This document shows, piece by piece, positions 1 to 64,000 of a stretch of DNA of 64,000 bases. Origin of the DNA: Vulcanimicrobiota bacterium. Its GTDB lineage: Bacteria; Vulcanimicrobiota; Vulcanimicrobiia; Vulcanimicrobiales; Vulcanimicrobiaceae. Numbering within the stretch: position 1 is the first letter of the stretch; each line of letters starts with the position of its first letter. A program made the position numbers and the translations under genes. Where the stretch lies: assembly GCA_027452165.1 (NCBI GenBank), contig DAIDGX010000023.1, positions 248,001 to 312,000 of the forward strand, in the 5' to 3' direction. Below the pieces are notes generated by a model. The model made no database searches and was not told the DNA's origin. It worked only from the letters and a program-made list of their open reading frames with translations.

Positions 1-2301
1 GGTATGGAGCGTTGACACGGAAGCTCCGTGCAAAGCCATGCCGAGCGTCTGTGCGATCGTCGCGGTATCGACGCCGGAAAGCGCGGCCTTACGTTGGTCA
101 ATCTGCAGTTGAAGCGCCGCCGGCAGCGTCTTATAGCTGGAATCGATATCAACGACGCCGGGTTCGACGCGCATCATCCCTTCCACGCGTGCGGCGATAG
201 CGCGGCGAACTTCGGGATCGGGTCCGTAGATCTTCGCGAGGATCGTATCGCGAACCGGAGGGCCGGGCGGAACCTGGAGAATGCGCAGCGTGGCGCCGTA
301 CGCCGATGCGATGCGCTGGAGTTCCGGACGAATGCTCGCGACGAACGGCGCGGACTGCGTCTTGCGCTGGTCTTTCGGGAGCAGATTGACGCGGATATCT
401 GCCTCGTTCGGAGCGTTGCGGAAGACCGTACCCTGGAGCAGCGCGGCAAGATCGGGAACGGCATTCTGCCCGACGAAGGTTTGATAGTTTGCGACATCGC
501 GGTAGGTCGCGAGTTTCGCACCGACCGCGTCGGCTATCACGGTCGTATTTGCCACGGTGCTGGAAGCCGGGGCGTCGATCGAGACGAGAAACGACGTTTC
601 GTTTGCGTCGGGGAGCATGCGGAACTTCACAAGCGTGAAGATTGGCAGCATGGCGCTGAGGATAAATGCCACGAGCAGACCCGCTAGAAACACACGCCCC
701 GCCTTACGATTGGCAAGCAGGCGCGCCAGCGTGTCGCGAAACGGCCTAATCCAACGCGGCGTCCCGTGCGATGCTTTGGGCTTCTGATTGCGCAGAAGCG
801 CATAGGTTGCCCAGGGCGTGATCGCAAAGGCAATCAAGAGCGAGGCTATCATCGCCACCGGAACGTTGATCGGGATCGGGCGCATATACGGCCCCATCAT
901 CCCGGTGACGAAAAGCATCGGAAGGAACGAGAGCACGACCGTGACGGTTGCAAGCGTCGTTGGGCTGCCGATCTCGGCCACAGCGCGTACCGTGGACTCG
1001 GCCTTTGGGCGGTCGGGATCGACCTGGTAGTGGCGATGAATGTTCTCGACGATAACGATCGCCTGATCGACGAGCAACCCGAGGCCGAGGATCAGCGCGA
1101 AGAGCGTGATGCGATTGATCGACTGTCCGGTCATCATGCCGACGCCGAGCGTGACGAAGAGCGTGAGCGGAATCGCCGTCGCGACGACCAGCGCCTCGCG
1201 CCAGCCGAGCACGAGCAGCAAGATGACCACGATGACGATCGCTTCGATCAGACGTTCGATCAGTTCGTTGACGGCAAGATTGGCCTTATTGCCGTCGTTA
1301 CGCGTCACGGTCACGTGCACGCCCGGCGGCATTTCGGTTGCATTCACCGCCGCGAGGATCCGGTTCGCGATTGCGACCGCGTTCGTTCCCGCCTTCTTGG
1401 CAATTGCAATACTCACCGCCGGCTGCGGCGCTTTGGAGACGGCGCGATCGGCGCCGCCGTACCCGAATTGCGTTTGCGATTCGGCCGGAACGAATCCGAG
1501 TTGTACGTCGGCCACTTGTCCGAGCGTGACGGGTTGCCCATTGCTGACGCTCACGATCTGCGAGCGCACTTGATCGACGTTCGAAAACGCCGTGCCGGCG
1601 TGAATTGCAAGCTCCGTCTTTCCGTCGCGGAGCGATCCGACGGGAGCGGTCAAGTTGGTAACGCCGAGAGCCTGCGCGATCTGCCCGGGCGAGAGGCCGT
1701 ATGCGGCAAGTTTGACCGGGTCGATCGTGACGTTGACTTCGCGGGGACGGCCGCCATAGGTATCGATCGTCGAGACGCCGTCGATCGGACGCACGGCGTC
1801 GATCAGGCGTTCCGCCGCGAGATAGAGCTCCCCACGATCGTACTGCGCGCCGTGAAGTGTCAAGACGACGATCGGAATGTCATCTACCGATAGGGGCGTA
1901 ATCTGCGGCTGCGATGCACCCGGCGGAAGCTCGTTCAGGTGCGCAAACACCTGGTCGTAGAGGTTGACGAACGACTTGGTCGGATCGTCACCGACGTGAA
2001 AGAGTACCGTCATGATCGAGACGTCTTGCGTCGAGGTCGAGTAGATGTGCTCGATCCCGGGAACCTCTTGGAGCACGCGTTCGCCGCGTTCCGTGATGAG
2101 CCGCTGCACCTCTTGCGACGAGGCGCCAGGATACTGCGTGACGATCGTCGCGGCCGGCATCGTGATCTGCGGATTCTCTTGGCGCGGCGTCTGGAAGATC
2201 GCAAGCAACCCCCACACGACGATGGCGATGACGATGGCGGGCGTCAGCTTGGATTGCAGAAAGTAGCTGGCCACCCGGCCTGCGAAGCCCTGTTTTCTCA
2301 T
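1..2301 (-). CDS. RND-family multidrug efflux permease (HAE1/AcrB type), 3' end beyond the window
   Basis: Inner-membrane proton-driven pump subunit of a tripartite efflux system. The 767 codons present start at ATG 2301 and run off the left edge with no stop, so roughly the last quarter is missing (AcrB-type proteins are about 1,030 residues). Visible features are the N-terminal transmembrane helix (SKLTPAIVIAIVVWGLLAIF), the porter-domain phrase IVTQYPGASSQEV typical of the family, and a hydrophobic block around residues 330-470 that includes GLLVDQAIVIVENI, where the first Asp is the proton-relay position. The start overlaps the stop of the adaptor gene in an ATGA, so the two are translationally coupled. 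The substrate cannot be read from the sequence. Confidence 0.93.
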   Translation of the reverse strand, partial: MRKQGFAGRVASYFLQSKLTPAIVIAIVVWGLLAIFQTPRQENPQITMPAATIVTQYPGASSQEVQRLITERGERVLQEVPGIEHIYSTSTQDVSIMTVLFHVGDDPTKSFVNLYDQVFAHLNELPPGASQPQITPLSVDDIPIVVLTLHGAQYDRGELYLAAERLIDAVRPIDGVSTIDTYGGRPREVNVTIDPVKLAAYGLSPGQIAQALGVTNLTAPVGSLRDGKTELAIHAGTAFSNVDQVRSQIVSVSNGQPVTLGQVADVQLGFVPAESQTQFGYGGADRAVSKAPQPAVSIAIAKKAGTNAVAIANRILAAVNATEMPPGVHVTVTRNDGNKANLAVNELIERLIEAIVIVVILLLVLGWREALVVATAIPLTLFVTLGVGMMTGQSINRITLFALILGLGLLVDQAIVIVENIHRHYQVDPDRPKAESTVRAVAEIGSPTTLATVTVVLSFLPMLFVTGMMGPYMRPIPINVPVAMIASLLIAFAITPWATYALLRNQKPKASHGTPRWIRPFRDTLARLLANRKAGRVFLAGLLVAFILSAMLPIFTLVKFRMLPDANETSFLVSIDAPASSTVANTTVIADAVGAKLATYRDVANYQTFVGQNAVPDLAALLQGTVFRNAPNEADIRVNLLPKDQRKTQSAPFVASIRPELQRIASAYGATLRILQVPPGPPVRDTILAKIYGPDPEVRRAIAARVEGMMRVEPGVVDIDSSYKTLPAALQLQIDQRKAALSGVDTATIAQTLGMALHGASVSTLHT

Positions 2302-3440
2302 TGCTTCGTCACGCTCACACGCGCGCCGTCGGTGAGTTGTGCGAGATTGCTCACGGCAACCTCAGCCCCAGCACGAATTCCGTGAACCTGAACCGCCGTG
2401 GGCGTGACGACGCCGGATTGGACCGGCACAAAGGTCGCGACCCCGTCGCGGATGACAAAGACGCCCGACTGTCCGGCACGCGTCACGAGCGCGGCGAGCG
2501 GAACGCCCGTACCAGGTGTCGCAACACCGGGTATCGCAACGCGCGCGAACATGCCGGGTAACAAGCCGGTGCGCGGAGCAACGTTGATACGCAACGTGAC
2601 GGAGCGCAGGCTTGGATCTGCGGAGGGCACGACCGCACGAACGCGAGCGGGAAGTGATGCCCCGCCGAGCGCATCGACGCGAACCGTAAGCGGCATCCCC
2701 GGAACGAGGGCGGCAACCTGATCCTCCGGCAGCGCGACGTCGAGCTCGAGATCGCTCGTGTTCTGGACGGCAACGACCGGGCTACCAGGCCCCACGACGG
2801 CACCGGGCTCAACAAACTTTTGCGTGACCACGCCGTCGAACGGTGCGGTGATCGTGGTATTCGCAAGTGGAACAGCCGCAGCCGTAACACCCGCACGCGC
2901 CTGCGCGCTCACACCCTGCGCGGCGCTCAGGCCGGCTTGAGCCTGCGCGAGACCGGCTCGTGCGGCCGCGAGGTTTGCCTGCGTCTCGTCTTGCTGTTGT
3001 TTCGAGATGGCACCTTGGGCATACAACGACGACATGCGAGCCGCGGTAGTCTGCGCGAGACGTAAGTGGCTCTCGGCCTGCGCGAGTTGCGCAGCCGCTG
3101 CACGCTGGCCATCGAGTGCGGCCGCGGCGCCCGCCTGCGCGCCTGCTAGCTGCGCGCCATAGGCGGTTGCATCGACCTGCGCGAGGGCTTCACCCGCACG
3201 CACGTGATCGCCGACACGGACGTTTACGGCCACGATCCGTCCCGCTGCGGCCGCGCCGAGCGTCACGTTGCGCACCGCGCTCAGCGTTCCCGAAAGCTCG
3301 AGTGGCGACGAAAAACTCTGCGCGCGCGCCGGCGCCGTAGCTACGGCCGGCTCCGTCGCGACTTGCGAGGGATGCGCGGCGCAACCGGATGCCAAGAGCG
3401 CGCCGGTCGCGAGCAGTGCGAGCCCGAAAAACCTACGCAT
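2298..3440 (-). CDS. RND efflux periplasmic adaptor (HlyD/MFP family lipoprotein)
   Basis: Membrane-fusion subunit linking the RND pump to the outer membrane. The 380-residue protein begins with a lipoprotein signal (LLATGALLASGC), then a barrel/lipoyl half-motif (GRIVAVNVRVGDHVRAGE). An Ala/Gln-rich alpha-hairpin follows at about residues 95-190, the second lipoyl half (ITAPFDGVVTQKFVEPGAVV), a beta-barrel and a membrane-proximal domain. Length and order match the family. It overlaps the pump gene by 4 bp and the upstream DUF2892 gene by 8 bp, so all three form one operon. No outer-membrane factor gene is seen nearby. Confidence 0.93.
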   Translation of the reverse strand: MRRFFGLALLATGALLASGCAAHPSQVATEPAVATAPARAQSFSSPLELSGTLSAVRNVTLGAAAAGRIVAVNVRVGDHVRAGEALAQVDATAYGAQLAGAQAGAAAALDGQRAAAAQLAQAESHLRLAQTTAARMSSLYAQGAISKQQQDETQANLAAARAGLAQAQAGLSAAQGVSAQARAGVTAAAVPLANTTITAPFDGVVTQKFVEPGAVVGPGSPVVAVQNTSDLELDVALPEDQVAALVPGMPLTVRVDALGGASLPARVRAVVPSADPSLRSVTLRINVAPRTGLLPGMFARVAIPGVATPGTGVPLAALVTRAGQSGVFVIRDGVATFVPVQSGVVTPTAVQVHGIRAGAEVAVSNLAQLTDGARVSVTKQ

Positions 3441-3678
3441 GCCGGGAATCGCCTCCGATGCCGAGCACGCCGAGAAGATTCGACATGAGGCACCAGCCGG
3501 TTAACGACGATTGCAGAAGGTTCACGCCGACGAACGCGGTGAGCAGGAGCCAGCGCACATCGTGCAGCGCGAGCAGGACGCTTAACAACACGATCGTGCC
3601 CGCGATACCACGCACGGCGGACTCGATCTTCCACCCACGGGCGGAAGCGGGGACGAGGAGAGGATTCGACGTACTCAT
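3433..3678 (-). CDS. Small two-helix membrane protein, DUF2892 (YgaP transmembrane-like)
   Basis: An 81-residue protein with two hydrophobic helices (GIAGTIVLLSVLLAL and WLLLTAFVGVNLLQSSLTGW) and the family-typical tail CLMSNLLGVLGI. DUF2892 domains occur alone or fused to rhodanese in YgaP-type proteins and often sit in sulfur- or metal-related operons; the biochemical role is not established. I chose ATG 3678 because a longer in-frame extension would run through the operator and promoter region of the divergent regulator. It is the first gene of the efflux operon and therefore lies directly under the putative DUF156 operator. Confidence 0.8.
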   Translation of the reverse strand: MSTSNPLLVPASARGWKIESAVRGIAGTIVLLSVLLALHDVRWLLLTAFVGVNLLQSSLTGWCLMSNLLGVLGIGGDSRHA

Positions 3679-3693
3679 GATTCGGTTTATACC

Positions 3694-3709
3694 ATACCCC
3701 CTAGGGTAT
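3694..3709. promoter_or_regulatory. Probable CsoR/CstR-type operator palindrome
   Basis: The sequence ATACCCCCTAGGGTAT has arms ATACCC and GGGTAT around a 4-bp centre. This is the classic architecture of DUF156 (CsoR/CstR/RcnR) operators. It lies between the divergent DUF2892-efflux operon and the DUF156 regulator gene. It abuts a TTGCAA (3709-3714) that has an 18-bp spacing to TACAGT (3733-3738), a plausible promoter for the regulator, so binding should repress both directions. Confidence 0.75.
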
Positions 3710-3738
3710 TGCAATATCTGTGCTATACGGAGTACAGT
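3709..3738 (+). promoter_or_regulatory. Promoter of the DUF156 regulator, probably giving a leaderless mRNA
   Basis: TTGCAA (-35 like) is followed after 18 bp by TACAGT (-10 like), which ends 6 nt before the ATG at 3745. No Shine-Dalgarno sequence fits between them, so transcription would begin at or next to the start codon. Confidence 0.5.
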
Positions 3739-3744
3739 ATCCCC

Positions 3745-4062
3745 ATGGCAAGAAAACCTCGCGAAGTTTCTGGGGCCTCTGAGGGAAAGCTCGCACTGGA
3801 ACCCGACACCACGGCCGCGATCCTGGCACGCTTGCGCCGGGTCGAGGGCCAGGTACGCGCCGTCCACCGGATGATCGAGCAAGGGCGCGATTGCCATACG
3901 ATTGCCCAGCAGATGGGTGCCGCTAAAGCCGCCCTGGAGCGCGCGACGATCCAACTGATGACGGCGAGCATGGCGCAATGCCTTCGCCCGGGTAAGGCCG
4001 GCTCGATCGATCAGGCCGAGATGAACCGCCTCACCGATACCTTCATCAAAATATTGAGCTAG
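3745..4062 (+). CDS. DUF156 family transcriptional repressor (CsoR/CstR/FrmR type)
   Basis: A 105-residue all-helical repressor with the family core LRRVEGQVRAVHRMIE. The two ligand cysteines are Cys50 (GRDCHT) and Cys79 (AQCL), 29 residues apart as in Cu(I)-sensing CsoR and persulfide-sensing CstR. The His that completes the Cu(I) site of CsoR, four residues before the second Cys, is Ser75 here. This favours thiol/persulfide sensing or another ligand over copper. The start at 3745 removes a 12-residue upstream extension that would overlap the operator. It is divergent from the DUF2892-RND operon, its likely target, with an operator palindrome at 3694-3709. Confidence 0.88.
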   Translation: MARKPREVSGASEGKLALEPDTTAAILARLRRVEGQVRAVHRMIEQGRDCHTIAQQMGAAKAALERATIQLMTASMAQCLRPGKAGSIDQAEMNRLTDTFIKILS

Positions 4063-4074
4063 CGCAGCTCGAGT

Positions 4075-5691
4075 CTAGATGTCCCATTGCCACGCGTTCC
4101 ACCATGGCGTAGCCGTCATGTTGGGACGGTAGTTGCGCAGGTCCGAGTTATAGACGAGCACGCGACGTGCTTGAAAGAGCGGCATGTAGGCAGCGGTTTT
4201 CCACAAGATCGCGTCCGCGCGCGCATAGAGTGCCGCCCGCCGCACCCGGTCGTCCGTCGCCAAACCTGCCCGTTCGAGCGCGTCGTATTCCCGATTACAA
4301 TACCGATAGAAGTTCTGTCCCTTAGGGAACCACTGGTTGCAGCCGAAGTACACGTGTGAGTCGGGATCCCACGACAGCGTGCTCCCGTAGATCGCCATGT
4401 CGTAGGTATAGCGGTCGATTGGGCCGTCGGTACTGAAAATTTGCTTGTACGGATAGGCGTGAATCGAGAGCTCAACCCCGATTTTCCGATAATCTTGCTG
4501 CATGATCACCGGTATTTGTTCGTAGGTCCCTGCGCCGGCAATCGTTGCGATGGTGTAGGCGAGCCGCACGCCGTTCTTCTCGCGGATGCCGTCGGGTCCA
4601 CGACGCCATCCGTCACGAGCGAGGAGCGTATCAGCCTTTGCGATATCGTACGGAATCGCCGGACGCCGGATGTATCCCAGGGCCGTCGGGGCGATTATAT
4701 CGTGCGTGGGTTCATCGACGTCGTGCGTGAGATCGCGAATCAGCGTCGGACGATCGATGGCAAGCGAGAGCGCCCGGCGCACGTCGGCATCGTTGAGCCC
4801 GGGCTTCCCACCATTGAGCACGATGAGCGCCTGCTGATTCCATGCTCCCGTCTTCACCGTATATCCGCGCAACGTCTGATATTGCGGATAGAGGACCGCA
4901 ACCGGCGTCACGATCAGATCGACCGCATGGGCGCGCGCCTGAGTGAGAATCGTCTGCGCCTGCGGGATCACCCGGAACACGATGCGCTTGAGCGCCGGGC
5001 GCCCACGAAAATAGGCGTCATTCCGCACGAACGTCATACTCTCGCCGTGTTTCCACGAGACGAGCTTGAAGGGCCCTGTGCCGATCATCCTGCGGGAGAG
5101 TTCGCCGTGATTGAAGTTGGTACGAGCGAGAATATGCGCGGGCAGAATCGGCTTCCCGCCTTCTTGTAACGGCGCGAAAAACTGGGTCACGAAGGGTGGA
5201 TAGCGATCGCGTAAATGCACGACGAGCGTGTACGGGTTAGGGGCTGCGATCGATGTGACGCGATCGTAGCCTTCGCGATAGATCGTCAGATTGTGCGGAT
5301 TGACGACCGCTTTCCACGACGCGATCACATCTTGTGCGGTAAAGGGCACGCCGTCTTGCCAGCGCACGCCGCGCCGCAAATGATAGGTATAGGTGCGCCC
5401 GTCGGGCGAGATACCGCCGTTACGCAACGTCGGCACCTCGGTCGCGAGGTCTCCGATCAACTTGCCTCGATCGTTCGCAACGATCAGATACGAATAGACG
5501 AGCGAGCTCAGATCGTAACTGATGTCCATCTGCGAAAGGTACGGATTCAGACTGTCGGGTTCGGCCAAATCGGCGATGCGTAGCACGTGCGGGATCGTCC
5601 AGGGGTGACGGCCGTCGTGGCCGGCGACAGCCTGGCGGCTACATCCCGCGAGCAGCAGCATCCCGGCAAAAACCGCGAGCACAATACGCAT
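4075..5691 (-). CDS. Peptide/nickel-type ABC transporter substrate-binding lipoprotein (SBP_bac_5)
   Basis: A 538-residue extracytoplasmic solute-binding protein of the DppA/OppA family. It begins with a lipoprotein signal (AVFAGMLLLAGCSRQ). The family signature is visible near the N-terminus (LAEPDSLNPYLSQMDISYDLSSLVYSYL), with YTYHLRRGVRWQDGVPFTAQDV further on. It stands alone: no permease or ATPase genes adjoin it, so it must share a transporter encoded elsewhere. It converges on the DUF156 gene with a 12-bp gap. The substrate is not predictable. Confidence 0.9.
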   Translation of the reverse strand: MRIVLAVFAGMLLLAGCSRQAVAGHDGRHPWTIPHVLRIADLAEPDSLNPYLSQMDISYDLSSLVYSYLIVANDRGKLIGDLATEVPTLRNGGISPDGRTYTYHLRRGVRWQDGVPFTAQDVIASWKAVVNPHNLTIYREGYDRVTSIAAPNPYTLVVHLRDRYPPFVTQFFAPLQEGGKPILPAHILARTNFNHGELSRRMIGTGPFKLVSWKHGESMTFVRNDAYFRGRPALKRIVFRVIPQAQTILTQARAHAVDLIVTPVAVLYPQYQTLRGYTVKTGAWNQQALIVLNGGKPGLNDADVRRALSLAIDRPTLIRDLTHDVDEPTHDIIAPTALGYIRRPAIPYDIAKADTLLARDGWRRGPDGIREKNGVRLAYTIATIAGAGTYEQIPVIMQQDYRKIGVELSIHAYPYKQIFSTDGPIDRYTYDMAIYGSTLSWDPDSHVYFGCNQWFPKGQNFYRYCNREYDALERAGLATDDRVRRAALYARADAILWKTAAYMPLFQARRVLVYNSDLRNYRPNMTATPWWNAWQWDI

Positions 5692-5779
5692 AGACGCCGT
5701 CTTCGAGGGGACCGACCCTTCACCTCGAAATCATTCGCGGCGAACAACCCCCCCACACCTTCAGAATTTGCAGGAGAGC

Positions 5780-6577
5780 ATGGACGGAGAACTACATGCC
5801 GAGATCGGCGTATTCGGCGGCTCGGGCTTTTACTCGCTGATCGAAAACGCACGCGAAGTGTGGATCGAAACGCCATACGGAGCGCCGAGCGACCGCATCG
5901 CCCTCGGTGAGATCGCCGGAAAGAAGGTCGCGTTTTTGCCTCGTCACGGCAAGGACCATCGCTTCCCGCCGCAGTCGATCAACTATCGCGCGAACGCGTG
6001 GGCGATGAAGAGCCTGGGTGTCAAGTTCATCATCGGCCCCAACGCCTGCGGCTCGCTTGCCAAGCATGTAAAGCCCGGATCGATGGTGGTATGCGACCAG
6101 GTCGTCGATCGGACGAGCGGCCGCAAGGACACGTTTTTCGACGGTCCGATCACGACGCACGTGAGCTTCGCCGACCCCTATTGCCCGACGCTTCGGCCGA
6201 TCGCCATCGACGCCCTGAGATCACTTGGCATCGACACGCACGAGACCGGCACGGTGGTCGTGATCCAAGGCCCGCGCTTCTCGACGCGTTCGGAATCGAA
6301 GTGGTTTCAGAGCCAAGGGTGGGAGGTCATCAACATGACCCAATATCCCGAAGCGTACCTCGCGCGTGAACTCGAGATGTGCTACGTGAATATTTCGCTC
6401 ATCACCGACTACGACGTCGGCATCGAGGGTATCGCACCCGTCTCGCACCATGAAGTGATGGAAGTCTTCGCAAAAAACAACGAGCGCGTCAAGGCCGCGA
6501 TCGGCACGATCGTCGCGAACATCGACGTAAAAGCCGACTGCGGCTGCCACCACGCGCTCAAGGGCGCGCGGGCGTAA
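5780..6577 (+). CDS. mtnP: S-methyl-5'-thioadenosine phosphorylase
   Basis: Cleaves methylthioadenosine with phosphate to adenine and methylthioribose-1-phosphate, salvaging the by-product of spermidine synthesis. The 265-residue protein shows the family start IGVFGGSGFYSL, the phosphate-binding phrase LPRHGKDHRFPPQSINYRAN, NACGSL, and the substrate loop GPRFSTRSES followed by INMTQYPEAYLARELEMCY. ATG 5780 follows AGGAGAG closely. It fits with the speH and speE genes of this window, whose aminopropyl transfer makes this substrate. The membrane-protein gene follows 5 bp later. Confidence 0.93.
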   Translation: MDGELHAEIGVFGGSGFYSLIENAREVWIETPYGAPSDRIALGEIAGKKVAFLPRHGKDHRFPPQSINYRANAWAMKSLGVKFIIGPNACGSLAKHVKPGSMVVCDQVVDRTSGRKDTFFDGPITTHVSFADPYCPTLRPIAIDALRSLGIDTHETGTVVVIQGPRFSTRSESKWFQSQGWEVINMTQYPEAYLARELEMCYVNISLITDYDVGIEGIAPVSHHEVMEVFAKNNERVKAAIGTIVANIDVKADCGCHHALKGARA

Positions 6578-6582
6578 GAACG

Positions 6583-7287
6583 ATGCGCGGCGGGCAACGG
6601 ATCGATTTCGGTATCTACGGACGCGCCTTCGCATACCTGGCGGCACACCCGTCGATTTTGGCGTTCCCATTGCTCGCCGCGGTCGTCGATATTCTCTTCG
6701 CGCAATGGAGCGGCTTCGTCACCGATCCGCTCGGTGGCGCCGGCGCGGGCATTTTTGCGATGATCGTACAGATCATCTATCTCTTTGCATTCGGCGTCGC
6801 GGTCATTCAGGCCAACAACATCGCCCGCGGGTACAAAACGAATTTCGACGATGCCTGGAGCGAGGCGCGCGGCAAGGCGGGCGGTATCATCCTCGCGGCG
6901 ATCGGGTTCCAGTTCGTGGCGTTTGCCGCCGCCTACGCGGGAAGTCTCCTGGGCGGCCTCGTGGCCGAATTGCTACAAATCGTCGCGTACTTCTTCTTGA
7001 TTCTCACGATCCCGGCGGCGGCGATCGGCGGCCTTCCCGGGAGCCTCGCAATCTCGGGTTCGATCCGCGCGGTACGCGCGAACGTCTTCCCGTGTATGCT
7101 GCTTGCGATCGCCTTCGTGATCGGATGGCTCATCGTACCGATGCTCGTCACGACGATCGTCGGCATGCGCCTCGCTCCTTTCGAATACGAAATCCTACTC
7201 GCGGCCGTCCGCGCGGCGATGCTCGCCTACCTCGCGTTCCCCTTCGCGGTCACCTACGACTCGATTGCCTTCCGAGGATTTTGGTAA
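6583..7287 (+). CDS. Polytopic membrane protein of unknown function
   Basis: A 234-residue protein with about five or six hydrophobic segments: HPSILAFPLLAAVVDILFA, FAMIVQIIYLFAFGVAVI, GIILAAIGFQFVAFAAAYAG, then IVAYFFLILTIPAAAIGGLPG, LLAIAFVIGWLIVPMLVTT and AMLAYLAFPFAVTYDSIAF. The soluble stretch between helices two and three (FDDAWSEARGK) resembles generic DUF-type integral membrane families. I recognise no catalytic motif. It is 5 bp downstream of mtnP and probably co-transcribed, but nothing suggests a shared pathway. Confidence 0.75.
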   Translation: MRGGQRIDFGIYGRAFAYLAAHPSILAFPLLAAVVDILFAQWSGFVTDPLGGAGAGIFAMIVQIIYLFAFGVAVIQANNIARGYKTNFDDAWSEARGKAGGIILAAIGFQFVAFAAAYAGSLLGGLVAELLQIVAYFFLILTIPAAAIGGLPGSLAISGSIRAVRANVFPCMLLAIAFVIGWLIVPMLVTTIVGMRLAPFEYEILLAAVRAAMLAYLAFPFAVTYDSIAFRGFW

Positions 7288-7291
7288 CGCG

Positions 7292-8308
7292 CTACCCGGC
7301 AGCGGTGGCGGTGAGGCTCATGCGAACGAGTTCGCTGACCATCTGAGGGCTGACGTTCGTACGAGCCAAGCGCTGTGCATCGTCGAGCTTCGCCAAGAGC
7401 GCAAGCGCCTGCGACACATCGAGCGCCGGTAACGCGCGTAGTCGCTCGGAGTAATCGACGGCGAGTAGCGCCACCTCCGAACCGGCCGCGCCGAGGGCGG
7501 TCCAATCACGTACGAGCGATTTCACCACCTCGAGGCCGTCGTCGAGCGTCTCGCGCGTAGCCCAGTTCTGCTCGGGCGATGAGCCTGCTATCACCTCGAA
7601 AAACCACCCCGCCACCTGCGCACGCAGCGACTCTTCGTCGTCACCGAGCGCTGCGATCGCGCGCGTCACGCTGCCCTGGCCTAGCGACGCACCGAGTTCC
7701 GCCGTTTCCGCGTCGTACTCCATCGTACGCAAGATCGATACGACGTGGGCGTGGGCAAGCGACGAGAATCGCAATTCGATCAACCGCGAACGGATCGTCA
7801 CGAGCAGCCGCCCGGGTGTCGATGTTGTGAGCAATAAGATCACGCCACGCGGTGGTTCTTCGAAGAACTTCAAGAGCGCGTTCGCTGCATGATGCGTCGC
7901 AAAATCGATATCACCGAGCAATAGCACGCGCAGACCGCCGCTGTAGGACTGCATCGAGAGCTGGCGCACGAGGTCGCGCGCAGTCAGTTCCTCACCCTCG
8001 TAGAAGCCCATCGCCGCGTCGCTATCGCCGATCTTCAGCACGCCCGTGTGCTCCAAGAAATCCGGGTGACGCGCCGCGTCACTGCCCGCGAAGAGGCGAC
8101 ACGACGCGCACCTGCCGCAGTAGCCAAGCACGCCTTCGCGGTTCGCTTCGCAAAGCAGCGACTGCGCGAGCGCCCGCGCAAAGTGCTTCTTCCCTGCGCC
8201 GCTTGGCCCGGTGAAGAGATAGGCATGCGCGATCGTCTCGCGGGTGACGCGAGCAAAGTAGGCCTTCGGCCCGTCAGCACCGACCACGTCGAACTGTAAC
8301 TCGCTCAT
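7292..8308 (-). CDS. holB: DNA polymerase III subunit delta-prime
   Basis: Part of the clamp-loader complex that loads the sliding clamp. The 338-residue protein has the AAA+ N-domain (AYLFTGPSGAGKKHFARALA). The P-loop Thr/Ser is replaced by Lys, consistent with a delta-prime that does not hydrolyse ATP. Zinc-module cysteines lie in CEANREGVLGYCGRCASCR. The phrase LLLGDIDFATHHAANALLKF is followed by EEPP, the typical family phrase. It overlaps the upstream tmk gene by 4 bp, a gene pair seen in many bacteria. Confidence 0.9.
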   Translation of the reverse strand: MSELQFDVVGADGPKAYFARVTRETIAHAYLFTGPSGAGKKHFARALAQSLLCEANREGVLGYCGRCASCRLFAGSDAARHPDFLEHTGVLKIGDSDAAMGFYEGEELTARDLVRQLSMQSYSGGLRVLLLGDIDFATHHAANALLKFFEEPPRGVILLLTTSTPGRLLVTIRSRLIELRFSSLAHAHVVSILRTMEYDAETAELGASLGQGSVTRAIAALGDDEESLRAQVAGWFFEVIAGSSPEQNWATRETLDDGLEVVKSLVRDWTALGAAGSEVALLAVDYSERLRALPALDVSQALALLAKLDDAQRLARTNVSPQMVSELVRMSLTATAAG

Positions 8309-8913
8309 GCGACACGCTCGGCGAACACGGCGAGGGCGTCCGCGACGACCTCGGGCGCGCTCTTGGTCGCATCGATCACCCGATAGCGGGGATGCGCGCG
8401 CGCTAACTCCAGGTACCCAAGGCGAACCCGCTCGTGGAACGCGTCGTCCTCGCGCTCGAGGCGATCGAGTTGCGCGCGGCGCGATGCGACCCGCGCCCGG
8501 GAGACCGCTACGGGTACGTCCAGCACGAAGGTGAGATCGGGCTCACGACCTCCCGTCGCCGCGGAGCATATCGAGCGTAGGAACCCAAGATCGATACCGC
8601 GCCCGTACCCCTGATAGGCAAGGGTAGAGTCGGTGAAGCGGTCGCAGAGCACGGTCGCACCGCGCCCGAGCGCCGGCTCGATCGTCTCGAGCATGTGCTG
8701 CACGCGGGCGGCGTTGATCAGCAGCGCCTCGGTCAACGGCGCGAGCGACAGCGCCGGATCGATGAAGATCGCGCGCACGGCGTCGCCTGCCGGACTGCCG
8801 CCCGGCTCTCGAGTCACGATGATTTCCCGGCCTCCGTCGCGTAATCGCTCGGAAAGGCCGGCAAGCAGGGTGCTCTTTCCGCAGCCTTCTATGCCTTCGA
8901 CGGTGATGAACAT
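8305..8913 (-). CDS. tmk: Thymidylate kinase
   Basis: Phosphorylates dTMP to dTDP. The 202-residue protein has the P-loop EGIEGCGKSTL, the dTMP-binding TREPGGSPAGDAVR, and the DRF motif (LCDRFTDSTLAYQGYGRG) with LTFVLDVP. I chose ATG 8913 since it gives the usual length; an 11-residue longer form from 8946 is possible. Its upstream region overlaps the start of the divergent PilZ gene at 8945. Confidence 0.93.
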   Translation of the reverse strand: MFITVEGIEGCGKSTLLAGLSERLRDGGREIIVTREPGGSPAGDAVRAIFIDPALSLAPLTEALLINAARVQHMLETIEPALGRGATVLCDRFTDSTLAYQGYGRGIDLGFLRSICSAATGGREPDLTFVLDVPVAVSRARVASRRAQLDRLEREDDAFHERVRLGYLELARAHPRYRVIDATKSAPEVVADALAVFAERVA

Positions 8914-8944
8914 CACCGCTCGATCTTCGACGGAGTTCCACGGC

Positions 8945-9634
8945 ATGTCTTTTGGCGGTTCAATGTTCGGCGATATGATCGAGTGGTTCTTGGGGCGGGC
9001 GGGCGACCGGCGCCAGTACAAACGCCGCGCCGGCGCGTTCCATCTCTGGTACCTCCCAAACCCCAAGGACGAGAGCACGCACGTCAAAGGCGTCGGGATC
9101 GAAGTCTCTCCCAACGGCCTCGCCTTCCTGTGCGACTCCTCGATCTCGGCCCACGAATACACGCTCGTCGCGTTTCTGCGCGACGCCAAGATTCCGTTGC
9201 GCGTCAGGGCCGTACGCAACGACGTCGTTTCGCAGCAAGGCAAGACGTGGAATCGCTACATGGTCACGTTCTTGGGAGTGGCGGCCGACCATTGGGACAC
9301 GATCGTTCGCTATGTAAACGACGAGCCCGAGCCCGACCGCCGTAAGATGCAAAATCAAGAGATCAACGACAAGATCGACGACGCGTACCGCATGCTGCCG
9401 CTCGTTCTGCAAGAAAAGATCGTTGCGATGCTGATCGCCCAGAACAAGCTCGATGAGCCGAAGGGCGGGCAGACGCCGTTGCTCAAACTTTTCTACGGCG
9501 GGTTGATGAAGCGTCCGGGGCAGAAGCCCGCGCATCGCTTCAACGTGCATAGCCGTATCAAGAAAGGCGACGAGATGATCGCGTACGACACGCGCTTCCT
9601 GGTCGGTGAAGACGGCGAGATCACACTTCTCTAG
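8945..9634 (+). CDS. PilZ-domain-like protein
   Basis: A 229-residue cytosolic protein. An Arg-rich box (DRRQYKRRAG) is followed about 35 residues later by GIEVSPNGLAFLCD. This resembles the RxxxR and (D/N)xSxxG motifs that bind cyclic di-GMP in PilZ domains, with the first Asp/Asn replaced by Glu-Val. The C-terminal half (KIDDAYRMLPLVLQEKIVAM) is helical and unfamiliar. It would be a cyclic di-GMP receptor if the motif is functional. Start alternatives are ATG 8945 and a Met six residues later. Confidence 0.6.
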   Translation: MSFGGSMFGDMIEWFLGRAGDRRQYKRRAGAFHLWYLPNPKDESTHVKGVGIEVSPNGLAFLCDSSISAHEYTLVAFLRDAKIPLRVRAVRNDVVSQQGKTWNRYMVTFLGVAADHWDTIVRYVNDEPEPDRRKMQNQEINDKIDDAYRMLPLVLQEKIVAMLIAQNKLDEPKGGQTPLLKLFYGGLMKRPGQKPAHRFNVHSRIKKGDEMIAYDTRFLVGEDGEITLL

Positions 9635-9663
9635 CCCCCGGAGGGCGCGGAGTTCAAGTTGCC

Positions 9664-11205
9664 TTAGTCAGGCAGCTTGAAGATCCGCACGCGACGGTTT
9701 GGTTCGAGGCCGGTGCTGCGCGATTGCAGCCGGTACTTCTCGGCTAGTTGGTGCTGTATTCGCCGCACGTGCGAGGTTTGCGGCGAAAGCTCGATCGCTT
9801 GATTCGTCAGGAGCACTTGATACACAGCCTCCTCCGCCTCGCGTAGCGCGATCTCTTCGTGATCGATCGATCCCAGGTTGAAGACGTCACGCAGAGCGGT
9901 TTGAATTTGCGTCGTGGTGTTGGTCTTGATCGAATAAATCGGCACGTTGTCGGACGCGATCTGCTTGAGCTTCGGCTGCCCCTTACGCTCGAGCGTCTTG
10001 AGCGTGAGCACGACGTCGGCTTCGTCCCAGTTGCGCGCAATCGATGCGTTCACGCGGAGATTGTGCACGGCACGCTCGATCTTGTTCCGCGAAACGCCGT
10101 AAGGAAAGATGAGGAGCGGCTTGTCGATCTGCTCGTCGTGATGATCGTGCTGATCGTAAGCGTCGGCGAGTTGCGGCATCGACTCGGTGTCGGCCTCTTG
10201 CAGAATTGCAACCTCACCGCCCGCCGTTCGTTGGCGAATCTCCGGCTGTGGCTGATATCCGCGCAGGAGCGCATCGACGACCTCGGCGACGTTCTTGTGG
10301 ATCGCAAGCCGGTCGCGATCTTGGATCTCGACCAGGATGTCGAACGTCGGTGGAGCCTTGCGCTCGAGCACGGTCTTGCGCGTTCCGCGACGGCGCGCTT
10401 CCTCGTCGGAAAGCGTCACCGCGCTGATCCCCCCGAGCAGATCGGAGAGGGTCGGGTTCATGAGGAGGTTCTCGAGCGTCTGCCCGTGCGCCGTGCCGAT
10501 GAGCGCGACGCCGCGCTCGGCGATCGTGCGCGCCGCCGAGGCCTCGGCTTCCGTGCCGATCTCGTCGATGACGATCACCTCGGGCATATGGTTCTCGACC
10601 GCTTCGATCATCACGCCATGCTGCAAGGCCGGATCGGGCACTTGCATGCGGCGCGCCAGACCGATACCCGGATGCGGGATATCGCTGTCGCCGGCGATTT
10701 CGTTCGAGGTATCGACGATCACGACACGCTTGCGATCCTCGGAGAGTATCCGCGCGCATTCGCGTAACATCGTCGTCTTACCGACGCCGGGTCGCCCGAG
10801 CAAACAGATCGATTTCCCGCTGCGCAAGACATCGAGCAGGATGTCGATCGTGCCGTACACGGCGCGTCCGACGCGGCACGTAAGGCCGACGATCTTTCCT
10901 TGCCGGTTGCGAATCGCGCTGATGCGATGCAGCGTCTGCTCGATGCCGGCGCGGTTGTCCCCGCCGAACTGCGAGATACGCGAGCACACGTGCGCGATAT
11001 CCTCGTTCGAGACCGGCGTCTCGGAGAGATACCGAAAATCCGATGCAAAGCGCGCCTCGGGAGGGCGGCCAAGATCGAGCACGACTTCGATGATCTCTTC
11101 GAGATTGGGGAGCCGGACGAGTGCTTGCCGGATCGGCAAGGGGAAGATGTCGAGGAGTTGGGAGAGTTCCCAACCCGGGGAGACGGACTGCGCTTTAACC
11201 GCCAA
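9664..11205 (-). CDS. R3H-domain AAA ATPase (Ycf45/SpoIIIAA-like)
   Basis: A 513-residue P-loop ATPase. After an N-terminal region, the ATPase core shows Walker A (LLGRPGVGKTTMLREC), a DTSNEIAGD loop, and Walker B (EVIVIDEIGTEAEA). Then come RGVALIGTAHGQTLENL and a region with a DxLLRGYQP stretch. The C-terminal residues (about 450-513, ending NRRVRIFKLPD) look like an R3H single-stranded nucleic-acid-binding domain. This layout matches the Ycf45-type family found in cyanobacteria, plastids and Firmicutes; its function is poorly defined. The start is TTG 11205 with GAGGG upstream. Confidence 0.85.
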   Translation of the reverse strand: MAVKAQSVSPGWELSQLLDIFPLPIRQALVRLPNLEEIIEVVLDLGRPPEARFASDFRYLSETPVSNEDIAHVCSRISQFGGDNRAGIEQTLHRISAIRNRQGKIVGLTCRVGRAVYGTIDILLDVLRSGKSICLLGRPGVGKTTMLRECARILSEDRKRVVIVDTSNEIAGDSDIPHPGIGLARRMQVPDPALQHGVMIEAVENHMPEVIVIDEIGTEAEASAARTIAERGVALIGTAHGQTLENLLMNPTLSDLLGGISAVTLSDEEARRRGTRKTVLERKAPPTFDILVEIQDRDRLAIHKNVAEVVDALLRGYQPQPEIRQRTAGGEVAILQEADTESMPQLADAYDQHDHHDEQIDKPLLIFPYGVSRNKIERAVHNLRVNASIARNWDEADVVLTLKTLERKGQPKLKQIASDNVPIYSIKTNTTTQIQTALRDVFNLGSIDHEEIALREAEEAVYQVLLTNQAIELSPQTSHVRRIQHQLAEKYRLQSRSTGLEPNRRVRIFKLPD

Positions 11206-11220
11206 CAGTGACCCTCGCTT

Positions 11221-11335
11221 CCCAGACTTTATGCCTGGGACTTACCCATATCTCGGGTCTCCCCCTTTTGTTGCACCCTAGATGCTGTGGAAGGAGCCCC
11301 TGCCATTCCGTCGGGGAGGCGCTTGCCCCGGCATC
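11221..11335 (-). promoter_or_regulatory. Possible structured RNA leader before the R3H ATPase
   Basis: In the 128-bp gap between the small exported protein and the R3H ATPase, the reverse strand can fold into several helices. GATGC (11335-11331) pairs with GCATC (11285-11281), enclosing the CGGGG/CCCCG and GGAA/TTCC hairpins. Then come ACCC/GGGT (11258-11244) and CCCAG/CTGGG (11239-11221). No U-tract follows, so it is not a simple terminator. It matches no riboswitch class I can recall. Confidence 0.35.
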
Positions 11336-11690
11336 ACATCGAGTCGGTAACGTAGGCGCGTGGGCGACCGACGCGCACGACCCGCCCATTGGCCCCGTAC
11401 CGGACGACCACGTTCCACGAGGACGCGATACCGAGTCCGGTCATCCACTCATCGCTGCGATACAGGCCACTCTTTGGCAAATCGAAGTCGTACACCCAAA
11501 GCCCATTGGCTTTCGCCGTACGCGCCACGGTATCGATCGACTGCCCGCGATGAACTGCAACGACGAAGGCCTCGGCATGCTTCCACGCCGCCGTACGCGC
11601 GGCCGTTTGAGCGGTGATCGCCCAGGTGATCGCCGCCCCACACACGAGCAAGACCGCGATCGCGACCACCATGATGTTGCCTATCCGCAC
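11334..11690 (-). CDS. Small membrane-anchored protein of unknown function
   Basis: A 118-residue protein with one N-terminal signal-anchor (IMVVAIAVLLVCGAAITWAI) and a soluble part of about 85 residues (FDLPKSGLYRSDEWMTGLG). It has no motif I recognise. It starts 7 bp after the decarboxylase gene ends, so it is probably co-transcribed with it. Its stop lies at the edge of the possible structured RNA. Confidence 0.65.
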   Translation of the reverse strand: MRIGNIMVVAIAVLLVCGAAITWAITAQTAARTAAWKHAEAFVVAVHRGQSIDTVARTAKANGLWVYDFDLPKSGLYRSDEWMTGLGIASSWNVVVRYGANGRVVRVGRPRAYVTDSM

Positions 11691-11697
11691 CGGCGCG

Positions 11698-13182
11698 CTA
11701 GCCTTTCACCACGCGAATCAGTTTCAGTTCGTCATCGTACGGACCCTGAATGCGCACGCCGGCCTTCATCTCCAAGCGTAGATAATCGATCAGTTCCAGC
11801 GTGATCTCCTCGCCCGGCGCAAGCACCGGAATGCCCGGCGGATACGGCGAGATCGTCTCCGCGCAGATGCGTCCTGCGGAGTCCTTGAACGACACGAACT
11901 CGGTGTCGGCGAGGAATGCGTCGCGAGGGAGCATGCGCATTGGCGGGATTGCCGGCAGATGGTAGCTACCGCGGTGCAAGCGCTGCTCGAGAATTCCAGA
12001 GGGCGCATACATATCAACCGCTCGATCGTCGCGTGCAAGCTCTTCGAACGCATACACGAAACGTTCGGCCGCCTCACGGGTCGTGCCGATCGTGAAGAGC
12101 GCGACGATGTTGAAAAGATCTGCCAGTTCTACTTGAATGTTGTAGCGGCGACGGAGAATCTCCGAGGCCTCGTAGCCCGTGTACCCGAGTCCGGTAACGC
12201 GCACCGTCACCTTCGTCGGATCGAGATCGAAGACGCCCTCACGCCCCTGGAGCTCTTCACCGAACGAATAGATGCCGTCGATCTCGTTGAGCCGGCGCCG
12301 CACCTCTTCGGCAAGCGCGATGGTGCGAGAGAGCAGCGCAGGCCCCTCGGTCGCCATCTGACGGCGCGCGACGTCGAGCGAAGCGACCATCGGCAGATTG
12401 GGCGACGTGGAGAGAAACATCTTCAGCACGGCCTTCAAACGGTCGAGCCGCACGCGGTCTCCGATTTGGTGCAGCATCGCGCACTGCGAAAATGCCGAAA
12501 GCATCTTGTGCGTCGAGTTGATGCACATGTCGGCGCCGGCTTCCGTCGCAGAGATGGGCAAGGCCGGATGAAACGCAAAATGCGGTCCCCATGCCTCGTC
12601 GACAAGCAGCAACTTCCCGCGTTCGTGCACCAGCCGCTCGATCGTCACCAGATCGGCCGCCACCCCATAATACGTCGGCGACACCAGATAGACGGCCTTG
12701 ATATCGGGGTGCTGATCGAGCGTCCGCTCTACGGTTTGCGGCGTCACGGAGTTGTCCATGTGCATCTCTTGATCGACCGCGGGCTGCATGTAGATCGGCT
12801 GCGCACCACTCATCACGAGGCCGCCGAGCATCGATTTGTGCGAGTTGCGCGGCACGGCGATCTTTTCGCCTGGATTAACCGCCGCCATCATCATGCACTG
12901 GTTGCCGCTGGTCGAGCCGTTGATCAGGAAGAACGTGTGATCGGCACCGTAGGCCTCGGCCGCAAGTTCTTGAGCCTCCTTGATCGCTTCCATGGGCTGA
13001 AGCAGATCGTCGATCCCCGGCATCGGCGTCAAGTCGATGGCGAGGATATTATCGCCGACGAACTCGCGGAAGGCCTGGTCGGCGCCATGCCCCTGCATGT
13101 GCCCGGGAGTATGAAACGGTTGCACGCCGGAATCGACGTACTCCAGCAACGCCTGAAAATACGGGGCCTTGGTTTGGTCCAT
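11698..13182 (-). CDS. Orn/Lys/Arg decarboxylase, probably biosynthetic arginine decarboxylase
   Basis: A PLP-dependent fold-I decarboxylase of the SpeA/YaaO/Cad group. The 494-residue protein shows FHTPGHMQGHGA near the N-terminus and FLINGSTSGNQCMMMA. The PLP-Asp region is LLVDEAWGPHFAFHP, and the Schiff-base Lys lies in INSTHKMLSAFSQ. The C-terminal phrase is ISPYPPGIPVLAPGE. With speH and speE nearby but no ornithine decarboxylase seen, arginine to agmatine is the likeliest reaction. Substrate choice within this family cannot be read with certainty, so lysine remains possible. Start ATG 13182 was chosen over an upstream in-frame Met because family members begin near here. Confidence 0.87.
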   Translation of the reverse strand: MDQTKAPYFQALLEYVDSGVQPFHTPGHMQGHGADQAFREFVGDNILAIDLTPMPGIDDLLQPMEAIKEAQELAAEAYGADHTFFLINGSTSGNQCMMMAAVNPGEKIAVPRNSHKSMLGGLVMSGAQPIYMQPAVDQEMHMDNSVTPQTVERTLDQHPDIKAVYLVSPTYYGVAADLVTIERLVHERGKLLLVDEAWGPHFAFHPALPISATEAGADMCINSTHKMLSAFSQCAMLHQIGDRVRLDRLKAVLKMFLSTSPNLPMVASLDVARRQMATEGPALLSRTIALAEEVRRRLNEIDGIYSFGEELQGREGVFDLDPTKVTVRVTGLGYTGYEASEILRRRYNIQVELADLFNIVALFTIGTTREAAERFVYAFEELARDDRAVDMYAPSGILEQRLHRGSYHLPAIPPMRMLPRDAFLADTEFVSFKDSAGRICAETISPYPPGIPVLAPGEEITLELIDYLRLEMKAGVRIQGPYDDELKLIRVVKG

Positions 13183-13226
13183 CTTAGCGGCGCTTCGGCT
13201 CAACCTTCGGCTCCCCATGACGCACC

Positions 13227-13256
13227 AAAAAAGCGGATCGCCGCGAGCAGCGATCC
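13227..13256 (-). terminator. Rho-independent terminator of the biotin operon
   Basis: On the reverse strand, just past bioB, GGATCGC (13256-13250) pairs with GCGATCC (13241-13235) around an 8-nt loop. GCTTTTTT follows at 13234-13227. This separates bioB from the downstream decarboxylase gene. Confidence 0.85.
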
Positions 13257-13296
13257 ATCGGGATAGCGTCGAGCGCGCGCGAGTCGCCGCACGCGC

Positions 13297-14280
13297 TCAG
13301 GCCATGACCTCGAAACCAAGCCGGTTCAACATTGCGAAATCATCTTCGTCGTTGCGGCCGCTCGTCGTCAAGTAGTTGCCGAGCACGATCCCGCTCGCGC
13401 CCGAGCGCATGCCGAGGTCCTGCAGGCCCTGCAGCGTGATCTCGCGGCCTCCCGCGAAGCGGACGAGCGCCTTCGGTAGCGCCAAGCGCGCCATCGCGAC
13501 GAAACGCAGTGCCTCGATCGGCTCCACCAGCGAGCGGTCCTGAAAGGGCGTGCCCGGACGCGGATTGAGGAAGTTGATCGGCACCTCTTCGGGCTCGAGT
13601 TGCTGCAGCGTGCATAGGAAATCGATGCGATCCTCGATCGTCTCGCCCATGCCGATGATACCACCGCAGCAGACTTCCAAATCGTGTTTGCGCACGAGTT
13701 CGAGCGTCGTCATGCGCTCGTCGAACGTATGCGTCGTGCATACCGACGAAAAATAGCGTCGCGAGGTTTCGAGGTTGTGATTGACTTTGTCCACGCCCGC
13801 TTCGACCAGCCTCGCGATCTGCGGCTCGGTGAGGATTCCGAGCGAAACGGCGATCTTGAGCGGCAACTCCGACTTGATGAGTTGCACCGCTTCGCACACG
13901 CGCTCGAGCAACTTCGTCGATGGACCACGCACGGCGACGACGATGCAAAACTCGCTCGCACCCCGCAAATGGGCCGCGCGGGCCGCCTCCACGAAGCCTT
14001 CGACGCTGGAGAACGGCTCCGCATCGACATCGGTTGCGAAACGCGCGCTCTGCGAACAGAAGTGGCAATCCTCCGAACAGCCGCCCTTTTTTGCGTTATA
14101 GAGCACCTCGACCGCAATGCCGTTACCGCAGTAGCGCTCGCGCACCGCATCCGCTAGCGTAAGGAGATCGGGCACATCGGTATCGGGCAATCGCACGAGC
14201 GCTTCGAGCAGTTGGCGATCCGCGGGCAATCCGTTTTCGAGCACGCGCAGACGTGCTGCTTCGATCGTGGGGTGAGACAC
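13297..14280 (-). CDS. bioB: Biotin synthase
   Basis: Radical-SAM enzyme that inserts sulfur into dethiobiotin. The 327-residue protein carries the 4Fe-4S motif CSEDCHFCSQS, preceded by YNAKKGG, which is the BioB pattern. It also has NHNLETSRRYFSSVCTTHTF (Asn-His-Asn region), GGIIGMGET and the C-terminal ASGIVLGNYLTTSGR. It is the last gene of the bioA-F-D-B operon and is followed by a terminator. Confidence 0.96.
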   Translation of the reverse strand: MSHPTIEAARLRVLENGLPADRQLLEALVRLPDTDVPDLLTLADAVRERYCGNGIAVEVLYNAKKGGCSEDCHFCSQSARFATDVDAEPFSSVEGFVEAARAAHLRGASEFCIVVAVRGPSTKLLERVCEAVQLIKSELPLKIAVSLGILTEPQIARLVEAGVDKVNHNLETSRRYFSSVCTTHTFDERMTTLELVRKHDLEVCCGGIIGMGETIEDRIDFLCTLQQLEPEEVPINFLNPRPGTPFQDRSLVEPIEALRFVAMARLALPKALVRFAGGREITLQGLQDLGMRSGASGIVLGNYLTTSGRNDEDDFAMLNRLGFEVMA

Positions 14281-14288
14281 GGGCGTCG

Positions 14289-14942
14289 TTACGTTCCTTG
14301 CAAGAGGGTGTTGAAGAGCCGCGCGCCCTCGCGAACCGACGCGGCTTCATCTGGATCGAATGGCAGAATGCCGAGAATTTCGATTTTTCCCTGCAGCGTG
14401 CGCAGGACGTCGGCCACATACTCCGGCTCGCTTGCTCCAAAACGATCCACCAGCACGGCGCCCGCGATCGGCAGACGCTCCTCGCGAAGTCGCGCGACGG
14501 TCAGCAACGCGTGATTGAGGCAACCCAAGCGAAGCCCTACGACCAAAATCGTACGCAAGCCCGCAGCGGCGACCACGTCGCAGAAGTCCTCCCGCTCGTT
14601 GAGCGGTACCATGAGCCCGCCCGCCCCTTCAACAACGACGGCACCCTCGATGCGGTCGAGCGCGCGTGCGAGGTCGCATGCCCGAGGCGGCGTTTCGCGC
14701 TGCGCGAGCGCCGCGGACCAGGGGTCGGCGGGCTTGCGAAAGCGCACGAGTTCGAGCGAGTTTGCGCCGTTCAGCGCGGCCGCGCGCGCGGCATCGCCGA
14801 TCTCCCCTGGCGCAAGCCCCGTCTGCACGAGTTTCACGACGGTCGCGTCGCGACCGCTACGTGAAAGCGCGAGCGCAAGCGCCGCGGTGATCCTGGTCTT
14901 GCCGACGTCGGTGTCGGTGCCGGTTACGAAATAGCGATGCAT
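14289..14942 (-). CDS. bioD: Dethiobiotin synthetase
   Basis: ATP-dependent carboxylation of DAPA to dethiobiotin. The 217-residue protein starts MHRYFVTGTDTDVGKTRIT with the family P-loop. VVKLVQTG (substrate Lys) and VEGAGGLMVPLN follow. ATG 14942 is inside the end of bioF (19-bp overlap), and bioB begins 8 bp after its stop. The upstream in-frame ORF extension is antisense-like sequence and is not part of this gene. Confidence 0.95.
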   Translation of the reverse strand: MHRYFVTGTDTDVGKTRITAALALALSRSGRDATVVKLVQTGLAPGEIGDAARAAALNGANSLELVRFRKPADPWSAALAQRETPPRACDLARALDRIEGAVVVEGAGGLMVPLNEREDFCDVVAAAGLRTILVVGLRLGCLNHALLTVARLREERLPIAGAVLVDRFGASEPEYVADVLRTLQGKIEILGILPFDPDEAASVREGARLFNTLLQGT

Positions 14943-16024
14943 GCGCGTAACTTTTCGATCAGGATATCGGCGTGATCGGTGCTGTGATCGGAGCGCAGGG
15001 AGAGACGCAAGCGCGATGTTCCCGGTGCAACGGTGGGCGGCCGGATCGCAGGAGCAACGATACGCGCCGCCGCGAGCGTGCTTGCAATCGATAGCGCCCG
15101 ACGCTCCTCCCCAAGGATGACCGGAACGATCGGCGATGGGTCCGCGATCGTTTCGAACCCGAGCGACGCGAGCCCGGCGCGCAGGTGACGCACCGTCCCA
15201 TGCAGGCGCGTGCGCCGCTCTTCCTCGCTGCGCGCAATCTTGACGGCCACCCGGGCGGCAAGCGCCAACGCGGGTGGCAACGCCGTATCGAAAATAAACG
15301 GCCGCGCCATATTCACGAGCGCGTCGATGACGACGGCCGGCCCCGCAACGAAACCTCCGTGCGCACCGAGCGCCTTGGAGAGCGTACCCATCACGACGAT
15401 GCGCGGATCGTCGATGCCGCATGCGAGCCCCGCACCGCCGGGGCCAATAACTCCGAGCGCGTGCGCTTCGTCCACGAGCAGCACGTCGTCGTCGCCAAGT
15501 TCCGCAACGAGCGCACCGAGATCGACGGTGTCGCCATCCATGCTAAAGATCGACTCCGTCACGACCAGCGCGGGGGCTTGGCGATGCGTCTCCGGCGGAA
15601 ACTCGCCGTGCGAGAATATCGTGCGCGGCACGCGCGCCAAGCGCATGCCGTCGATCAGCGAGGCATGATTACGTTCGTCCGAATAGATACAATCGACGCT
15701 GCGCGCCAGTACCGCAATCGCCCCGATCGCGGCATGATACCCCGATGAGAAGACGAGCGCCCGTTCCCGGCCGAGCCACTGCGCAAGTTCCTCTTCGAGC
15801 AGCGAGTGCTCCCGATGCCGGCCTCCCAAAAGACGCGCGCCCCCCGACCCCACGCGCGTTGCCTGCTTCAACGCCATCAGCACCCGCCTGTCGGTCGCGA
15901 GCGCAAGGTAATCGTTCGAGGAGAAATCGATTTCATGTTCGACCTGACGCAGTTCGATGCGCCGATAGCGATCGTTCGCGCGAATCGCCTCGAGGCCGGC
16001 GTGCAGGCGATCGAGATAGCTCAT
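14924..16024 (-). CDS. bioF: 8-amino-7-oxononanoate synthase
   Basis: PLP enzyme condensing pimeloyl-thioester with alanine. The 366-residue protein shows IDFSSNDYLALATD, GSGGARLLGGRHREHSLLEE, VFSSGYHAAIGAI, and LLVDEAHALGVIGPGGAGL. The Schiff-base Lys lies in VVMGTLSKALGAHGGFV. It is coupled to bioA by a 4-bp overlap and overlaps bioD. Confidence 0.95.
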   Translation of the reverse strand: MSYLDRLHAGLEAIRANDRYRRIELRQVEHEIDFSSNDYLALATDRRVLMALKQATRVGSGGARLLGGRHREHSLLEEELAQWLGRERALVFSSGYHAAIGAIAVLARSVDCIYSDERNHASLIDGMRLARVPRTIFSHGEFPPETHRQAPALVVTESIFSMDGDTVDLGALVAELGDDDVLLVDEAHALGVIGPGGAGLACGIDDPRIVVMGTLSKALGAHGGFVAGPAVVIDALVNMARPFIFDTALPPALALAARVAVKIARSEEERRTRLHGTVRHLRAGLASLGFETIADPSPIVPVILGEERRALSIASTLAAARIVAPAIRPPTVAPGTSRLRLSLRSDHSTDHADILIEKLRACIAIS

Positions 16025-17208
16025 GCCAGCACCGCTTCGAGCGCATCGAAAAACCCGTCCACTTCGGCGTCCGTGGACGAAAGCGGTGGAACGAATTGCA
16101 CGGTATCACCGATCGGCCGGGTAAAGACGCCGCGCTCGTAGAGCGCGTTCGCAACGCTCCAGCCGCTTGCGGATTCGCGCAATTCCACGCCGATCATCGC
16201 TCCGGCTTGGCGCGTCTCCCGGACCTTCGGATGCACCGCGAGGGTCGCGAGCCGTTGCGCGCTCCGTGCGGCGATGGCCGCCGCGCGCGTAAGCGTCGCC
16301 TCGCGCTCGAACAACGTAAGCGAAGCGAGCGCTGCTGCGCACGCGATCGGATTTCCCGCAAACGAATGACCGTGAAAGAACTGCTTGCGTTCGCTTGGAT
16401 CGCCCAAAAATGCCTCGTATACGTGCTGCCTCGCAAGCGTCGCGGAGAGCGCAAGGATGCCGCCCGTTATCCCCTTGCCAAGGCACACAATATCGGGTTG
16501 CAAGCCCAACTGCTCGTAGGCGAACATCGTCCCCGTGCGGCCAAATCCGGTCGCGATTTCATCCACGATCAGCAGCGGTGTGCAACCTTTCAGTCCATCG
16601 TACGTCGCCCGCGCAACGACGCGCATCCCGGCGGCCGCCTGCACGATCGGCTCGACGATGATCGCGGCGACGTCGTCGCGCTGCGCGTCGGCACAACGCT
16701 CGTACGGTATGCTCTCAAACTGTACGGCGCCGAATCTCGTCTTGAACACGGTGATATCCGAGACGCTCATAGCGCCGGCGGTGTCGCCATGATACGAATC
16801 GATCAAGCGCACGAAGCGCGTGCGCTCCGGCGCACCCCGATGCTGCCAATACTGCAGCGCCATTTTCAGCGACGCCTCAACGGCACTCGCGCCGTCGCTT
16901 GCAAAAAAGGCGTAATCCAGTCCGGTTAGCGCGCACAGGCGCTGCGCCAGGGATTCCGCCACCGGGTTGGTCGCGCCGAGCGTCGTGGCATGATCGAGCC
17001 GTGCGGCTTGCGCTGCGATCGCTTCGATGAGTACGGGGTGCGCATGACCGTGGACGATCGTCCAGATCGAGCTCACCGCGTCGTACACCCGCTGCCCGCG
17101 CGCATCCACGAGCACCGTCCCTTCGGCGCGCACGAAGGTACGCGAGGTCGCGTCGAAGGACTGCATCTGGGTGAACGGAAGCCAGAGGTTGGATCGAACT
17201 GCAAGCAT
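16021..17208 (-). CDS. bioA: Adenosylmethionine-8-amino-7-oxononanoate aminotransferase
   Basis: PLP transaminase making DAPA from KAPA. The 395-residue protein shows LWLPFTQM near the start (the LWxPFTQ signature), YDAVSSIWTIVHGHAHP, FASDGASAVEASLKMALQY, DSYHGDT, LLIVDEIATGFGRTG and the Lys region CLGKGITGG. It is the first gene of bioA-F-D-B. No bioC, bioH or other pimelate-synthesis gene is adjacent. Its ATG (17206-17208) overlaps the ATG of the divergent monooxygenase, so its promoter must lie inside that gene. Confidence 0.95.
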   Translation of the reverse strand: MLAVRSNLWLPFTQMQSFDATSRTFVRAEGTVLVDARGQRVYDAVSSIWTIVHGHAHPVLIEAIAAQAARLDHATTLGATNPVAESLAQRLCALTGLDYAFFASDGASAVEASLKMALQYWQHRGAPERTRFVRLIDSYHGDTAGAMSVSDITVFKTRFGAVQFESIPYERCADAQRDDVAAIIVEPIVQAAAGMRVVARATYDGLKGCTPLLIVDEIATGFGRTGTMFAYEQLGLQPDIVCLGKGITGGILALSATLARQHVYEAFLGDPSERKQFFHGHSFAGNPIACAAALASLTLFEREATLTRAAAIAARSAQRLATLAVHPKVRETRQAGAMIGVELRESASGWSVANALYERGVFTRPIGDTVQFVPPLSSTDAEVDGFFDALEAVLA

Positions 17209-18721
17209 GGACGAAGCGGCATTTCGCGCGGATGCGCCGGTAATCATCGTTGGGGGCGGGCCCGTCGGGCTTTCGCTCGCGCTTGGCTTGGCGCGCTACG
17301 GTGTGCGCTCGACGGTGCTCGAGCGCGCATTCGAGCCCGCGCGTGAATCCCGCGCCGCCGTGATCTGGCCACGCACGCAGGACATCCTGCGCGATTGGAA
17401 CGCCTTCGACGCGCTGCGGGCCGCGGGGAGCTTCGTGACGGCCTTTCGCGCGCTCAACGCCTGCAACGAGGCAACGCTGCTCTCCATCGATTTCGCGGCG
17501 TTGGACGACGTGCTCGACGACCCGGGCGCGTTACTGCTGCCGCAAAGCGATACGGAGCGCATTTTGCGCGCGCTCGTCACGGAGCAACCGCTTTGCGAAC
17601 TACGCCTCGGCGCCGAGGTGACGGGTTTACGGCAAGAGGCGCGCTTCGTGGACGTCGCCTTTACGCAGGACGGGCGCGATATGACGCTTCGTGCACCCTA
17701 CGTGGTCGGTTGCGACGGCGCCCACGGCATCGTGCGCAACACCCTCGGCCTCTCGCTCGAAGGTATGACCTACAAGTCGCGTATCGTGTTGAGCGATGCG
17801 GTGCTCGACCGCGATTTCGACGAGGATGCCCGGGTGCGCGTCTGCATCGATCAGCCGGGGGTATGCGCCGCGATTCGTTTTGCCCCGCGCACGTGGCGCG
17901 TCATCGCCTCGGTGGACGAAACCGTCGATGCTGACATCGCGCTCTCCGAGGAGGCGCAGAACGCGCGCATTCACCGCGTCTTCGGCGAAGCGTCCTCTCA
18001 GACGCTGTGGACCTCGCTCTTCAAAATTCATCGCCGCCACGCGCAGCGCTTCGTCGTAGGACGCGTCGCTCTAGCCGGCGATGCTGCGCATCTCAATAGC
18101 CCGGCCGGAGGCCAGGGGATGAATGCCGGCATCCAAGATGCAGCGAATCTCGCATGGAAGCTTGCGTGGACCCTGCGCAGCGGCGACCGCGCTACCACGC
18201 TGCTCGAGAGTTACGACGTGGAGAGACGCGAGATGGTGACCGACACGATCGAGCGCGCCACCGATCGGCTCACCCGCATCGCATTGGGATTTTCACCGCG
18301 TACGAAGCGCTTTGCAGCCCGTACGATGTGGCGCGCCGTGCGCGGTCGCGGCATGCAGCGCAAGCTCGGGCGCGCGCTTGGCATGTTGAGCGGGCGATAC
18401 ACGCGATCTCCGATCGTCGATAGCCGTCACCCGCTTGCCGGACGCCGCATCGACGACCTGCGTTTGCCCGACGGGCCGCGCATCCATCAACAGCGTGACG
18501 GCGAGGCGGCGATTGTCGTCGCCGGCGATTTCGCCTGCTCGTTGCCGCACATTCGCGTTCCGTCACCGCCGAAGCGTTGGCACGTGAAACTTCCGGCCGT
18601 GTTGATCGTGCGACCCGATGGTTGCGTGGCGTCAGTGGTCGAGAAACCGACGCTTGCCAAGGTCGAAGCGGCCTGGGCACACGCGTTCTGCGGCACGATT
18701 CCGCTGCCCGTGTACTGCTAG
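17207..18721 (+). CDS. FAD-dependent aromatic-type monooxygenase (PHBH fold)
   Basis: A class A flavoprotein hydroxylase of 504 residues. The dinucleotide-binding motif is VIIVGGGPVGLSLALGLARYG. The DG motif is VVGCDGAHGIVRNTLG, and the GD motif GRVALAGDAAHLNSPAGGQG is followed by MNAGIQDAANLAWKL. The C-terminal thioredoxin-like part is typical of PheA/MhpA-type members. Substrate is unknown; no ring-cleavage genes adjoin. GTG 17171 gives a 12-residue longer alternative start. Confidence 0.88.
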   Translation: MDEAAFRADAPVIIVGGGPVGLSLALGLARYGVRSTVLERAFEPARESRAAVIWPRTQDILRDWNAFDALRAAGSFVTAFRALNACNEATLLSIDFAALDDVLDDPGALLLPQSDTERILRALVTEQPLCELRLGAEVTGLRQEARFVDVAFTQDGRDMTLRAPYVVGCDGAHGIVRNTLGLSLEGMTYKSRIVLSDAVLDRDFDEDARVRVCIDQPGVCAAIRFAPRTWRVIASVDETVDADIALSEEAQNARIHRVFGEASSQTLWTSLFKIHRRHAQRFVVGRVALAGDAAHLNSPAGGQGMNAGIQDAANLAWKLAWTLRSGDRATTLLESYDVERREMVTDTIERATDRLTRIALGFSPRTKRFAARTMWRAVRGRGMQRKLGRALGMLSGRYTRSPIVDSRHPLAGRRIDDLRLPDGPRIHQQRDGEAAIVVAGDFACSLPHIRVPSPPKRWHVKLPAVLIVRPDGCVASVVEKPTLAKVEAAWAHAFCGTIPLPVYC

Positions 18722-18741
18722 ATGCGGGCGCAAATCGGGCC

Positions 18742-19272
18742 CTAGCTTTCGATACGATCCTCGATCGACACGTTGTAGAGGAACAAGAACTTTCCCCACT
18801 CGTCGGGCAACGTGTTGCGTTTGATCTGAATCCACGGAATGTACTTGGGCTGGCGGGGCTTCTTCCGCAGCTTCATGTTGCATTCGTCGGGGGTACGGTT
18901 GTTTTTGCGGTTATTGCAGCGCATGCACGCGCAGACGAGATTCTCCCAGGTCGAAGGGCCTCCGCGGCTCTTGGGGACGATGTGATCGACCGTCATCAAT
19001 TTCTCGCCATGGATTCCGCAGTATTGACAGGTGTGGTCGTCGCGGATCAGCACGTTTTTTTTCGTCAGCGCAACCTTCTGCATGGGCCGGCGAATGTAGT
19101 AGAGCATCCTGATGATCGAGGGCATCCGCATCTCGTAGGTGCGCGACGCCAAGATGCGATCGCGATCGTGCACGATCTCCGCCTTGCCGGCGAAGATTAA
19201 TTTCACGGCTCGCTGGAAGCTCGTGATATTCAGCGCTTCGTAGGTGAAGTTCAAGACGAGGACGTCGCTCAC
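18742..19272 (-). CDS. HNH endonuclease family protein
   Basis: A 176-residue protein starting at GTG 19272, which has a strong GGAGGAG upstream; longer in-frame forms lack such a site. The N-terminal part (VLVLNFTYEALNITSFQRAV) is the common chromosomal HNH-protein prefix. The HNH core follows: CQYCG, LMTVDHIVPKSRGGPSTWEN, CMRCNNRKNNRTP, with Cys pairs for zinc. Such standalone proteins are widespread, and their cellular role is unclear. It may be transcribed by read-through from pdxST, but a terminator lies between them. Confidence 0.9.
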   Translation of the reverse strand: MSDVLVLNFTYEALNITSFQRAVKLIFAGKAEIVHDRDRILASRTYEMRMPSIIRMLYYIRRPMQKVALTKKNVLIRDDHTCQYCGIHGEKLMTVDHIVPKSRGGPSTWENLVCACMRCNNRKNNRTPDECNMKLRKKPRQPKYIPWIQIKRNTLPDEWGKFLFLYNVSIEDRIES

Positions 19273-19312
19273 AAACGTTCTCCTCCAGATCGAGTGGGCG
19301 GCGGACAGGCGT

Positions 19313-19348
19313 AAAAACGACGAAAGCGAGGCGTCATGCGCCTCGCTT
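19313..19348 (-). terminator. Rho-independent terminator after pdxS-pdxT-DUF1844
   Basis: On the reverse strand, AAGCGAGGCG (19348-19339) pairs with CGCCTCGCTT (19333-19324) around CATGA. TCGTCGTTTTT then follows, ending at 19313. The hairpin overlaps the stop codon of the DUF1844 gene and ends the operon before the HNH gene. Confidence 0.85.
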
Positions 19349-19630
19349 CCGTACAAAGATCAGTCGAGTTTCGGTCAGCATCTGGGCGATGGCTAACCTT
19401 TCGTCGGGCCGCAACCTTTCTTTGACCCGTTCGAACGCCGCTGTCGCAACGTCGATTGCGGCTTCGGCCGATGCAAGATCGGGTTGCCTCCCGTGGTCGT
19501 CCGCAAGGTACGCATGCGCAGCCAGCGCTAGCGTTGCCACCACTTCGGTGAGCAACGGCTCAAGCGCTGGTATCTGCCCCTGAAATCCGGTCGCTTGCGC
19601 GTCCGGAGCGGCCGCTTGCGAAGTCATCAT
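19334..19630 (-). CDS. DUF1844 family protein
   Basis: A 98-residue protein. The pattern LLTEVVATLALAAHAYL, then DLASAEAAIDVATAAFERVK, then a segment ending RLIFVRK, matches the small DUF1844 family found as single genes in many phyla. Function is unknown. It lies 8 bp after pdxT and ends in the operon's terminator. Either of the two adjacent N-terminal Met codons could be the start. Confidence 0.75.
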   Translation of the reverse strand: MMTSQAAAPDAQATGFQGQIPALEPLLTEVVATLALAAHAYLADDHGRQPDLASAEAAIDVATAAFERVKERLRPDERLAIAQMLTETRLIFVRKRGA

Positions 19631-19638
19631 CCCGAAAG

Positions 19639-20253
19639 TTATGCGGCGGAGGAGGCCTTCCCTACGTGCGCGCTCGCTTTGTCGATCATCGAGAGAAAGT
19701 ATGCGTGAACGCGCGGATCGCCCGTGAGTTCTGGATGAAACGACGTGCCCAGGACGTTGCCGGAGCGCACCATCACCCCGTGCCCGTCACGCTCGGCAAG
19801 CAATTCAACCGACGGTCCGACGCGCTCGATCCAGGGCGCTCGTATGAAGATCGCGGGGAAGGGCTGCTCTCCGAGTGCGGGGATCGCAAGCGCGACCTCC
19901 GCCGATTCGTTCTGGCGCCCGAAGGCGTTGCGCCGGACGGTGATATCGATCAAGCCGAGCGTCGGCTGCTCCATCCCGGCCACCTCGCGCGCGGCGACGA
20001 TCATTCCCATGCATGTGCCCCAGAGCGGCATCCCGGCCTTCACCCGCGCCACGATCGGCTCTGCCAGACCGAAGCGATCGAGCAAGCGCACGACCGTCGT
20101 CGATTCGCCGCCCGGGATCACGAGCGCATCGACCCGCTCGAGGTCGGCGAGCGTCTTTACCGCAGCGGCGCGTGCGCCCGCGCGTTCGAGCGCCGCGGCA
20201 TGTTCTGCCACGTCGCCCTGCAGCGCGAGCACACCCACCAGGTGAGCCTGCAT
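19639..20253 (-). CDS. pdxT: Pyridoxal 5'-phosphate synthase glutaminase subunit
   Basis: Glutamine amidotransferase that delivers ammonia to PdxS. The 204-residue protein shows VGVLALQGDVAEH, the glycine-rich VIPGGESTTVVRLLDRFG and the nucleophile Cys in LWGTCMGMIVAA. It also has the C-terminal FHPELTGDPRVHAYF with His-x-Glu of the triad. Its ATG overlaps the pdxS stop by 1 nt (TAATG). Confidence 0.96.
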   Translation of the reverse strand: MQAHLVGVLALQGDVAEHAAALERAGARAAAVKTLADLERVDALVIPGGESTTVVRLLDRFGLAEPIVARVKAGMPLWGTCMGMIVAAREVAGMEQPTLGLIDITVRRNAFGRQNESAEVALAIPALGEQPFPAIFIRAPWIERVGPSVELLAERDGHGVMVRSGNVLGTSFHPELTGDPRVHAYFLSMIDKASAHVGKASSAA

Positions 20254-21143
20254 TAGTTGCCTCTGGTTGCGAGAAGTTCGCTTTCGGCGAGCTTGCGGAT
20301 GTCGATACCGGGCATCGCGTCGGCCGTGCCGAGGGAACGGCAGGCGTCGGCCACGATCTTCGGATCGTTGTAGTGCGTGGTTGCATCGACGATCGCGCGC
20401 GCGAAGCGCTTGGGGTCCTTCGATTTGAAGATGCCGCTGCCGACGAAGATGCCTTCGGCGCCCAACTGCATCATCAGCGCAGCGTCGGCCGGCGTCGAGA
20501 CGCCACCCGCACAGAAGAGCACGACGGGAAGCCTGCCCGTCTCGGCGATCTCGCGCACGAGTTCGTATGAGGCGCCGATATCGCGCGCCCGCGCCACCAG
20601 CTCTTCTTTGGGAGCGGTGGTGAGCGTCGCTATCGCATCTTTGATCGCGCGAATGTGCCGCACGGCTTCGACGATGTTGCCGCTGCCGGCCTCACCCTTG
20701 CTGCGAATCATCGCTGCACCTTCGGTGATACGACGCAGCGCTTCGCCGAGATCGCGCGCGCCGCAGACGAACGGCGTGGTGAACGCGTGTTTATCGACAT
20801 GATAGAGGTCGTCGGCAGGGGTGAGCACTTCGGATTCATCGATGTAATCGACGCCGATCGACTGGAGCACTTGCGCTTCAGCAAAATGACCGATGCGAAC
20901 CTTGGCCATCACCGGGATCGTCACGGCATCCATGATGCCCGAGATGAGTTCGAGCGAGCTCATGCGTGCAACGCCGCCTTGCGCGCGAATCTCGGCCGGA
21001 ATGCGTTCCAGCGCCATCACGGCAACCGCGCCGGCCTCCTGAGCAATCGCGGCCTGTTCGGGGGTGACGACGTCCATGATGACGCCGCCCTTTAGCATCT
21101 GCGCGAGCCCGCGCTTTACGGTGAGGGTGCCCTTTTCTTCCAT
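20253..21143 (-). CDS. pdxS: Pyridoxal 5'-phosphate synthase lyase subunit
   Basis: Builds PLP from ribose-5-phosphate, glyceraldehyde-3-phosphate and ammonia as a dodecamer with PdxT. The 296-residue protein shows [39 protein letters not shown] (catalytic Lys), [19 protein letters not shown] (second Lys) and [34 protein letters not shown] follows. The PLP made here serves the decarboxylase, BioA/BioF and glycine cleavage proteins of this window. Confidence 0.97.
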
Positions 21144-21190
21144 ATCTCCATCCTATCAGGCGCTTCCAATGGAGACATTAGAGACAAATG

Positions 21191-21658
21191 CTATGGTTGC
21201 GGGCTGGCCGCCATGGCGGCGCCGGAGGCCGCCGGATGGGGCGGCGGCGAGGCCTGTGCCGTCGCGGACGCGGAGGGCGCAGGGCTTGGGGAAACGGCTG
21301 CGCTCGGAGGCGGGGTTTGATCCCAAATCGGCACCTTAGGGTTCGGCGTCCAGCGCGGTGCCGGCGTCGGTGTTGCGGGTGGGAGCGCCGTCGGTAGCGG
21401 CTTCGGTGGGATTCGCGGATCTGGGAAGCCGGGGTCCGGAGCAGCGGCCAGCGCCTGGGAAGCCTTCCAGTCGGGGCCGTATGGGGCGGTCGTCCCTTGC
21501 GGGATCGGCGTGATCGTCGGCGTGGTTTCGAACTCTCCAACCTTGCTCGTATGCGAAAACACCGCATCGCCCATACCCTCACCGAGCGCAATCGCGATCA
21601 AGAGGACGATGATGCCGGCGGCCATGACGAGGGTGGCGAAACGCTTAGAGGGGTCCAT
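21191..21658 (-). CDS. Proline-rich membrane-anchored protein of unknown function
   Basis: A 155-residue protein with one N-terminal helix (FATLVMAAGIIVLLIAIALG) followed by a Pro/Thr/Ser/Ala-rich low-complexity tail (IPPKPLPTALPPATPTPAP). The likely topology is a short cytosolic N-terminus with an extended periplasmic tail. It begins inside the end of galT (14-bp overlap), so it is translated from the same message. No function is inferable. Confidence 0.6.
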   Translation of the reverse strand: MDPSKRFATLVMAAGIIVLLIAIALGEGMGDAVFSHTSKVGEFETTPTITPIPQGTTAPYGPDWKASQALAAAPDPGFPDPRIPPKPLPTALPPATPTPAPRWTPNPKVPIWDQTPPPSAAVSPSPAPSASATAQASPPPHPAASGAAMAASPQP

Positions 21659-22547
21659 GCGGGAGGGTGAACATTCGGCGCCACTGGGCTGCAGACTCCT
21701 GCGCCGACGCCGACCGAATGAACATTCCGGTCGCAAGTTCGAATCCGGCAAGCGTCGCAAAGCGCGGGACGAGCTCGACGTGCCAGTGGAACGCTGCGCC
21801 GGCCGCGTGGGGATCGCTCTGCACGAGAACGTTGAACGGACAGGCCTCACCACGATTGCCGAGCAGCGCCCCTATGCCGGCCTCGAGCAGGGCCCCCACC
21901 GCCTCCCACGCCGCGTCGCGTGCCCGATCGAGCGACGGCGTGCACTCTAACGGCACGATCGTGAGCGCCCAGCCGAAACGCGCGCGTGCGCGCACGAGCG
22001 CGACGGCATCGGGTAACTCGGCCACGACAAATCCCTGGTCGCGCGCGGCGCGGACCTCATCGCACCACACGCACCCCCCGCCTTGCCTTTGATGTGCGCG
22101 CGCTCGTTCGCTCATCGCGCGCCAGCGCTGCGGAGCGCGGCCCACCACGATCATCTGCGTGTGCGGATGGAGCAACGTCGCGCCCGCATATGCCCCACGG
22201 TTTTTAAACAGCACGGGCCAGGCCGAAGGGAACGCCAGCCGGGCCGCACGGTAACGCCGGCGCCACATTCGCATCGCCTCGCGCGAGATCTCGGTTGCAT
22301 GGGTGGCGGCGTCAACGATCACTTCATGCGAACCGTGCGGCGGCTCGATCGCCGGATACTTGTTGAGAAACGCGCGCACGCGCCAGCCGCGTTCGTCGCC
22401 GAAGCGATCGATTTCCGGCGGCGTCAGGGCCTCGTTGCCCGGGCAAAACGGGCATTCGAGCGAAGGGCCATCGCGAAATTCGTTGGGACGATCATCACGG
22501 GTACCACCGACCAGCGTCACCTCACCGGTGAGCGGATCTTCGATCAC
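21645..22547 (-). CDS. galT: Galactose-1-phosphate uridylyltransferase family protein
   Basis: A 300-residue HIT-fold nucleotidyltransferase. It shows CPFCPGNEALTPPEI (zinc Cys pair), VRAFLNKYPAIEP, and the active-site HPHTQMIVVGRAP with the catalytic second His of His-Pro-His-x-Gln. HWHVELVPRF lies near the C-terminus. It transfers UMP between glucose-1-phosphate and a galactose-1-phosphate-like acceptor; ADP-glucose-type variants exist, so exact substrates are uncertain. It overlaps the glycosidase gene by 4 bp, suggesting joint sugar-polymer use. Confidence 0.85.
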   Translation of the reverse strand: MIEDPLTGEVTLVGGTRDDRPNEFRDGPSLECPFCPGNEALTPPEIDRFGDERGWRVRAFLNKYPAIEPPHGSHEVIVDAATHATEISREAMRMWRRRYRAARLAFPSAWPVLFKNRGAYAGATLLHPHTQMIVVGRAPQRWRAMSERARAHQRQGGGCVWCDEVRAARDQGFVVAELPDAVALVRARARFGWALTIVPLECTPSLDRARDAAWEAVGALLEAGIGALLGNRGEACPFNVLVQSDPHAAGAAFHWHVELVPRFATLAGFELATGMFIRSASAQESAAQWRRMFTLPHGPL

Positions 22548-24934
22548 ACACGCACCTCGCGCAGTTCGCCGGGCTTCATCACGATGCGCGTCGTACGCCC
22601 GCGAAATTCAACGAGCACGTTACGCTCGCGATCGAGCAGGTTACACGCGAAGATCCGCACCGCACCACGCTCGTCTTCAAACGCGATCGCGCCCACCTCG
22701 ACCGGCGACACAACGACGTCCTCGCTCACGTCGCGCCCGGCATAGATGCATTCGTACGGCTCCTCGGTCGAAAGATCGGGACGATCGCCGTAGATCTTCG
22801 CATGTTTCAAGTCGATGACGTAGGTGCAGCGTCGCCCGCCCCAATGCACGCGGGCGACGGCCACCCACTCCCAGCCGGCGGGGCGAATCGGCACGAGGTG
22901 CGGACGCCCGCTCGTGCGGTACCCGTCGAGTCCGCCGATCGTCTCGGCCACCGCCCACAGATACTTCGCGCCGGTCCACGGCGAGAGGTACATGCCGCGG
23001 TTGGCAAAGGATCCGCCATCGAACCACTCACCGAACTCACCCGGCACCGTGTTGCGCGGCGACCCGACCTCCATCGTTGCGTACACCGCTTCTAAGAAGC
23101 GCACGCACTCCGCAACGAAACCGTTACGCGCGAGCGAGACCGCAAACCACAGCGTCAGATCGGGCCAGACGCCACCAAGCAGACCGAAGCCGTATGACGG
23201 GAAATACCATGCGTCTCCCGTCGAGATCGTGCGAAGTCCGACCGGCGTCACGAAATCCTCCTCGAGCAACCGTTTGAGGATCGCGCGCCGTTCGCCCGGA
23301 TTCGCGACGCCGAAGAGCACCGGGAAGACTTCATCGGCGGTGAAGTTGTCCTGATAATTCTTGTCCTGGTCGTAGTTGAGCACGAAACCGCCGGTATCTG
23401 CGTTGAACAAGAACTCCATCATCGCAGCACGCAGGCTCTGTGCTTCTTCCGTATAGCGCGACCAGTGCTCGGTATCGCCCGCGGCCGCACAGAGCATTGC
23501 AGCCGATTCAAGCGCAAATACGCCCTCGGCGTTGATCTCGGTCACGGCACCATCGAGCGTGTAATACGGAATGATGTTTCGCCACGATGAGATGCCGTAC
23601 ATATCGACGCCTTTGGCGCGGCAGAATAGCAGTCCCTGATCGTCGCGTTGCGTGAGCATGTACTCCGCGAGCTTAATCACGAGCGGCAGACACGCACGCA
23701 CCCATTCCTCGTCGAGGGTCGAGTTGTAATGATGCAGCATGGCGATCAAGTGCAGCGGCGTGTCGTCGTTGATGTTCAGGTCGTAAGCCGTCTTGTACGC
23801 GTTCACGCCACGCACGTACTCAATCATCAGCCCCGAGTCTTCGACGAACCGGCTGAACACCTCGAGCGCATCGCGGCTGAACTTCGGCATGAAGTAGTCG
23901 AAACCGTGAACGAACCACGAGGTGTCGCGCGAGACCAAGATATCCGACGGTGGCGAGTTCGTCGAACCCCATCCGTGCGGATACTCCTTGACGATGCGTA
24001 ACATGTTCGCCCGCGCCCAAACGATCCCGCGACTGATGACGGGCGATGGGGTCAGGATGCGCGCGTCGGCAAGCCGCTCGGCGTAGTAGCGCTGGGTGTC
24101 GTGTAGCGCGCGTTCGTCGGCGAGCAACGCTTGGAGGACGGGCCGGCTTTGCGCCGTTCCGTCCTTGTGATAGACGACCGCAAGGCGTAGCGATTCTCGC
24201 GCACCGGGCGCAATCGAGATGCGATACTCCAGCGCGCCGAAGACGCGACGCCCGGAAAACGATGCGGCCCCACCGGTGCTGTCCTCGCCTGGCGCTTCGA
24301 AGCTCGGTACGTCGTCGGCGAGCAGTGAGCCGCTACGCATATTCTCGATGAGGACTTGCTCGCGCACCGAGATATCGGTCGCGTACGGCACACGCGAACC
24401 ACCCCACCAGCGTTCAGCGCCGGTCTGCACGTTACGCGAACAGATGAACGAGCCGTCGGACCACGCTGCAACCTCGGCCTCGGGTTCACCGTAAAACCGC
24501 TGCCCTACGAGCATCGCCCACGGAAAGAGCGTCACATCGACCGGCTCGCCGCCCGGATTATAGAGCGTGACATCGACAACGAACGCAACCGCGCGATCGA
24601 AACGGGTCCCGAACGGTACGTAGAAGGCCTCGGTGACGTGCAGACGATGTTCCAGCGTAAATTCTGCGATTTGCGCGTAGGGAACGAACGTGAACTCGCG
24701 CGTGATCTGGTGGGGAAAGAGCGTCCGCTCGGAACCGGCGAGGCGATACGCGATGTGATGGGTACCGAAGATGATCTGATCGGTATCCGCGTCCCAGAGG
24801 CCTCGAATGCCGCCCTTCGCGGTGGATTGCGCATAGGATTTGTAATTGCCGAGGAGCATCCCGTACGGCGTGTCGGACTCGCTAAGGACGTACGCACAAA
24901 ATTCGTTCCGCTGCGCGTCGTAACTCGGCCCCAT
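22544..24934 (-). CDS. Six-hairpin glycoside hydrolase (amylo-alpha-1,6-glucosidase/GH15-like)
   Basis: A 796-residue cytosolic protein without a signal peptide. The N-terminal third is beta-rich (LLGNYKSYAQSTAKGGIRGL; FTLEHRLHVTEAFYVPFGTR). The middle and C-terminal parts form an (alpha/alpha)6 barrel, with motifs DILVSRDTSWFVHGFDYFMP, LNINDDTPLHLIAMLHHYNS and YGISSWRNIIPYYTLDGAV. WYFPSYGFGLLGGVWPDLTL and GEFGEWFDGG also appear. These resemble glycogen-debranching C-terminal and related GH families; I cannot settle the family number. Start ATG 24934 has AGAGGT upstream. It heads the operon with galT. Confidence 0.75.
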   Translation of the reverse strand: MGPSYDAQRNEFCAYVLSESDTPYGMLLGNYKSYAQSTAKGGIRGLWDADTDQIIFGTHHIAYRLAGSERTLFPHQITREFTFVPYAQIAEFTLEHRLHVTEAFYVPFGTRFDRAVAFVVDVTLYNPGGEPVDVTLFPWAMLVGQRFYGEPEAEVAAWSDGSFICSRNVQTGAERWWGGSRVPYATDISVREQVLIENMRSGSLLADDVPSFEAPGEDSTGGAASFSGRRVFGALEYRISIAPGARESLRLAVVYHKDGTAQSRPVLQALLADERALHDTQRYYAERLADARILTPSPVISRGIVWARANMLRIVKEYPHGWGSTNSPPSDILVSRDTSWFVHGFDYFMPKFSRDALEVFSRFVEDSGLMIEYVRGVNAYKTAYDLNINDDTPLHLIAMLHHYNSTLDEEWVRACLPLVIKLAEYMLTQRDDQGLLFCRAKGVDMYGISSWRNIIPYYTLDGAVTEINAEGVFALESAAMLCAAAGDTEHWSRYTEEAQSLRAAMMEFLFNADTGGFVLNYDQDKNYQDNFTADEVFPVLFGVANPGERRAILKRLLEEDFVTPVGLRTISTGDAWYFPSYGFGLLGGVWPDLTLWFAVSLARNGFVAECVRFLEAVYATMEVGSPRNTVPGEFGEWFDGGSFANRGMYLSPWTGAKYLWAVAETIGGLDGYRTSGRPHLVPIRPAGWEWVAVARVHWGGRRCTYVIDLKHAKIYGDRPDLSTEEPYECIYAGRDVSEDVVVSPVEVGAIAFEDERGAVRIFACNLLDRERNVLVEFRGRTTRIVMKPGELREVRV

Positions 24935-25002
24935 GAGAAACCTCTACGCGTTTTGCGCAGGCGCCCCTCCGTGGCGACCTGAATAAACACGGTTGTCTTT
25001 TG

Positions 25003-25872
25003 ATGAAAGTCTCCGCCCCCGCCAAAATCAACCTGACGCTCGAGGTGCTCCAGCGCCGCGACGACGGCTACCATAGCCTGCGAAGTCTCATGGTTCCGCT
25101 CGCACTTGCAGACGAGCTAGCGGTCGAGCCCGACGCGTCGTTTCGCTTTGCCTGCAACGACGCGGGGCTCGCGGACGACGCGAATCTCGTGGTACGCGCC
25201 TGCCGCGCCGTGGACCCCCAGGCGCTCGTCGCCGTCTCGTTGGACAAGCGCATCCCCACGCAAGCAGGCTTAGGCGGCGGTTCGAGCGATGCCGCAAGCA
25301 CGTTGCTCGCGGCAATGCGCGGAGCCTTTGGGCGGCAGTACGCGCATGACTGGATCGCGCTCGCGCGGTCGCTCGGTTCCGACGTTCCGTTCTTTCTCGC
25401 CGAGTCGGGCGCGCTCGTCGAAGGTACCGGCGAGCGTGTCGTACCGGTGGGCGCGCTTCCTCCCTGGCACGTGCTCGTCGTCAAGCCTCCGGTTGCCGTC
25501 TCGACCGCGGCGGCGTACGCGCTCCTGGACGCACAGCCCCGTCCGAGCCGGCCGCGCAACGCATCGGTCTCGCTTCAAGCCTTGGCCGCCCTCCAGCGCG
25601 GCGCGTTCTCCGAGGTCGAACGGCTGCTGTGCAACGATTTCAATGACCCGATCGCCGGCACGGCCGAGCCGATCGCACGGGCACTCGACGCGCTGCGCGC
25701 CGCCGGAGCGACGAATGCGATGCTCTCCGGTAGCGGCTCGGCGGTCTATACGCTCGCTCGCGATGCCGCCACGATCGGCGCGATCGCCGCGCGCCTGACG
25801 CTCGATGCATCGTTCCTGCGCTTTCCGACACGTTTTGCCAATACGCCCGCATGGCGTGGGAGCATCGCATGA
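25003..25872 (+). CDS. ispE: 4-diphosphocytidyl-2-C-methyl-D-erythritol kinase
   Basis: GHMP kinase of the MEP isoprenoid pathway. The 289-residue protein shows MKVSAPAKINLTLEVLQRRD, the ATP loop IPTQAGLGGGSSDAASTLLA, LGSDVPFFL and the C-terminal MLSGSGSAVYTLA. ATG 25003 is preferred; the TTG just before it adds one residue. The next gene overlaps its stop in an ATGA. Confidence 0.95.
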   Translation: MKVSAPAKINLTLEVLQRRDDGYHSLRSLMVPLALADELAVEPDASFRFACNDAGLADDANLVVRACRAVDPQALVAVSLDKRIPTQAGLGGGSSDAASTLLAAMRGAFGRQYAHDWIALARSLGSDVPFFLAESGALVEGTGERVVPVGALPPWHVLVVKPPVAVSTAAAYALLDAQPRPSRPRNASVSLQALAALQRGAFSEVERLLCNDFNDPIAGTAEPIARALDALRAAGATNAMLSGSGSAVYTLARDAATIGAIAARLTLDASFLRFPTRFANTPAWRGSIA

Positions 25873-26639
25873 CGACCGCCGTCGTGCTCGCCGGCGGACC
25901 GCCCGACGACGTCGCCCGCACGCAACCGGAGGCGCCCAATAAGGCATTCGTCGCCGTCGCCGGCGTCGCGCTCGTCGAGCGCACGCTGCGTGCGTTACGC
26001 GCAAGCGGCGAGATCGCCCGGATCGTCGTCGTGGCACCGCCGGGTGCACACGGTCATCCCGCGCTCGCGCTCGCGGACGAATGTCGCGGCGACGGTGAGA
26101 AGATCCGCACGAGCTTAGCCAACGGCCTCGCGGGGCTGCCGCCCGACGAACTCGTCCTGGTCAGCGCGTCCGATCTCCCCATCCTCACCGCCAGATCGAT
26201 CGACGACTTCGTCCAGCGCGCGCAAGCGATCGATCCCGACATCGGCTACGAATGCGTCGAGCGTCGCGTTCACGAGCGCGCCTTTCCGGAGGTTCCGCAC
26301 ACGTGGGCCCGGTTGAAATCGGGCACCTACTGTGGCGGCGGTTTCATCGCCATCAAGCCGCGCGTGCTCCCTGCGCTCACAACCTTCATCGAACGCCTGG
26401 GTGCCGCGCGAAAAAATCCACTCCACCTCGCCCGGATCTTCGGCGTGCGAACGTTGGCGCGATTTGCGGTCGGTCAACTCACGATCGAAGCAGCCGAAGC
26501 TCGCGCGAGCCGCCTGCTGGGCGCACCGGCCCGCGCCATCATCTCGCCATTTCCCGAAACCGCCGTCAACGTGGATCGCGTCACCGACATCGCCGTTGCG
26601 CAAGCCATCATCGCGCGGCTCATCAACGACGCGCCCTGA
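25869..26639 (+). CDS. MobA/IspD-like nucleotidyltransferase
   Basis: A 256-residue Rossmann-type NTP transferase. It has the N-terminal AVVLAGGPPDDV, then PNKAFVAVAGVALVERTL (the Lys of this family), and VLVSASDLPILTARSID with the metal-binding Asp. It is longer than IspD and lacks clear IspD phrases, so I do not call it that. It is translationally coupled to ispE, which makes a role on a phosphorylated isoprenoid, sugar or cofactor precursor possible but unproven. Confidence 0.75.
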   Translation: MTTAVVLAGGPPDDVARTQPEAPNKAFVAVAGVALVERTLRALRASGEIARIVVVAPPGAHGHPALALADECRGDGEKIRTSLANGLAGLPPDELVLVSASDLPILTARSIDDFVQRAQAIDPDIGYECVERRVHERAFPEVPHTWARLKSGTYCGGGFIAIKPRVLPALTTFIERLGAARKNPLHLARIFGVRTLARFAVGQLTIEAAEARASRLLGAPARAIISPFPETAVNVDRVTDIAVAQAIIARLINDAP

Positions 26640-26645
26640 CGCTTG

Positions 26646-27218
26646 TCACGGGGTCTCGGGTGATTTCCAGCGCCGGAAGAGCTCGTTTGGAATCCCAAAC
26701 TGGTCGAGTGCCTTACCGACCGTGTGCGCAACGATGTCGTCAACCGTCTGCGGGCGCGCGTACATACCGGGGATCGGCGGTAGTATGACCGCTCCCATCT
26801 CCGCTAGTTGCGTGAGCGAACGCAGGTGACCCAAATGTAGCGGTGTCTCCCGCACAACGAGCACGAGTTTACGCTTCTCTTTTAGACATACGTCGGCGGC
26901 GCGCACGAGCAGATTGCCGTTGAGCGAATGGGCGATCGCCGACGCGCTCTTCATCGAGCACGGGATGACGAGCATCCCATCGGTGATGAACGAGCCCGAA
27001 GAGATGGAAGCGGCGAGATCGCCGTCGCGATAGACGACGTCGGCCAACTCCTCAAAATCTTCCCCCGTCATTCCCATCTCGAGGCCGATCGTGCGGCGCG
27101 CCGCGTCGGAGAGCACGAGGTGTGTTTCCACGCCGCCCATGGATCGAAGCGCCTGGAGGGCCATGTAGCCGTACGCGCTGCCGCTTGCTCCGCTGATACC
27201 GATGATGATACGCCGCAT
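26646..27218 (-). CDS. ubiX: Flavin prenyltransferase (UbiX/Pad1 family)
   Basis: Makes prenylated FMN, the cofactor of UbiD-type decarboxylases. The 190-residue protein shows IIIGISGASGSAYGYMALQA (FMN loop), VIPCSMKSASAIAHSLNGNL (CSMK signature) and KLVLVVRETPLHLGHL (ArgGlu-Thr-Pro). MYARPQTVDDIV follows. No UbiD partner is adjacent. ATG 27218 lies 9 nt after a perfect TATAAT on its strand, so the mRNA may be leaderless. Confidence 0.93.
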   Translation of the reverse strand: MRRIIIGISGASGSAYGYMALQALRSMGGVETHLVLSDAARRTIGLEMGMTGEDFEELADVVYRDGDLAASISSGSFITDGMLVIPCSMKSASAIAHSLNGNLLVRAADVCLKEKRKLVLVVRETPLHLGHLRSLTQLAEMGAVILPPIPGMYARPQTVDDIVAHTVGKALDQFGIPNELFRRWKSPETP

Positions 27219-27227
27219 GGTAGCGCG

Positions 27228-27233
27228 ATTATA
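27228..27233 (-). promoter_or_regulatory. TATAAT box immediately upstream of ubiX
   Basis: The reverse strand reads TATAAT at 27233-27228, leaving 9 nt to the ubiX ATG, too few for a normal leader with a Shine-Dalgarno site. No convincing -35 box sits at 16-18 bp. Confidence 0.5.
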
Positions 27234-27238
27234 CAGAG

Positions 27239-28540
27239 GTGGCAGGGGCGCCTGGTGCAACCTTTAACCCTTCGAACACCATCGTGAACCGATCGCTTGC
27301 CGACGCATTCGCCGCCGATATTCGTGCGTGGATCGCAACCAGAGACGAGGCCGCGCTCATACGCGCGCTGCGTTCGCCCTGCTCGGGCGTACCGCACGAC
27401 GTTGCCGCGGCCTATGCGGTGATCGCCTCGCGCGTCGGTCCACTGATCGATACGATCGGGCGTGAGCGCCTTGCGCTACCGGCGCCCGATCGAGACGCAG
27501 TGTTGCGTTTCGCGGCACGCGTCGCCACCGTGAACGAGACGACCGAGATCGCCTCGCACTTCGAGCTTCCACCCCAAACCGCAACCAACGACGTCGATAG
27601 CGGCTCGCCGTTCGAACTCGCAGCCGCGGCCGCACCGGACGAACGCGCGAGCGTTCGCGCCCGCCAGACACACTTCAGCGCCTCCGCGCTCAATGCGTAT
27701 GCCGAGTGCTCGCGCAAATGGTATTACCGCTACGTTTGCTCGGCCGTCGAAGATCCGGGCTCGTCAGCGTCAACCTATGGAACCGCGTTTCACGCCGCAC
27801 TCGAAGACTTTCACGCCGAGTTTCCCGAGCCCAGCGCCGAGCACGAGGCCGCGATGCGAACGCGCCTCGAGGGCTACGTCAACTGGGCCTTCGAGCGTTT
27901 CCGCGCCGATTTCGACACCGCGGTCGAAGTCGAGTTACAAAAGCGCCGGGCCCAGCGCACAGCGGTCCGGTACGTGGACTGGTTGCTCGCACAGGCGACG
28001 CGCGCACCCTTCACCGTCATCGGGCGTGAGATCGCGGCAAACCTCGATCTCGACGGCTTTGCCTTCATCGGCTACATCGACCGCCTCGATCGCGACAACG
28101 CGACCGGAGCGGTAACCATCTACGACTATAAAACCGGATCGATTGCCACGAGCGCAGCGGAATATCGTGACAAGGTTCGAGAGTTTCGCGATTTTCAACT
28201 GCCGTTTTACTATTGGGCGCGCACCGCGACCGGAGATCGCGTCACACGCCTCGCACTCATTCCGCTCAAAGATGCGCTGCTCGACGTGCAACCGATCTCC
28301 CTCGAGGTCGTGCCGGTCGCCGCGCCTGAACGCACTCGGGGCGACGCCGCGCTCGGCACGATAACCGTGGCTGATTTAGAACGGGCGCGCGCACGGATGA
28401 TCGAAATCTGCCGCGATCTCACCTCGGGCGCACTCCAGCAATTTCCCTCGACGACCGATCCGTCGGCGTGCACGTACTGCGCATACGCGCTCGCCTGCAT
28501 CGACAAGCCGCACGACGAGCGCGAGCGCTTCGGACGATGA
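27239..28540 (+). CDS. PD-(D/E)XK nuclease with Fe-S cysteine cluster (AddB/Cas4-like nuclease domain)
   Basis: A 433-residue protein. The C-terminal two thirds form a RecB/AddB-type nuclease: FSASALNAYAECSRKWYYRY (first cluster Cys), the active site FIGYIDRLDRDN then IYDYKTG (the DYKT Lys), FQLPFYYW, and the terminal CTYCAYALAC. One Cys before and three after the nuclease core are the pattern of the 4Fe-4S staple in AddB and Cas4. The N-terminal 130 residues have no recognisable helicase fold. GTG 27239 or GTG 27284 may be the start. It is coupled by an ATGA to the helicase gene. Confidence 0.85.
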   Translation: MAGAPGATFNPSNTIVNRSLADAFAADIRAWIATRDEAALIRALRSPCSGVPHDVAAAYAVIASRVGPLIDTIGRERLALPAPDRDAVLRFAARVATVNETTEIASHFELPPQTATNDVDSGSPFELAAAAAPDERASVRARQTHFSASALNAYAECSRKWYYRYVCSAVEDPGSSASTYGTAFHAALEDFHAEFPEPSAEHEAAMRTRLEGYVNWAFERFRADFDTAVEVELQKRRAQRTAVRYVDWLLAQATRAPFTVIGREIAANLDLDGFAFIGYIDRLDRDNATGAVTIYDYKTGSIATSAAEYRDKVREFRDFQLPFYYWARTATGDRVTRLALIPLKDALLDVQPISLEVVPVAAPERTRGDAALGTITVADLERARARMIEICRDLTSGALQQFPSTTDPSACTYCAYALACIDKPHDERERFGR

Positions 28541-30609
28541 CGACGGCGCTTTCACTCGACGCGCGCCAGCAAGATGCGGTCGATGCCGACCCGATGCTTG
28601 CCCTTGCAATCATGGGTGCATGCGGCACGGGAAAGAGCACCGCCTTGTGGGCACGCCGCGATCGCGTCGCTGCGCTGCATCCCGATGCGGGCATCCTCTC
28701 GATCGCGCACCCGCAAGAACTAGGCTCCGTCGCGCAAGAAGTGCTCGCACATGCCGGCATGCAGATCGAACCAATCGACGATATCGATGCTGCGGCGCTC
28801 TTTGCGCACGGCGCACGCGATCTCTTCGCCCTCGAGTGGAGCGAGATTCTCGCGGGCGAGATCGACCCGGAAGTTCCAGGATTACGCTCCCCGCAGCGCT
28901 TTCTCGAGTCGTCGTTTCGTCTGATCCGCAAGCTACGCGGCGCATTGATCGAACCAGACGATTTTCTCGCCCGTGCTCGCGCGGGCGCAACCGAGTTTTA
29001 CGCCAATCCGCCCAATTTCGCGCACCCCGACCTCCTCTACGCCACGAAGGACGCCTACCGGAACTCCCTCGATGTGGCGCCGCGGGAACTCGAACGTCAG
29101 TATGCGCGCGAGGTCGATCTTGCCAAAATCCTTGCGCGCCTGTACGAACTCTATATCGACCACACGCTCGCGCGCGGGCGCATGACCGCGCGCGATGCGA
29201 TCGCACATGCGGTCACCAACCTGAAACGCGATCAGGGCGTTCTCGACCGCATGCGCGCGCGGTATCGGTTCGCCTTCGTGGACGAAGCACAAGAATCGAC
29301 GCTGGGCGAGCGTACGCTGCTCGAACTCCTCTTCCCGAGCCTCGCCGGCGTGACGCTGGCGGGGGACCCGCGCGGCGCGACCAGCACGTTCAAGGGCGCG
29401 CGCCCCGATGTCGTCTTCAAAAACATCGCGCAGAGCATCGAACTGTGCGAACCGCATCGTCGCGCCGGAAGGCCCCCCGCGACGCTCTTTCGCGCGAAAG
29501 ACGAAGCCGAGGAGGCACGCACCATCGCAAATCGGGTAGCCGAGCGCATCGCGCAGGGCACCCAGCCGAACGAGATTGCGCTCATCTTCCGCTCGGTTGC
29601 CGACGTCCATCGCTACGAGGAGGCACTGCTGGACGCGGGCGTGGCGGTCGCCGTCGCAGGCGACGTCAACATTTTTGCCGACCGCCGAGCGCTCGACGCG
29701 CTTGCAGCGTTGTGGTGTCTGTGGGATCCGTTCCGGCACGATTGGTTGCTGCGATTGCTCGCGGGACGCGCGATCAACTGTTCCGACGCGACGCTCGCAC
29801 GTCTGTGCTCCGAGCCACCTGACGCGCAGGCAGCGCTCTTTCAACTCGACGAAGAAGCGGCGCCGACCGCACGCAGCGGCCGCTGGGATCCGCGACGCGA
29901 CATCCGTTTGGGGTGGAACGTACTACGTGGCGATCAAGACGCGGCTCTCGGAGAGACGTCACGCGCGCGGATCGCGACCCTTCGCGCGCAGCGAGAGCGC
30001 TGGCTTGCAGCGATGCCCGAGCTTCCGCTCGGCGCGCTCATACGGATGGTATGGGGCGACGTTCTTGCGTGCGATGGCTCGCCCGGTTCGGCACGCGCGC
30101 AAACGCAACAGTTGATCCTGCGCCGCCTCTTCGATCGTCTGCGTGCATTTGCCAAACAACGTCCCCATACGACGCTCGGCGACGCGCTACAATACGCGCA
30201 GACGCGCATGGAGAGCGATCTCGAATCGTGCGAGCCCGACGTTGACGACGGTTTCGTACATCTGCTCAGCGTGGACGCCGCACGCGGCCGCGAGTTCTCC
30301 TACGTCGTCGTGCCCGACGCGCGTGCGGGCTCGTTTCCGCGCTGGTACGTGCCCGACGCCTTTCTCTTCAGCCCCACCCTCGGCATGATTCCCAAAGAGA
30401 ACGCGGGCGATGCGAGGGCCTCGCGGACAGCCAAATTCAGCTACTACCTCTATCGCGCGAAGACGCGTGAAGCGTACAACGCCGAAGAACGCCGTGCTTT
30501 TGAATATGCGCTTGCGCGCAGCCGCGGCGAGGTGCTCGTCTCCGCGTCGGGACGAGCGACACGCGGCACGACCGCACCGGAGTTTCTCGAGGAGCTGCGC
30601 CGGCCGTGA
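28537..30609 (+). CDS. UvrD/AddA-like superfamily 1 DNA helicase
   Basis: A 690-residue SF1 helicase. Motif I is AIMGACGTGKSTALWA, motif II FAFVDEAQEST, and motif III LAGDPRGATSTFKGARPDVV (the usual Gln is absent). The motif V region is VHLLSVDAARGREFSYVVVP and the motif VI region EERRAFEYALARSRGEVLVS. It has no nuclease domain; the nuclease is the preceding gene, which it overlaps by 4 bp. The pair looks like a reduced AddAB/RecB-type end-resection complex. ATG 28537 was chosen at this overlap. Confidence 0.85.
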   Translation: MTTALSLDARQQDAVDADPMLALAIMGACGTGKSTALWARRDRVAALHPDAGILSIAHPQELGSVAQEVLAHAGMQIEPIDDIDAAALFAHGARDLFALEWSEILAGEIDPEVPGLRSPQRFLESSFRLIRKLRGALIEPDDFLARARAGATEFYANPPNFAHPDLLYATKDAYRNSLDVAPRELERQYAREVDLAKILARLYELYIDHTLARGRMTARDAIAHAVTNLKRDQGVLDRMRARYRFAFVDEAQESTLGERTLLELLFPSLAGVTLAGDPRGATSTFKGARPDVVFKNIAQSIELCEPHRRAGRPPATLFRAKDEAEEARTIANRVAERIAQGTQPNEIALIFRSVADVHRYEEALLDAGVAVAVAGDVNIFADRRALDALAALWCLWDPFRHDWLLRLLAGRAINCSDATLARLCSEPPDAQAALFQLDEEAAPTARSGRWDPRRDIRLGWNVLRGDQDAALGETSRARIATLRAQRERWLAAMPELPLGALIRMVWGDVLACDGSPGSARAQTQQLILRRLFDRLRAFAKQRPHTTLGDALQYAQTRMESDLESCEPDVDDGFVHLLSVDAARGREFSYVVVPDARAGSFPRWYVPDAFLFSPTLGMIPKENAGDARASRTAKFSYYLYRAKTREAYNAEERRAFEYALARSRGEVLVSASGRATRGTTAPEFLEELRRP

Positions 30610-31565
30610 AGCTCGTAGCGATGGACTGTACGACCTATGCGCACGACGTGTTGCCGTTGACGGCGCCGCTCTGGGCAGGGGAACGCGATTTCGAGCGGTA
30701 CGTCGCACAGACCGAGGAACTGGCTCGCAGCGGCTACGGGCGACGCCATTATCGCACGATCGGCTTGTACGACGGCGCGACGCTGCTGGCATCGATGAAG
30801 CGCTACGAGCGAACGCTTCACTTCGGCGGGCATCGCCTTCGCGCCGTCGGCATCGGGGCCGTCTTTACGCCGCAGGAGTTACGCGGACGCGGATACGCTA
30901 GCGCGATGCTCGCCATGGTCCTGGACGCATCGCGCGCCGAAGGCTATGACGTCGCCTATCTTTTCAGCGATATCCGCCCGCAGTTCTACGCGGAACTCGG
31001 CTTTGTACCGTTGCCGTCGCGCTCGATCTCGCTGCGCATCGACGGGCTCGCGACGCCGCGGATCGAGGTCCAAGCGCTCGGCGAGTCCGATTGGGGCGGC
31101 GTTCGCCGCTGCTTCGAACTCTGCGAGCGCGCGCGGGCATGGGGCCTCGTACGCACGCCACTCGTGTGGGAATGGCTGCGCCTGCGCATGCGACAGAGAT
31201 CCGCACACTCCGTGGGCGTGCAGACCAATCTCGTCGTGCGACGGGGTCGCGGCGTCGTAGCCTACGTCCTGGGCGTACGTGCACCCGAACACGACGCCTA
31301 CGTGCTCGACGAGTTCGGTTTCGCCGACGCCGAGGCCGCCGCGCTCGTCCCAGCGCTCTTGCGGAGCGCCGCTGGCGACCTGCGGCGCGTGACGGGATGG
31401 CTACCACCTGAGGTTGCTCGCGACCGGTTGCCGAAGGCCTCCGTACGCAAGCGCAGCAACGCGCTCTTCATGGCAACCGCACTCACGCGACCCGCCGAAC
31501 GATGGTTGAGCGTTGCCGCAACGCCGGCGCCGGCGGACGGCGTATGGAGCACCGATCACATTTAA
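30606..31565 (+). CDS. GNAT-family N-acetyltransferase
   Basis: A 319-residue protein whose first half has a GNAT core. The acetyl-CoA loop lies in GIGAVFTPQELRGRGYASAM (Arg-Gly-Arg-Gly-Tyr-Ala), and YDVAYLFSDIRPQFYAELGF is the family's C-terminal strand. The second half resembles the additional domain of Eis-like proteins. The acceptor is unknown. It starts at GTG 30606, overlapping the helicase stop as GTGA, so it is the third gene of that operon; this may only be a passenger relation. Confidence 0.82.
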   Translation: MKLVAMDCTTYAHDVLPLTAPLWAGERDFERYVAQTEELARSGYGRRHYRTIGLYDGATLLASMKRYERTLHFGGHRLRAVGIGAVFTPQELRGRGYASAMLAMVLDASRAEGYDVAYLFSDIRPQFYAELGFVPLPSRSISLRIDGLATPRIEVQALGESDWGGVRRCFELCERARAWGLVRTPLVWEWLRLRMRQRSAHSVGVQTNLVVRRGRGVVAYVLGVRAPEHDAYVLDEFGFADAEAAALVPALLRSAAGDLRRVTGWLPPEVARDRLPKASVRKRSNALFMATALTRPAERWLSVAATPAPADGVWSTDHI

Positions 31566-31588
31566 ACCGCGTTGGAGGGAAGGACAAG

Positions 31589-32050
31589 ATGTTGCAAGCT
31601 GGGGAACGCGCTCCGGATGTCACGTTGATCGACAGCGACGGTACGCGCGTCGCGCTCACGTCGCTCCTGGAACGCCCGCTCGTGTTGTATTTCTACCCGA
31701 AAGACGACACACCAGGCTGCACCGCGCAAGCATGTGCCTTCCGTGACCTCTACGACGAGTTCAGTGAGGCCGGTGCCGACGTGATCGGCGTAAGCTCCGA
31801 TTCGCAGACGGCCCATGCGCAGTTCAGTGCGCGCCATCGCCTTCCGTTTCGCTTGATGAGCGATCCGGACGCGAGCGCGCGCACAGCGTTCGGAATTCCG
31901 AAGACGTTGGGCATTCTTCCCGGGCGCGCAACCTTCGTGATCGATCGCGACGGAACGATCCGTTACGCGTTCAACTCGCAGTTTCTGGCGACGGCCCACG
32001 TGTCGAACGCGCTTCGCGCGTTGCGTCAAATAGCCCAAGCTGCATCGTAG
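31589..32050 (+). CDS. bcp: Thioredoxin-dependent peroxiredoxin (BCP/PrxQ type)
   Basis: Reduces peroxides in the cytosol. The 153-residue protein shows LYFYPKDDTPGCTAQACAF, with peroxidatic Cys44 and resolving Cys49 five residues later. VIGVSSDSQTAHAQF and TFVIDRDGTI follow. ATG 31589 has a strong GGAGGGAAGGA upstream. Its 3' end overlaps the convergent dinB gene by 80 bp. Confidence 0.92.
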   Translation: MLQAGERAPDVTLIDSDGTRVALTSLLERPLVLYFYPKDDTPGCTAQACAFRDLYDEFSEAGADVIGVSSDSQTAHAQFSARHRLPFRLMSDPDASARTAFGIPKTLGILPGRATFVIDRDGTIRYAFNSQFLATAHVSNALRALRQIAQAAS

Positions 32051-33068
32051 CGCCGGCGCTAAGGGCAGCCACGCGCAGGCCGAGCAGACGCACCGGGTTG
32101 CCGTTGACATGCGCGCGTTCGAGGCAGAGCACGGCAGCGCGGAAAATGCGGCGCGGGTCACGCGTCGGTTCCGCCAGATGCGTTTGCCGTCCAAACACGC
32201 GAAAGTCCGCGCGCTTGATCTTGATGCCGACGGTCGATGCGATGCACCCCTCGCGTTCGAGCTTCTCAGCGACCTCTTTGGCAAAGCCCTTCAATCGTTC
32301 GACCAAGATACGCTCGTCACGTACGTCGTACTCGAACGTCTCTTCGGTCGATATCGATTTGGTCTCACGTTCGGGCTCGACGCCGCGGCGATCGATACCG
32401 CGCGCGAGCTCGCGCACCTCTCGCCCCCACGAACCAAAGAGCGCGTGTGCGCGCGCGTCCTCGAGCACGGCAACGTCCCCAATCGTCAACACGCCGGCCT
32501 GCTCGAGCTTCGCCGCCGTTTTCGGCCCGATTCCCCACAGACGCCCAACTGGCAACGGTGCGAGGAAGCTCGCCTCCTCGCCGGGTGCGATCGCGAGCAA
32601 TCCATCGGGTTTGCAACTATCCGAGGCGATTTTTGCGATCATCTTCCCGCACGCGATGCCGGCGCTGATCGTCAATCCGGTCGCCGCGCGCACCTCCGCG
32701 CGTAGCGTACGCCCAAGCTCGGTCGCATCCGCGAGCGTCGCGTCACCCGCGTCGATAAACGCCTCGTCGAGCGATAGTCCCTCCACCGCATGGCCGCGCG
32801 CGCCGAGGAGGGCAAACACCTCGCGCGAGATCGCCTTGTACTTCGCCATATCTGGGCGCACCACGATCAGGTGCGGACAGAGTTCGAGCGCGCGGTACAG
32901 CGGTATCGCCGAACGCACGCCGAACGGTCGCGCCTCGTAGGATGCGGTGAGCACGACCGAACGCCGATGGCTGCCGGCAATCGCTACGGGCTTGCCGCGC
33001 AGGCGTGGATCATCGCGCACTGCGACGCTTGCGTAGAAGGCGTCGATATCGACGTGCACGATGAACAT
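31971..33068 (-). CDS. dinB: DNA polymerase IV (Y-family translesion polymerase)
   Basis: Error-prone polymerase for lesion bypass. The 365-residue protein shows VHVDIDAFYASVAVRDDP and VVLTASYEARPFGVRSAIPL. VEGLSLDEAFID carries the catalytic Asp-Glu, with GIACGKMIAKIASDSCKPDG and LWGIGPKTAAKLEQAGV also present. The C-terminal QLGLFD is a sliding-clamp-binding motif. It lies 2 bp after nfo in a reverse-strand repair/condensation operon and overlaps the peroxiredoxin gene's end by 80 bp. Confidence 0.96.
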   Translation of the reverse strand: MFIVHVDIDAFYASVAVRDDPRLRGKPVAIAGSHRRSVVLTASYEARPFGVRSAIPLYRALELCPHLIVVRPDMAKYKAISREVFALLGARGHAVEGLSLDEAFIDAGDATLADATELGRTLRAEVRAATGLTISAGIACGKMIAKIASDSCKPDGLLAIAPGEEASFLAPLPVGRLWGIGPKTAAKLEQAGVLTIGDVAVLEDARAHALFGSWGREVRELARGIDRRGVEPERETKSISTEETFEYDVRDERILVERLKGFAKEVAEKLEREGCIASTVGIKIKRADFRVFGRQTHLAEPTRDPRRIFRAAVLCLERAHVNGNPVRLLGLRVAALSAGATMQLGLFDATREARSTRGPSPETAS

Positions 33069-33070
33069 GT

Positions 33071-33922
33071 CTAGGACGCTTGGCGCGCACCTCGTTCGAT
33101 TGCGAGAATCGTCTGCATGTTGCGCGCATCGTCCGCATCCTCACCGGGCGTCTCGAGGATTGCAGTCTTCTCGCGCAACTCCGGGTGAGCGAGCAGCGCA
33201 CGAAACCCCTCGAACCCGATCAGGCCCTCGCCGATGTGCCAATGGCGATCCTTTGCAGCGCCGAGCGGCACCTCGGTATCATTAAAATGGAACATATGCA
33301 GGCGGTCGAGACCGATTTCGTGCTCGGCCTCATCGATGAAGCGATCGACCCCGTCCTTCGTGTCGATGCGGTAGCCCGCCGCCCACGCGTGTGCGGTATC
33401 GAGACAGACGCCGAGTTGCGGATGGTCGAGCGCCCGCATGAGCCGGCCGAGCTCTTCGAGCGTACCGCCCGCAAGGTTCCCGGCACCCGCCGAATTTTCG
33501 ATCACCAGATAGACACCCGGGCGAATCGTCTCAAGCACGTGCTCGAGCGCGGTGCAAATCTGCGCAAAGCCCTCGACGCGATCGCGCTTTCCGTACGAAC
33601 CGAGATGGGTGTTTACGTAGCGCATCTCACCCACGGCCGCGCTCTCGAGATCGGCGGTAAGCAAACCGATCGAACCGTGGAGTACCTTCGGATCTTCGCT
33701 CGCCAGATTGATCAGGTAGGGCGTGTGGATCACGCACGGATCGATCCCCGCCTCGCGGCGCAGGCGCGCGAACGCACCCAGTGCCGCTGCGTCGGGCTTG
33801 CTCGTGCGATAACTCCGCGGATTGCTCGAAAAAATCTGGATCGCGGTGCAGCCTACGCTGCGCGCATGATCGACTGCTTTCGCATATCCGCCGGATACAC
33901 GCACGTGAATGCCGATGCGCAT
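33071..33922 (-). CDS. nfo: Deoxyribonuclease IV (endonuclease IV)
   Basis: Zinc-dependent AP endonuclease of base-excision repair. The 283-residue protein shows IGIHVRVSGGYAKAVDHA, IQIFSSNPRSY, VIHTPYLINLAS, VIENSAGAGNLAGGTLEEL, and VCLDTAHAWAAGYRI. HMFHFNDTEVPLGAAKDRH carries zinc ligands. It sits directly ahead of dinB. Confidence 0.95.
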   Translation of the reverse strand: MRIGIHVRVSGGYAKAVDHARSVGCTAIQIFSSNPRSYRTSKPDAAALGAFARLRREAGIDPCVIHTPYLINLASEDPKVLHGSIGLLTADLESAAVGEMRYVNTHLGSYGKRDRVEGFAQICTALEHVLETIRPGVYLVIENSAGAGNLAGGTLEELGRLMRALDHPQLGVCLDTAHAWAAGYRIDTKDGVDRFIDEAEHEIGLDRLHMFHFNDTEVPLGAAKDRHWHIGEGLIGFEGFRALLAHPELREKTAILETPGEDADDARNMQTILAIERGARQAS

Positions 33923-33928
33923 ACCGTC

Positions 33929-34663
33929 TTACGCTTTCGCGAGATATAGATAGTGCGTGAAGGCAAGCTGGACGACCGGATCTTCCGTCGGCGCCAGCCG
34001 TTCGCGCAGACGACTCTCCAAACGTGCAAAATACTCCTCGGCTTTGGCACCGAAGGCGCTGCGGATCGACTGACGCGAGCGCTCGTATCGTAAGTACTTC
34101 GAGAGCGGCACGACGGTACGCCAGGGGATCACACGCAGTGTGTTGTCGGCAAAACGCGCGGCGTAGAATTCACGGAAGCCACCGCGCAGTCCGCTCGGCG
34201 GGACTTCAACACCCAGTTCGACGCCGACACGCTCGCGAATCACCTTGACGGCATCATCGCTCATCAGATGCTTCCACCAGATCGCAATCGTACCACCCGG
34301 CTTGACCACGCGCGCGATCTCGGCAATCGCCGCCTCGCGATTCACGAGGTGAATGACCTGGCCGCAGATCACCGCTGCGAAGGACGCGTTTTCGAACGGC
34401 AACTGTTCGGCGCCGCCTTGCTGCCAACTCGCCTCCGGATACGCATGGCGCGCAAGGTCGAGCATCGGCAGCGACGGATCGACGCCGGTCACGCGGTACC
34501 CCTTGGCAATCAGCGGCGCACTCGCAAGACCGGTTCCACAGCCAACATCGAGCACGCTTGCGTTTGGGGTGAGGCCGTACCCCTCAAGCGCGGTGTAAAG
34601 TTCGTTCGAGTATCCGAGCCGGCCGGCATCGTAGTCGGCGGCGAGCGAGTCGAAGGTCGTCAT
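33929..34663 (-). CDS. Class I SAM-dependent methyltransferase
   Basis: A 244-residue protein with the SAM-binding motif SVLDVGCGTGLASAPLIAKGY and the phrases VTGVDPSLPMLDLARHAYPE, AEQLPFENASFAAVICGQVI and VVKPGGTIAIWW. It resembles the UbiE/BioC/Methyltransf_11 group. The window's biotin operon lacks bioC, but this gene is far from it and overlaps scpB, so I do not assign BioC. Substrate unknown. Confidence 0.85.
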   Translation of the reverse strand: MTTFDSLAADYDAGRLGYSNELYTALEGYGLTPNASVLDVGCGTGLASAPLIAKGYRVTGVDPSLPMLDLARHAYPEASWQQGGAEQLPFENASFAAVICGQVIHLVNREAAIAEIARVVKPGGTIAIWWKHLMSDDAVKVIRERVGVELGVEVPPSGLRGGFREFYAARFADNTLRVIPWRTVVPLSKYLRYERSRQSIRSAFGAKAEEYFARLESRLRERLAPTEDPVVQLAFTHYLYLAKA

Positions 34664-35334
34664 GCGTTCGAAATATCGGCAGAAGTTTCGAGGGTCTCCA
34701 CTTCGGCGGGCGCGGGCGGTAATAGGAGATTCAGTTCCAGCGGTTGGCCGGGCTCGAGCTCGAGTTGCGGGAGATCGTCGATCGAATTCAGACCGAACGA
34801 TTCGAGAAAAAGCGCCGTCGTTTTGTACGTCATCGGGCGCCCAACGACATCTTTACGTCCTGCTTCGGCGATGAGCCCACGGTCGGTAAGGGTATTGACG
34901 ACGCTGTCGCTGTTCACGCCCCGAATCGCTTCGATCTCGCCCTTCGTCACCGGTTGCATATGCGCGACGATCGCAAGCGTTTCGAGCGCGGGGGTCGAGA
35001 GCGAGGTCTTTGGTGGCAAGAGATAGGCTTCCACGACATCGCGTACGAGCGACGACGTCGCGAAGCGATAGCCGCCCGCAACTTCGCGCAGCACGACACC
35101 GCGTTCGCCGCCATAGCGTTCGGCCAGCTCTTGGAGCGCAAGTGCAACGGCCTTTTCATCTGCGCCCGTTAATTTGGCCAAGCGCTTGGTCTCGAGCGGT
35201 TCGCTTGCGACGAAAAGCAACGCCTCGATCGCGGGCTCGATACGGCCTGCGGCGAGATGCAGCTCATGCGCGTCGTCGTGCGCGTTCGTTTCGACGCTGT
35301 CGTCGCTTTCGATGATGGGCTCTTCGGTCTGCAC
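34660..35334 (-). CDS. scpB: Segregation and condensation protein B
   Basis: Winged-helix partner of ScpA in the Smc condensin complex. The 224-residue protein shows IEALLFVASEPLETKRLAKL, then ALQELAERYGGERGVVLREV and ETLAIVAHMQPVTKGEIEAIRG. LIAEAGRKDVVGRPMTYKTT follows. It follows scpA by 2 bp and overlaps the methyltransferase by 4 bp. Confidence 0.94.
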   Translation of the reverse strand: MQTEEPIIESDDSVETNAHDDAHELHLAAGRIEPAIEALLFVASEPLETKRLAKLTGADEKAVALALQELAERYGGERGVVLREVAGGYRFATSSLVRDVVEAYLLPPKTSLSTPALETLAIVAHMQPVTKGEIEAIRGVNSDSVVNTLTDRGLIAEAGRKDVVGRPMTYKTTALFLESFGLNSIDDLPQLELEPGQPLELNLLLPPAPAEVETLETSADISNA

Positions 35335-35336
35335 GG

Positions 35337-36140
35337 TTACCCTTGTTGCGGTTCGGTTTCGGCGGATGCCGGGGGCATTGCAAAGATTCGAATGTCGTCG
35401 TCGAGATCGGGCTGCTCGAAGCTCACGCGATGACGGCGAATGAGCTCGAGTACCGCGAGAAAAGTCACGATAATGATCTCGCGCGTCATTCCGAGGTCAC
35501 GACAGAGTGCGAAGAACGACACTTCGCCGTGTTCCTTGATCTTACGCGAAATGTAATCCATCTGCGCGATCAGCGACACGCGCTCGCGCACGATCTCGCG
35601 CTTCTCGGGTCGTGCCTGCTGAAGCATCGCTATGAACGCACGCTTGAGCTTCTCCGCATCGACGCGGTAACGCTGCTGCAATTCGCTCGTCGGATCGCCC
35701 GCTTCACGGAAGTAATAGCCGCTCGCCTCGTCCATGCGCGACCGCAGTTCGATCCCGAGTTCGCGATACTTAGAGTAGGCGAGCAGGCGGCGGCGCAATC
35801 GCTCCTCAACCTGCTCGGGCGTCTCTTCGGTTTCGTCGAGGAACTCTTGCGGAATCGGCGGCAGCAGCGCCTTCGACTTCAGGAAGACGAGCGTCGCCGC
35901 GATGACGAGATACTCGGCCGCCACCTCGACGTCAAGGTCCTCGAGCGTGCGCACGTACGCTAGGTACTGTTCCGCCACGGTCGCGAGCGGAACGGTCGCG
36001 ATATCGAGTTGCTGTTCCTTGATGAGATGCAAGAGCAGGTCGAGCGGACCATCGAACACGTCGAGCTGAACGCGCAGCGCGCGTTCGTCGGTCGTGTCGG
36101 CGGTCTCGGTCGTTGCTACAGGTGGGGCGACGTCGGTCAA
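35337..36140 (-). CDS. scpA: Segregation and condensation protein A
   Basis: Kleisin subunit bridging the Smc heads for chromosome condensation. The 267-residue protein shows VQLDVFDGPLDLLLHLIKEQ then QLDIATVPLATVAEQYLAYV, and VAAEYLVIAATLVFLKSKAL. The C-terminal winged-helix part is FFALCRDLGMTREIIIVTFL. It overlaps the NUDIX gene by 4 bp and precedes scpB. Confidence 0.95.
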   Translation of the reverse strand: MTDVAPPVATTETADTTDERALRVQLDVFDGPLDLLLHLIKEQQLDIATVPLATVAEQYLAYVRTLEDLDVEVAAEYLVIAATLVFLKSKALLPPIPQEFLDETEETPEQVEERLRRRLLAYSKYRELGIELRSRMDEASGYYFREAGDPTSELQQRYRVDAEKLKRAFIAMLQQARPEKREIVRERVSLIAQMDYISRKIKEHGEVSFFALCRDLGMTREIIIVTFLAVLELIRRHRVSFEQPDLDDDIRIFAMPPASAETEPQQG

Positions 36141-36616
36141 GAGGTCTTCTGTTCGGCCGTTCGCGCGACGATCGGCACGTCGCCGAAGGCGGCAGGATTA
36201 GCGGTTATATACTCGAGCGCCATATCGACCAGGCGCTTTTCGTTGACGTATTTCAGCGCTTTACGCGCGGCCATCACCTCGAACCACCGCGCCTCGTCCA
36301 CTTCGTGGTCGTGGTTCGCGGTATCGCCCGAGAGGTAGCGCATCAGGAAGAACGTCACCGACTTCTTATGCTTGGCTTTCCCGACGTAGAACCAGTACGA
36401 GATCTCGTTGAGACGGGTGATGATCTCGCCCCAGCAGCCCGTCTCTTCGCGCACTTCGCGCAGGCCCGCTTGCTCGTTCGACTCGCGCGCCTCGACGTGT
36501 CCCTTCGGCAACGTCCAGATGCGCGGCTCGCCGCGCCCGATCAAGAGCGCATCGAATCCGGTTTCGCGACGCCGCAAAACCAGACCACCGGCCGACACCT
36601 CATACTTGATTCGCAT
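36137..36616 (-). CDS. NUDIX hydrolase
   Basis: A 159-residue pyrophosphohydrolase with the Nudix box GHVEARESNEQAGLREV followed by REETGCWG, which carries the metal-binding REVREE. The start (KYEVSAGGLVLRRRETGFDA) is typical of diadenosine-polyphosphate or RppH-like members. Substrate is unknown. It heads the operon NUDIX-scpA-scpB-methyltransferase-nfo-dinB, behind a TATAAT box. Confidence 0.88.
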   Translation of the reverse strand: MRIKYEVSAGGLVLRRRETGFDALLIGRGEPRIWTLPKGHVEARESNEQAGLREVREETGCWGEIITRLNEISYWFYVGKAKHKKSVTFFLMRYLSGDTANHDHEVDEARWFEVMAARKALKYVNEKRLVDMALEYITANPAAFGDVPIVARTAEQKTS

Positions 36617-36678
36617 GTCGTAGCACCCGCGTCGGGAGATAGGGAAAGGGGCCCCAAGCGACGCCCCCGATTACTCCC

Positions 36679-36684
36679 ATTATA
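36679..36684 (-). promoter_or_regulatory. -10 box of the NUDIX-scpAB-nfo-dinB operon
   Basis: The reverse strand has a perfect TATAAT (36684-36679) in the 140-bp gap between gcvPB and the NUDIX gene, giving a leader of about 55 nt. The -35 region is poor. The rest of this gap holds only an imperfect hairpin (CTAAAAGGG/TCCTTTAG, 36709-36730) that might end gcvPB transcripts. Confidence 0.5.
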
Positions 36685-36756
36685 GCCCCCGCCACCAAGA
36701 AGCGCCTGCCTAAAGGAGCACCCTTTTAGCGGCCTCCCGGCGGCCTCCCGAACGGG

Positions 36757-38289
36757 CTACGCCGAAACCGGCTCCCACTTCAGGTCCGGCTGGCGTGCGG
36801 CGCGCGTTTCGTCAACGCGGCCCACGACCGTGTTCACCGGAGCGGCCATCACCGTCTCGGGCTCCTTGCGCGCCGTCTCGACGATCCCGCGCAGCACCTC
36901 AACGAAGTGGTCGAGGGTCTCCTTCGACTCGGTCTCGGTCGGCTCGATCATCAGGCACTCGGGCACGATCAGCGGGAAGTACATCGTCGGCGCCATCATG
37001 CCGTGATCGAGCAGGGCCTTCGCGATGTCGAGCGCCTTCACGCCGGTCGCCTTCTTCAACTCTTGCGCCGAGGCGACGAACTCGTGGCGGCAGATCTCGG
37101 GGTACGGCGTCTCCAAGAAGTCGGCGACCTTCACGCGGACGTAATTCGCGTTGAGGACGGCGAGTTGCGAGACTTTTTTCAAACCGTCGGCACCGTTCGC
37201 ATACATGTACGCGAGGGCGCGCACCGCATGCGCGAAATTCGACCAGAACGAACGCATCGGCCCGATCGATTTCGGACGATCGAAATCGAGCGAAAACGTC
37301 ATCGCATCGCTCGGTGCGACGGGACGGCCGTTCGAGGTCTTCGTGTTGCCCGAGGGTACCGCGCGGACCACCGGCGTCGGTAGATACTCGACGAGATGCG
37401 CCGCAACGCCGACCGGTCCATGCCCGGCGCCGCCGCCGCCGTGCGGAATCGTGAACGTCTTGTGCGTGTTGAGGTGCATGAGATCGAAACCCATGTCGCC
37501 CGGACGCACGTTGCCCATGATGGCGTTGGCGTTCGCGCCGTCGTAGTACATCAGGCCACCCACATCGTGCACCGCCGCGGCGATCTCGTGGATGTGATCC
37601 TCGAAGAGACCGAGCGTGTTCGGGTTGGTCATCATGCAGACGGCTGTATCGGGGCCGAGCACCTTCTTGATCTCTTCGACGCTCACGCGACCGCGCTCGT
37701 CTGAGGGAAGGCTGATCACCTTAAATCCGCACATCGCAGCCGAAGCCGGGTTCGTGCCGTGAGCCGTATCGGGCACGATCACCTTGTCGCGGTGCGGCTC
37801 GCCGCGGTCTTTGAAATACTTCTTCGCGATCAGGAGCGCGGCGAGTTCCGCGTGCGCGCCGGCCGACGGATTCAGGCTAAAGGCCGCCATGCCGAAGAGC
37901 GAAGCGAGCGAGCGCTCGAGCTCATACATCACCTGCAACGCGCCCTGCGAGAACTCGTCGGGCGTGTACGGATGCAACTGCGCGAACTCGCCGCGTGCTG
38001 CCATCGCATCGTTGATGCGCGGATTGTACTTCATCGTGCACGAGCCAAGCGGATAGAAGCCCAGATCGATGCCGAACGTGCGCTGCGAGAGCTTGGTGAA
38101 GTGACGAACCACGTCAAGCTCGCTGTTGTCGGGCAACGGAAGGTCGTCGCGCAAGAGCACCTTCGGTAGAAATTGCTCGAGCGGTTTGCCCTCCTCGACG
38201 TATCGATTTGCGCGGCCTTCTTGTCCGAGTTCGAAGATGAGCGGCGGGGCCGCGTTCGTGCCGAGTTCGTTAGACGTTTGCGTGGACAT
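36757..38289 (-). CDS. gcvPB: Glycine dehydrogenase (decarboxylating) subunit 2
   Basis: C-terminal half of the P-protein of glycine cleavage, binding PLP. The 510-residue protein shows FYPLGSCTMKYNPRIND, FSLNPSAGAHAELAALLIAK, VPDTAHGTNPASAAMCGFK, and the PLP-Lys region LMHLNTHKTFTIPHGGGGAG. ATG 38289 lies within the end of gcvPA (20-bp overlap). It is the last gene of gcvT-H-PA-PB. Confidence 0.96.
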   Translation of the reverse strand: MSTQTSNELGTNAAPPLIFELGQEGRANRYVEEGKPLEQFLPKVLLRDDLPLPDNSELDVVRHFTKLSQRTFGIDLGFYPLGSCTMKYNPRINDAMAARGEFAQLHPYTPDEFSQGALQVMYELERSLASLFGMAAFSLNPSAGAHAELAALLIAKKYFKDRGEPHRDKVIVPDTAHGTNPASAAMCGFKVISLPSDERGRVSVEEIKKVLGPDTAVCMMTNPNTLGLFEDHIHEIAAAVHDVGGLMYYDGANANAIMGNVRPGDMGFDLMHLNTHKTFTIPHGGGGAGHGPVGVAAHLVEYLPTPVVRAVPSGNTKTSNGRPVAPSDAMTFSLDFDRPKSIGPMRSFWSNFAHAVRALAYMYANGADGLKKVSQLAVLNANYVRVKVADFLETPYPEICRHEFVASAQELKKATGVKALDIAKALLDHGMMAPTMYFPLIVPECLMIEPTETESKETLDHFVEVLRGIVETARKEPETVMAAPVNTVVGRVDETRAARQPDLKWEPVSA

Positions 38290-39631
38290 GGACAACCTCG
38301 GAGAGAGCCGTGGTAAGCGCCTCGATCTCACCGCTCGAGGTGAGTTCGGTCGCGTTCATCAGGATGCAGGTGGAGAGTTCGGGGTAGTAACGCCCCAGAT
38401 CGACGCCGCCCAGGATGTTGCGCTCCTGCAGCTTAGCGAGAACGGCGCCAGCCGGCTGGTGCACGTCAACGACGATTTCGTTGAAGAAGGGTGCGTGGAA
38501 CTTGAGATCCACGCCCTTTAGCGAGGAGACGGCCGTCGCGAGTTCGCGCGAACGCTCGAGGTTCAAGGCCGCGACGTCGCGCAGGCCGGTCTTGCCCATG
38601 AGCGCGAGGTAGATCGTGGCGATCAGCGCGCAATGCGCTTGATTGGTGCAGATGTTCGACGTGGCGCGTTCGCGGCGAATATGTTGTTCCCGCGCCTGAA
38701 GCGTCAGGACGTAGGCGGTGCGACCGGCGTTATCGACCGATTTGCCAACCAAACGTCCCGGAATACGCCGCATGTGCTCCTTCGTCGAAGCGATGAAACC
38801 GACGTACGGACCACCGTAGGCGAGCGCAACGCCGAAGCTCTGCGCCTCGCCAACCACAATTTCGGCTCCCCACGACGCCGGGGTCGCGAGCGCCGCAAGG
38901 GCCATCGCTTCGGCGATCACCGCAATCGGCACCGTACCGCTCTCGCGCACCGCGGCGAGAGCATCCGCGTCGAGCGTGTCAATGTTGCCGAAGAAGTTCG
39001 GCGACTGCAGGGCGACCGCCGCATACGCTTTGGTCGCGACCGCGGCCTTCAATGCGGCGAAATCGGTCGTACCGTCGGGTGCAAGCGCAATCTCGTCGAT
39101 TTCGACATCGAGCCCGTCACAATAGGTTTTAAGCACAGCACGATAGTTTGGATGGATCGCGCGCGAAACGAGCAGCCTCTTGCGTCCGTTGGCGTTGATC
39201 GCCATGATCGCACCTTCAGCAAGCGCTGTTGCGCCGTCGTACACCGAGGCGTTCGCGATATCCATGCCGGTCAGCAAACAAATATAGCTCTGCCACTCAT
39301 AGATCGCCTGAAGGTACCCTTGCGACACCTCGGCCTGATATGGCGTATAGGCGGTGAGGAACTCGCCACGCATCGCGAGCGTTGCAATCGCAGGCGGCGT
39401 ATAGTGACGGTACGCGCCGGCACCCAAGAACGAGATTGCATCGACGCCGGTATTCTTTGCGGCGAAGCGATCGAAGCGCCGCGCGATCTGGTATTCGGGC
39501 AGCGCGGGCACGACGTCGAGTTCAGCTTTGAGCGCGACGGCATCGGGAACGGCGAGCAGTTCGTCGAGCGAGCCGACGCCTATCGCGTCGAGCATCGCAC
39601 GAATATCTGCCTGCGTATGCGGCGTGTACAC
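38270..39631 (-). CDS. gcvPA: Glycine dehydrogenase (decarboxylating) subunit 1
   Basis: N-terminal half of the split P-protein. The 453-residue protein shows FLGAGAYRHYTPPAIATLAM, FLTAYTPYQAEVSQGYLQAI, and ANASVYDGATALAEGAIMA. VGEAQSFGVALAYGGPYVGF and AYVLTLQAREQHIRRERATS also appear. The split into two genes is the usual Terrabacteria/archaeal form. It follows gcvH by 26 bp. Confidence 0.96.
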   Translation of the reverse strand: MYTPHTQADIRAMLDAIGVGSLDELLAVPDAVALKAELDVVPALPEYQIARRFDRFAAKNTGVDAISFLGAGAYRHYTPPAIATLAMRGEFLTAYTPYQAEVSQGYLQAIYEWQSYICLLTGMDIANASVYDGATALAEGAIMAINANGRKRLLVSRAIHPNYRAVLKTYCDGLDVEIDEIALAPDGTTDFAALKAAVATKAYAAVALQSPNFFGNIDTLDADALAAVRESGTVPIAVIAEAMALAALATPASWGAEIVVGEAQSFGVALAYGGPYVGFIASTKEHMRRIPGRLVGKSVDNAGRTAYVLTLQAREQHIRRERATSNICTNQAHCALIATIYLALMGKTGLRDVAALNLERSRELATAVSSLKGVDLKFHAPFFNEIVVDVHQPAGAVLAKLQERNILGGVDLGRYYPELSTCILMNATELTSSGEIEALTTALSEVVHVHANV

Positions 39632-39657
39632 TATGCGGTCATCCTGCGGTGAGAGGG

Positions 39658-40038
39658 TTATTCGGTTGCGATTTTATCGTAATCAGCGGGCGACAGAAGG
39701 TTGTTCTTCTCGTTCGCGTCGGCGAGTTTTACCTTGAAGAGCCAGCCGGCACCGTACGGATCGCGGTTGACCGACGCGGGATCGTTCTCGAGCGCATCGT
39801 TGATCTCGAGCACCTCTCCGCCGATCGGCGTGAAAAGGTCGGAGACGGCTTTGACCGACTCGACGACGCCGACGTTACCGAACTGCTCGATCTGCTTGCC
39901 GACTCGCGGCAATTCCACGTACACGATGTCGCCGAGCGAGTTTTGCGCGTAGTCGGTAATGCCGACCACGGCATTATCGCCCTCGATCTTGACCCATTCG
40001 TGTTCTTTGCTGTACAGCAGGTTCTCGGGCTGCGCCAC
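39658..40038 (-). CDS. gcvH: Glycine cleavage system H protein
   Basis: Lipoyl carrier that shuttles the aminomethyl group among P, T and L proteins. The 126-residue protein shows LYSKEHEWVKIEGDNAVVGI, GDIVYVELPRVG, and the lipoylation site VGVVESVKAVSDLFTPIGGE (Lys in ESVKA). It sits between gcvT and gcvPA. Confidence 0.97.
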   Translation of the reverse strand: MAQPENLLYSKEHEWVKIEGDNAVVGITDYAQNSLGDIVYVELPRVGKQIEQFGNVGVVESVKAVSDLFTPIGGEVLEINDALENDPASVNRDPYGAGWLFKVKLADANEKNNLLSPADYDKIATE

Positions 40039-40062
40039 GTGATCTCTCCTTACGTTCCGTAG

Positions 40063-41166
40063 TTATTTCGCGCGTTTGTAAAAGGGCAATTCGACGACGG
40101 TCGCGTCGTGTTTGGCTCCGCGGATTTCGACCGCGAGCGCGGTGCCGGCGGTTGCGGCCTCCTTGGCGACAAGGGCGGTTGCGATGTTCTTGCCACCGAC
40201 CGACGGTGCCATCGAACCGCTGCGCACCTCGCCCACCTCGCGGTCGCCGAGGAACACCTTGTAGCCTTCGCGCGCCGGCACGCGCCCGCCCATGACGAGC
40301 CCCACGATGCGCGCGTACTCGTCACGTTCCATCTGCTCGATGAGCGCGTTGCGTCCGATGAACTCGGGCTTGGCGGTCTTGAGCGCCCACTGCAGGCCGG
40401 CTTGAACCGGCGTAATCGTTTCGGTCAGCTCGTGCCCGTAGAGCGGCATGCCCGCCTCCAGGCGCAACACGTCGCGCGCACCGAGCCCGCACGCTTCCAA
40501 ACCGCCGGCCTGATGATCGCGCAGCAGCGCGGTCCAGATATCCGCGGCATGTTCGCCCGCGACGAAGAGTTCGAATCCGTCTTCGCCCGTGTATCCCGTG
40601 CGCGCGATCACCGCCGGGTGTCCATACACGGTACCCTCCGCGCAGAAATAGTATTTGACGCTCGCGATATCCACATCGGTGTGCGGGGCGAGCATCTCGA
40701 CCGATTTCGGCCCCTGGATCGCGATCAGCGCGTTTTTGCCGTGCAGATTCGTCAGATGCACGTTCTCGGCGGGATTGGCGTTTACATGACGCCACATCTT
40801 GTCCGCGTTCGCGCCGTTCACCACGAGCAACCAGCGATTTTCCAGACGATAAAAGATCGTGTCGTCGTGGGCGCCACCTTGCGGATTGCAAAAGATGTTG
40901 TAACGCGCCTGCATGGGCTTCATCGACGCGATCGCGTTGATGGTAAGGGTTTCGGCCCATTCGGCCACGTTCGGCCCTTCGAGAACGAATTGCGCCATGT
41001 GCGAGAGATCGAAGAGCCCGGCACGATGGCGTACCGCGTCGTGTTCCTGCAGAATGCCCGTGTACTGCACCGGCATCGCGAAGCCGGCAAACGGCACCAT
41101 GCGCGCTCCCGCGCGAACGTGCTCGTCGTGCAGCGCGGTGCGCCGCAGATCGGTCGATACGGTCAT
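40063..41166 (-). CDS. gcvT: Aminomethyltransferase (T protein)
   Basis: Transfers the methylene group to tetrahydrofolate and frees ammonia. The 367-residue protein shows GARMVPFAGFAMPVQYTGIL, HRAGLFDLSHMAQF, and NIFCNPQGGAHDDTIFYRLE. ARTGYTGEDGFELFV and LRLEAGMPLYGHEL follow. It overlaps the thioesterase gene by 4 bp. Confidence 0.96.
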   Translation of the reverse strand: MTVSTDLRRTALHDEHVRAGARMVPFAGFAMPVQYTGILQEHDAVRHRAGLFDLSHMAQFVLEGPNVAEWAETLTINAIASMKPMQARYNIFCNPQGGAHDDTIFYRLENRWLLVVNGANADKMWRHVNANPAENVHLTNLHGKNALIAIQGPKSVEMLAPHTDVDIASVKYYFCAEGTVYGHPAVIARTGYTGEDGFELFVAGEHAADIWTALLRDHQAGGLEACGLGARDVLRLEAGMPLYGHELTETITPVQAGLQWALKTAKPEFIGRNALIEQMERDEYARIVGLVMGGRVPAREGYKVFLGDREVGEVRSGSMAPSVGGKNIATALVAKEAATAGTALAVEIRGAKHDATVVELPFYKRAK

Positions 41167-41624
41167 GACATGTCGTCCTTCGAGTGGAGCGCCGCCTTCG
41201 GCGTCTTTTCGTGCGGGTAGGTGTTGAGGAAGTTGAGCGTCGCGTGCGCGACGAGTTTGCCGTTGCTCCGCACCTGCACCTCACCGAAACAGATGCGGCG
41301 GCCGGAACGCAGCACCGTCGCTTCGGCGATCAGATCGTGGGGCGGCAGGGCGGGCGCAAGGAAATTGCATTGCAATGCCACGGTAACGGTATCTTGCTCG
41401 CGCCCGTAGATCGAGGCCAGCGCCACGTAAAAGACCGTGTCGCAGAGGCTGACGATCGCGCCGCCGTGTACCGCCCCGGCGCCGTTGGCGATCTCGGGGC
41501 GAAAGGGCATACGCATCACCGCTCGTCCGCGTTCGACCTTTTCGAGCTTCAGGTCGAGCAGCTTGACGAAGTGCGACTTTTCCTTCTCCCAGCGATGCGG
41601 AGCTTCAGCAAAATCGTGCGTCAT
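41163..41624 (-). CDS. PaaI-type hotdog thioesterase
   Basis: A 153-residue hotdog-fold acyl-CoA thioesterase. It shows NGAGAVHGGAIVSLCDTVFY (catalytic-loop His-Gly-Gly), QCNFLAPALPPHDLIAEATV and ICFGEVQVRSNGKLVAHAT. Start ATG 41624 gives the family length; the upstream in-frame sequence is antisense to speE. It is coupled to gcvT by an overlap and follows speE by 47 bp. A role in glycine cleavage is not obvious. Confidence 0.88.
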   Translation of the reverse strand: MTHDFAEAPHRWEKEKSHFVKLLDLKLEKVERGRAVMRMPFRPEIANGAGAVHGGAIVSLCDTVFYVALASIYGREQDTVTVALQCNFLAPALPPHDLIAEATVLRSGRRICFGEVQVRSNGKLVAHATLNFLNTYPHEKTPKAALHSKDDMS

Positions 41625-41671
41625 GGGCCTCCGGAAGCGTAAGCCGGAACGGCTAGCGCCGTCTATGACAT

Positions 41672-42562
41672 TTAAGAGAAAACCGGCCCCGAAGCCGCAA
41701 GAGCCCGGCGCAGGTAGAGCGGCAACGAGAAGAGCCGGCGATGGGTTTGCCCGTCGTAGAAAAAGTTCTCGCCCCGCAGTTTGCCGCAGTAGGCATCGAT
41801 CGCGGCCGGGTCGAGCGCGGCGAGATCGACGCTGTCGCTGCAGGCGAGGAAGGCCCACTCCGTATCGAAGGCCGGTACGTGCTGCGAGAAGCTGCTGACG
41901 TACCGGTAATGCTGCCGCAGCGTACGCGCCATCTTACAGTGCAGCGAAAGATTGTGGAACGCGGTCGTGCTCGCTTGCAACACGTAGATGCCGTCGTCGG
42001 CGAGACGCGACTTGATGAGCCCAAAGACGTCGTTGTTGAAGAGGATGTTGCTCGGCGAATCTTCGAGCGGCTCGGTGAGGTCGGAGATGATGACCCCGTA
42101 GCGATCGCGATCCTCGCGCATGAACGCGAGCGCATCGCCCACGATCACCCGTGCGCGCGGCTCGTCGAAGGCGCCGTCCGACCATTCCGGCAGATAGCGC
42201 TTGGAGAGATCGACGACGAGGCCGTCGATATCGACCATCGTGCAACGCGTGACGTCAGGATGACGCAGCACCTCGCGCAGCGTCGCGCCCTCACCGCCTC
42301 CGAGAATCAGCACGTCACGACGGTCGCGCGCACCCGCCATCGCGGGATGCACGAGCGTTTCGTGATAGATCTTCTCGTCGTTCTGCGAGCTCTGCGTGTC
42401 ACCGTCGAGGATGAGCATCTTGCCGAAGACCGGCGTGCTGATCACGGAGACTTGCTGAAACTCCGAGTGTCCCGCGTAGTACACGTGGTCGATGGCATGG
42501 TGGTGCCGTTCGGTAGGAGCGGACTCCTCAACGTACCATTGCCAGTATTCGGTCTTCGGCAT
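41672..42562 (-). CDS. speE: Polyamine aminopropyltransferase (Thermus SpeE-like)
   Basis: Transfers the aminopropyl group of decarboxylated SAM to an amine, releasing methylthioadenosine. The 296-residue protein shows FGKMLILDGDTQSSQNDEKI then YHETLVHPAM, VLILGGGEGATLREVLRHPD, and CTMVDIDGLVVDLSKRYLPE. The catalytic Asp is in VIISDLTEPLED. These phrases are closest, from memory, to the Thermus enzyme that uses agmatine, so N1-aminopropylagmatine may be the product rather than spermidine directly. ATG 42562 gives the N-terminus PKTEYWQWYVEE. Confidence 0.9.
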   Translation of the reverse strand: MPKTEYWQWYVEESAPTERHHHAIDHVYYAGHSEFQQVSVISTPVFGKMLILDGDTQSSQNDEKIYHETLVHPAMAGARDRRDVLILGGGEGATLREVLRHPDVTRCTMVDIDGLVVDLSKRYLPEWSDGAFDEPRARVIVGDALAFMREDRDRYGVIISDLTEPLEDSPSNILFNNDVFGLIKSRLADDGIYVLQASTTAFHNLSLHCKMARTLRQHYRYVSSFSQHVPAFDTEWAFLACSDSVDLAALDPAAIDAYCGKLRGENFFYDGQTHRRLFSLPLYLRRALAASGPVFS

Positions 42563-42587
42563 AGCGGGCTCGGGGTTTCGCCACACG

Positions 42588-42615
42588 GCAGGCGCTCCCC
42601 GCGAGGAGCACCTGC
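42588..42615 (-). repeat. Strong hairpin between the S53 protease and speE
   Basis: On the reverse strand GCAGGTGCTCC (42615-42605) pairs with GGAGCGCCTGC (42598-42588), with one U.G pair and a 6-nt loop. No T-tract follows, so it may be an mRNA-stabilising or processing element rather than a terminator. Confidence 0.5.
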
Positions 42616-42622
42616 TGCGATG

Positions 42623-44875
42623 CTATCGGCGGCGTTCCGAGAGGCGGTGCATCAGCACGAAGTTGTTTGCGATGACGCTCTGAACGTACGGCGCGATGGC
42701 CGCGGGGAGCGTCACCGGCGTCGCATTGGCGTAGCGGGCCATGCCGTTCTGGACGACGTCGTGGATGCTCGTTCCGAAGTAGTCCCCGACCGTCGCTGCG
42801 GGCGCGGTTGCCTGGATTGCGAAGCCCGCCGCGTACGTCACCGTGAAGCCCGCCGCGCGCAACTGCGACGCGACGTTCTGTAGGTCGCTCGCGAGCGACG
42901 GATTGCTGCGCAGGATCAACGTCACCGCGATCGGCGATGGCGACGTGCGCACGCCGAGATCGCGCTCACCGGGAACATGGACGACGTTTGCAAGCGTCGT
43001 GGCTCGCGCCGCGGCATAGCCCTGAGCGCGCACGGCCATCATGCCCGGTACCCGGACGCTCTGCGGCTTGCCGTTCGCGCAGAGGGTTTGCGCGATCGGC
43101 ATACCGAGCGGGATGCCGACACCGCTCACGTTATCGGGACCGGCCAAGGCCTGGTAGGGCGTCCCGTCGGGTGCGGTCGCGTAGTAGTTCGAACCCGTGG
43201 TGACGTCCAAGAAGTCGGCGGGGCGACGCTGGTACGCCAGATAGAAGAGGCCCTGCGGGGACGAGAACGCGGTCGGAATCGCTCCGCCGCAGTACTCGCT
43301 GATCTCGGCAATCAACGCTGCGGCTTGCGGCGTGCCCCACGACGTGCCGTCGAAGTAGGCGGCAACGCCGCGGTCGATCGTGTACGCGTTGACCGCAGGC
43401 AGCGCGATATCGGGCACGTTGCGCATCGTCGCCGATGCAAATCCGCTCACGCCGACCTGAGGCGTCGGAATCGCGAAGGTCGTCGAGACGCCGCCGCCAC
43501 CCGCACCGTTCGGGTCGCTCCACACGGCCGTATTCGTAATGCTCTTGTCGGTTTGCGTACCGCCGACGCCGATCGCGTTCGGGTCGGAGCCGGGATAGTT
43601 CACGCCGGGCGAATTCACGGGGGCGGGCGACGGCATTCCCACGTAGCACTCGTTGCCCTGATCGCCGCCGGCGGCGACGACGTAGATGCCCGCCTGCGCG
43701 AGCTTTGCGATATTCGATGAATCGGGTTGCGTGAAGTCTTGGCCGTTATAGTTCTCGCAACCGCCAAACGAGACGCTGAGCGCCACGATGTTGTACTTCG
43801 CCGCATCGGCGAGCACTTGGCTATACACAAGATTGAACGACTGATCGGTAAGATCGGGCATCACGTAGAAGCGAATGGTCGCTCCCGGCGCGAGCCCCGA
43901 CACCGTCTCCACGTCGAGCGTCGCTTCGTCCTTCCCCCCTGGATCGGGGGAGGGCGAGGCGCCCACGTACACGGGCGTGTAGGGCGTCGTTTGGGTGATC
44001 CCCAGGCTCGAAAGATAGGCGGCGACATCGCTCTGCGCCGGTGGTGCGTCGCCCAGGATCGCGACCGTGTAGCCTTTGCCGTCGTAGCCACTCTGCACGG
44101 GATACTGAAGTGCGTGCGCGATATCGTACGCGCCCCAGCCCTTCGGCGGCGAGATCGCCGGCAACGTGGGATCGGGACCGGGAATCAACGTGGCGAGCGC
44201 CGAGGGAGCCGGCGTCGGCGTCTGCAGCATCGTCGCGTTGGTGACCACGGCGAAGGTGTAGGTTGCTCCCGCTGCGAGCGCGAGCGCCGGCCGGAACGGG
44301 ACGCCGGCGGGAAACGCAAGCGAGGTCGCACCGCTCGCTACTGGGATCTCTTCTGCCGAGACCCAGCCGTTCGTCGCGCCGGTGTAGTACACGATATCGG
44401 CATAGCCGCCGCTCGCAAGCGGCGCCGCAAGTCCTACCGTCGTGGCAGGCACGTTCGCAAGCGTCATCGCGGCACTACTTTGGAAGGTCAGGTATTCAAT
44501 CGTGGTCACATTCGCGCCGAGCACTTGCGCGCGCATCGCGTGCGCCTGCGGCACGGGTATGCTCCCCGCCGCCGAGCCCGACGCGGCAACGCTGACCGTC
44601 GTCGCGACGGTACTCACCGGCACCGTCAGGGTCGTCGTTCCGGCACTACCTGCCGCGCCGAGCGTGAACGTGGTCGAACTGGAGAGCGAGAGCGGCCCCG
44701 AGGTCGCGGTTGGAAGCGCTGGAACGCTTGCGGTGTTCGTCGGCACGGGTGTCGGGATGACCCCTCCACCGTTGCCACCTCCGCCGCCTCCGCCACCGCC
44801 GCCGCACGCAACGAGTGCCGCACAGGTCAGGACGGCAAAAACGCCGCCGACTCGCAAACCCAATCGCCGATTCAT
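42623..44875 (-). CDS. S53 (sedolisin/kumamolisin) peptidase lipoprotein with a C-terminal pro-domain-like region
   Basis: A secreted serine-carboxyl peptidase, 750 residues. The N-terminus is a lipoprotein signal ending LVAC, followed by a poly-Gly linker. A beta-rich domain spans about 60-230 and the catalytic domain about 245-600. That domain has Glu and Asp in KDEATLDVETVSGLAPG, the oxyanion Asp in VVAAGGDQGNECY and Ser in YFDGTSWGTPQAAAL. The last about 110 residues (IAVTLILR, LRAAGFTVTYA, DYFGTSIHDVV, YANATPVTLPAAIAPYV) match the activation pro-domain that normally precedes the catalytic domain. The start was chosen at ATG 44875 for the signal; an upstream Met is possible. It is monocistronic as far as I see. 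Confidence 0.9.
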   Translation of the reverse strand: MNRRLGLRVGGVFAVLTCAALVACGGGGGGGGGGNGGGVIPTPVPTNTASVPALPTATSGPLSLSSSTTFTLGAAGSAGTTTLTVPVSTVATTVSVAASGSAAGSIPVPQAHAMRAQVLGANVTTIEYLTFQSSAAMTLANVPATTVGLAAPLASGGYADIVYYTGATNGWVSAEEIPVASGATSLAFPAGVPFRPALALAAGATYTFAVVTNATMLQTPTPAPSALATLIPGPDPTLPAISPPKGWGAYDIAHALQYPVQSGYDGKGYTVAILGDAPPAQSDVAAYLSSLGITQTTPYTPVYVGASPSPDPGGKDEATLDVETVSGLAPGATIRFYVMPDLTDQSFNLVYSQVLADAAKYNIVALSVSFGGCENYNGQDFTQPDSSNIAKLAQAGIYVVAAGGDQGNECYVGMPSPAPVNSPGVNYPGSDPNAIGVGGTQTDKSITNTAVWSDPNGAGGGGVSTTFAIPTPQVGVSGFASATMRNVPDIALPAVNAYTIDRGVAAYFDGTSWGTPQAAALIAEISEYCGGAIPTAFSSPQGLFYLAYQRRPADFLDVTTGSNYYATAPDGTPYQALAGPDNVSGVGIPLGMPIAQTLCANGKPQSVRVPGMMAVRAQGYAAARATTLANVVHVPGERDLGVRTSPSPIAVTLILRSNPSLASDLQNVASQLRAAGFTVTYAAGFAIQATAPAATVGDYFGTSIHDVVQNGMARYANATPVTLPAAIAPYVQSVIANNFVLMHRLSERRR

Positions 44876-44936
44876 AGTCCGGCCTAGGTTGGCTACGTGT
44901 GCCACAATTCTTGCGGATCGGCGCTCGGGCTGCATG

Positions 44937-44968
44937 AAAAAGCGCTACGGCTGCATGCCGTAGCGCTT
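44937..44968 (-). terminator. Rho-independent terminator of speH
   Basis: On the reverse strand AAGCGCTACGGC (44968-44957) pairs perfectly with GCCGTAGCGCTT (44951-44940) around a 5-nt loop and ends in TTTTT (44941-44937). It lies 24 bp past the speH stop. Confidence 0.9.
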
Positions 44969-44992
44969 GGGAATCCGCTCGCGTTGTGCGTC

Positions 44993-45403
44993 CTACGCGG
45001 AGAGCGCGGTCGTCTCGTGATCTCGGGTGACGACGTGGGTGAAGTGCCCTGCCGGCTGCGCGATCCCGCGCTTCACTTCGGTCGTCAACATCGTCGTCGC
45101 GTCGAGTGCCTTGGCGGCAAACTCGCACGCGAGCCACGGATCGGTGTGGTCGCCGCACGTGTAGAAATCCATCGCGGCGTAGCCCGTCTCGGGCCAGGTG
45201 TGGATCGAGAGGTGCGACTCCGCGAGTACGACTACGCCGGAGACGCCCTGGGGTTCGAAGCGATGGAATGCCACCTCCATCACCGTCGCTCGCGATGCCT
45301 TGGCCGCGCCGATCATCATCTCGCGGACCGCATCCACATCCGTGAGCTTGGCTGCATCGCAGCCTGACAACTCACACACAATGTGCGTACCGAGTGCCTT
45401 CAA
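44993..45403 (-). CDS. speH: S-adenosylmethionine decarboxylase proenzyme (prokaryotic SpeH type)
   Basis: Pyruvoyl enzyme that makes decarboxylated SAM for aminopropyl transfer. The 136-residue protein shows LKALGTHIVCELSGCDAAKL. VLAESHLSIHTWPETGYAAM contains the Glu-Ser autocleavage site that forms the pyruvoyl group, and DFYTCGDHTDPW follows. I place the start at TTG 45403, where family homology begins, with AGGAGAG about 10 nt upstream. The longer in-frame sequence upstream is its structured leader, not protein. It has its own promoter and terminator. Confidence 0.92.
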   Translation of the reverse strand: MKALGTHIVCELSGCDAAKLTDVDAVREMMIGAAKASRATVMEVAFHRFEPQGVSGVVVLAESHLSIHTWPETGYAAMDFYTCGDHTDPWLACEFAAKALDATTMLTTEVKRGIAQPAGHFTHVVTRDHETTALSA

Positions 45404-45611
45404 TTTTTTACCGCTCTCCTGGACCCTCGGGGGAAATCCCACCTCCGGACTTCGTCGGCTGGCGCCTGCAGTGCAGTCACGTCCCCGACCTATCGACGAG
45501 CTCTTGCCGGCGCTTTTCGGTGCACGGGCGACTCGCCGCGATGGCGCGAAAAGGGCGCGCCCACCCCATACCGTCGGCCTCGGCGTCCCCTCACGGCGAC
45601 CCAAGGTCCGG
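45404..45611 (-). promoter_or_regulatory. Long structured 5' leader of speH (riboswitch candidate)
   Basis: This GC-rich gap of about 210 nt has no gene I can support. CCGGAC at the 5' end (45611-45606) is complementary to GTCCGG (45450-45445) just before the Shine-Dalgarno region, forming a closing helix. GTCG/CGAC lies inside it, with a GGCGCG/CGCGCC hairpin and smaller stems. The 3' part next to AGGAGAG has GGGATTTCCC. This layout is what a translation-controlling leader would look like. Confidence 0.5.
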
Positions 45612-45616
45612 CGAAC

Positions 45617-45645
45617 ATGATAGCCCCTGCAGCCCCCCCTGTCTA
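45617..45645 (-). promoter_or_regulatory. Promoter of speH
   Basis: On the reverse strand TAGACA (45645-45640) is separated by 17 bp from TATCAT (45622-45617). This predicts a start near 45610 and a leader of about 207 nt before the TTG at 45403. Confidence 0.65.
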
Positions 45646-45692
45646 GCCCTTTCCGGCACCCGGGTACGCCAACGAGCCCGGGGAGATTATGA

Positions 45693-45707
45693 AGTTATAG
45701 CTTAACT
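45693..45707. promoter_or_regulatory. Inverted repeat upstream of sufB (possible operator)
   Basis: AGTTATAGCTTAACT has perfect 5-bp arms (AGTTA/TAACT) and lies about 40 bp before sufB. TATGCT at 45716-45721 could be the -10 box, so the repeat would cover the -35 region, as expected for an Rrf2-type iron-sulfur regulator. The regulator is not in the window. The remaining 45646-45748 sequence shows nothing else except AAGGAG before the sufB ATG. Confidence 0.4.
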
Positions 45708-45748
45708 ATCTTGACTATGCTCCGGGGCGGGGGTACCCTCAAGGAGCT

Positions 45749-47158
45749 ATGACGACCGAGCTCCAGCCCCCCATCTCCGACGATTACCGTCACGGGTTTC
45801 ACGACCCCGAGAACTACGTCTTTAAGTCGGACAAGGGACTGACGCGCGAGATCGTCGAGCGAATCAGCGCAATGAAGAACGAGCCCGCGTGGATGCGCGA
45901 GTTCCGCCTGAAAGCCTACGAGCTCTTCATCCAAAAGCCGATGCCGACGTGGGGCGACACCAAACTGCTCTCCGAGATCGACTTCGCCGACATCCACTAC
46001 TTTGTCAAATCGACCGATAAGACCGAACGCTCGTGGGACGACGTTCCCGACGATATCAAGCGCACGTTCGATCGTCTGGGCATCCCCGAGGCTGAACGCA
46101 AGTTCCTCGCCGGCGTCTCCGCGCAGTACGAGTCGGAAGTCGTCTATCACAACGTCAGTAAGGAGCTCGAGGCGCAGGGCGTCTTCTTCTGCGACATGGA
46201 TACGGCGGTCAAGCAATACCCCGAGATCGTCCAGAAATATTTCGCGACCGTCATCCCCGCGAACGACAACAAGTTCGCGGCACTGAACTCGGCTGTGTGG
46301 TCGGGCGGATCCTTCGTGTACGTTCCACCGGGCGTCGAAGTGAAGATGCCGCTCCAGGCCTACTTCCGCATCAACGCCGAGAACATGGGCCAGTTCGAGC
46401 GCACGCTGATCATCGCCGACAAGGGCGCAAAGGTGCACTACATCGAGGGTTGCACGGCGCCGAAGTTCTCGACCTCATCGCTGCACAGCGCGGTCGTCGA
46501 ACTGATCGCGCTCGACGACGCGTCGATTCGCTATACGACGATTCAGAACTGGTATCGCAACATCTATAACCTCGTTACCAAACGCGCGGTCGCGCAGAAG
46601 AACGCCACCGTCGAATGGGTGGACGGCAACATCGGCTCGAAGCTCACGATGAAGTACCCGGCGATCTATTTGATGGGCGAGGGCGCGCGCGGCGAGATTC
46701 TCTCCATGGCCTTCGCCGGCGAAGGTCAGCATCAGGATGCGGGCGCTAAAGTGATCCATGCCGCACCGCACACCACCTCGGTCGTCACCAACAAGAGCGT
46801 AAGCGCCCACGGTGGCAAGACCACCTATCGCGGTCTGGTTGAGATTTTTCCCGGCGCGATCGGCGCGAAGACGCGCGTGAAGTGCGATGCGCTCATCATG
46901 GACGACCATTCGTCGAGCGATACGAAGCCGACGATGAAGATTCACGAGCAGAACGCCACCGTCGAACACGAAGCGAGCGTCTCGAAGATCGGCGAGGACC
47001 AACTTTTTTACGCGATGTCCCGTGGCCTCTCCGAGGCCGACGCGACCGCGTTGATCGTCAACGGATTCTTTGACTTCTTCGTCAAAGAATTGCCCATGGA
47101 GTACGCGGTCGAGTTGAATCGTCTGGTGAAGATGGAAATGGAAGGCGCGGTCGGCTGA
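45749..47158 (+). CDS. sufB: Fe-S cluster assembly scaffold SufB
   Basis: Beta-helix scaffold protein of the SUF iron-sulfur assembly machine. The 469-residue protein shows [40 protein letters not shown], and [40 protein letters not shown] and [20 protein letters not shown] also appear. ATG 45749 follows AAGGAG. No sufC, sufD, sufS or sufU is next to it, so partners must be elsewhere. Confidence 0.96.
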
Positions 47159-47160
47159 TC

Positions 47161-47703
47161 GTGCCCAGAACGCGAGCTCTCGTCGCCGCGTTCCTCCTTC
47201 TCCTCATCGTCGTCGCAACGCCCCCTCCGGCCGACTCCTGGACGCTCGTCTGCGAAGCGGCGGCGCCCGCGACGATGGTCGATAGCGTCGATTCCGCCAC
47301 CGCATTCCCCGGCATGCGTTTTCGTTTCAAGCTTACGCAAACGGTGCGCCTCAACGGCCATCTCGTTCCGAAAGGCACGATCGGTTATGGCTTCGTACGT
47401 CAAGTGAGTGCCGCGAGCAATCGCAATCGCAACGGCTCGCTCGAACTCGAGATGCGCGAGGTGATCTACCACAACGTCGCGATCCAAGTGATGGCCGATC
47501 CGCGAGAGAGCTCGATATGGGCGCCCGCAATGACGCTCACCGAACGTGCCGTGGGGTACATTCCAATCGCCGGGTTGATCCGCACCGCGGTCAACGAGAT
47601 TCGCGACGGCCGCAACGTAACGATCGGCCCGGGGTTCAACTTTCACGTCGTCGCGATCGGCGACCCGAGGAGTATGGAGCCGTGTCACAAAGTCGGCGAG
47701 TGA
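47161..47703 (+). CDS. Exported protein of unknown function
   Basis: A 180-residue protein starting at GTG 47161, two bases after sufB. A signal peptide is followed by an Ala-type cleavage region (ALVAAFLLLLIVVATPPPAD). The mature part includes VRLNGHLVPKGTIGYGFVRQ and RNVTIGPGFNFHVV, with two Cys. I recognise no family. Co-transcription with sufB is likely, but its role is unknown. Confidence 0.65.
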   Translation: MPRTRALVAAFLLLLIVVATPPPADSWTLVCEAAAPATMVDSVDSATAFPGMRFRFKLTQTVRLNGHLVPKGTIGYGFVRQVSAASNRNRNGSLELEMREVIYHNVAIQVMADPRESSIWAPAMTLTERAVGYIPIAGLIRTAVNEIRDGRNVTIGPGFNFHVVAIGDPRSMEPCHKVGE

Positions 47704-47704
47704 C

Positions 47705-48004
47705 ATGGAACGACGACTCGCACGCACCACCGACATCCCGCCCGGCACCGCGAAGCCGTATCCCGCTGATGGGATCGACATCCTGATCTGCCACGTCGGC
47801 GACGCTTTTTACGCAATCGAGGACGTTTGCACGCACGACGGCGCACCGCTCGATCAGGGTGAGCTCGACGGGCGCTGCGTGGTCTGTCCGCGTCACGGGG
47901 CGACCTTCGATGTGGAGACGGGCGCCGCGACGCTCCCGGCCGTCGAGCCCGTCGTGACGTTCGCGGTGCGCGTCGTCGGCGAAGATATCTTCGTCGAATG
48001 CTGA
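47705..48004 (+). CDS. Rieske-type 2Fe-2S ferredoxin
   Basis: A 99-residue soluble Rieske domain. The cluster ligands are CTH in DVCTHDGAPLDQGEL and CPRH in CVVCPRHGATFDVETG. Small proteins like this occur next to suf genes or as electron carriers for oxygenases. It lies 1 bp after the exported protein and 7 bp into the next gene, within the sufB transcription unit. Confidence 0.9.
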   Translation: MERRLARTTDIPPGTAKPYPADGIDILICHVGDAFYAIEDVCTHDGAPLDQGELDGRCVVCPRHGATFDVETGAATLPAVEPVVTFAVRVVGEDIFVEC

Positions 48005-50154
48005 TCCGCGGCGCCCTGCGCGCGCTCGGCATCGTCGGGCTCGTCGCGCTCCTCGCAATCGGGGGGTACGCGCTCAACATCTGGCGCGGCATGCACGCGG
48101 CCGCACGCGTGAGCGGAACCCTTGCCGGAACCGGTGTCTTTGCGCCGGTACAGATCGCGCGTGACGCGCGTGGCGTACCGCACATCCGCGCCGCAAACGA
48201 GCACGATCTCTTCCTCGCGCAGGGCTATGTCGAAGCCTCCGACCGGCTCTTTCAAATGGACCTGCTGCGCCGGTACGTGTATGGCGAGCTCTCCGAAGTG
48301 CTCGGCAGCGCCACCGTGCATGCCGACGAGACCGCGCGCGTCGTCCCGGTCAAGCAACTCGTCGAGGAGCAATGGCAGCGCATGGATGCACACGACCGCA
48401 TGCTGCTCCAAGCCTTTGCCGACGGCGTCAATCTTGCGATGGCCCGCGAGACGACGCCGGTGGAGTTTCGGATTCTACTCTATAAGCCGCGTCCGTGGCG
48501 CCCGCAGGACACCCTCGCCGTCGGGTTTGCGACGGTACTCGAACTCGTCGATGGTTGGAACGATGTCGCCGGGCGCGTCGGGCGCACGTCGCCGCTCTCC
48601 GATCCGTGCTTCGACGCGCCCGTCACCGATGGGCTTGCGGGGATCGCGAATCCCGCACGCTGCACGGTACGCGCCGAACGTACGGCGCTGCTCGAGGAGT
48701 TACGCGATACCCGGCCACCGATCGGCAGCAACGAGTGGGCCGCCGGCAGCGCGCACACCACGACCGGTCGCGCGCTGCTCGCAAACGATCCCCACCTGCG
48801 CCTGCAAATTCCCGGCGTGTGGTATCTGGCCGATCTCGAAGCGCCGGGCTTTCATGCAGCGGGCGCGATCCTCGCGGGGACGCCGGGCATCACGCTCGGG
48901 CACAACGATCGCCTTGCTTGGGCCGCGACAAACGGCACCGTCACATCGCTCTCGGTCTTTGATGCGCCACCGCATCTGGACGCGGCGAGATGGAAGCGCG
49001 AAACGATTCATGTCCGCTTCGGGCACAACGTGACCTATCGCTATTACCGCGGCGTGCGCGATTTCGGAGCGACGGTCAACGTGGAAGGCCGACCACGCTT
49101 CGTACTCGTGCGCTGGCGTGCCTATAGCCACCCGGACTCCCCGATCCCGACGTTCGATCGACTCGATCGCGCGCAGACGATCGCGCAGGCGGTCAACGCA
49201 TTGCGCGCCTATCCCGGCCCCACGCAGAACTTTGCGCTCGCCGATACCAGCGGCCGCGCCGCCTACTACCTCGCAGGCGAGATTCCGAACGATCCGCTCT
49301 GGTCGCGCAGCATCCATCCGGCAAGCGACCTTTCGCACACGTACGCGCCGGTGCCGTTCGACCGGCTGCCGCACGTCGCCGCATCCCGGCATGCCGTGGT
49401 CTGGACCTCGAACAACAAAATGTATGGCCCTTCGTATCCGCTGCGATTGAGCGCACAGTTTGCCCCACCGTACCGCGCGTATCGCGTCGCCGAGATGCTG
49501 CGCGCGCGCAAAAACTACGACGTCGCCTACTTCGCGCGCATGCAGATGGACACGCGCTCGGTCGCCGAAGAGCAGCTTGCGCGCATGATCGTCGCGGGCG
49601 CACGGCGCATCTGGCTTCCTCCGGACGAACGCAGCGACGTTCGCATCCTCGCGCGCTGGAACGGGCGCTTCGATCCCGGCTCTACCGCAGCCACGATCGC
49701 CTTCGACGCACGGCAGAAATTGAGTGCGATCGCGTATTCGGGATTCATGACGGCCCTCGTGGGAGCGCGCGAGCGCGCGTTGCCGGTGGCGGCCCTGCTG
49801 CCGAAACGCGCACGCGTCATGCCATGGGGCTCGGCCGGCGCGATTACGGTACAGCATCCGCTCGCCGCACTTGGCCTATCGTTCTTGAACGGTACGCGTT
49901 TTGCCGGGGACGGAGACGCGTTCACCGTGCACGTCCAAAACGTCGGATTTTCGCAGAGTTTTCGCGCGGTATGGGATGTCGGCAATTGGGACGCGGGCGG
50001 CATCACGATTCCGCAAGGCGAATCGGGCGAACCCGGCTCCGGTCACTACGTCGATGAAGCATCCGCATGGGTGCGAGGCACGTTGATACCGTTGCCGTTC
50101 AGCAACGCGGCAGTCAAGGCCGCAACGGTACACACGCTCACCCTCCTGCCATAA
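47998..50154 (+). CDS. Penicillin acylase family Ntn-hydrolase
   Basis: A 718-residue exported amidase precursor. The N-terminus has one hydrophobic segment (ALGIVGLVALLAIGGYALNI). The alpha-chain part shows VPHIRAANEHDLFLAQGYVE and ASDRLFQMDLLRR. The beta-chain starts at the catalytic Ser in IGSNEWAAGSAHTTTGRALL, with ANDPHLRLQIPGVWY and ITLGHNDRLAWAATNG following. Autocleavage before that Ser is expected. Targets could be penicillins, acyl-homoserine lactones or other amides. ATG 47998 overlaps the Rieske gene's end by 7 bp. Confidence 0.92.
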   Translation: MLIRGALRALGIVGLVALLAIGGYALNIWRGMHAAARVSGTLAGTGVFAPVQIARDARGVPHIRAANEHDLFLAQGYVEASDRLFQMDLLRRYVYGELSEVLGSATVHADETARVVPVKQLVEEQWQRMDAHDRMLLQAFADGVNLAMARETTPVEFRILLYKPRPWRPQDTLAVGFATVLELVDGWNDVAGRVGRTSPLSDPCFDAPVTDGLAGIANPARCTVRAERTALLEELRDTRPPIGSNEWAAGSAHTTTGRALLANDPHLRLQIPGVWYLADLEAPGFHAAGAILAGTPGITLGHNDRLAWAATNGTVTSLSVFDAPPHLDAARWKRETIHVRFGHNVTYRYYRGVRDFGATVNVEGRPRFVLVRWRAYSHPDSPIPTFDRLDRAQTIAQAVNALRAYPGPTQNFALADTSGRAAYYLAGEIPNDPLWSRSIHPASDLSHTYAPVPFDRLPHVAASRHAVVWTSNNKMYGPSYPLRLSAQFAPPYRAYRVAEMLRARKNYDVAYFARMQMDTRSVAEEQLARMIVAGARRIWLPPDERSDVRILARWNGRFDPGSTAATIAFDARQKLSAIAYSGFMTALVGARERALPVAALLPKRARVMPWGSAGAITVQHPLAALGLSFLNGTRFAGDGDAFTVHVQNVGFSQSFRAVWDVGNWDAGGITIPQGESGEPGSGHYVDEASAWVRGTLIPLPFSNAAVKAATVHTLTLLP

Positions 50155-50422
50155 ACCGCCAGACAAAAAACGCAAAGCCGACGAGCGTTGCGGCGGCCAT
50201 ACCGATCGCGGTTGCGAAGTAGTAGAGCGCATGATCCGAGCGGTTGCGTGCCGCGCTAACGATGCCGCCGACGACCGCGACGATTCCGAGCACCATCCAC
50301 AGCACGAAGCCGGGCGGCCCGAGATAGGCAACAGCAACGACACTGAGCGCAGCGAGCACGACGACGGTGGCCAAGGCGCCCCCGAGCACGCGAAGGCGGG
50401 ACGCGGGTTGTGCGTACCTCAC
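50138..50422 (-). CDS. Small membrane protein of unknown function
   Basis: A 94-residue protein with three hydrophobic segments (LATVVVLAALSVVAVAYL, FVLWMVLGIVAVVGGIVSAA, YFATAIGMAAATLVGFAFFV). It overlaps the preceding hydrolase gene by 4 bp, so it is the last gene of the regulator-ABC operon, and overlaps the penicillin-acylase gene's end by 17 bp in the convergent direction. No family is recognised. Confidence 0.6.
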   Translation of the reverse strand: MRYAQPASRLRVLGGALATVVVLAALSVVAVAYLGPPGFVLWMVLGIVAVVGGIVSAARNRSDHALYYFATAIGMAAATLVGFAFFVWRFMAGG

Positions 50423-51363
50423 AACGCCGACCCGAGGAAGGACCAGATGCGCTTCCAGGCCGCGGTCGCAGCCGCAGCGTTGCCGTCGGGCGTGCCGCCG
50501 AACATCATCGTGACGCCCCCTTCGCTGACCGCTTCGAGCGCACTCTTCGGCCCGTGCGTTGCCACGATGAAGAAGTGTCCGGCCCCGGGATAAACGTACG
50601 CCCGGTCCTTATACCGGTGATGATGCGCGCGTAGATACGCCATAGCAAGGTCGCAGTGCGCGGAGGAATCCCACATTGCATCGTCCTTTCCGGCAAGACA
50701 GAGCACCGGCCCGTGAATACGCTCAAGATGTATGAACGCCGCGCGCGTCGCTGCGGGATCGTCCTTGCGCGAGGCCTCGTAAAATGGGGTGAGCGTAACC
50801 GGTTGACGGTTCATCACCTCCATACCGATCTGCATCCCCGCCTGCGGGTCGGGTGCAACACACGGAAGCGGCGTACCGTGCCACGACCATGCGCAGCCCG
50901 TAGGCACGTCGTTGACGCCCAGGCCCATATACATGATCGGCGACGGCACGATGCCGATGGCGGCGGTGATCTGCGGATATGTCGCCGCGGCAAGATAAGC
51001 AAACTCTCCGCCGCGCGAGATACCGACGATCGCAATATGCTTTGCATCGACATCGGCTCTGCGCGTCAGCGCGCCGAGCGCCCGGCCGACCGTCTCAACC
51101 GGAATGTTGACGAGCGTCTGCGGCAGTCCGGGCAGACCGAAGTACGCAATCGATGCCGCAACGTAACCGTGTTTGACGAATCGCGGCAGCAACGGCTCCC
51201 AGCGGTTTCCGCCGTCGGATCCGCCGAGCATGATGACGAGCGGACGGCGTTTCGCGTCGTGCGGAGCACACACGGTTCCGACGAATGGCGTGGTTACGCG
51301 CGTACACCCGGCAGGTGGATGCGGCGGAACGACGAGCGTCGCCGCCAACAGAAGATTAAGCAT
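50419..51363 (-). CDS. Alpha/beta hydrolase (BAAT/dienelactone-hydrolase-like)
   Basis: A 314-residue protein with an N-terminal signal-like segment (MLNLLLAATLVVPP). It shows VIMLGGSDGGNRW, the nucleophile elbow IAIVGISRGGEFAYLAA (Gly-x-Ser-x-Gly), GPVLCLAGKDDAMWDSS (acid region), and the final His in YPGAGHFF. The fold matches the acyl-CoA thioester hydrolase/BAAT C-terminal group. Start ATG 51363 has AAAGGA upstream; ATG 51378 is possible. It is coupled to the ABC permease gene by an 8-bp overlap. Confidence 0.8.
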   Translation of the reverse strand: MLNLLLAATLVVPPHPPAGCTRVTTPFVGTVCAPHDAKRRPLVIMLGGSDGGNRWEPLLPRFVKHGYVAASIAYFGLPGLPQTLVNIPVETVGRALGALTRRADVDAKHIAIVGISRGGEFAYLAAATYPQITAAIGIVPSPIMYMGLGVNDVPTGCAWSWHGTPLPCVAPDPQAGMQIGMEVMNRQPVTLTPFYEASRKDDPAATRAAFIHLERIHGPVLCLAGKDDAMWDSSAHCDLAMAYLRAHHHRYKDRAYVYPGAGHFFIVATHGPKSALEAVSEGGVTMMFGGTPDGNAAAATAAWKRIWSFLGSAL

Positions 51364-52096
51364 ACCGGGTCCTTTCATCGCGACGATATCCGACAATCGC
51401 GATCGCGGCGAACGCAATGGCATACAGAGCGAGCACGACGCCTGCATGGAATGCGTCGTGCGGTTGCGCGACACTCCATAAGAGCTCGCCATATTGACGC
51501 GTCGGCGTAAAGGGCGAGATGGCCGCCGCGATCGACGGCAGGAACTGCGGCGGCATCCAGAAGCCGCCCACGAAGAGTCCAAGGAGATAGAGCACGTTCG
51601 TCACCGGAAGCGCGCCACGCGGCGCCACCCAATAGGCGATTGCAAGGCCGATCAGCACGAACGGGATCGCACCGATCACCGCAAAGAGCGCGAGCATCCC
51701 CCACTGCGCCGCATCGAGTGATACCGGCGTCAGCAGCCGCGCGGTGAGCGCTACGAGCCCGGCCGACGCCATGCCGAAGATCAACGCGACCACGACGCGC
51801 GCGGCAAAACGTGTCGCCACGCTCACCGGCAACGCGCGCAGGTAGCGTTCCCAAGGGCGTCCGCGTTCGACCGCGACGCCAACTCCGAACTGAAAGAGCG
51901 TGACGCCGATCATCGCAAACCCGACATACGAGCAGACGAGAAAATTCGCGGCGCCGCTCCCCGTGTGGGCGTACGTCATTGCAAAGATCAAGAAGAACAT
52001 CGTGGGAAAGAGCACCGTCGGGATGAGAAATGACGGCGTGCGCATCAGATCGCGTAAGATGGCGGCAACGTGCGCACGTAGTAACGTCAGGTTCAT
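51356..52096 (-). CDS. ABC-2 type transporter permease
   Basis: A 246-residue integral membrane protein with six hydrophobic segments (FLIPTVLFPTMFFLIFAMTY, FLVCSYVGFAMIGVTLFQF, AARVVVALIFGMASAGLVAL, LALYAIAFAAIAIVGY and others). It resembles permeases of DrrB/YadH type. It pairs with the ATPase gene by a 4-bp overlap. The role is export of a small molecule or lipid, unspecified. Confidence 0.85.
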   Translation of the reverse strand: MNLTLLRAHVAAILRDLMRTPSFLIPTVLFPTMFFLIFAMTYAHTGSGAANFLVCSYVGFAMIGVTLFQFGVGVAVERGRPWERYLRALPVSVATRFAARVVVALIFGMASAGLVALTARLLTPVSLDAAQWGMLALFAVIGAIPFVLIGLAIAYWVAPRGALPVTNVLYLLGLFVGGFWMPPQFLPSIAAAISPFTPTRQYGELLWSVAQPHDAFHAGVVLALYAIAFAAIAIVGYRRDERTRYA

Positions 52097-52968
52097 GAGC
52101 GGTTCCCTCCGACGAGATCCAGGAAGACCTCTTCAAACGACGATTGCGTGATGCGCAGATTGGAGAACGGGGTAGCCGAAGCGACGAGCGCGCGGACGTA
52201 TGCATCCGTGTCGTCGGTGGTTACGACGGTCCTCCCGTCGGGCGTGCGGCTGGTCGCGCCCTCGGGCACGAGATGCACGAGTGGAGCGCCAATGTACTCA
52301 AGACGGCACGCGCCGAAGCGCTCGCGGAACGCCCTGGGGGCGCCGTCGAAGCGGAGTTCGCCGCCGTCGATGACGATGATGCGCGTGGCAAGCGCCTCGG
52401 CTTCTTCGAGATAGTGAGTAGTGAAAAGCACGCAACGCGTCTCGTCCGCGGCGTGACGGATCTGCTCCCACAGCGCACGCCGCGCCTCCACGTCGAGCCC
52501 GGTGCTCGGTTCATCGAGCATCACGACCGACGGGTTTCCGACGAACGCGAGCGCCAACGCTACGCGCCGTTGCTGGCCGCCGGAGAGTTCGCCCACGCGC
52601 TTATCGGCGAGTTCCGTGAGATCGAACGTCGCCAAGATCTCTTTCGCTGCGACCGGAGTAGGGTAGTGTGCCGCCGCAAGTGCAAGGAGCTCGCTGACGC
52701 GCAAGCCGTCGGGGAATCCGGTGTGCTGCGGCATGGCGCCGACGTGGACGCGCGCGTTGCGTGTGGTCGGCGCGTGCCCGCGGATCGAGGCGCTTCCCGC
52801 ATCGGGAGCGCGCAGACCAAGGAGCAATTCGATCGTCGTGGTTTTGCCCGCGCCGTTGCGGCCGAGCAGTGCGACGATCTCACCGGGTTCGACGCGAAAC
52901 GTTACGTCGTAGACCGCGCGGACCGTTCCGTAGCGCTTTTCAAGCGCGTGTGCTTCAATAAGGCTCAC
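52093..52968 (-). CDS. ABC transporter ATP-binding protein (DrrA-like)
   Basis: A 291-residue ATPase with Walker A (LLGRNGAGKTTTIELLLGL), the Q-loop (MPQHTGFPDG), the signature GELSGGQQRRVALALAFVGN, and Walker B (VVMLDEPSTGLDVEA). The C-terminal extension of about 75 residues is typical of drug/lipid exporters. GTG 52968 follows AGGAGAA and overlaps the regulator's stop (GTGA). Confidence 0.93.
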   Translation of the reverse strand: MSLIEAHALEKRYGTVRAVYDVTFRVEPGEIVALLGRNGAGKTTTIELLLGLRAPDAGSASIRGHAPTTRNARVHVGAMPQHTGFPDGLRVSELLALAAAHYPTPVAAKEILATFDLTELADKRVGELSGGQQRRVALALAFVGNPSVVMLDEPSTGLDVEARRALWEQIRHAADETRCVLFTTHYLEEAEALATRIIVIDGGELRFDGAPRAFRERFGACRLEYIGAPLVHLVPEGATSRTPDGRTVVTTDDTDAYVRALVASATPFSNLRITQSSFEEVFLDLVGGNRS

Positions 52969-53255
52969 GATGCTTCTCCTTTGGTTCCGGCGAGCAGTCC
53001 CTCGAGTTGACGGACGTGCGCGATGAAGGCGGTGCGGCCGCGCTCGGTGAGCGCATACCGCGAGAGCGGGCGGCGATTGACGAAGGTCTTTTCCTCGGTG
53101 ACGTAGCCGGCTTCGATGAGCTTTCCGAGATGGGCGCCGAGATTTCCATTGGTCGTTTCGATCGAGCGCTGCAACGCGGTAAAGCTCACCCACTCGTCAC
53201 CCAAGAGCTCGGCGATGATGCTGAGCCGAATTTTCGAGAGTAGCAACTCGTCCAT
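52965..53255 (-). CDS. Winged-helix transcriptional regulator (MarR/ArsR-like)
   Basis: A 96-residue DNA-binding protein. It shows LSIIAELLGDEWVSFTALQR, the recognition segment TNGNLGAHLGKLIEAGYVTE, and the wing EKTFVNRRPLSRYALTERGR. It lies directly before the ABC genes, which it probably controls together with its own operon. The protein carries no ligand clue. Confidence 0.82.
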   Translation of the reverse strand: MDELLLSKIRLSIIAELLGDEWVSFTALQRSIETTNGNLGAHLGKLIEAGYVTEEKTFVNRRPLSRYALTERGRTAFIAHVRQLEGLLAGTKGEAS

Positions 53256-53262
53256 GACGTCG

Positions 53263-53826
53263 CTAGTCGCGCGCCAGCATGTCGGTGACGCCGAATCCCG
53301 CGTATCCCAGGTACATGCCGGCTGCGAGCGCGTACCCCGCGACCGGAAGGTTGAAGTTCGCAAAGGCGATCGAAGCAAGCATCATGATGCCGCCGACCTG
53401 CGCACGCCGGTTTCCATGCGCACCGATATAGAAGAGCACGATCGACGCAGCAACACTCCAGACCGCGGCCTGCGCCCATTGCGCAAAGATGTTCCCACCG
53501 ATCAGGTTCACGGCGAGCGCCATCGCGAGCGTCAGCCACAGCACGGTGATAAACTCGCGCTGCAGAAACGACATCCGCCCGTCCTGGCGGCACCGCCGTG
53601 CGAAGAGCGTGGAGCCCACGATTCCCGCGACGACGAGCACGGGGCCGAGCCACATGGCCGACGGCGGGACACGCCCATCGCTCGCAAGCTGAGAGAGCAG
53701 ATCGAGCGTTCCCGAGATCAATCCCCACAGCACGAAGAACTCGCCCCCCGCCTCGAGCTTGCGCGACGAGGCAGCCACGATCCGTTCGACCATCTCCAAG
53801 TGCTCTTGCGCGTCCGATGCGTTCAC
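53263..53826 (-). CDS. Membrane protein of unknown function, first gene of the ABC operon
   Basis: A 187-residue protein with an N-terminal helix (EHLEMVERIVAASSRKLEAG) and about five hydrophobic segments (FFVLWGLISGTLDLL, GPVLVVAGIVGSTLFA, TVLWLTLAMALAVNLIGG, WSVAASIVLFYIGA, VAGYALAAGMYLGYAGFGV). GTG 53826 has a good GGAGG upstream. The operon continues with the regulator, the ATPase, the permease and two more genes. No known family comes to mind. Confidence 0.7.
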   Translation of the reverse strand: MNASDAQEHLEMVERIVAASSRKLEAGGEFFVLWGLISGTLDLLSQLASDGRVPPSAMWLGPVLVVAGIVGSTLFARRCRQDGRMSFLQREFITVLWLTLAMALAVNLIGGNIFAQWAQAAVWSVAASIVLFYIGAHGNRRAQVGGIMMLASIAFANFNLPVAGYALAAGMYLGYAGFGVTDMLARD

Positions 53827-53871
53827 GAGAACCTCCAGGCATAGATTAGTCTATATTTCAGAATCATCTGC

Positions 53872-53900
53872 ATGATACAACCGCCGAGCATGGGTGTCAA
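53872..53900 (-). promoter_or_regulatory. Promoter of the membrane protein-regulator-ABC operon
   Basis: On the reverse strand TTGACA (53900-53895), a 17-bp spacer and TATCAT (53877-53872) form a near-consensus promoter, about 45 bp before the GTG at 53826. Confidence 0.75.
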
Positions 53901-53937
53901 CTGCGCCGGAGCAGGCTTCGACGTTGACACCCCCATG
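53889..53937. repeat. Inverted repeat carrying mirrored -35 boxes of divergent promoters
   Basis: CATGGGTGTCAAC (53889-53901) is the reverse complement of GTTGACACCCCCATG (53923-53937) apart from two extra C. Each arm holds a TTGACA: one faces the ABC operon, the other rplU. A 21-nt spacer separates the arms. Confidence 0.7.
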
Positions 53938-53953
53938 GGCACGCTGGTAATGT
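53924..53953 (+). promoter_or_regulatory. Promoter of rplU, probably leaderless
   Basis: TTGACA (53924-53929), an 18-bp spacer and TAATGT (53948-53953) precede ATG 53963 by 9 nt, and the upstream ATG 53954 would fall right at the -10 box. No Shine-Dalgarno sequence is visible. Confidence 0.6.
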
Positions 53954-53962
53954 ATGGCAGTT

Positions 53963-54274
53963 ATGTACGCGATCATTGAGACCGGCGGCAAGCAAGTGCG
54001 CGTCGCCGAGGGTGAGATCATCCGCACCGATCTCGTGGATGCCGAAGTCGGCACCGACGTGACGTTCGACAAGGTTGTGCTCGCGAGCACGGGCGGCGAC
54101 CTCAAGGTCGGCACCCCGACGCTCAACGGCGCCTCGGTCACGGGCACGGTTCTTCGCCAGGCAAAAGACAAGAAGATTCTCGTCTTCCGCTACAAGCCGA
54201 AGAAGCGCGTTCGCAAACTGAACGGCCACCGTCAGCGCTTCGCCGAAGTCAAAATCACGAAGATCAGCGTCTAG
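53963..54274 (+). CDS. rplU: 50S ribosomal protein L21
   Basis: Structural protein of the large subunit, binding 23S rRNA. The 103-residue protein shows MYAIIETGGKQVRVAEGEII and FDKVVLASTGGDLKVGTPTL. The basic end is IFRYKPKKRVRKLNGHRQRF. I chose ATG 53963, the usual L21 start; ATG 53954 adds three residues but sits at the -10 box. It is followed by prp, but not by rpmA (L27), the usual third gene. Confidence 0.95.
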   Translation: MYAIIETGGKQVRVAEGEIIRTDLVDAEVGTDVTFDKVVLASTGGDLKVGTPTLNGASVTGTVLRQAKDKKILVFRYKPKKRVRKLNGHRQRFAEVKITKISV

Positions 54275-54287
54275 CGGCTCGCCGCCG

Positions 54288-54614
54288 ATGCTCGAAGTGA
54301 CCTTTTACCGGGACGGCCGCGATCGGCTGTCCCGGTTTTGCGCTTGCGGCCACGCCGAGTTCGCCGAACACGGCGAGGATATCGTCTGCGCGGCGGTCTC
54401 CGCGATCTTGCAAGCCGCGCGTTTGGGCCTTGAAGCCCATGCACGGATCGCGTGCGAAGTCGAGCAGCACGCTGGCAACCTCGATCTGCGCATCCCCGAA
54501 GCGGCGCGCGCGGATGCCGCGGTACAGGCGATCGTCGCCACGGCGGAGCTCTCCGTCGAACAGATCGCGCGACAGTACCCGGCGCACGTAACATACCGGC
54601 GCCAAACCGGGTAA
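54288..54614 (+). CDS. prp: Ribosomal-processing cysteine protease Prp
   Basis: In Firmicutes and relatives this protease trims the N-terminal extension of ribosomal protein L27. The 108-residue protein shows the catalytic His in GHAEFAEHGEDIVCAAVSAI and the catalytic Cys in DIVCAAVSA. It is placed as usual after rplU, but the gene for L27 does not follow; the next gene is a small membrane protein. Start ATG 54288 lies 13 bp after rplU. Confidence 0.88.
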   Translation: MLEVTFYRDGRDRLSRFCACGHAEFAEHGEDIVCAAVSAILQAARLGLEAHARIACEVEQHAGNLDLRIPEAARADAAVQAIVATAELSVEQIARQYPAHVTYRRQTG

Positions 54615-54642
54615 CATAGGCAGCGTACCGAAGGAGGACCCA

Positions 54643-54927
54643 ATGTCAGACAGTTTTCGCGCCACGCCGCCCGAGCAGCAGTGGTCTGGATCGAGCGGCA
54701 ACGGCAACAGCCAGCACAGCGCCTTCGGCAACGAGCCGCCTCATGACGGCGAAGAGAATGAAGTCGGAAAAGCGCTGCTCGTCGGCGTCCTCGGCGGCCT
54801 CGTCTCTGCGGCCGGATATCTGATCTATCGCCGTCTTCCCGACGAGCAAAAGGAGCGGTTGCACGCGCAGGTGCGCACCGCCGTCGCCGACCGCATCAAC
54901 GAGATCCGGCAAAACTTCAACATCTAA
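54643..54927 (+). CDS. Small single-helix membrane protein
   Basis: A 94-residue protein: a polar N-terminus (about 40 residues rich in Gly, Ser, Asn), one transmembrane helix (ALLVGVLGGLVSAAGYLIYR), and a short amphipathic tail (EQKERLHAQVRTAVADRINE). AAGGAGGA precedes ATG 54643. It occupies the place where rpmA would be expected. Function unknown. Confidence 0.65.
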   Translation: MSDSFRATPPEQQWSGSSGNGNSQHSAFGNEPPHDGEENEVGKALLVGVLGGLVSAAGYLIYRRLPDEQKERLHAQVRTAVADRINEIRQNFNI

Positions 54928-54949
54928 GCGTCGCGAGGTCGCGCGTCGT

Positions 54950-54998
54950 ACGAGAGCGGGCACTGATCGTCAACGATGACGGCTGCCGCTCTCGTTTT
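54950..54998 (+). terminator. Possible terminator overlapping the lytic transglycosylase start
   Basis: ACGAGAGCGG (54950-54959) pairs with CCGCTCTCGT (54986-54995), followed by TTT. The 26-nt loop holds an inner ATCG/CGAT hairpin and the ATG at 54976. It could end the rplU operon and at the same time hide the next gene's start. Confidence 0.5.
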
Positions 54999-55452
54999 GT
55001 TATACGCTTGCGCACTGCAAGCGTTTAATCCGCATCTCGACGGAACGCGCGCCGCAACGCTCGCGCGCGTCACGCTGCGCGAAGCCGATCGCGAGCGGCT
55101 CGACGCCCGCCTGCTCGTGGCCCTAATCGCGGTCGAATCGTCGTGGCACGAGCACGCCGTCTCCCCGGCCGGCGCGCGGGGTTTGGGGCAACTGATGCCG
55201 GCGACCGCAGGGGCGCTGCGCGTCGATCCGGACGACCCCGAGGCCAACATCCACGGCGTAGCCGTGCACGTGCGCGGGTTGCTCGCGCGCTACGCGGCCC
55301 TCGACCGGTACGACCGCTACGTCGACGCGATCGCCGCCTACAACGCGGGCGCGGGAGCGGTGGACCGCTACGGCGGCGTACCGCCCTACCCGGAGACGCG
55401 CGCCTACGTCCGGCGCGTTATGGCGCTTTGGCGCCGTCTTTCGGGGCGCTAG
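54976..55452 (+). CDS. Lytic transglycosylase (SLT domain)
   Basis: Cleaves peptidoglycan glycan strands in the periplasm. The 158-residue protein has a short signal (AAALVLLYACALQA). The catalytic Glu lies in LLVALIAVESSWHEHAVSPA, followed by GARGLGQLMPATAGALRV, and DAIAAYNAGAGAVDRYGGVP near the C-terminus. ATG 54976 gives the signal peptide but lacks a clear ribosome site and lies inside the hairpin described separately. It converges on tatA with a 35-bp overlap. Confidence 0.88.
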   Translation: MTAAALVLLYACALQAFNPHLDGTRAATLARVTLREADRERLDARLLVALIAVESSWHEHAVSPAGARGLGQLMPATAGALRVDPDDPEANIHGVAVHVRGLLARYAALDRYDRYVDAIAAYNAGAGAVDRYGGVPPYPETRAYVRRVMALWRRLSGR

Positions 55453-55654
55453 GCTCGTCCGGCGGCGCCGGCAGCGAGTGGACGACCGGCTCGGTGTCGG
55501 CGGCGCGCTCCATCTCGGCGATGAAACTCTGCGAGGTGTTCTGTACCTCGCGCATCACCCGACCAAACTGACGCATCATCTTCGGCAGCTGATCGGGCCC
55601 AAAGAGCAAGAGCGCCAGCACCGAGACGACCATGATGTCGGGAACGGAAAACAT
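55418..55654 (-). CDS. tatA: Twin-arginine translocase subunit TatA/TatB-like
   Basis: A 78-residue membrane protein with one N-terminal helix (MVVSVLALLLFGPDQLPKMM). The FGPxxLP motif and the amphipathic helix (RQFGRVMREVQNTSQSFIAE) are typical. The tail is Pro/Asp-rich. No tatC is in the window. ATG 55654 follows the family start (PDIMVVSVL). It overlaps the convergent transglycosylase gene's end. Confidence 0.88.
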   Translation of the reverse strand: MFSVPDIMVVSVLALLLFGPDQLPKMMRQFGRVMREVQNTSQSFIAEMERAADTEPVVHSLPAPPDEPSAPKDGAKAP

Positions 55655-55715
55655 GACCTCCCTCACTTGGCGAGAAGGGTGCCCTTCTCCGGGTGTGCAA
55701 GCATGCACGTCCGCC

Positions 55716-56189
55716 GTGAAGATCATTTACACGCGGGGCAACCGGACCGAGACGCTCGCCTCGCTTGCGACCCTTCGCAAAATCCTCACCCGCTTCGTCG
55801 CGCACCGAGTCTTCTACGAAGTCTCGAGCCGAAGCAAACGCGGGCACGAATTCTTTTCGGCCAAAAACGTCTTCGTCGTCGGATCGGTCGAGGTGACCAA
55901 CTACGAGCACCTCAAGATTCTGCTCTTCGACGCCAACAACCAAGCGCACTCGCTCGAGATCTTGAATCCGCAGACGATGCGCATTTACGACGAACTTCCC
56001 GGGCGCGGCTTCGCCGTATCGTTCATCTGCGAACATGAGGCGGGCGAGACGCGCTGCTACTTACGCGACGAAGGTGAAGACGAGAGCGGCATCAAGGAAC
56101 AGACCGCGCTCGAACACATTACGCTGCCGCAACTCTTCGAATACCTCGAAGAGATTACGTGCGTCGAAGGTCCCGCTCGTAAGCGCTGA
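55716..56189 (+). CDS. Uncharacterised protein
   Basis: A 157-residue soluble protein (VKIIYTRGNRTETLASLATL; EFFSAKNVFVVGSVEVTNYE; ILNPQTMRIYDELPGRGFAV; TLPQLFEYLEEITCVEG). It has a mixed alpha/beta look and no motif I know. GTG 55716 or GTG 55695 may be the start; neither has a good ribosome site. It is divergent from tatA and overlaps the convergent next gene by 35 bp. Confidence 0.6.
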   Translation: MKIIYTRGNRTETLASLATLRKILTRFVAHRVFYEVSSRSKRGHEFFSAKNVFVVGSVEVTNYEHLKILLFDANNQAHSLEILNPQTMRIYDELPGRGFAVSFICEHEAGETRCYLRDEGEDESGIKEQTALEHITLPQLFEYLEEITCVEGPARKR

Positions 56190-56685
56190 TCGCGTCGGTG
56201 ATCGCGCCCGGCGCGATGTGCATCTGCGCAAAGATGCCCGGCGAACGTACGGCGTCGGCCGTTATGCCGAGGGCAAGATGTTTGGCCAGATATGCTTCAC
56301 CCTCACCGACGCGCCGTGCGCCCTCGATCCAGGCGGCGTGCGCCTCGCGACTGAGCCACACGCTACGCGTTCCATCGGGTGTTTTGAACGCAAGCGTATT
56401 GAATCGCAAAAGCCCCGCGCGCTCGCCCGGACGCATGTGCGGTTCGGGCACGCGCGATGCCGTCAAGCGCGTACCCGCATCCTCGGGAAGCGCGTACTGG
56501 TCGAGTTTCTCGCGCGGTAGCGCCTCGGCTAGCACGGGCCCGAGCGTCGCGTCATCGAGCAGTGCAAGCAGCAGCGTACGCACCGTGATGAACGGCTCGC
56601 GCAGCGTCCCGGCGATCTCGGCGGCGTGTCGCATCAAGCCGAGAAGCTCGCTTGAGAGCGGTATCTGCTCGCTGGTCTCGCTCAT
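56155..56685 (-). CDS. Clp N-domain-like protein
   Basis: A 176-residue helical protein. The first half (SSELLGLMRHAAEIAGTLRE then PFITVRTLLLALLDD) resembles the first Clp-N repeat of ClpA/ClpC-type chaperones. The second half (GEAYLAKHLALGITAD then AVRSPGIFAQMHIAPGAIT) resembles the second repeat. There is no ATPase domain. Standalone Clp-N proteins are adaptor-like, but the partner is unknown. Its start overlaps the TPR gene by 4 bp. Confidence 0.7.
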   Translation of the reverse strand: MSETSEQIPLSSELLGLMRHAAEIAGTLREPFITVRTLLLALLDDATLGPVLAEALPREKLDQYALPEDAGTRLTASRVPEPHMRPGERAGLLRFNTLAFKTPDGTRSVWLSREAHAAWIEGARRVGEGEAYLAKHLALGITADAVRSPGIFAQMHIAPGAITDAISAYERDLRRT

Positions 56686-57164
56686 GTGCGCCTCCTTGGC
56701 TTCATGCGCCGCCGCCCCTCCAACCGCTGCGCCGCGCGCAGCGCCCGCACGGCGTCGGCGTGGCGGCCAAGGTGCTTGTAGGCGACGCCGAGATTGAATC
56801 GCGCGGGCGCGTAGGCCTCATCGCAGGCGAGCGCGCGTTCGTAACAGACAATCGCAGCTCCGGCGTCACCCGCTTCGAGCGCGAGGTTTCCCAGATTCAT
56901 GTGCGCCGCGGCGTGCGACGGGTCGAGTTCGAGCGCCGCGTCAAAATCGCCGCGCGCTTGCGCGTGGCGGCCAAGCGAGACCCGCGCGACGCCGCGCTTA
57001 TTGAGCAGGAAGGCGTGCTCGGCAGCGTCGAGCCCCGGCGCCGACGCCAAGGTCTCGAGCAGCTCCTCGGCCTCGGCAAAGCGGCCCGCGCGCAGGAGCC
57101 ACAGGGCGCGCTCGCGCGGTTCTTCGGGCGGACGGAAAGCGAAAAGGCGCCACAACGTGAACAT
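56682..57164 (-). CDS. Tetratricopeptide-repeat protein
   Basis: A 160-residue protein with about four TPR units (AERALLLEL-type pattern: RALWLLRAGRFAEAEELLET; FLLNKRGVARVSLGRHAQAR; AHMNLGNLALEAGDAGAAIV; PARFNLGVAYKHLGRHADAV). It likely mediates protein-protein contacts and is coupled to the Clp-N-like gene by an ATGA. It is divergent from trmD, whose start is 9 bp away. Confidence 0.8.
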   Translation of the reverse strand: MFTLWRLFAFRPPEEPRERALWLLRAGRFAEAEELLETLASAPGLDAAEHAFLLNKRGVARVSLGRHAQARGDFDAALELDPSHAAAHMNLGNLALEAGDAGAAIVCYERALACDEAYAPARFNLGVAYKHLGRHADAVRALRAAQRLEGRRRMKPRRRT

Positions 57165-57173
57165 CGCAGGTGC

Positions 57174-57860
57174 ATGTTCACGATCGACGTCGTCTCGCTC
57201 TTCCCCGAGGTCTTTGCCCCCTTCGTCGGGCTCTCGATCATCGGCCGTGCCGTCGAGGCCGGAATCGTGGACGTACGCTACCACCATCTCCTCGACGCAC
57301 TGCTCGGCGCGGAGCGCGCCGACGACGATCCCTACGGGGGCGGGGCGGGCATGGTGATGCGGATCGAGCCCGTGGCACGCGTTCTCGACGCAATCCTGGC
57401 GCATGCCCCGGCGGGCGAACGGCGGGTGATCGCGGTACCGAGCCCCGCCGGCAAGCGCTTCGAGCAGTCGGATGCCCGGCGCTTCGCCGGACTCGACCGC
57501 CTCGTTCTCATCTGCGGCCACTACGAGGGCATCGACGAACGCCTGACCGAGCTCTATCCCGTGGAGGAGTACTCACTCGGGGACTTCGTCCTCACGGGCG
57601 GCGAGCTGCCGGCGCTTGCCTTCATGGACGCCACGGTGCGCCTGCTCGAAGGGGCGATCGCCCCGGAGTCAGCCGAGGCTGAGTCGTTCTCCGAGGGCCT
57701 CCTGGACTATCCGAGCTACACGCGCCCACCGGTTTTTCGCGGCGTAGCCGTTCCCGAGGTGTTGCTCTCCGGCAACCACGCCAAGATCGCCGAATGGCGG
57801 CGGGCCCAATCGCGCGCCCGCACCGCGGCAAGGCGAAAGGACTTGCTCGGCGGCGGCTAA
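57174..57860 (+). CDS. trmD: tRNA (guanine-N1)-methyltransferase
   Basis: Methylates G37 in tRNAs, preventing frameshifts; a SPOUT-fold dimer. The 228-residue protein shows FTIDVVSLFPEVFAPFVGLS, DDPYGGGAGMVMRIEP, LICGHYEGIDERL and YSLGDFVLTGGELPALAFMD. The C-terminal phrase is LLDYPSYTRPPVFRGVAVPE with VLLSGNHAKI. ATG 57174 gives the family N-terminus; the longer in-frame ORF upstream is antisense to the TPR gene. Confidence 0.96.
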   Translation: MFTIDVVSLFPEVFAPFVGLSIIGRAVEAGIVDVRYHHLLDALLGAERADDDPYGGGAGMVMRIEPVARVLDAILAHAPAGERRVIAVPSPAGKRFEQSDARRFAGLDRLVLICGHYEGIDERLTELYPVEEYSLGDFVLTGGELPALAFMDATVRLLEGAIAPESAEAESFSEGLLDYPSYTRPPVFRGVAVPEVLLSGNHAKIAEWRRAQSRARTAARRKDLLGGG

Positions 57861-57872
57861 GCGTGATATATT
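57843..57872 (+). promoter_or_regulatory. Promoter of rplS
   Basis: TTGCTC (57843-57848), an 18-bp spacer and the extended -10 TGATATATT (57864-57872) lie across the trmD stop. The resulting leader of about 57 nt includes a GCCG/CGGC stem (57889-57910). This promoter could let rplS be transcribed apart from trmD. Confidence 0.5.
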
Positions 57873-57935
57873 GCCGAGGTTGTCATGCCGGGGGTCCCGC
57901 CTTCGGCTTCTTCTTCGTCTTAGCAGAGATTTGCC

Positions 57936-58289
57936 ATGAACGTCATCGACGTACTGAACAAGGAACAGCTCAAGGACTCGGTCCCCGAATTCCGCCCGGG
58001 AGACACCGTTAAGGTGTACTCGAAGGTCGTGGAAGGCGGCAAAGAACGCATTCAAATGTTCGAAGGCGTCGTGACCGTACGCAAGGGCGGCGGCGCTCAC
58101 GAGTCGATCACGGTGCGCCGCGTGGCGCACGGCGTCGGCGTCGAGAAGTCGTTTCTACTGCACAGCCCGCGCGTCGAGCGCATCGAAGTGAGCAAGCGCG
58201 GCATCGTCCGTCGCAGCCGCCTCTACTATTTAAGCGAGAAGATCGGCAAGGCCGCTCGCATCAAAGAGAAAAAGGCCGTCAAGCAGTAG
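57936..58289 (+). CDS. rplS: 50S ribosomal protein L19
   Basis: Located at the subunit interface of the ribosome. The 117-residue protein shows [16 protein letters not shown]-like [40 protein letters not shown], and [20 protein letters not shown] with [11 protein letters not shown]. It follows trmD, the usual order. Its stop is 2 bp before the proposed CTG start of the first signal peptidase. Confidence 0.96.
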
Positions 58290-58291
58290 CC

Positions 58292-59029
58292 CTGACGCCG
58301 CTGCAGATTCTCGGGCTGGTCGCGGTCTTCGCAGTAGCCCGGCTCATCATCGGTCTGAAAAGCTTTACGGCCGGCGACGCAACGTCGTCGGCCGTTACTG
58401 CTTTGCGCGACTATCTCGACGCATTCATCGTGGCGGGGCTCGTCGCGCTCCTTTTGATAACCTTCGTCATCCGCACGTACTATATTCCGTCGATCTCGAT
58501 GATCCCGACGTTGCGCGTGGGCGACGTGCTGCTGGTCGATCAGCTCGATTATCGCCTTCACAACCCACGGCCGGGAGACGTGGCCGTCTTCGTGCCACCG
58601 GTTCCGTCGCAGGGTGACGATTTCATCAAGCGCGTGATCGGCGTGCCCGGCGACGCCATCCGCATCTCCGATGGCGTCGTGTATCGTAACGGGGTAGCGC
58701 TCGCCGAACCCTACGAAAACGAGCAACCGAAGTACGATCTTTCGATCAAAAACTACGACATTTACGTCGATGGCACGCCCCTCGACCCCACCCAAGCAAA
58801 CATCCCGCCCAGAGCCCTTTGGCAAAATCCCAACCGGATTCCCAAGGGTTTTTACTTCATGCTCGGCGATAATCGCAATTATTCCGACGACTCGCACGTG
58901 TGGGGCTTCGCGCAGGCTCACGGCCGATTTGTGGCCGGCCCGCTTGCACGCACCACGGTAAAGGCGTCGTTCGTGGGCCGCGCGTTCATGGTCTCTTGGC
59001 CGTTCGGTCGTCTGCACATCATTCACTAA
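58292..59029 (+). CDS. lepB: Signal peptidase I (first copy), proposed CTG start
   Basis: Membrane protease removing signal peptides. The 245-residue protein begins, by comparison with the second copy, at CTG 58292 (LTPLQILGLVAVFAVARLII, like MTPQELLIIVGILLVARILL). From TTG 58403 the first hydrophobic segment would be lost. The second helix is AFIVAGLVALLLITFVIRTY, followed by the catalytic Ser in YIPSISMIPTLRVGDVLLVD. Catalytic Lys is in DDFIKRVIGVPGD, and FMLGDNRNYSDDSHVWG follows. No ATG, GTG or TTG is in frame between rplS and that region. Confidence 0.85.
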   Translation: MTPLQILGLVAVFAVARLIIGLKSFTAGDATSSAVTALRDYLDAFIVAGLVALLLITFVIRTYYIPSISMIPTLRVGDVLLVDQLDYRLHNPRPGDVAVFVPPVPSQGDDFIKRVIGVPGDAIRISDGVVYRNGVALAEPYENEQPKYDLSIKNYDIYVDGTPLDPTQANIPPRALWQNPNRIPKGFYFMLGDNRNYSDDSHVWGFAQAHGRFVAGPLARTTVKASFVGRAFMVSWPFGRLHIIH

Positions 59030-59061
59030 CGCACGTATTAAAGAGAGTCACGAATCAGCAC

Positions 59062-59790
59062 ATGACGCCTCAGGAACTCCTCATCATCGTCGGCATCCTT
59101 CTCGTCGCGCGTATTCTGCTCACGGTGCGCGCCGCGAACTCTCCGGCATCCGGGCGTCTGATGACGGTCGCGCGCGAATACTTCGACCCATTCATCTACG
59201 CCGGGCTCGCCGCGTGGCTGCTCATCACGTTCGTCGCACGCACGTACTACATTCCGTCAGCATCGATGGTGCCAACGCTCCAGGTGCACGACGTGCTGCT
59301 CGTGGACAAATTCGAGTACCGCTTTCACACGCCGCATCGCGGCGACATCGTGGTCTTTCCGCCGCCGGTTCCCACGCCCGACGACTTCATCAAACGTGTC
59401 ATCGGGCTCCCAGGCGACACGTTGCGCATCACCAACGGTACCGTGTACATCAACGGTAAGGCGCTGGTCGAACCGTACATCGCGCAGAAACCGGACTACG
59501 ATCTCGAGATCAAGAACTACGATATCTACGTTGACGGCATGCCGCTCGACCCGTCGCAGGCAAACATTCCGCCCAAGCGGATGTGGACGTCGCCGAACAC
59601 GATCCCGCCGAATTGCTACTTCATGATGGGCGACAATCGTAACGATTCAGAGGATTCGCACATCTGGGGCTTCGCACAGTTGCACGGCAAATTCGCAACG
59701 GGCCCACGCATGGGTGAGCAGGCAGGCTTCACCGGACGCGCGTTCTTGATCTTCTGGCCGTTCAACCAAGCGAAAATCCTGAAGCCATAG
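59062..59790 (+). CDS. lepB: Signal peptidase I (second copy)
   Basis: A 242-residue paralogue of the first copy. Two N-terminal segments (LLIIVGILLVARILLTV and FIYAGLAAWLLITFVARTYY), Ser in YIPSASMVPTLQVHDVLLVD, Lys in PDDFIKRVIGLPGDTLRI, and FMMGDNRNDSEDSHIWGFAQ are all present. Both copies share an insertion (YDLEIKNYDIYVDGMPLDPS QANIPP-type) between the Lys motif and the GDN box. ATG 59062 is 32 bp after the first copy. Confidence 0.95.
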   Translation: MTPQELLIIVGILLVARILLTVRAANSPASGRLMTVAREYFDPFIYAGLAAWLLITFVARTYYIPSASMVPTLQVHDVLLVDKFEYRFHTPHRGDIVVFPPPVPTPDDFIKRVIGLPGDTLRITNGTVYINGKALVEPYIAQKPDYDLEIKNYDIYVDGMPLDPSQANIPPKRMWTSPNTIPPNCYFMMGDNRNDSEDSHIWGFAQLHGKFATGPRMGEQAGFTGRAFLIFWPFNQAKILKP

Positions 59791-59826
59791 GACTCGCTCG
59801 CGCGCGCTCCTAAAGAGAGACGCGAC

Positions 59827-60336
59827 ATGGTTCGGTTAGGGCAATTGCGTTCGATCGCGAGCCTCACGCTTCAGCTGGCGATCCTCGTTGTGCTGATCGC
59901 GGCGTTCTTCGTTCGCACGCCGCAGGTGTCGGGCCCATCGATGGAGCCGCACATCATGTCGGGTGAATACGTGCTCATCAATACGCTCGCGTACCGCTTC
60001 GCAACCCCCGAACGCAATGACATCGTCGCCTTCCGGCATGACGGCGAGGTCCCCGAGATCTTCATCAAGCGCGTCATCGGGCTACCGGGCGATCGCATCA
60101 CGATTGACGACGGCACCGTCGCGGTAAACGGCACACCGTTACGCGAGCCATACGTGCGGTATCCGGACGGGCGTAGCTTTCCCGAAGTTACCGTGCCGCC
60201 GGACTCCGTCTACGTCCTGGGCGACAATCGCGCAAACAGCGAGGACTCGCGGTTCTTCGGCCCCGTACCCGACCGCGATCTGATGGGCCGCGCGCTCTTC
60301 GGCATCTGGCCGGCGAACGCGATCGGCGCCCTCTAG
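59827..60336 (+). CDS. lepB: Signal peptidase I (third, shorter copy)
   Basis: A 169-residue protein with one N-terminal helix (SLTLQLAILVVLIAAFFVRT). Ser is in VSGPSMEPHIMSGEYVLINT, Lys in IFIKRVIGLPGDRITIDDGT, and VYVLGDNRANSEDSRFFGPV follows. It lacks the long insertion shared by the other two and resembles ordinary Bacillus/cyanobacterial enzymes more. AAAGAGAGAC precedes ATG 59827. It may handle a different substrate set. Confidence 0.95.
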   Translation: MVRLGQLRSIASLTLQLAILVVLIAAFFVRTPQVSGPSMEPHIMSGEYVLINTLAYRFATPERNDIVAFRHDGEVPEIFIKRVIGLPGDRITIDDGTVAVNGTPLREPYVRYPDGRSFPEVTVPPDSVYVLGDNRANSEDSRFFGPVPDRDLMGRALFGIWPANAIGAL

Positions 60337-60345
60337 GGTGATCGC

Positions 60346-61167
60346 ATGACGCAGCACGACGCGGCGCTCAACAAAGTGGTCCAGTGGTATCCGGGCCATA
60401 TGGTGCGCGCGATGCGCAAGATCGGCGAGTATCTCAAGCTGATCGATATCGTCGTCGAGGTGATCGACGCACGCGCTCCGCGCAGCGACGCAAACCCGAT
60501 GCTCGACGAAATGATCGGCGCGCGCAAACGACTGATCGTCCTCAGCCGTCACGACCTCGCCGACCCCGCCACGACCAAAGCCTGGGTAGCCGATTTCGCC
60601 GCGCGCAACCGCACCGCAATCGCGGTGGAAGGCCACCAGCAACAGAGCGTCTCCAAGATCTTGCACGCGCTCACGGCGCTCGCGGCCGAGCAGAAAGGTA
60701 GCTCGCGCGCAATCGTGGTGGGTTTGCCGAACTCGGGAAAGTCGTCGGTCATCAACGGCCTGCTGCGCCGCTCCGCCGCCCGCACGGAAGACCGTGCGGG
60801 CGTCACGCGGCAGTTGCAGTGGTTCCGCCTCTCGCCCACGATCGAGTTGATGGACTCCCCCGGTATTTTGGTTCCAAAAATCGGTACGCCGGAATCGCAA
60901 TGGAAGCTCGCGCTGATCGGAGCGGTACCGCGCGAACGCTACGATCCGGTGGAGGTGGTGTTTCACTTTCATCGCTGGCTCGTCGCACGAAGCAAAGGTC
61001 GCACGACGGTTCCCGATCTCGACGCGTTCGCGCGCGCACGCGGCTTCATGCGGCGTGGCGGCGAGATCGACGAGCATAACGCCGCCCAGTCGTACGTACG
61101 CGCCTTCAACGAGGGAGCATTCGGACGCATCAGCCTGGAGACACCCGATGGCGGATCCGGCGCGTAA
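60346..61167 (+). CDS. rbgA: Ribosome biogenesis GTPase (RbgA/YlqF type)
   Basis: Circularly permuted GTPase for late 50S assembly, 273 residues. VVQWYPGHMVRAMRKIGEYL is the family start, then DIVVEVIDARAPRSDANPML. Next is the G4 position LIVLSRHDLADPATTKAW, which reads SRHD where NKxD is usual. G1 is AIVVGLPNSGKSSVINGLLR, then RAGVTRQLQWF (G2), and G3 is LMDSPGILVPKIG. It fits the position after lepB seen in Terrabacteria. The start overlaps nothing, and the end overlaps rnhB by 20 bp. Confidence 0.93.
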   Translation: MTQHDAALNKVVQWYPGHMVRAMRKIGEYLKLIDIVVEVIDARAPRSDANPMLDEMIGARKRLIVLSRHDLADPATTKAWVADFAARNRTAIAVEGHQQQSVSKILHALTALAAEQKGSSRAIVVGLPNSGKSSVINGLLRRSAARTEDRAGVTRQLQWFRLSPTIELMDSPGILVPKIGTPESQWKLALIGAVPRERYDPVEVVFHFHRWLVARSKGRTTVPDLDAFARARGFMRRGGEIDEHNAAQSYVRAFNEGAFGRISLETPDGGSGA

Positions 61168-61897
61168 AGCCCGCAACGCGAAGAACGCCTACGAACGCGA
61201 ACGGCGGCGTCTGCATCGCCTGCATCGCTTCGAGGCCGCGGCGCGCGAGCGTGGATTTCTGTTGCTTGGCGGCGTCGATGAGGTCGGGCGCGGCCCGCTG
61301 GCAGGGCCGGTCGTCGCCGCATGCGTGGTCGCGCGCGAACCACTCATGCTCAAGGGACTCAACGATTCAAAGCAGGTGCGCCCCGAGGTGCGCACCGAGC
61401 TTGCCGCATCGATCCGCGAAGAGGCCGCCGCCTGGGGTATCGGCATCGCGAGCGTCCAGGAGATCGACCGGATCAATATCTACTGGGCGAGCGTGCTTGC
61501 GATGGAACGCGCGATCGGCGCGCTGAACGGCCCGTCACCGGAGTATCTCTTCACCGACGCGGTGCGCATCGCGTCGTTCATCGGACCGCAAGAGCCGCTT
61601 GTCAAGGGCGACGCGCGCTGCGCCGTAATCTCGGCCGCATCGATTCTCGCGAAGGTGTATCGGGATGAGCTCATGGCGCGCCTCCACGAGGAAGAGCCGC
61701 GCTATGGCTTTGACGTGCACAAGGGCTATGCCACGCCCCAGCACCTCGAAGCGCTCAAGAGCTACGGACCCTGCCCTCACCACCGCGCGGGGTTTGCACG
61801 GGTCCGCGATAGCCAGCTCGAACTCTTGTTCGATGCCGGCGACGGCGCAGATGACGCAGGTGAGAGCGAACACGAGCCTTCGGGGGCGGCAGGGTGA
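61148..61897 (+). CDS. rnhB: Ribonuclease HII
   Basis: Removes RNA from RNA-DNA hybrids and misinserted ribonucleotides. The 249-residue protein has an Arg-rich N-terminal extension (NAKNAYERERRRLHRLHRFE). The catalytic Asp-Glu follows in LLLGGVDEVGRGPLAGPVVA, with LKGLNDSKQVRPEVR, FTDAVRIASFIGPQ, VKGDARCAVISAASILAKVY and YGFDVHKGYATPQHLEAL. ATG 61148 lies within the end of rbgA. The C-terminus is unusually acidic and Gly-rich. Confidence 0.95.
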   Translation: MADPARKARNAKNAYERERRRLHRLHRFEAAARERGFLLLGGVDEVGRGPLAGPVVAACVVAREPLMLKGLNDSKQVRPEVRTELAASIREEAAAWGIGIASVQEIDRINIYWASVLAMERAIGALNGPSPEYLFTDAVRIASFIGPQEPLVKGDARCAVISAASILAKVYRDELMARLHEEEPRYGFDVHKGYATPQHLEALKSYGPCPHHRAGFARVRDSQLELLFDAGDGADDAGESEHEPSGAAG

Positions 61898-62201
61898 AGA
61901 CGCCGCCGCCGCATTCCTCGCCGCACGGGGGTACCGCGTGCTGGCCCGCAACGTGCGTCTGCCCGGCGGCGAGGTGGACATCGTCTGCCTCGACGGCGCG
62001 GTGCTGGTCTTCGTCGAGGTGAAACTTCGAACCGGATCGCGCTTCGGCTCGGCCCTCGCGGCGGTCGGGGCTCGCAAGCGTGCGACCCTGCGCGCCCTGG
62101 CCGCCGACTACGCCCAAATCGTCGCGCCCGGGGTTCATTTTCGGTTCGACGTGGTCGCGATAGACGGTAATCGGCTAGCCCTCCATCGAAACGCCTTCTG
62201 A
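61851..62201 (+). CDS. yraN: YraN family protein (UPF0102)
   Basis: A 116-residue protein of the restriction-enzyme-like fold. It shows LRGRQGEDAAAAFLAARGYR, NVRLPGGEVDIVCLDGAVLV, and FVEVKLRTGSRFGSALAAVG, which carries the Glu-x-Lys. ATG 61851 overlaps the end of rnhB by 47 bp; the order rnhB-yraN is common. No enzymatic activity is firmly established for the family. Confidence 0.93.
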   Translation: MTQVRANTSLRGRQGEDAAAAFLAARGYRVLARNVRLPGGEVDIVCLDGAVLVFVEVKLRTGSRFGSALAAVGARKRATLRALAADYAQIVAPGVHFRFDVVAIDGNRLALHRNAF

Positions 62202-62213
62202 CGCGTATTTATG

Positions 62214-62219
62214 GATACT
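62214..62219 (+). promoter_or_regulatory. -10-like box directly upstream of the Ser/Thr kinase gene
   Basis: GATACT ends 8 nt before GTG 62228, with no Shine-Dalgarno sequence between, so the kinase mRNA may be leaderless. No good -35 box is visible. Confidence 0.4.
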
Positions 62220-62227
62220 ACGGACTA

Positions 62228-63550
62228 GTGGAGTCACTCCAAGGACGGACGCTCGGCGGGCGGTACCAGGTTGCCGAGCTGATCGGGCGCGGCGGCACGG
62301 CCGACACCTACCGGGCCCTCGATCAAACCCTTCATCGCGACGTGGCGGTGAAGGTTCTAATCGAACGCTCCGACGAGACCAACGCGCGCTTGCTCATGGA
62401 AGCACGTGCGATGGCTCGCCTGAACCATCCGAACATCGTCGCGGTGTACGACGCGGGCGAAGACCACGGCATCTCGTACATCGTGATGGAGCTCGTGCGC
62501 GGCAAGACGCTCTCACAACTCGAGAGCGGCGAACTGGGATACAAGCAAGCTCTCAGCTACGTGTACGAGGTGCTCGAGGCACTCGAGTACGCGAACTCGC
62601 AAGGCATCATTCATCGCGACATCAAGCCCTCGAACATCATGATCGTGGAAGACGGCCGTCACACGAAGCTCACCGACTTCGGTCTCGCGCGTCGCGCGAG
62701 CGAGGTAACGCAAACGACGCGCACCGGACAGATCGTCGGTACCATCTCATACCTTGCACCCGAGCGCTTCCTGAGCAAGCCTGCCGACGTACGCAGCGAT
62801 CTCTACTCGGTCGGCATCGTGATGTACGAGATTTTCACCGGCACGCTCCCCTTCCGCAGCGACCGCGAGGACATCGTTGCCACGATGTACTCACACGTGC
62901 ACGATCTGCCGACCCCGCCGCGCGAGATCAACCGCAACGTGCCCGAGGCGCTCGAAAACGTCATCATGCGCGCGATCGAAAAGGATCCGGGGCGCCGCTA
63001 TCAGAGCGCACGCGAGTTTCTCGGCGACATCGCCGCCCTGCTCGGACCGGCCGCGATGAGCAATCATGCTCAGCCATCGCCGGTTACTTCGTCAGCATCG
63101 ACCGCACCGCCGCCCGAACCGCGTTCGCTCAAGACATTCTCGCCAAGCGCCGGCGACAAAACGACCGACCCGACACTGCGTCACGCGCTCGATCGCGCGC
63201 TCGCCAACTCGCGTAATCGCAACGACGCCCTCGAAAACGTGCTCAAAGGCATGATTGCCACCCGGCGGCGCGAGTACGACGAGGCACGCGACGCATATCT
63301 CGCAGCGATGCATGAACTTTCAGCAATCAACAACGAGGTGGAGTACGGCAAAACCACCCTCAAGTACGCCACCATGGTGTTACAGAAAGCCGCCGACGGA
63401 CGCCGCGAACGCACCGAACTGCGCGACGCGGTAAACCGGCTGAACGAAGCCCTGCGTATCTTCCAAAGCTTCGGCCTGCACGAACAATACGCGCACGCCG
63501 AGTACATGATCAACGCCCTCGAGCGGACCGCAATCGGGATCATCTACTAA
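62228..63550 (+). CDS. Serine/threonine protein kinase (PknB type, soluble)
   Basis: A 440-residue Hanks-type kinase. The Gly loop is GGRYQVAELIGRGGTADTYR, the Lys VAVKVLIE, the catalytic loop GIIHRDIKPSNIMIV, the Mg loop KLTDFGLARR, and the P+1 region VGTISYLAPERFLSKP. About 40 residues of Pro/Ser/Thr linker follow (SPVTSSASTAPPPEP). The C-terminal region of about 130 residues looks helical (RREYDEARDAYLAAMHELSA; LNEALRIFQSFGLHEQYAHA), like a TPR. There is no transmembrane segment or PASTA domain. GTG 62228 has no ribosome site. Confidence 0.92.
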   Translation: MESLQGRTLGGRYQVAELIGRGGTADTYRALDQTLHRDVAVKVLIERSDETNARLLMEARAMARLNHPNIVAVYDAGEDHGISYIVMELVRGKTLSQLESGELGYKQALSYVYEVLEALEYANSQGIIHRDIKPSNIMIVEDGRHTKLTDFGLARRASEVTQTTRTGQIVGTISYLAPERFLSKPADVRSDLYSVGIVMYEIFTGTLPFRSDREDIVATMYSHVHDLPTPPREINRNVPEALENVIMRAIEKDPGRRYQSAREFLGDIAALLGPAAMSNHAQPSPVTSSASTAPPPEPRSLKTFSPSAGDKTTDPTLRHALDRALANSRNRNDALENVLKGMIATRRREYDEARDAYLAAMHELSAINNEVEYGKTTLKYATMVLQKAADGRRERTELRDAVNRLNEALRIFQSFGLHEQYAHAEYMINALERTAIGIIY

Positions 63551-63560
63551 GAAATAGGTA

Positions 63561-64000
63561 ATGTCGAAGGATCAGAAACCGGAGCTTCGTCGTTCCGTCA
63601 CGCCCTGGGGCTCCTTTTCGTGGGGCTACTCCGATGTCGGCGCCGACATCTTCGTTGGCCTCGGCCTCGTGCTGGGAGCAGCCGCGGGTGCCTCGAACGT
63701 CGCCTTCCTTTTCGCCGGCATCGTGTACATCTGCATCGGGCTTGCGTACACGGAGCTGGCCGCAACATATCCGGTCGCGGGCGGCGGCCAGTACTTCGTC
63801 CTGCGCGGGCTCGGCGACATCTTCGGCTTTATCGCCGGGTGGGCGGTGCTCCTGGATTTCACGATCGACATCGCGCTCTTCGCGTGGAGCTGCGTCGATT
63901 ATCTCAGCGAATTGCTGCCGATGGTTTCCTCGAGCGGCCATCCATGGGCGCATTTTATTCTCACCATCGGGCTGATCGTCGGCCTCTGCGTGCTCAACGT
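63561..64000 (+). CDS. APC-superfamily amino-acid permease, 3' end beyond the window
   Basis: The first 146 codons of a polytopic transporter. It shows VTPWGSFSWGYSDVGADIFV, LGLVLGAAAGASNVAFLFAG, IVYICIGLAYTELAATYPVA, and GGGQYFVLRGLGDIFGFIAG. The helix-1 Gly-rich break and the YPVAGG phrase are typical of amino-acid/polyamine permeases. It starts 10 bp after the kinase stop. Substrate unknown. Confidence 0.87.
   Translation, partial: MSKDQKPELRRSVTPWGSFSWGYSDVGADIFVGLGLVLGAAAGASNVAFLFAGIVYICIGLAYTELAATYPVAGGGQYFVLRGLGDIFGFIAGWAVLLDFTIDIALFAWSCVDYLSELLPMVSSSGHPWAHFILTIGLIVGLCVLN

Follow-up and report, generated by a model that had tools for sequence, protein, structure and literature searches.

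A clade of S53 lipoproteins in Eremiobacterota with a shortened prodomain behind the catalytic domain

We analyzed a 64,000-nucleotide stretch of DNA (the window) that carries the gene for a protease of family S53 (sedolisins). The gene occupies a 750-codon frame on the minus strand that starts at the ATG at 44875 and is open over 42623..44875; an alternative in-frame ATG lies 20 codons upstream. Along the protein, a lipobox is followed by a poly-Gly stretch, an N-terminal domain, a kumamolisin-like S53 catalytic domain and a C-terminal domain. We refer to the order in which the prodomain follows the catalytic domain as permuted, and to the reverse order as canonical. The features are as follows.

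42623..44875, minus strand: coding sequence of a permuted S53 (sedolisin) lipoprotein of 750 amino acids (open frame; same order in 22 other genes of the phylum)
44804..44875, minus strand: signal peptide and lipobox, residues 1-24 (..CAALVAC24), predicted lipid anchor (sequence; conservation in permuted relatives)
44762..44803, minus strand: poly-Gly stretch, residues 25-38 (sequence)
44201..44698, minus strand: N-terminal module, residues ~60-225, without a Pfam family (missing or replaced in several permuted relatives)
43076..44158, minus strand: S53 catalytic domain, residues ~240-600 (phmmer to tripeptidyl-peptidase 1; Foldseek to kumamolisin-As)
43925..43927, minus strand: catalytic Glu317 (invariant, 17/17)
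43913..43915, minus strand: catalytic Asp321 (invariant, 17/17)
43661..43663, minus strand: oxyanion-hole Asp405 (invariant, 17/17)
43340..43342, minus strand: catalytic Ser512 in GTSW (invariant, 17/17)
42968..43075, minus strand: poorly conserved linker between catalytic domain and C-terminal prodomain, residues 601-636, likely processing region (low AF2 confidence; dN/dS)
42626..42967, minus strand: C-terminal prodomain, a shortened Pro-kuma_activ domain by Pfam, alignment, AF2 and Foldseek, residues 637-750
42902..42907, minus strand: site of the 33-residue absence, after residue ~657 and just beyond strand 1 (alignment with N-terminal prodomains)
42626..42670, minus strand: free C-terminal tail, residues 736-750, beyond the last predicted strand (low model confidence at the end)

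Flanking the protease gene are speD (AdoMet decarboxylase, 44993-45604) on one side and speE (spermidine synthase, 41672-42586) on the other; all three genes are on the minus strand within window positions 41672-45604. The speD-protease-speE arrangement recurs in L035, L036, L048 (with two tandem protease copies) and L052. The remaining permuted genes have other locations or lie on contigs too short to tell. Another side-by-side pair of permuted sedolisin genes, like that in L048, is found at G118:C117:4013-7270. At L058:95-5503, a permuted sedolisin gene adjoins one for a putative metalloprotease (HELQH), and a similar tectonin-like N-terminal module is common to both products.

The lipobox (LVAC, C24) and the poly-Gly stretch, which a sequence-only reading of the locus had described on the N-terminal side, are both present. 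L21, A23 and C24 are invariant among nine aligned permuted proteins, and a pattern test found a lipobox in 17/17 permuted proteins with a complete N-terminus inside the locus. The N-terminal module matches no Pfam family in the window protein and varies among permuted proteins; it is absent from L036, L039 and L041, and L058 has a tectonin domain. The prodomain is invariably C-terminal alongside these variable modules. A 632-residue frame at L033:2889-4785 (minus strand), beside the canonical sedolisin of the window's own genome, resembles the window protease's N-terminal module over its first ~220 residues but encodes an otherwise unrelated protein.

The catalytic domain has the features expected of family S53. 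E317, D321, D405 and S512, the Glu, Asp, Asp and Ser residues claimed from the sequence, lie at S53 family positions and are invariant in all 17 permuted proteins aligned. The domain matches tripeptidyl-peptidase 1 by phmmer (E 2e-6), and the best PDB matches of its fold by Foldseek are kumamolisin-As (E=1.8e-21) and kumamolisin (E about 1e-21). At the calcium-motif positions (Asp..Gly-x-Asp), D581 is nearly invariant and D557 is substituted in some relatives. S53 enzymes carry the prodomain N-terminal to the catalytic domain, whereas the window protein has it at the C-terminus instead. A second sedolisin in the same genome (C19, L001/L033) has the normal domain order.

Several lines of evidence bear on the identity of the C-terminal domain. 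The sole Pfam match in the window protein is to Pro-kuma_activ (PF09286), not to an unrelated family. It covers residues 663-734 with 33.7 bits (E=5.2e-8), above the gathering cut-off of 23.5 bits, and a six-frame genome search placed the same family at window positions 42674-42889 with 36 bits. The match includes only profile positions 62-137 of 143, and the window protein lacks the complete domain. Residues 60-240, where a normal prodomain would have spoken against a permutation, gave no Pfam match and contain no N-terminal prodomain by that search. Among ten permuted relatives scanned with Pfam, eight had a Pro-kuma_activ match above the cut-off, one had a match below it and one had none; all nine matches were exclusively C-terminal. 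No second, N-terminal prodomain turned up when 11 permuted proteins were scanned with Pfam, and a custom prodomain profile detected none in any of the permuted proteins.

We aligned 11 permuted prodomains with 17 N-terminal prodomains of relatives. Homology spans about residues 634-740 of the window protein, and the C-terminal phrases that the sequence-only reading likened to the pro-kumamolisin domain are therefore all genuine. Both sets share the motifs (R)DLGxR, strand 1, LxxAGF, APxxxV, YFxTxxH, RYANxxPxTxPAxIAPYV and the last strand. The same 33 residues are missing directly after strand 1 in 11/11 permuted prodomains; this segment, with the pattern 'h..eL..fv....P.SP.y.hfLt..qFn..faPt', is present wholly or partly in the aligned N-terminal prodomains. 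The proposed C-terminal activation domain thus stands as a homologous prodomain, but an incomplete one.

Structure prediction gave a consistent picture. The C-terminal domain modeled alone with AF2 (17 sequences) had a mean pLDDT of 87, with core blocks at 94-98, and is predicted to form a beta-alpha-beta-beta-alpha-beta core. A core of this kind is similar to S8 subtilase propeptides, which are smaller. When this model was compared with 350,542 PDB chains by Foldseek, only 1T1E, 3EE6 and 3EDY fell below E=0.001, all of them S53 zymogens: 1T1E is pro-kumamolisin, and 3EE6 and 3EDY are two entries for the TPP1 zymogen. The full two-domain model reached a pLDDT of 77 and a pTM of 0.73 (five models ranged from 52 to 77), and the linker and the C-terminal end had low confidence in the AF2 models. 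On this sequence and model evidence, we conclude that the C-terminal domain of the window protein is a shortened but well-conserved S53 prodomain.

We examined how widely the permuted order occurs using 60 relatives, a conserved-motif scan of one genome per species (84,980 species) and a profile search of 149 genomes of the phylum, with a profile spanning the catalytic end and the C-terminal domain. In Eremiobacterota, 23 genes in 20 of the 149 genomes matched this profile over both parts (223-293 bits), so that 22 genes besides the window's own have the same domain order. The remaining matches listed reached at most 116 bits and were nearly all confined to the prodomain part. A census by domain scan of open frames in the collected loci saw the classes PRO-CAT, CAT-PRO and CAT; after deduplication, it counted 22 CAT-PRO proteins, 76 PRO-CAT proteins and none with both prodomains. 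Any match to Pro-kuma_activ was found in 106/147 genomes of the phylum. Across the 84,980 species of the motif scan, the permuted order occurred only in Eremiobacterota records or in MAGs without a stated phylum. We also ran profile searches on two other phyla, those of L063 (Actinomycetes, Actinomycetota; 396 genomes) and L064 (Binatia; 297 genomes), and saw no permuted order in the loci read, which were PRO-CAT or had the catalytic domain alone. A spanning match in L134, considered as a permuted protein outside Eremiobacterota, proved canonical. The earlier reader knew of no described example, and in the open-access PMC literature we likewise came across none with an S53 prodomain at the C-terminus. 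As far as could be checked there, the architecture seen in this single lipoprotein clade of Eremiobacterota, a sedolisin ending in a shortened prodomain, is undescribed.

The permuted order has a single origin. In a tree of catalytic domains from 44 proteins, the 17 permuted proteins form one clade (100/97), and a tree of prodomains likewise groups the permuted ones as a single clade (97/96). L033 and the L011 minus-strand ORF, both very divergent and both present in the first tree, were dropped because L033, on a very long branch, fell within the permuted clade. Three architectures fit the catalytic tree with two changes, the minimum. The first has an N-terminal prodomain and a short linker (gap of 7-95 residues, median 33), mostly with no lipobox seen. 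The second comprises long-gap lipoproteins in which 127-304 residues separate the N-terminal prodomain from the catalytic domain, the spacer consisting of a weakly CBM4_9-like domain and proline-rich repeats; 24 of 27 long-gap proteins have a lipobox. The permuted form is the third. In L012, L014-L018, L020, L023, L027, L028, L043 and L044, the inserted spacer, an unusual layout in its own right, mostly leaves a gap of 220-304 residues.

The permuted clade is bordered by long-gap proteins. The nearest are L013, L011 and L059 (node 99/97, with one weak inner node at 95/47); this suggests that separation of prodomain and enzyme preceded the prodomain's switch of terminus. The long-gap lipoproteins are a plausible halfway form, and the route to the permuted order would have led through such sister forms. 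These results refine the permutation that had been proposed: it is real and monophyletic, but it probably started from lipoproteins in which a domain plus a proline-rich linker already set the prodomain apart. The switch itself possibly occurred through fusion of tandem copies; tandem S53 arrays are found in L043, L044 and L048. The protein at L011:526-2676, one of those most closely related to the permuted clade, has an N-terminal prodomain without its second half (the FxTxxH part), and this prodomain is possibly decaying.

We estimated selection on the parts of the protein in close relatives. In the trio L049-L051, dN/dS was 0.12-0.145 for the catalytic domain, 0.09-0.14 for the C-terminal domain and highest for the linker, at 0.18-0.46. 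In these close relatives, purifying selection constrains the C-terminal domain just as strongly as the catalytic domain; the C-terminal domain is therefore not decaying there. Comparisons among the window protein and the two proteins nearest to it gave higher values for the C-terminal domain (0.55-0.72) than for the catalytic domain (0.36-0.42), but these sequences have diverged too far for the estimate to be firm, with dS near saturation.

We propose that the window gene probably encodes a surface-anchored S53 enzyme of Eremiobacterota whose chaperone and inhibitor domain moved from the N- to the C-terminus, inhibits the enzyme from behind and is removed to leave a lipid-anchored protease. 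The chain would be unfolded during export and would receive its lipid at Cys24. When export is complete, the C-terminal domain would fold against the catalytic domain, aid its folding and block it, with the active-site cleft occupied by the domain's short free tail or by the linker. The tail of the subtilisin propeptide likewise sits in the active-site cleft, and the canonical order, in which the prodomain leads into the linker, makes residues 736-750 a candidate occupant by analogy. At acid pH, cleavage within the variable linker (residues ~601-636) would free the C-terminal domain, and the mature enzyme would retain its N-terminal lipid anchor and stay on the cell. In the sister lipoproteins, removal of the N-terminal prodomain would also detach the enzyme from its anchor. 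Anchoring alone fails to explain why the prodomain moved, because the long-gap sisters are lipoproteins as well. More tentatively, the free tail could serve as a preformed, product-like inhibitor; inhibition would then be established without cleavage at the junction of prodomain and enzyme, and losing the domain would activate a still-anchored enzyme. The missing 33 residues may contain part of the canonical interface. The domain order may alter folding, inhibition or activation, as the sequence-only reading had suggested.

Known systems share parts of this scheme. Pro-kumamolisin (S53, 1T1E) has the same catalytic fold, the same Glu-Asp-Asp-Ser residues and a homologous prodomain fold, but its prodomain is N-terminal and complete with a short linker, whereas that of the window protein lacks 33 residues and ends the chain. 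Human TPP1 (zymogen structures 3EE6 and 3EDY) is, among solved structures, the one closest in sequence to the catalytic domain and also matches the prodomain fold; unlike the window protein, it has an N-terminal prodomain, is lysosomal and is no lipoprotein. The nearest catalytic relatives are the long-gap lipoproteins (L012-L018, L020, L023, L027, L028, L011, L059), which mostly have a lipobox and share the prodomain subtype. They differ in running from an N-terminal prodomain through the weakly CBM4_9-like domain and proline-rich linker to the catalytic domain. In legumain (C13), a C-terminal prodomain is removed autocatalytically by acid (PMC10952133), as we propose for the window protease; legumain is an unrelated enzyme, however, with an unrelated death-domain-like prodomain and a family in which the C-terminal position is usual. 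The CspB prodomain restores folding in trans, and its C-terminal residues block the active site (PMC3567191); SUB1-ProM is a stand-alone prodomain inhibitor (PMC6993865). Since both work in trans, fusion ahead of the enzyme is not required for a subtilase prodomain to fold or inhibit it, as posited for the C-terminal domain. Both belong to S8 rather than S53, and their prodomains are N-terminal or a separate protein, not C-terminal.

We weighed other explanations for the C-terminal domain. It might stay in place permanently as a pH-sensitive lid that alternately covers and uncovers the active site, giving reversible regulation with no zymogen step. The domain is covalently tethered through a 25-63-residue linker, the canonical chain path from prodomain through cleft to enzyme is lost in the permuted form, and CspB retains a stable prodomain complex (PMC3567191). 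The linker, however, is the least conserved part of the protein, as expected for a cleavable segment, and autoprocessing of sedolisins at acid pH is documented (PMC6278154), so we regard a permanent lid as unlikely. A role mainly in trans, on the canonical sedolisins of the same cell, with the protein's own catalytic domain folding unaided, is highly improbable. The genome does encode a second, canonical sedolisin, and stand-alone prodomain inhibitors exist (PMC6993865), but this enzyme is very distant from the window protease (catalytic match of only 27 bits), and the permuted proteins group as a single clade whether the tree is built from catalytic domains or from prodomains, which indicates joint evolution in cis.

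Tandem S53 genes in the relatives G029, G015 and L048 offer an easy route to a functionless leftover, in which the catalytic domain of one copy was fused to the prodomain of the next. We give this very little credence: the domain is kept in every permuted gene found, carries the identical internal deletion in 11/11 aligned, is predicted to have a compact fold with high confidence and is constrained like the catalytic domain in the closest trio. Most genomes in the survey are metagenome-assembled, which raises chimeric assembly, frameshift or chance similarity as sources of the pattern. Assembly error is excluded as the cause of the domain order because 23 genes in 20 genomes, from several genera and families, have the same order; sequence and fold searches also agree, and the chance of any such artefact is negligible.

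The prodomains of subtilases and sedolisins are textbook intramolecular chaperones and are described as N-terminal. The conserved C-terminal version reported here has a single origin and long-linker sisters, and such close relatives allow a test of whether prodomain order or the junction matters for folding and inhibition. At about 105 residues, this compact sedolisin prodomain would be useful for structural work. Our findings suggest a route of zymogen activation that keeps the membrane anchor. If true, a preformed-inhibitor tail together with anchored activation would represent a zymogen logic not described for the subtilase fold.

Follow-up and report, generated by a model that had tools for sequence, protein, structure and literature searches.

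What does the long stretch ahead of speH do and, if it is transcribed into a regulatory RNA, to what does that RNA respond? The question arises in the window, by which we mean the whole stretch of 64,000 nucleotides analysed here, where the gene for adenosylmethionine (AdoMet) decarboxylase was originally predicted to lie behind a promoter of its own and a long, structured, riboswitch-like leader. SpeH uses SAM as its substrate, some SAM riboswitch classes act on the Shine–Dalgarno (SD) sequence, and RNAs that sense polyamines have long been predicted. The genes and promoter elements are the following.

44993-45403, minus strand: speH, adenosylmethionine decarboxylase, TTG start codon at 45403-45401 (TIGR03330, 146.8 bits; PF02675)
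41672-42565, minus strand: speE-like spermidine synthase, downstream of speH on the same strand
45640-45645, minus strand: -35 box TAGACA of the speH promoter, with a homologous TTTACA or TAGACA in 72/75 leaders
45617-45622, minus strand: -10 box TATCAT, 17 nt from the -35 box

Both the TIGR03330 and the PF02675 match identify the downstream gene as speH, with its TTG codon where it had been placed. A speE gene is found near speH at 38 of the 87 speH loci of the family and the divergent neighbour of the leader is sufB at 65 of them, many of these loci being incomplete. In the window, speH and speE are separated by a long ORF on the minus strand (42623-44935) with a match to the Pro-kumamolisin activation domain, resembling an S53 peptidase, an insert that is present at only four of the 87 family loci, many of which are again incomplete. 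The promoter, TAGACA-17-TATCAT, is found on the minus strand at 45617-45645 as predicted and recurs in relatives: a promoter can be recognised in 72 of the 75 leaders examined, and in these the -35 box is TTTACA in 69 and TAGACA in three, with a spacer of 17 nt in 70. Its position would put the start of transcription near 45610 and so give a leader of about 207 nt, the length that had been proposed.

To define the RNA, leaders were gathered from the 87 family loci, of which L092 and L031 were dropped for their short upstream sequence and L016 and L020 as duplicates, leaving 83 with 75 distinct cores; these cores were aligned and used to build a covariance model, R1. Comparison of the aligned sequences indicates that a genuine RNA structure forms in the leader, made up of helices P1 to P5 and a stretch, GGAGGUGGGA, that is invariant in 75/75 distinct cores. 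Its parts in the window, with the percentage of alignment cells that are paired, are listed below, the counts for promoter and P0 covering 72 of the 75 leaders.

45568-45613, minus strand: P0, a local 5' hairpin of variable sequence that includes CCGGAC (mean folding z -2.2; z < -1 in 56/72 leaders)
45415-45567, minus strand: conserved core, modelled as R1 (the window scores 166.2 bits)
45564-45567, minus strand: 5' strand of P1, GGGG, with its partner at 45430-45433 (78.7% paired; changes on both sides in 2/4 pairs)
45543-45561, minus strand: P2, hairpin GGCGCG/CGCGCC with a nearly invariant CCC in its loop (99.6% paired; changes on both sides in 3/6 pairs)
45494-45538, minus strand: P3 arm (98.1% paired; changes on both sides in 6/7 pairs)
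45506-45529, minus strand: P3b, within the P3 arm (94.4% paired; changes on both sides in 5/7 pairs)
45454-45489, minus strand: P4 arm (94.4% paired; changes on both sides in 5/9 pairs)
45466-45476, minus strand: P5 hairpin, within the P4 arm (99.3% paired; changes on both sides in 2/4 pairs)
45432-45446, minus strand: phylum-wide motif GGAGGUGGGAUUUCC, possible hairpin P6 (98.3% paired, without covariation)
45415-45420, minus strand: SD sequence AGGAGA, at the position first given for it (AGGAG ahead of the start in 72/75 leaders)

The case for this fold is comparative, since the folding energy of the whole leader is ordinary (z = +0.51) and gives it no support. The model has 37 pairs, and of their 2766 alignment cells 94.8% are paired, a figure that is favoured more than the double changes by the way the structure was drawn, from one aligned sequence with the RNAalifold prediction in view; sliding one strand against the other leaves at most 44.6% of cells paired. 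Relatives' leaders, which the original prediction had singled out as the place to look for covarying pairs, show changes on both sides in 23 of the 37 pairs and in 147 cells (12.3 and 39.5 in shuffles), and the fold is conserved. On a FastTree tree the 37 pairs accumulate 31 same-branch compensatory changes, and at least two such changes are found for 8/37 modelled pairs vs 14/11138 other column pairs; a stricter test, a home-made G-test against a simulated null distribution, returned no pair at E < 0.1. The comparison shows a P2 to P5 fold that covaries and, less surely, P1. It is also the minus-strand RNA that folds, despite the divergent sufB, because G-U cells outnumber A-C cells by 135 to 23 in P2 to P5. 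Mean identity to the window is 83.6% for the core, 73.4% for speH DNA and 76.1% for SpeH protein, and the core is better conserved than the speH DNA in 62 of 73 comparisons (73 of 74 leaders being covered). A coding extension of speH was considered as an explanation and rejected: an in-frame stop falls between the core and the speH start in 48/75 leaders, the core-to-start lengths are spread over all three frames, and there is no Pfam match.

Among known RNAs, nothing in the window reaches the cut-off of any Rfam 15 family. When the leader region was scanned permissively (E up to 5), the one family returned was radC, whose match lies on the plus strand inside speH and scores 14.1 bits (E 2) where 40 would be required. 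The impression that no known SAM-riboswitch class is present agrees with the Rfam comparison, which gave no SAM match in window or leader; the SAM-I model RF00162 matched 0/41 relatives searched, the same search matching 3/14 control genomes. An RNase P RNA in disguise was also discarded as a candidate, RNase P being located elsewhere (G000:C19). The fold of the speH leader, matching no Rfam family, is previously uncatalogued.

How widely the RNA occurs was followed with R1, which was built from the family leaders that it detects, so that only the matches in family f2 and the failure to match strongly elsewhere are independent results. A speH match is present in 86 of 99 family genomes, with leader DNA upstream of most, and R1 lies at 86 of the 87 family speH loci, the sole miss being L092, for which only 18 nt of upstream sequence is available. 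Over the order R1 was found in 87/103 genomes, all with best E <= 5.4e-16, and only in G060 is a second match equally strong; that genome contains two copies of speH (G060:C35 and G060:C41; loci L078 and L086), each with its own leader RNA. In family f2, R1 precedes speH in two of four genomes and carries compensating changes, such as P4 GUCG/CGAC to GCUG/CAGC; here P0 is absent and the promoter immediately precedes P1. Within the order, the R1 RNA is tied exclusively to speH. A class-wide search of 117 genomes found nothing beyond the order and no member in family f3. The P2 to P5 domain was also sought beyond the order with unfiltered R1 on 29 loci of other families, where the best score was 17.1 bits; 3/4 of the listed out-of-order R1 alignments rest on the GGAGGUGGGA stretch.

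The part of the leader around this invariant stretch has a wider distribution. Across the phylum, where speH is present in 125/149 genomes, most speH leaders read contain a short motif with the consensus GGAG-GUGRGAU-YUCC, usually 30-62 nt upstream of speH. Of 39 leaders read outside the family, two of them from f2, GGAGGT lies 30-62 nt before the start in 32; the other seven comprise two with GGAGGT at 81-83 nt, three with a close variant and two without the motif (L179 and L191, the start of L191 being uncertain). The GGAG and 3' segments of the motif can pair as P6 at 4/4 positions: 36 of the 37 motif-bearing leaders outside the family allow this (shuffled sequences already give 0.32), as do 70 of the family's 75. 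Because its 5' side hardly varies, P6 is unprovable by covariation. The nearly invariant CCC of the P2 loop could likewise form a pseudoknot with GGG of the motif loop, and within the family neither this pairing nor P6 covaries. In leaders outside the order, a CCC suited to pair with GGG lies within 18 nt upstream in 14/35 vs 7.7 expected, a weak excess (35 of the 39 non-family leaders were counted, two lacking the motif and the f2 pair being left out). Several genomes also have GGAGGTGGGAT at places other than speH, and this short string is therefore not diagnostic when taken by itself. Beyond the phylum, the whole genome collection was searched with the strict pattern only (the motif plus GGGGTGGC). 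Seven strict-pattern records came up and were rejected as evidence of the motif in other phyla; six are apparently genomes already in the phylum and one is from Akkermansia, inside a gene that we take to resemble that for lysyl-tRNA synthetase.

Two further features were seen over the ribosome site of non-family leaders. In the last 40 nt before the ATG of four f16 leaders (L171, L173-L175), the SD apparently lies within a long hairpin, GCAAAUCACUCC / GGAGAUUUGC, as judged by eye. A conserved GGGGUGGC...GCC-AUG stretch recurs in L155, L156, L170, L172, L176-L178, L182, L188 and L190, from several distant families, and perhaps folds into a small hairpin that covers the start codon.

What, then, is the RNA for? 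Its covariation, its conservation and its lack of an Rfam match strongly support the original idea of a long, structured, riboswitch-like regulatory speH leader that belongs to no known SAM class, and we regard the leader as almost certainly a conserved, structured cis-regulatory RNA. Riboswitches in general have a conserved RNA structure with covarying pairs ahead of a metabolic gene, and such a structure is found here; we lean, by a small margin of confidence, towards a small-molecule riboswitch acting on speH translation and belonging to a class outside Rfam. Since the RNA is found ahead of the AdoMet decarboxylase gene alone, the ligand of such a riboswitch would probably be made in this pathway, as its end product or as an intermediate (spermidine, another polyamine or dcSAM), with SAM less likely; so exclusive an association would favour a polyamine or dcSAM over a general SAM sensor. 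From this gene context, a polyamine itself can be suggested as the ligand only tentatively. The sensor would be the multi-helix domain, together with the conserved letters of its single strands. Between GGAGG and the SD, YUCCC could choose among alternative partners, namely GGAG (forming P6), the 5' GGGG (forming P1) and the SD, and ligand binding, through that choice, would leave the SD either free or occupied. There is no minus-strand terminator in the leader, which makes control of initiation likelier than attenuation. In energy calculations pairing of the SD with YUCCC is rare (mean 0.02 over 75 leaders), and the SD is 59% unpaired.

The tie to a single gene would be expected also of a leader bound by a protein, on the model of the autoregulated ribosomal protein operons, with SpeH or another RNA-binding protein recognising GGAGGUGRGAUYUCC and the arms and repressing translation. 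The short motif, present across the phylum without the large domain, also behaves as a recognition site should. However, no RNA-binding domain is reported in SpeH besides AdoMet_dc, and the elaboration of P2 to P5 in one order exceeds what a binding site needs, which leaves protein binding an unlikely explanation, if still the foremost competitor of a riboswitch.

The GGAGGUG of the motif matches the usual 16S anti-SD with perfect complementarity and lies mostly 36-58 nt from the start, so that the leader might instead be a constitutive translation element that maintains an accessible ribosome site, or retains ribosomes at this SD-like sequence, and senses nothing. For such a role the invariant letters beyond GGAGGUG and about 140 nt of covarying arms would be costly, and we consider it improbable. 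An RNA thermometer, or a general melting of the SD region dependent on Mg2+ or polyamines, could draw on the hairpins of at least 4 bp that place the SD in their loop in 29/75 leaders vs 2.8 expected, and on the long hairpin that seems by eye to cover the SD in L171 and L173-L175; yet an SD hairpin is absent from the window's leader and from most relatives, and a thermometer has no need of invariant junction letters, so this reading is very doubtful. Scarcely credible, finally, is the helix of the original prediction, in which CCGGAC and GTCCGG would enclose the hairpins and control the SD: both strings are present (45606-45611 and 45445-45450) and pair at 6/6 positions in some register in 24/72 leaders, but only in those; leaders with GCCUGG retain UCGGAC and so carry a mismatch, the 5' arm belongs to the local hairpin P0 and is missing from f2, where the promoter abuts P1, and GTCCGG, rather than standing directly before the SD, overlaps the SD-like GGAGGUGGGA, which does not initiate and lies some 43 nt away from the start codon. 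The helix that does close the structure is probably P1, although only 78.7% of its cells are paired.

A small-molecule riboswitch, the reading that we prefer, would not be the first for this pathway. We found no report of an speH leader RNA in the literature searched, including passages of PMC11109978 and PMC8632094, most subscription journals, preprints and supplementary files lying outside that search. The odc1 motif, as presented in PMC8632094, is a single extended hairpin with a pseudoknot and an 11-residue uORF, found before ornithine decarboxylase in alphaproteobacteria. On that description the speH leader resembles it in that both are structured leaders of genes for polyamine synthesis, both have UUG starts, and in both the structure includes the ribosome site or comes close to it, and differs in being multi-armed, in its gene, speH, and in having no consistent uORF, as judged by in-frame extension (stop in 48/75). 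We found one class that senses polyamines described, the spermidine riboswitch, from 13 rare variants of SAM-I, and its authors expect more (Salvail et al. 2023, PMC10853860). According to that paper it is a four-stem SAM-I variant of Gram-positive bacteria and metagenomes, which controls transcription termination and precedes polyamine-synthesis genes including speD. Measured against that account, the speH leader is likewise a structured leader before a polyamine gene, AdoMet decarboxylase included, whereas it has no SAM-I match, no terminator, another fold and another phylum. It is possible, and we suggest it with reserve, that the speH leader represents a second, unrelated polyamine (or dcSAM) riboswitch class, in which an elaborate multi-helix domain was grafted in one order on an ancient, minimal GGAGGUGRGAUYUCC core that accompanies speH in most of the phylum. 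If so, it would record how a riboswitch grew step by step at one gene, a small regulatory motif having been elaborated within one lineage. An RNA that accompanies one polyamine gene across an order, and has a smaller counterpart in the rest of the phylum, makes the question of polyamine sensing directly testable.
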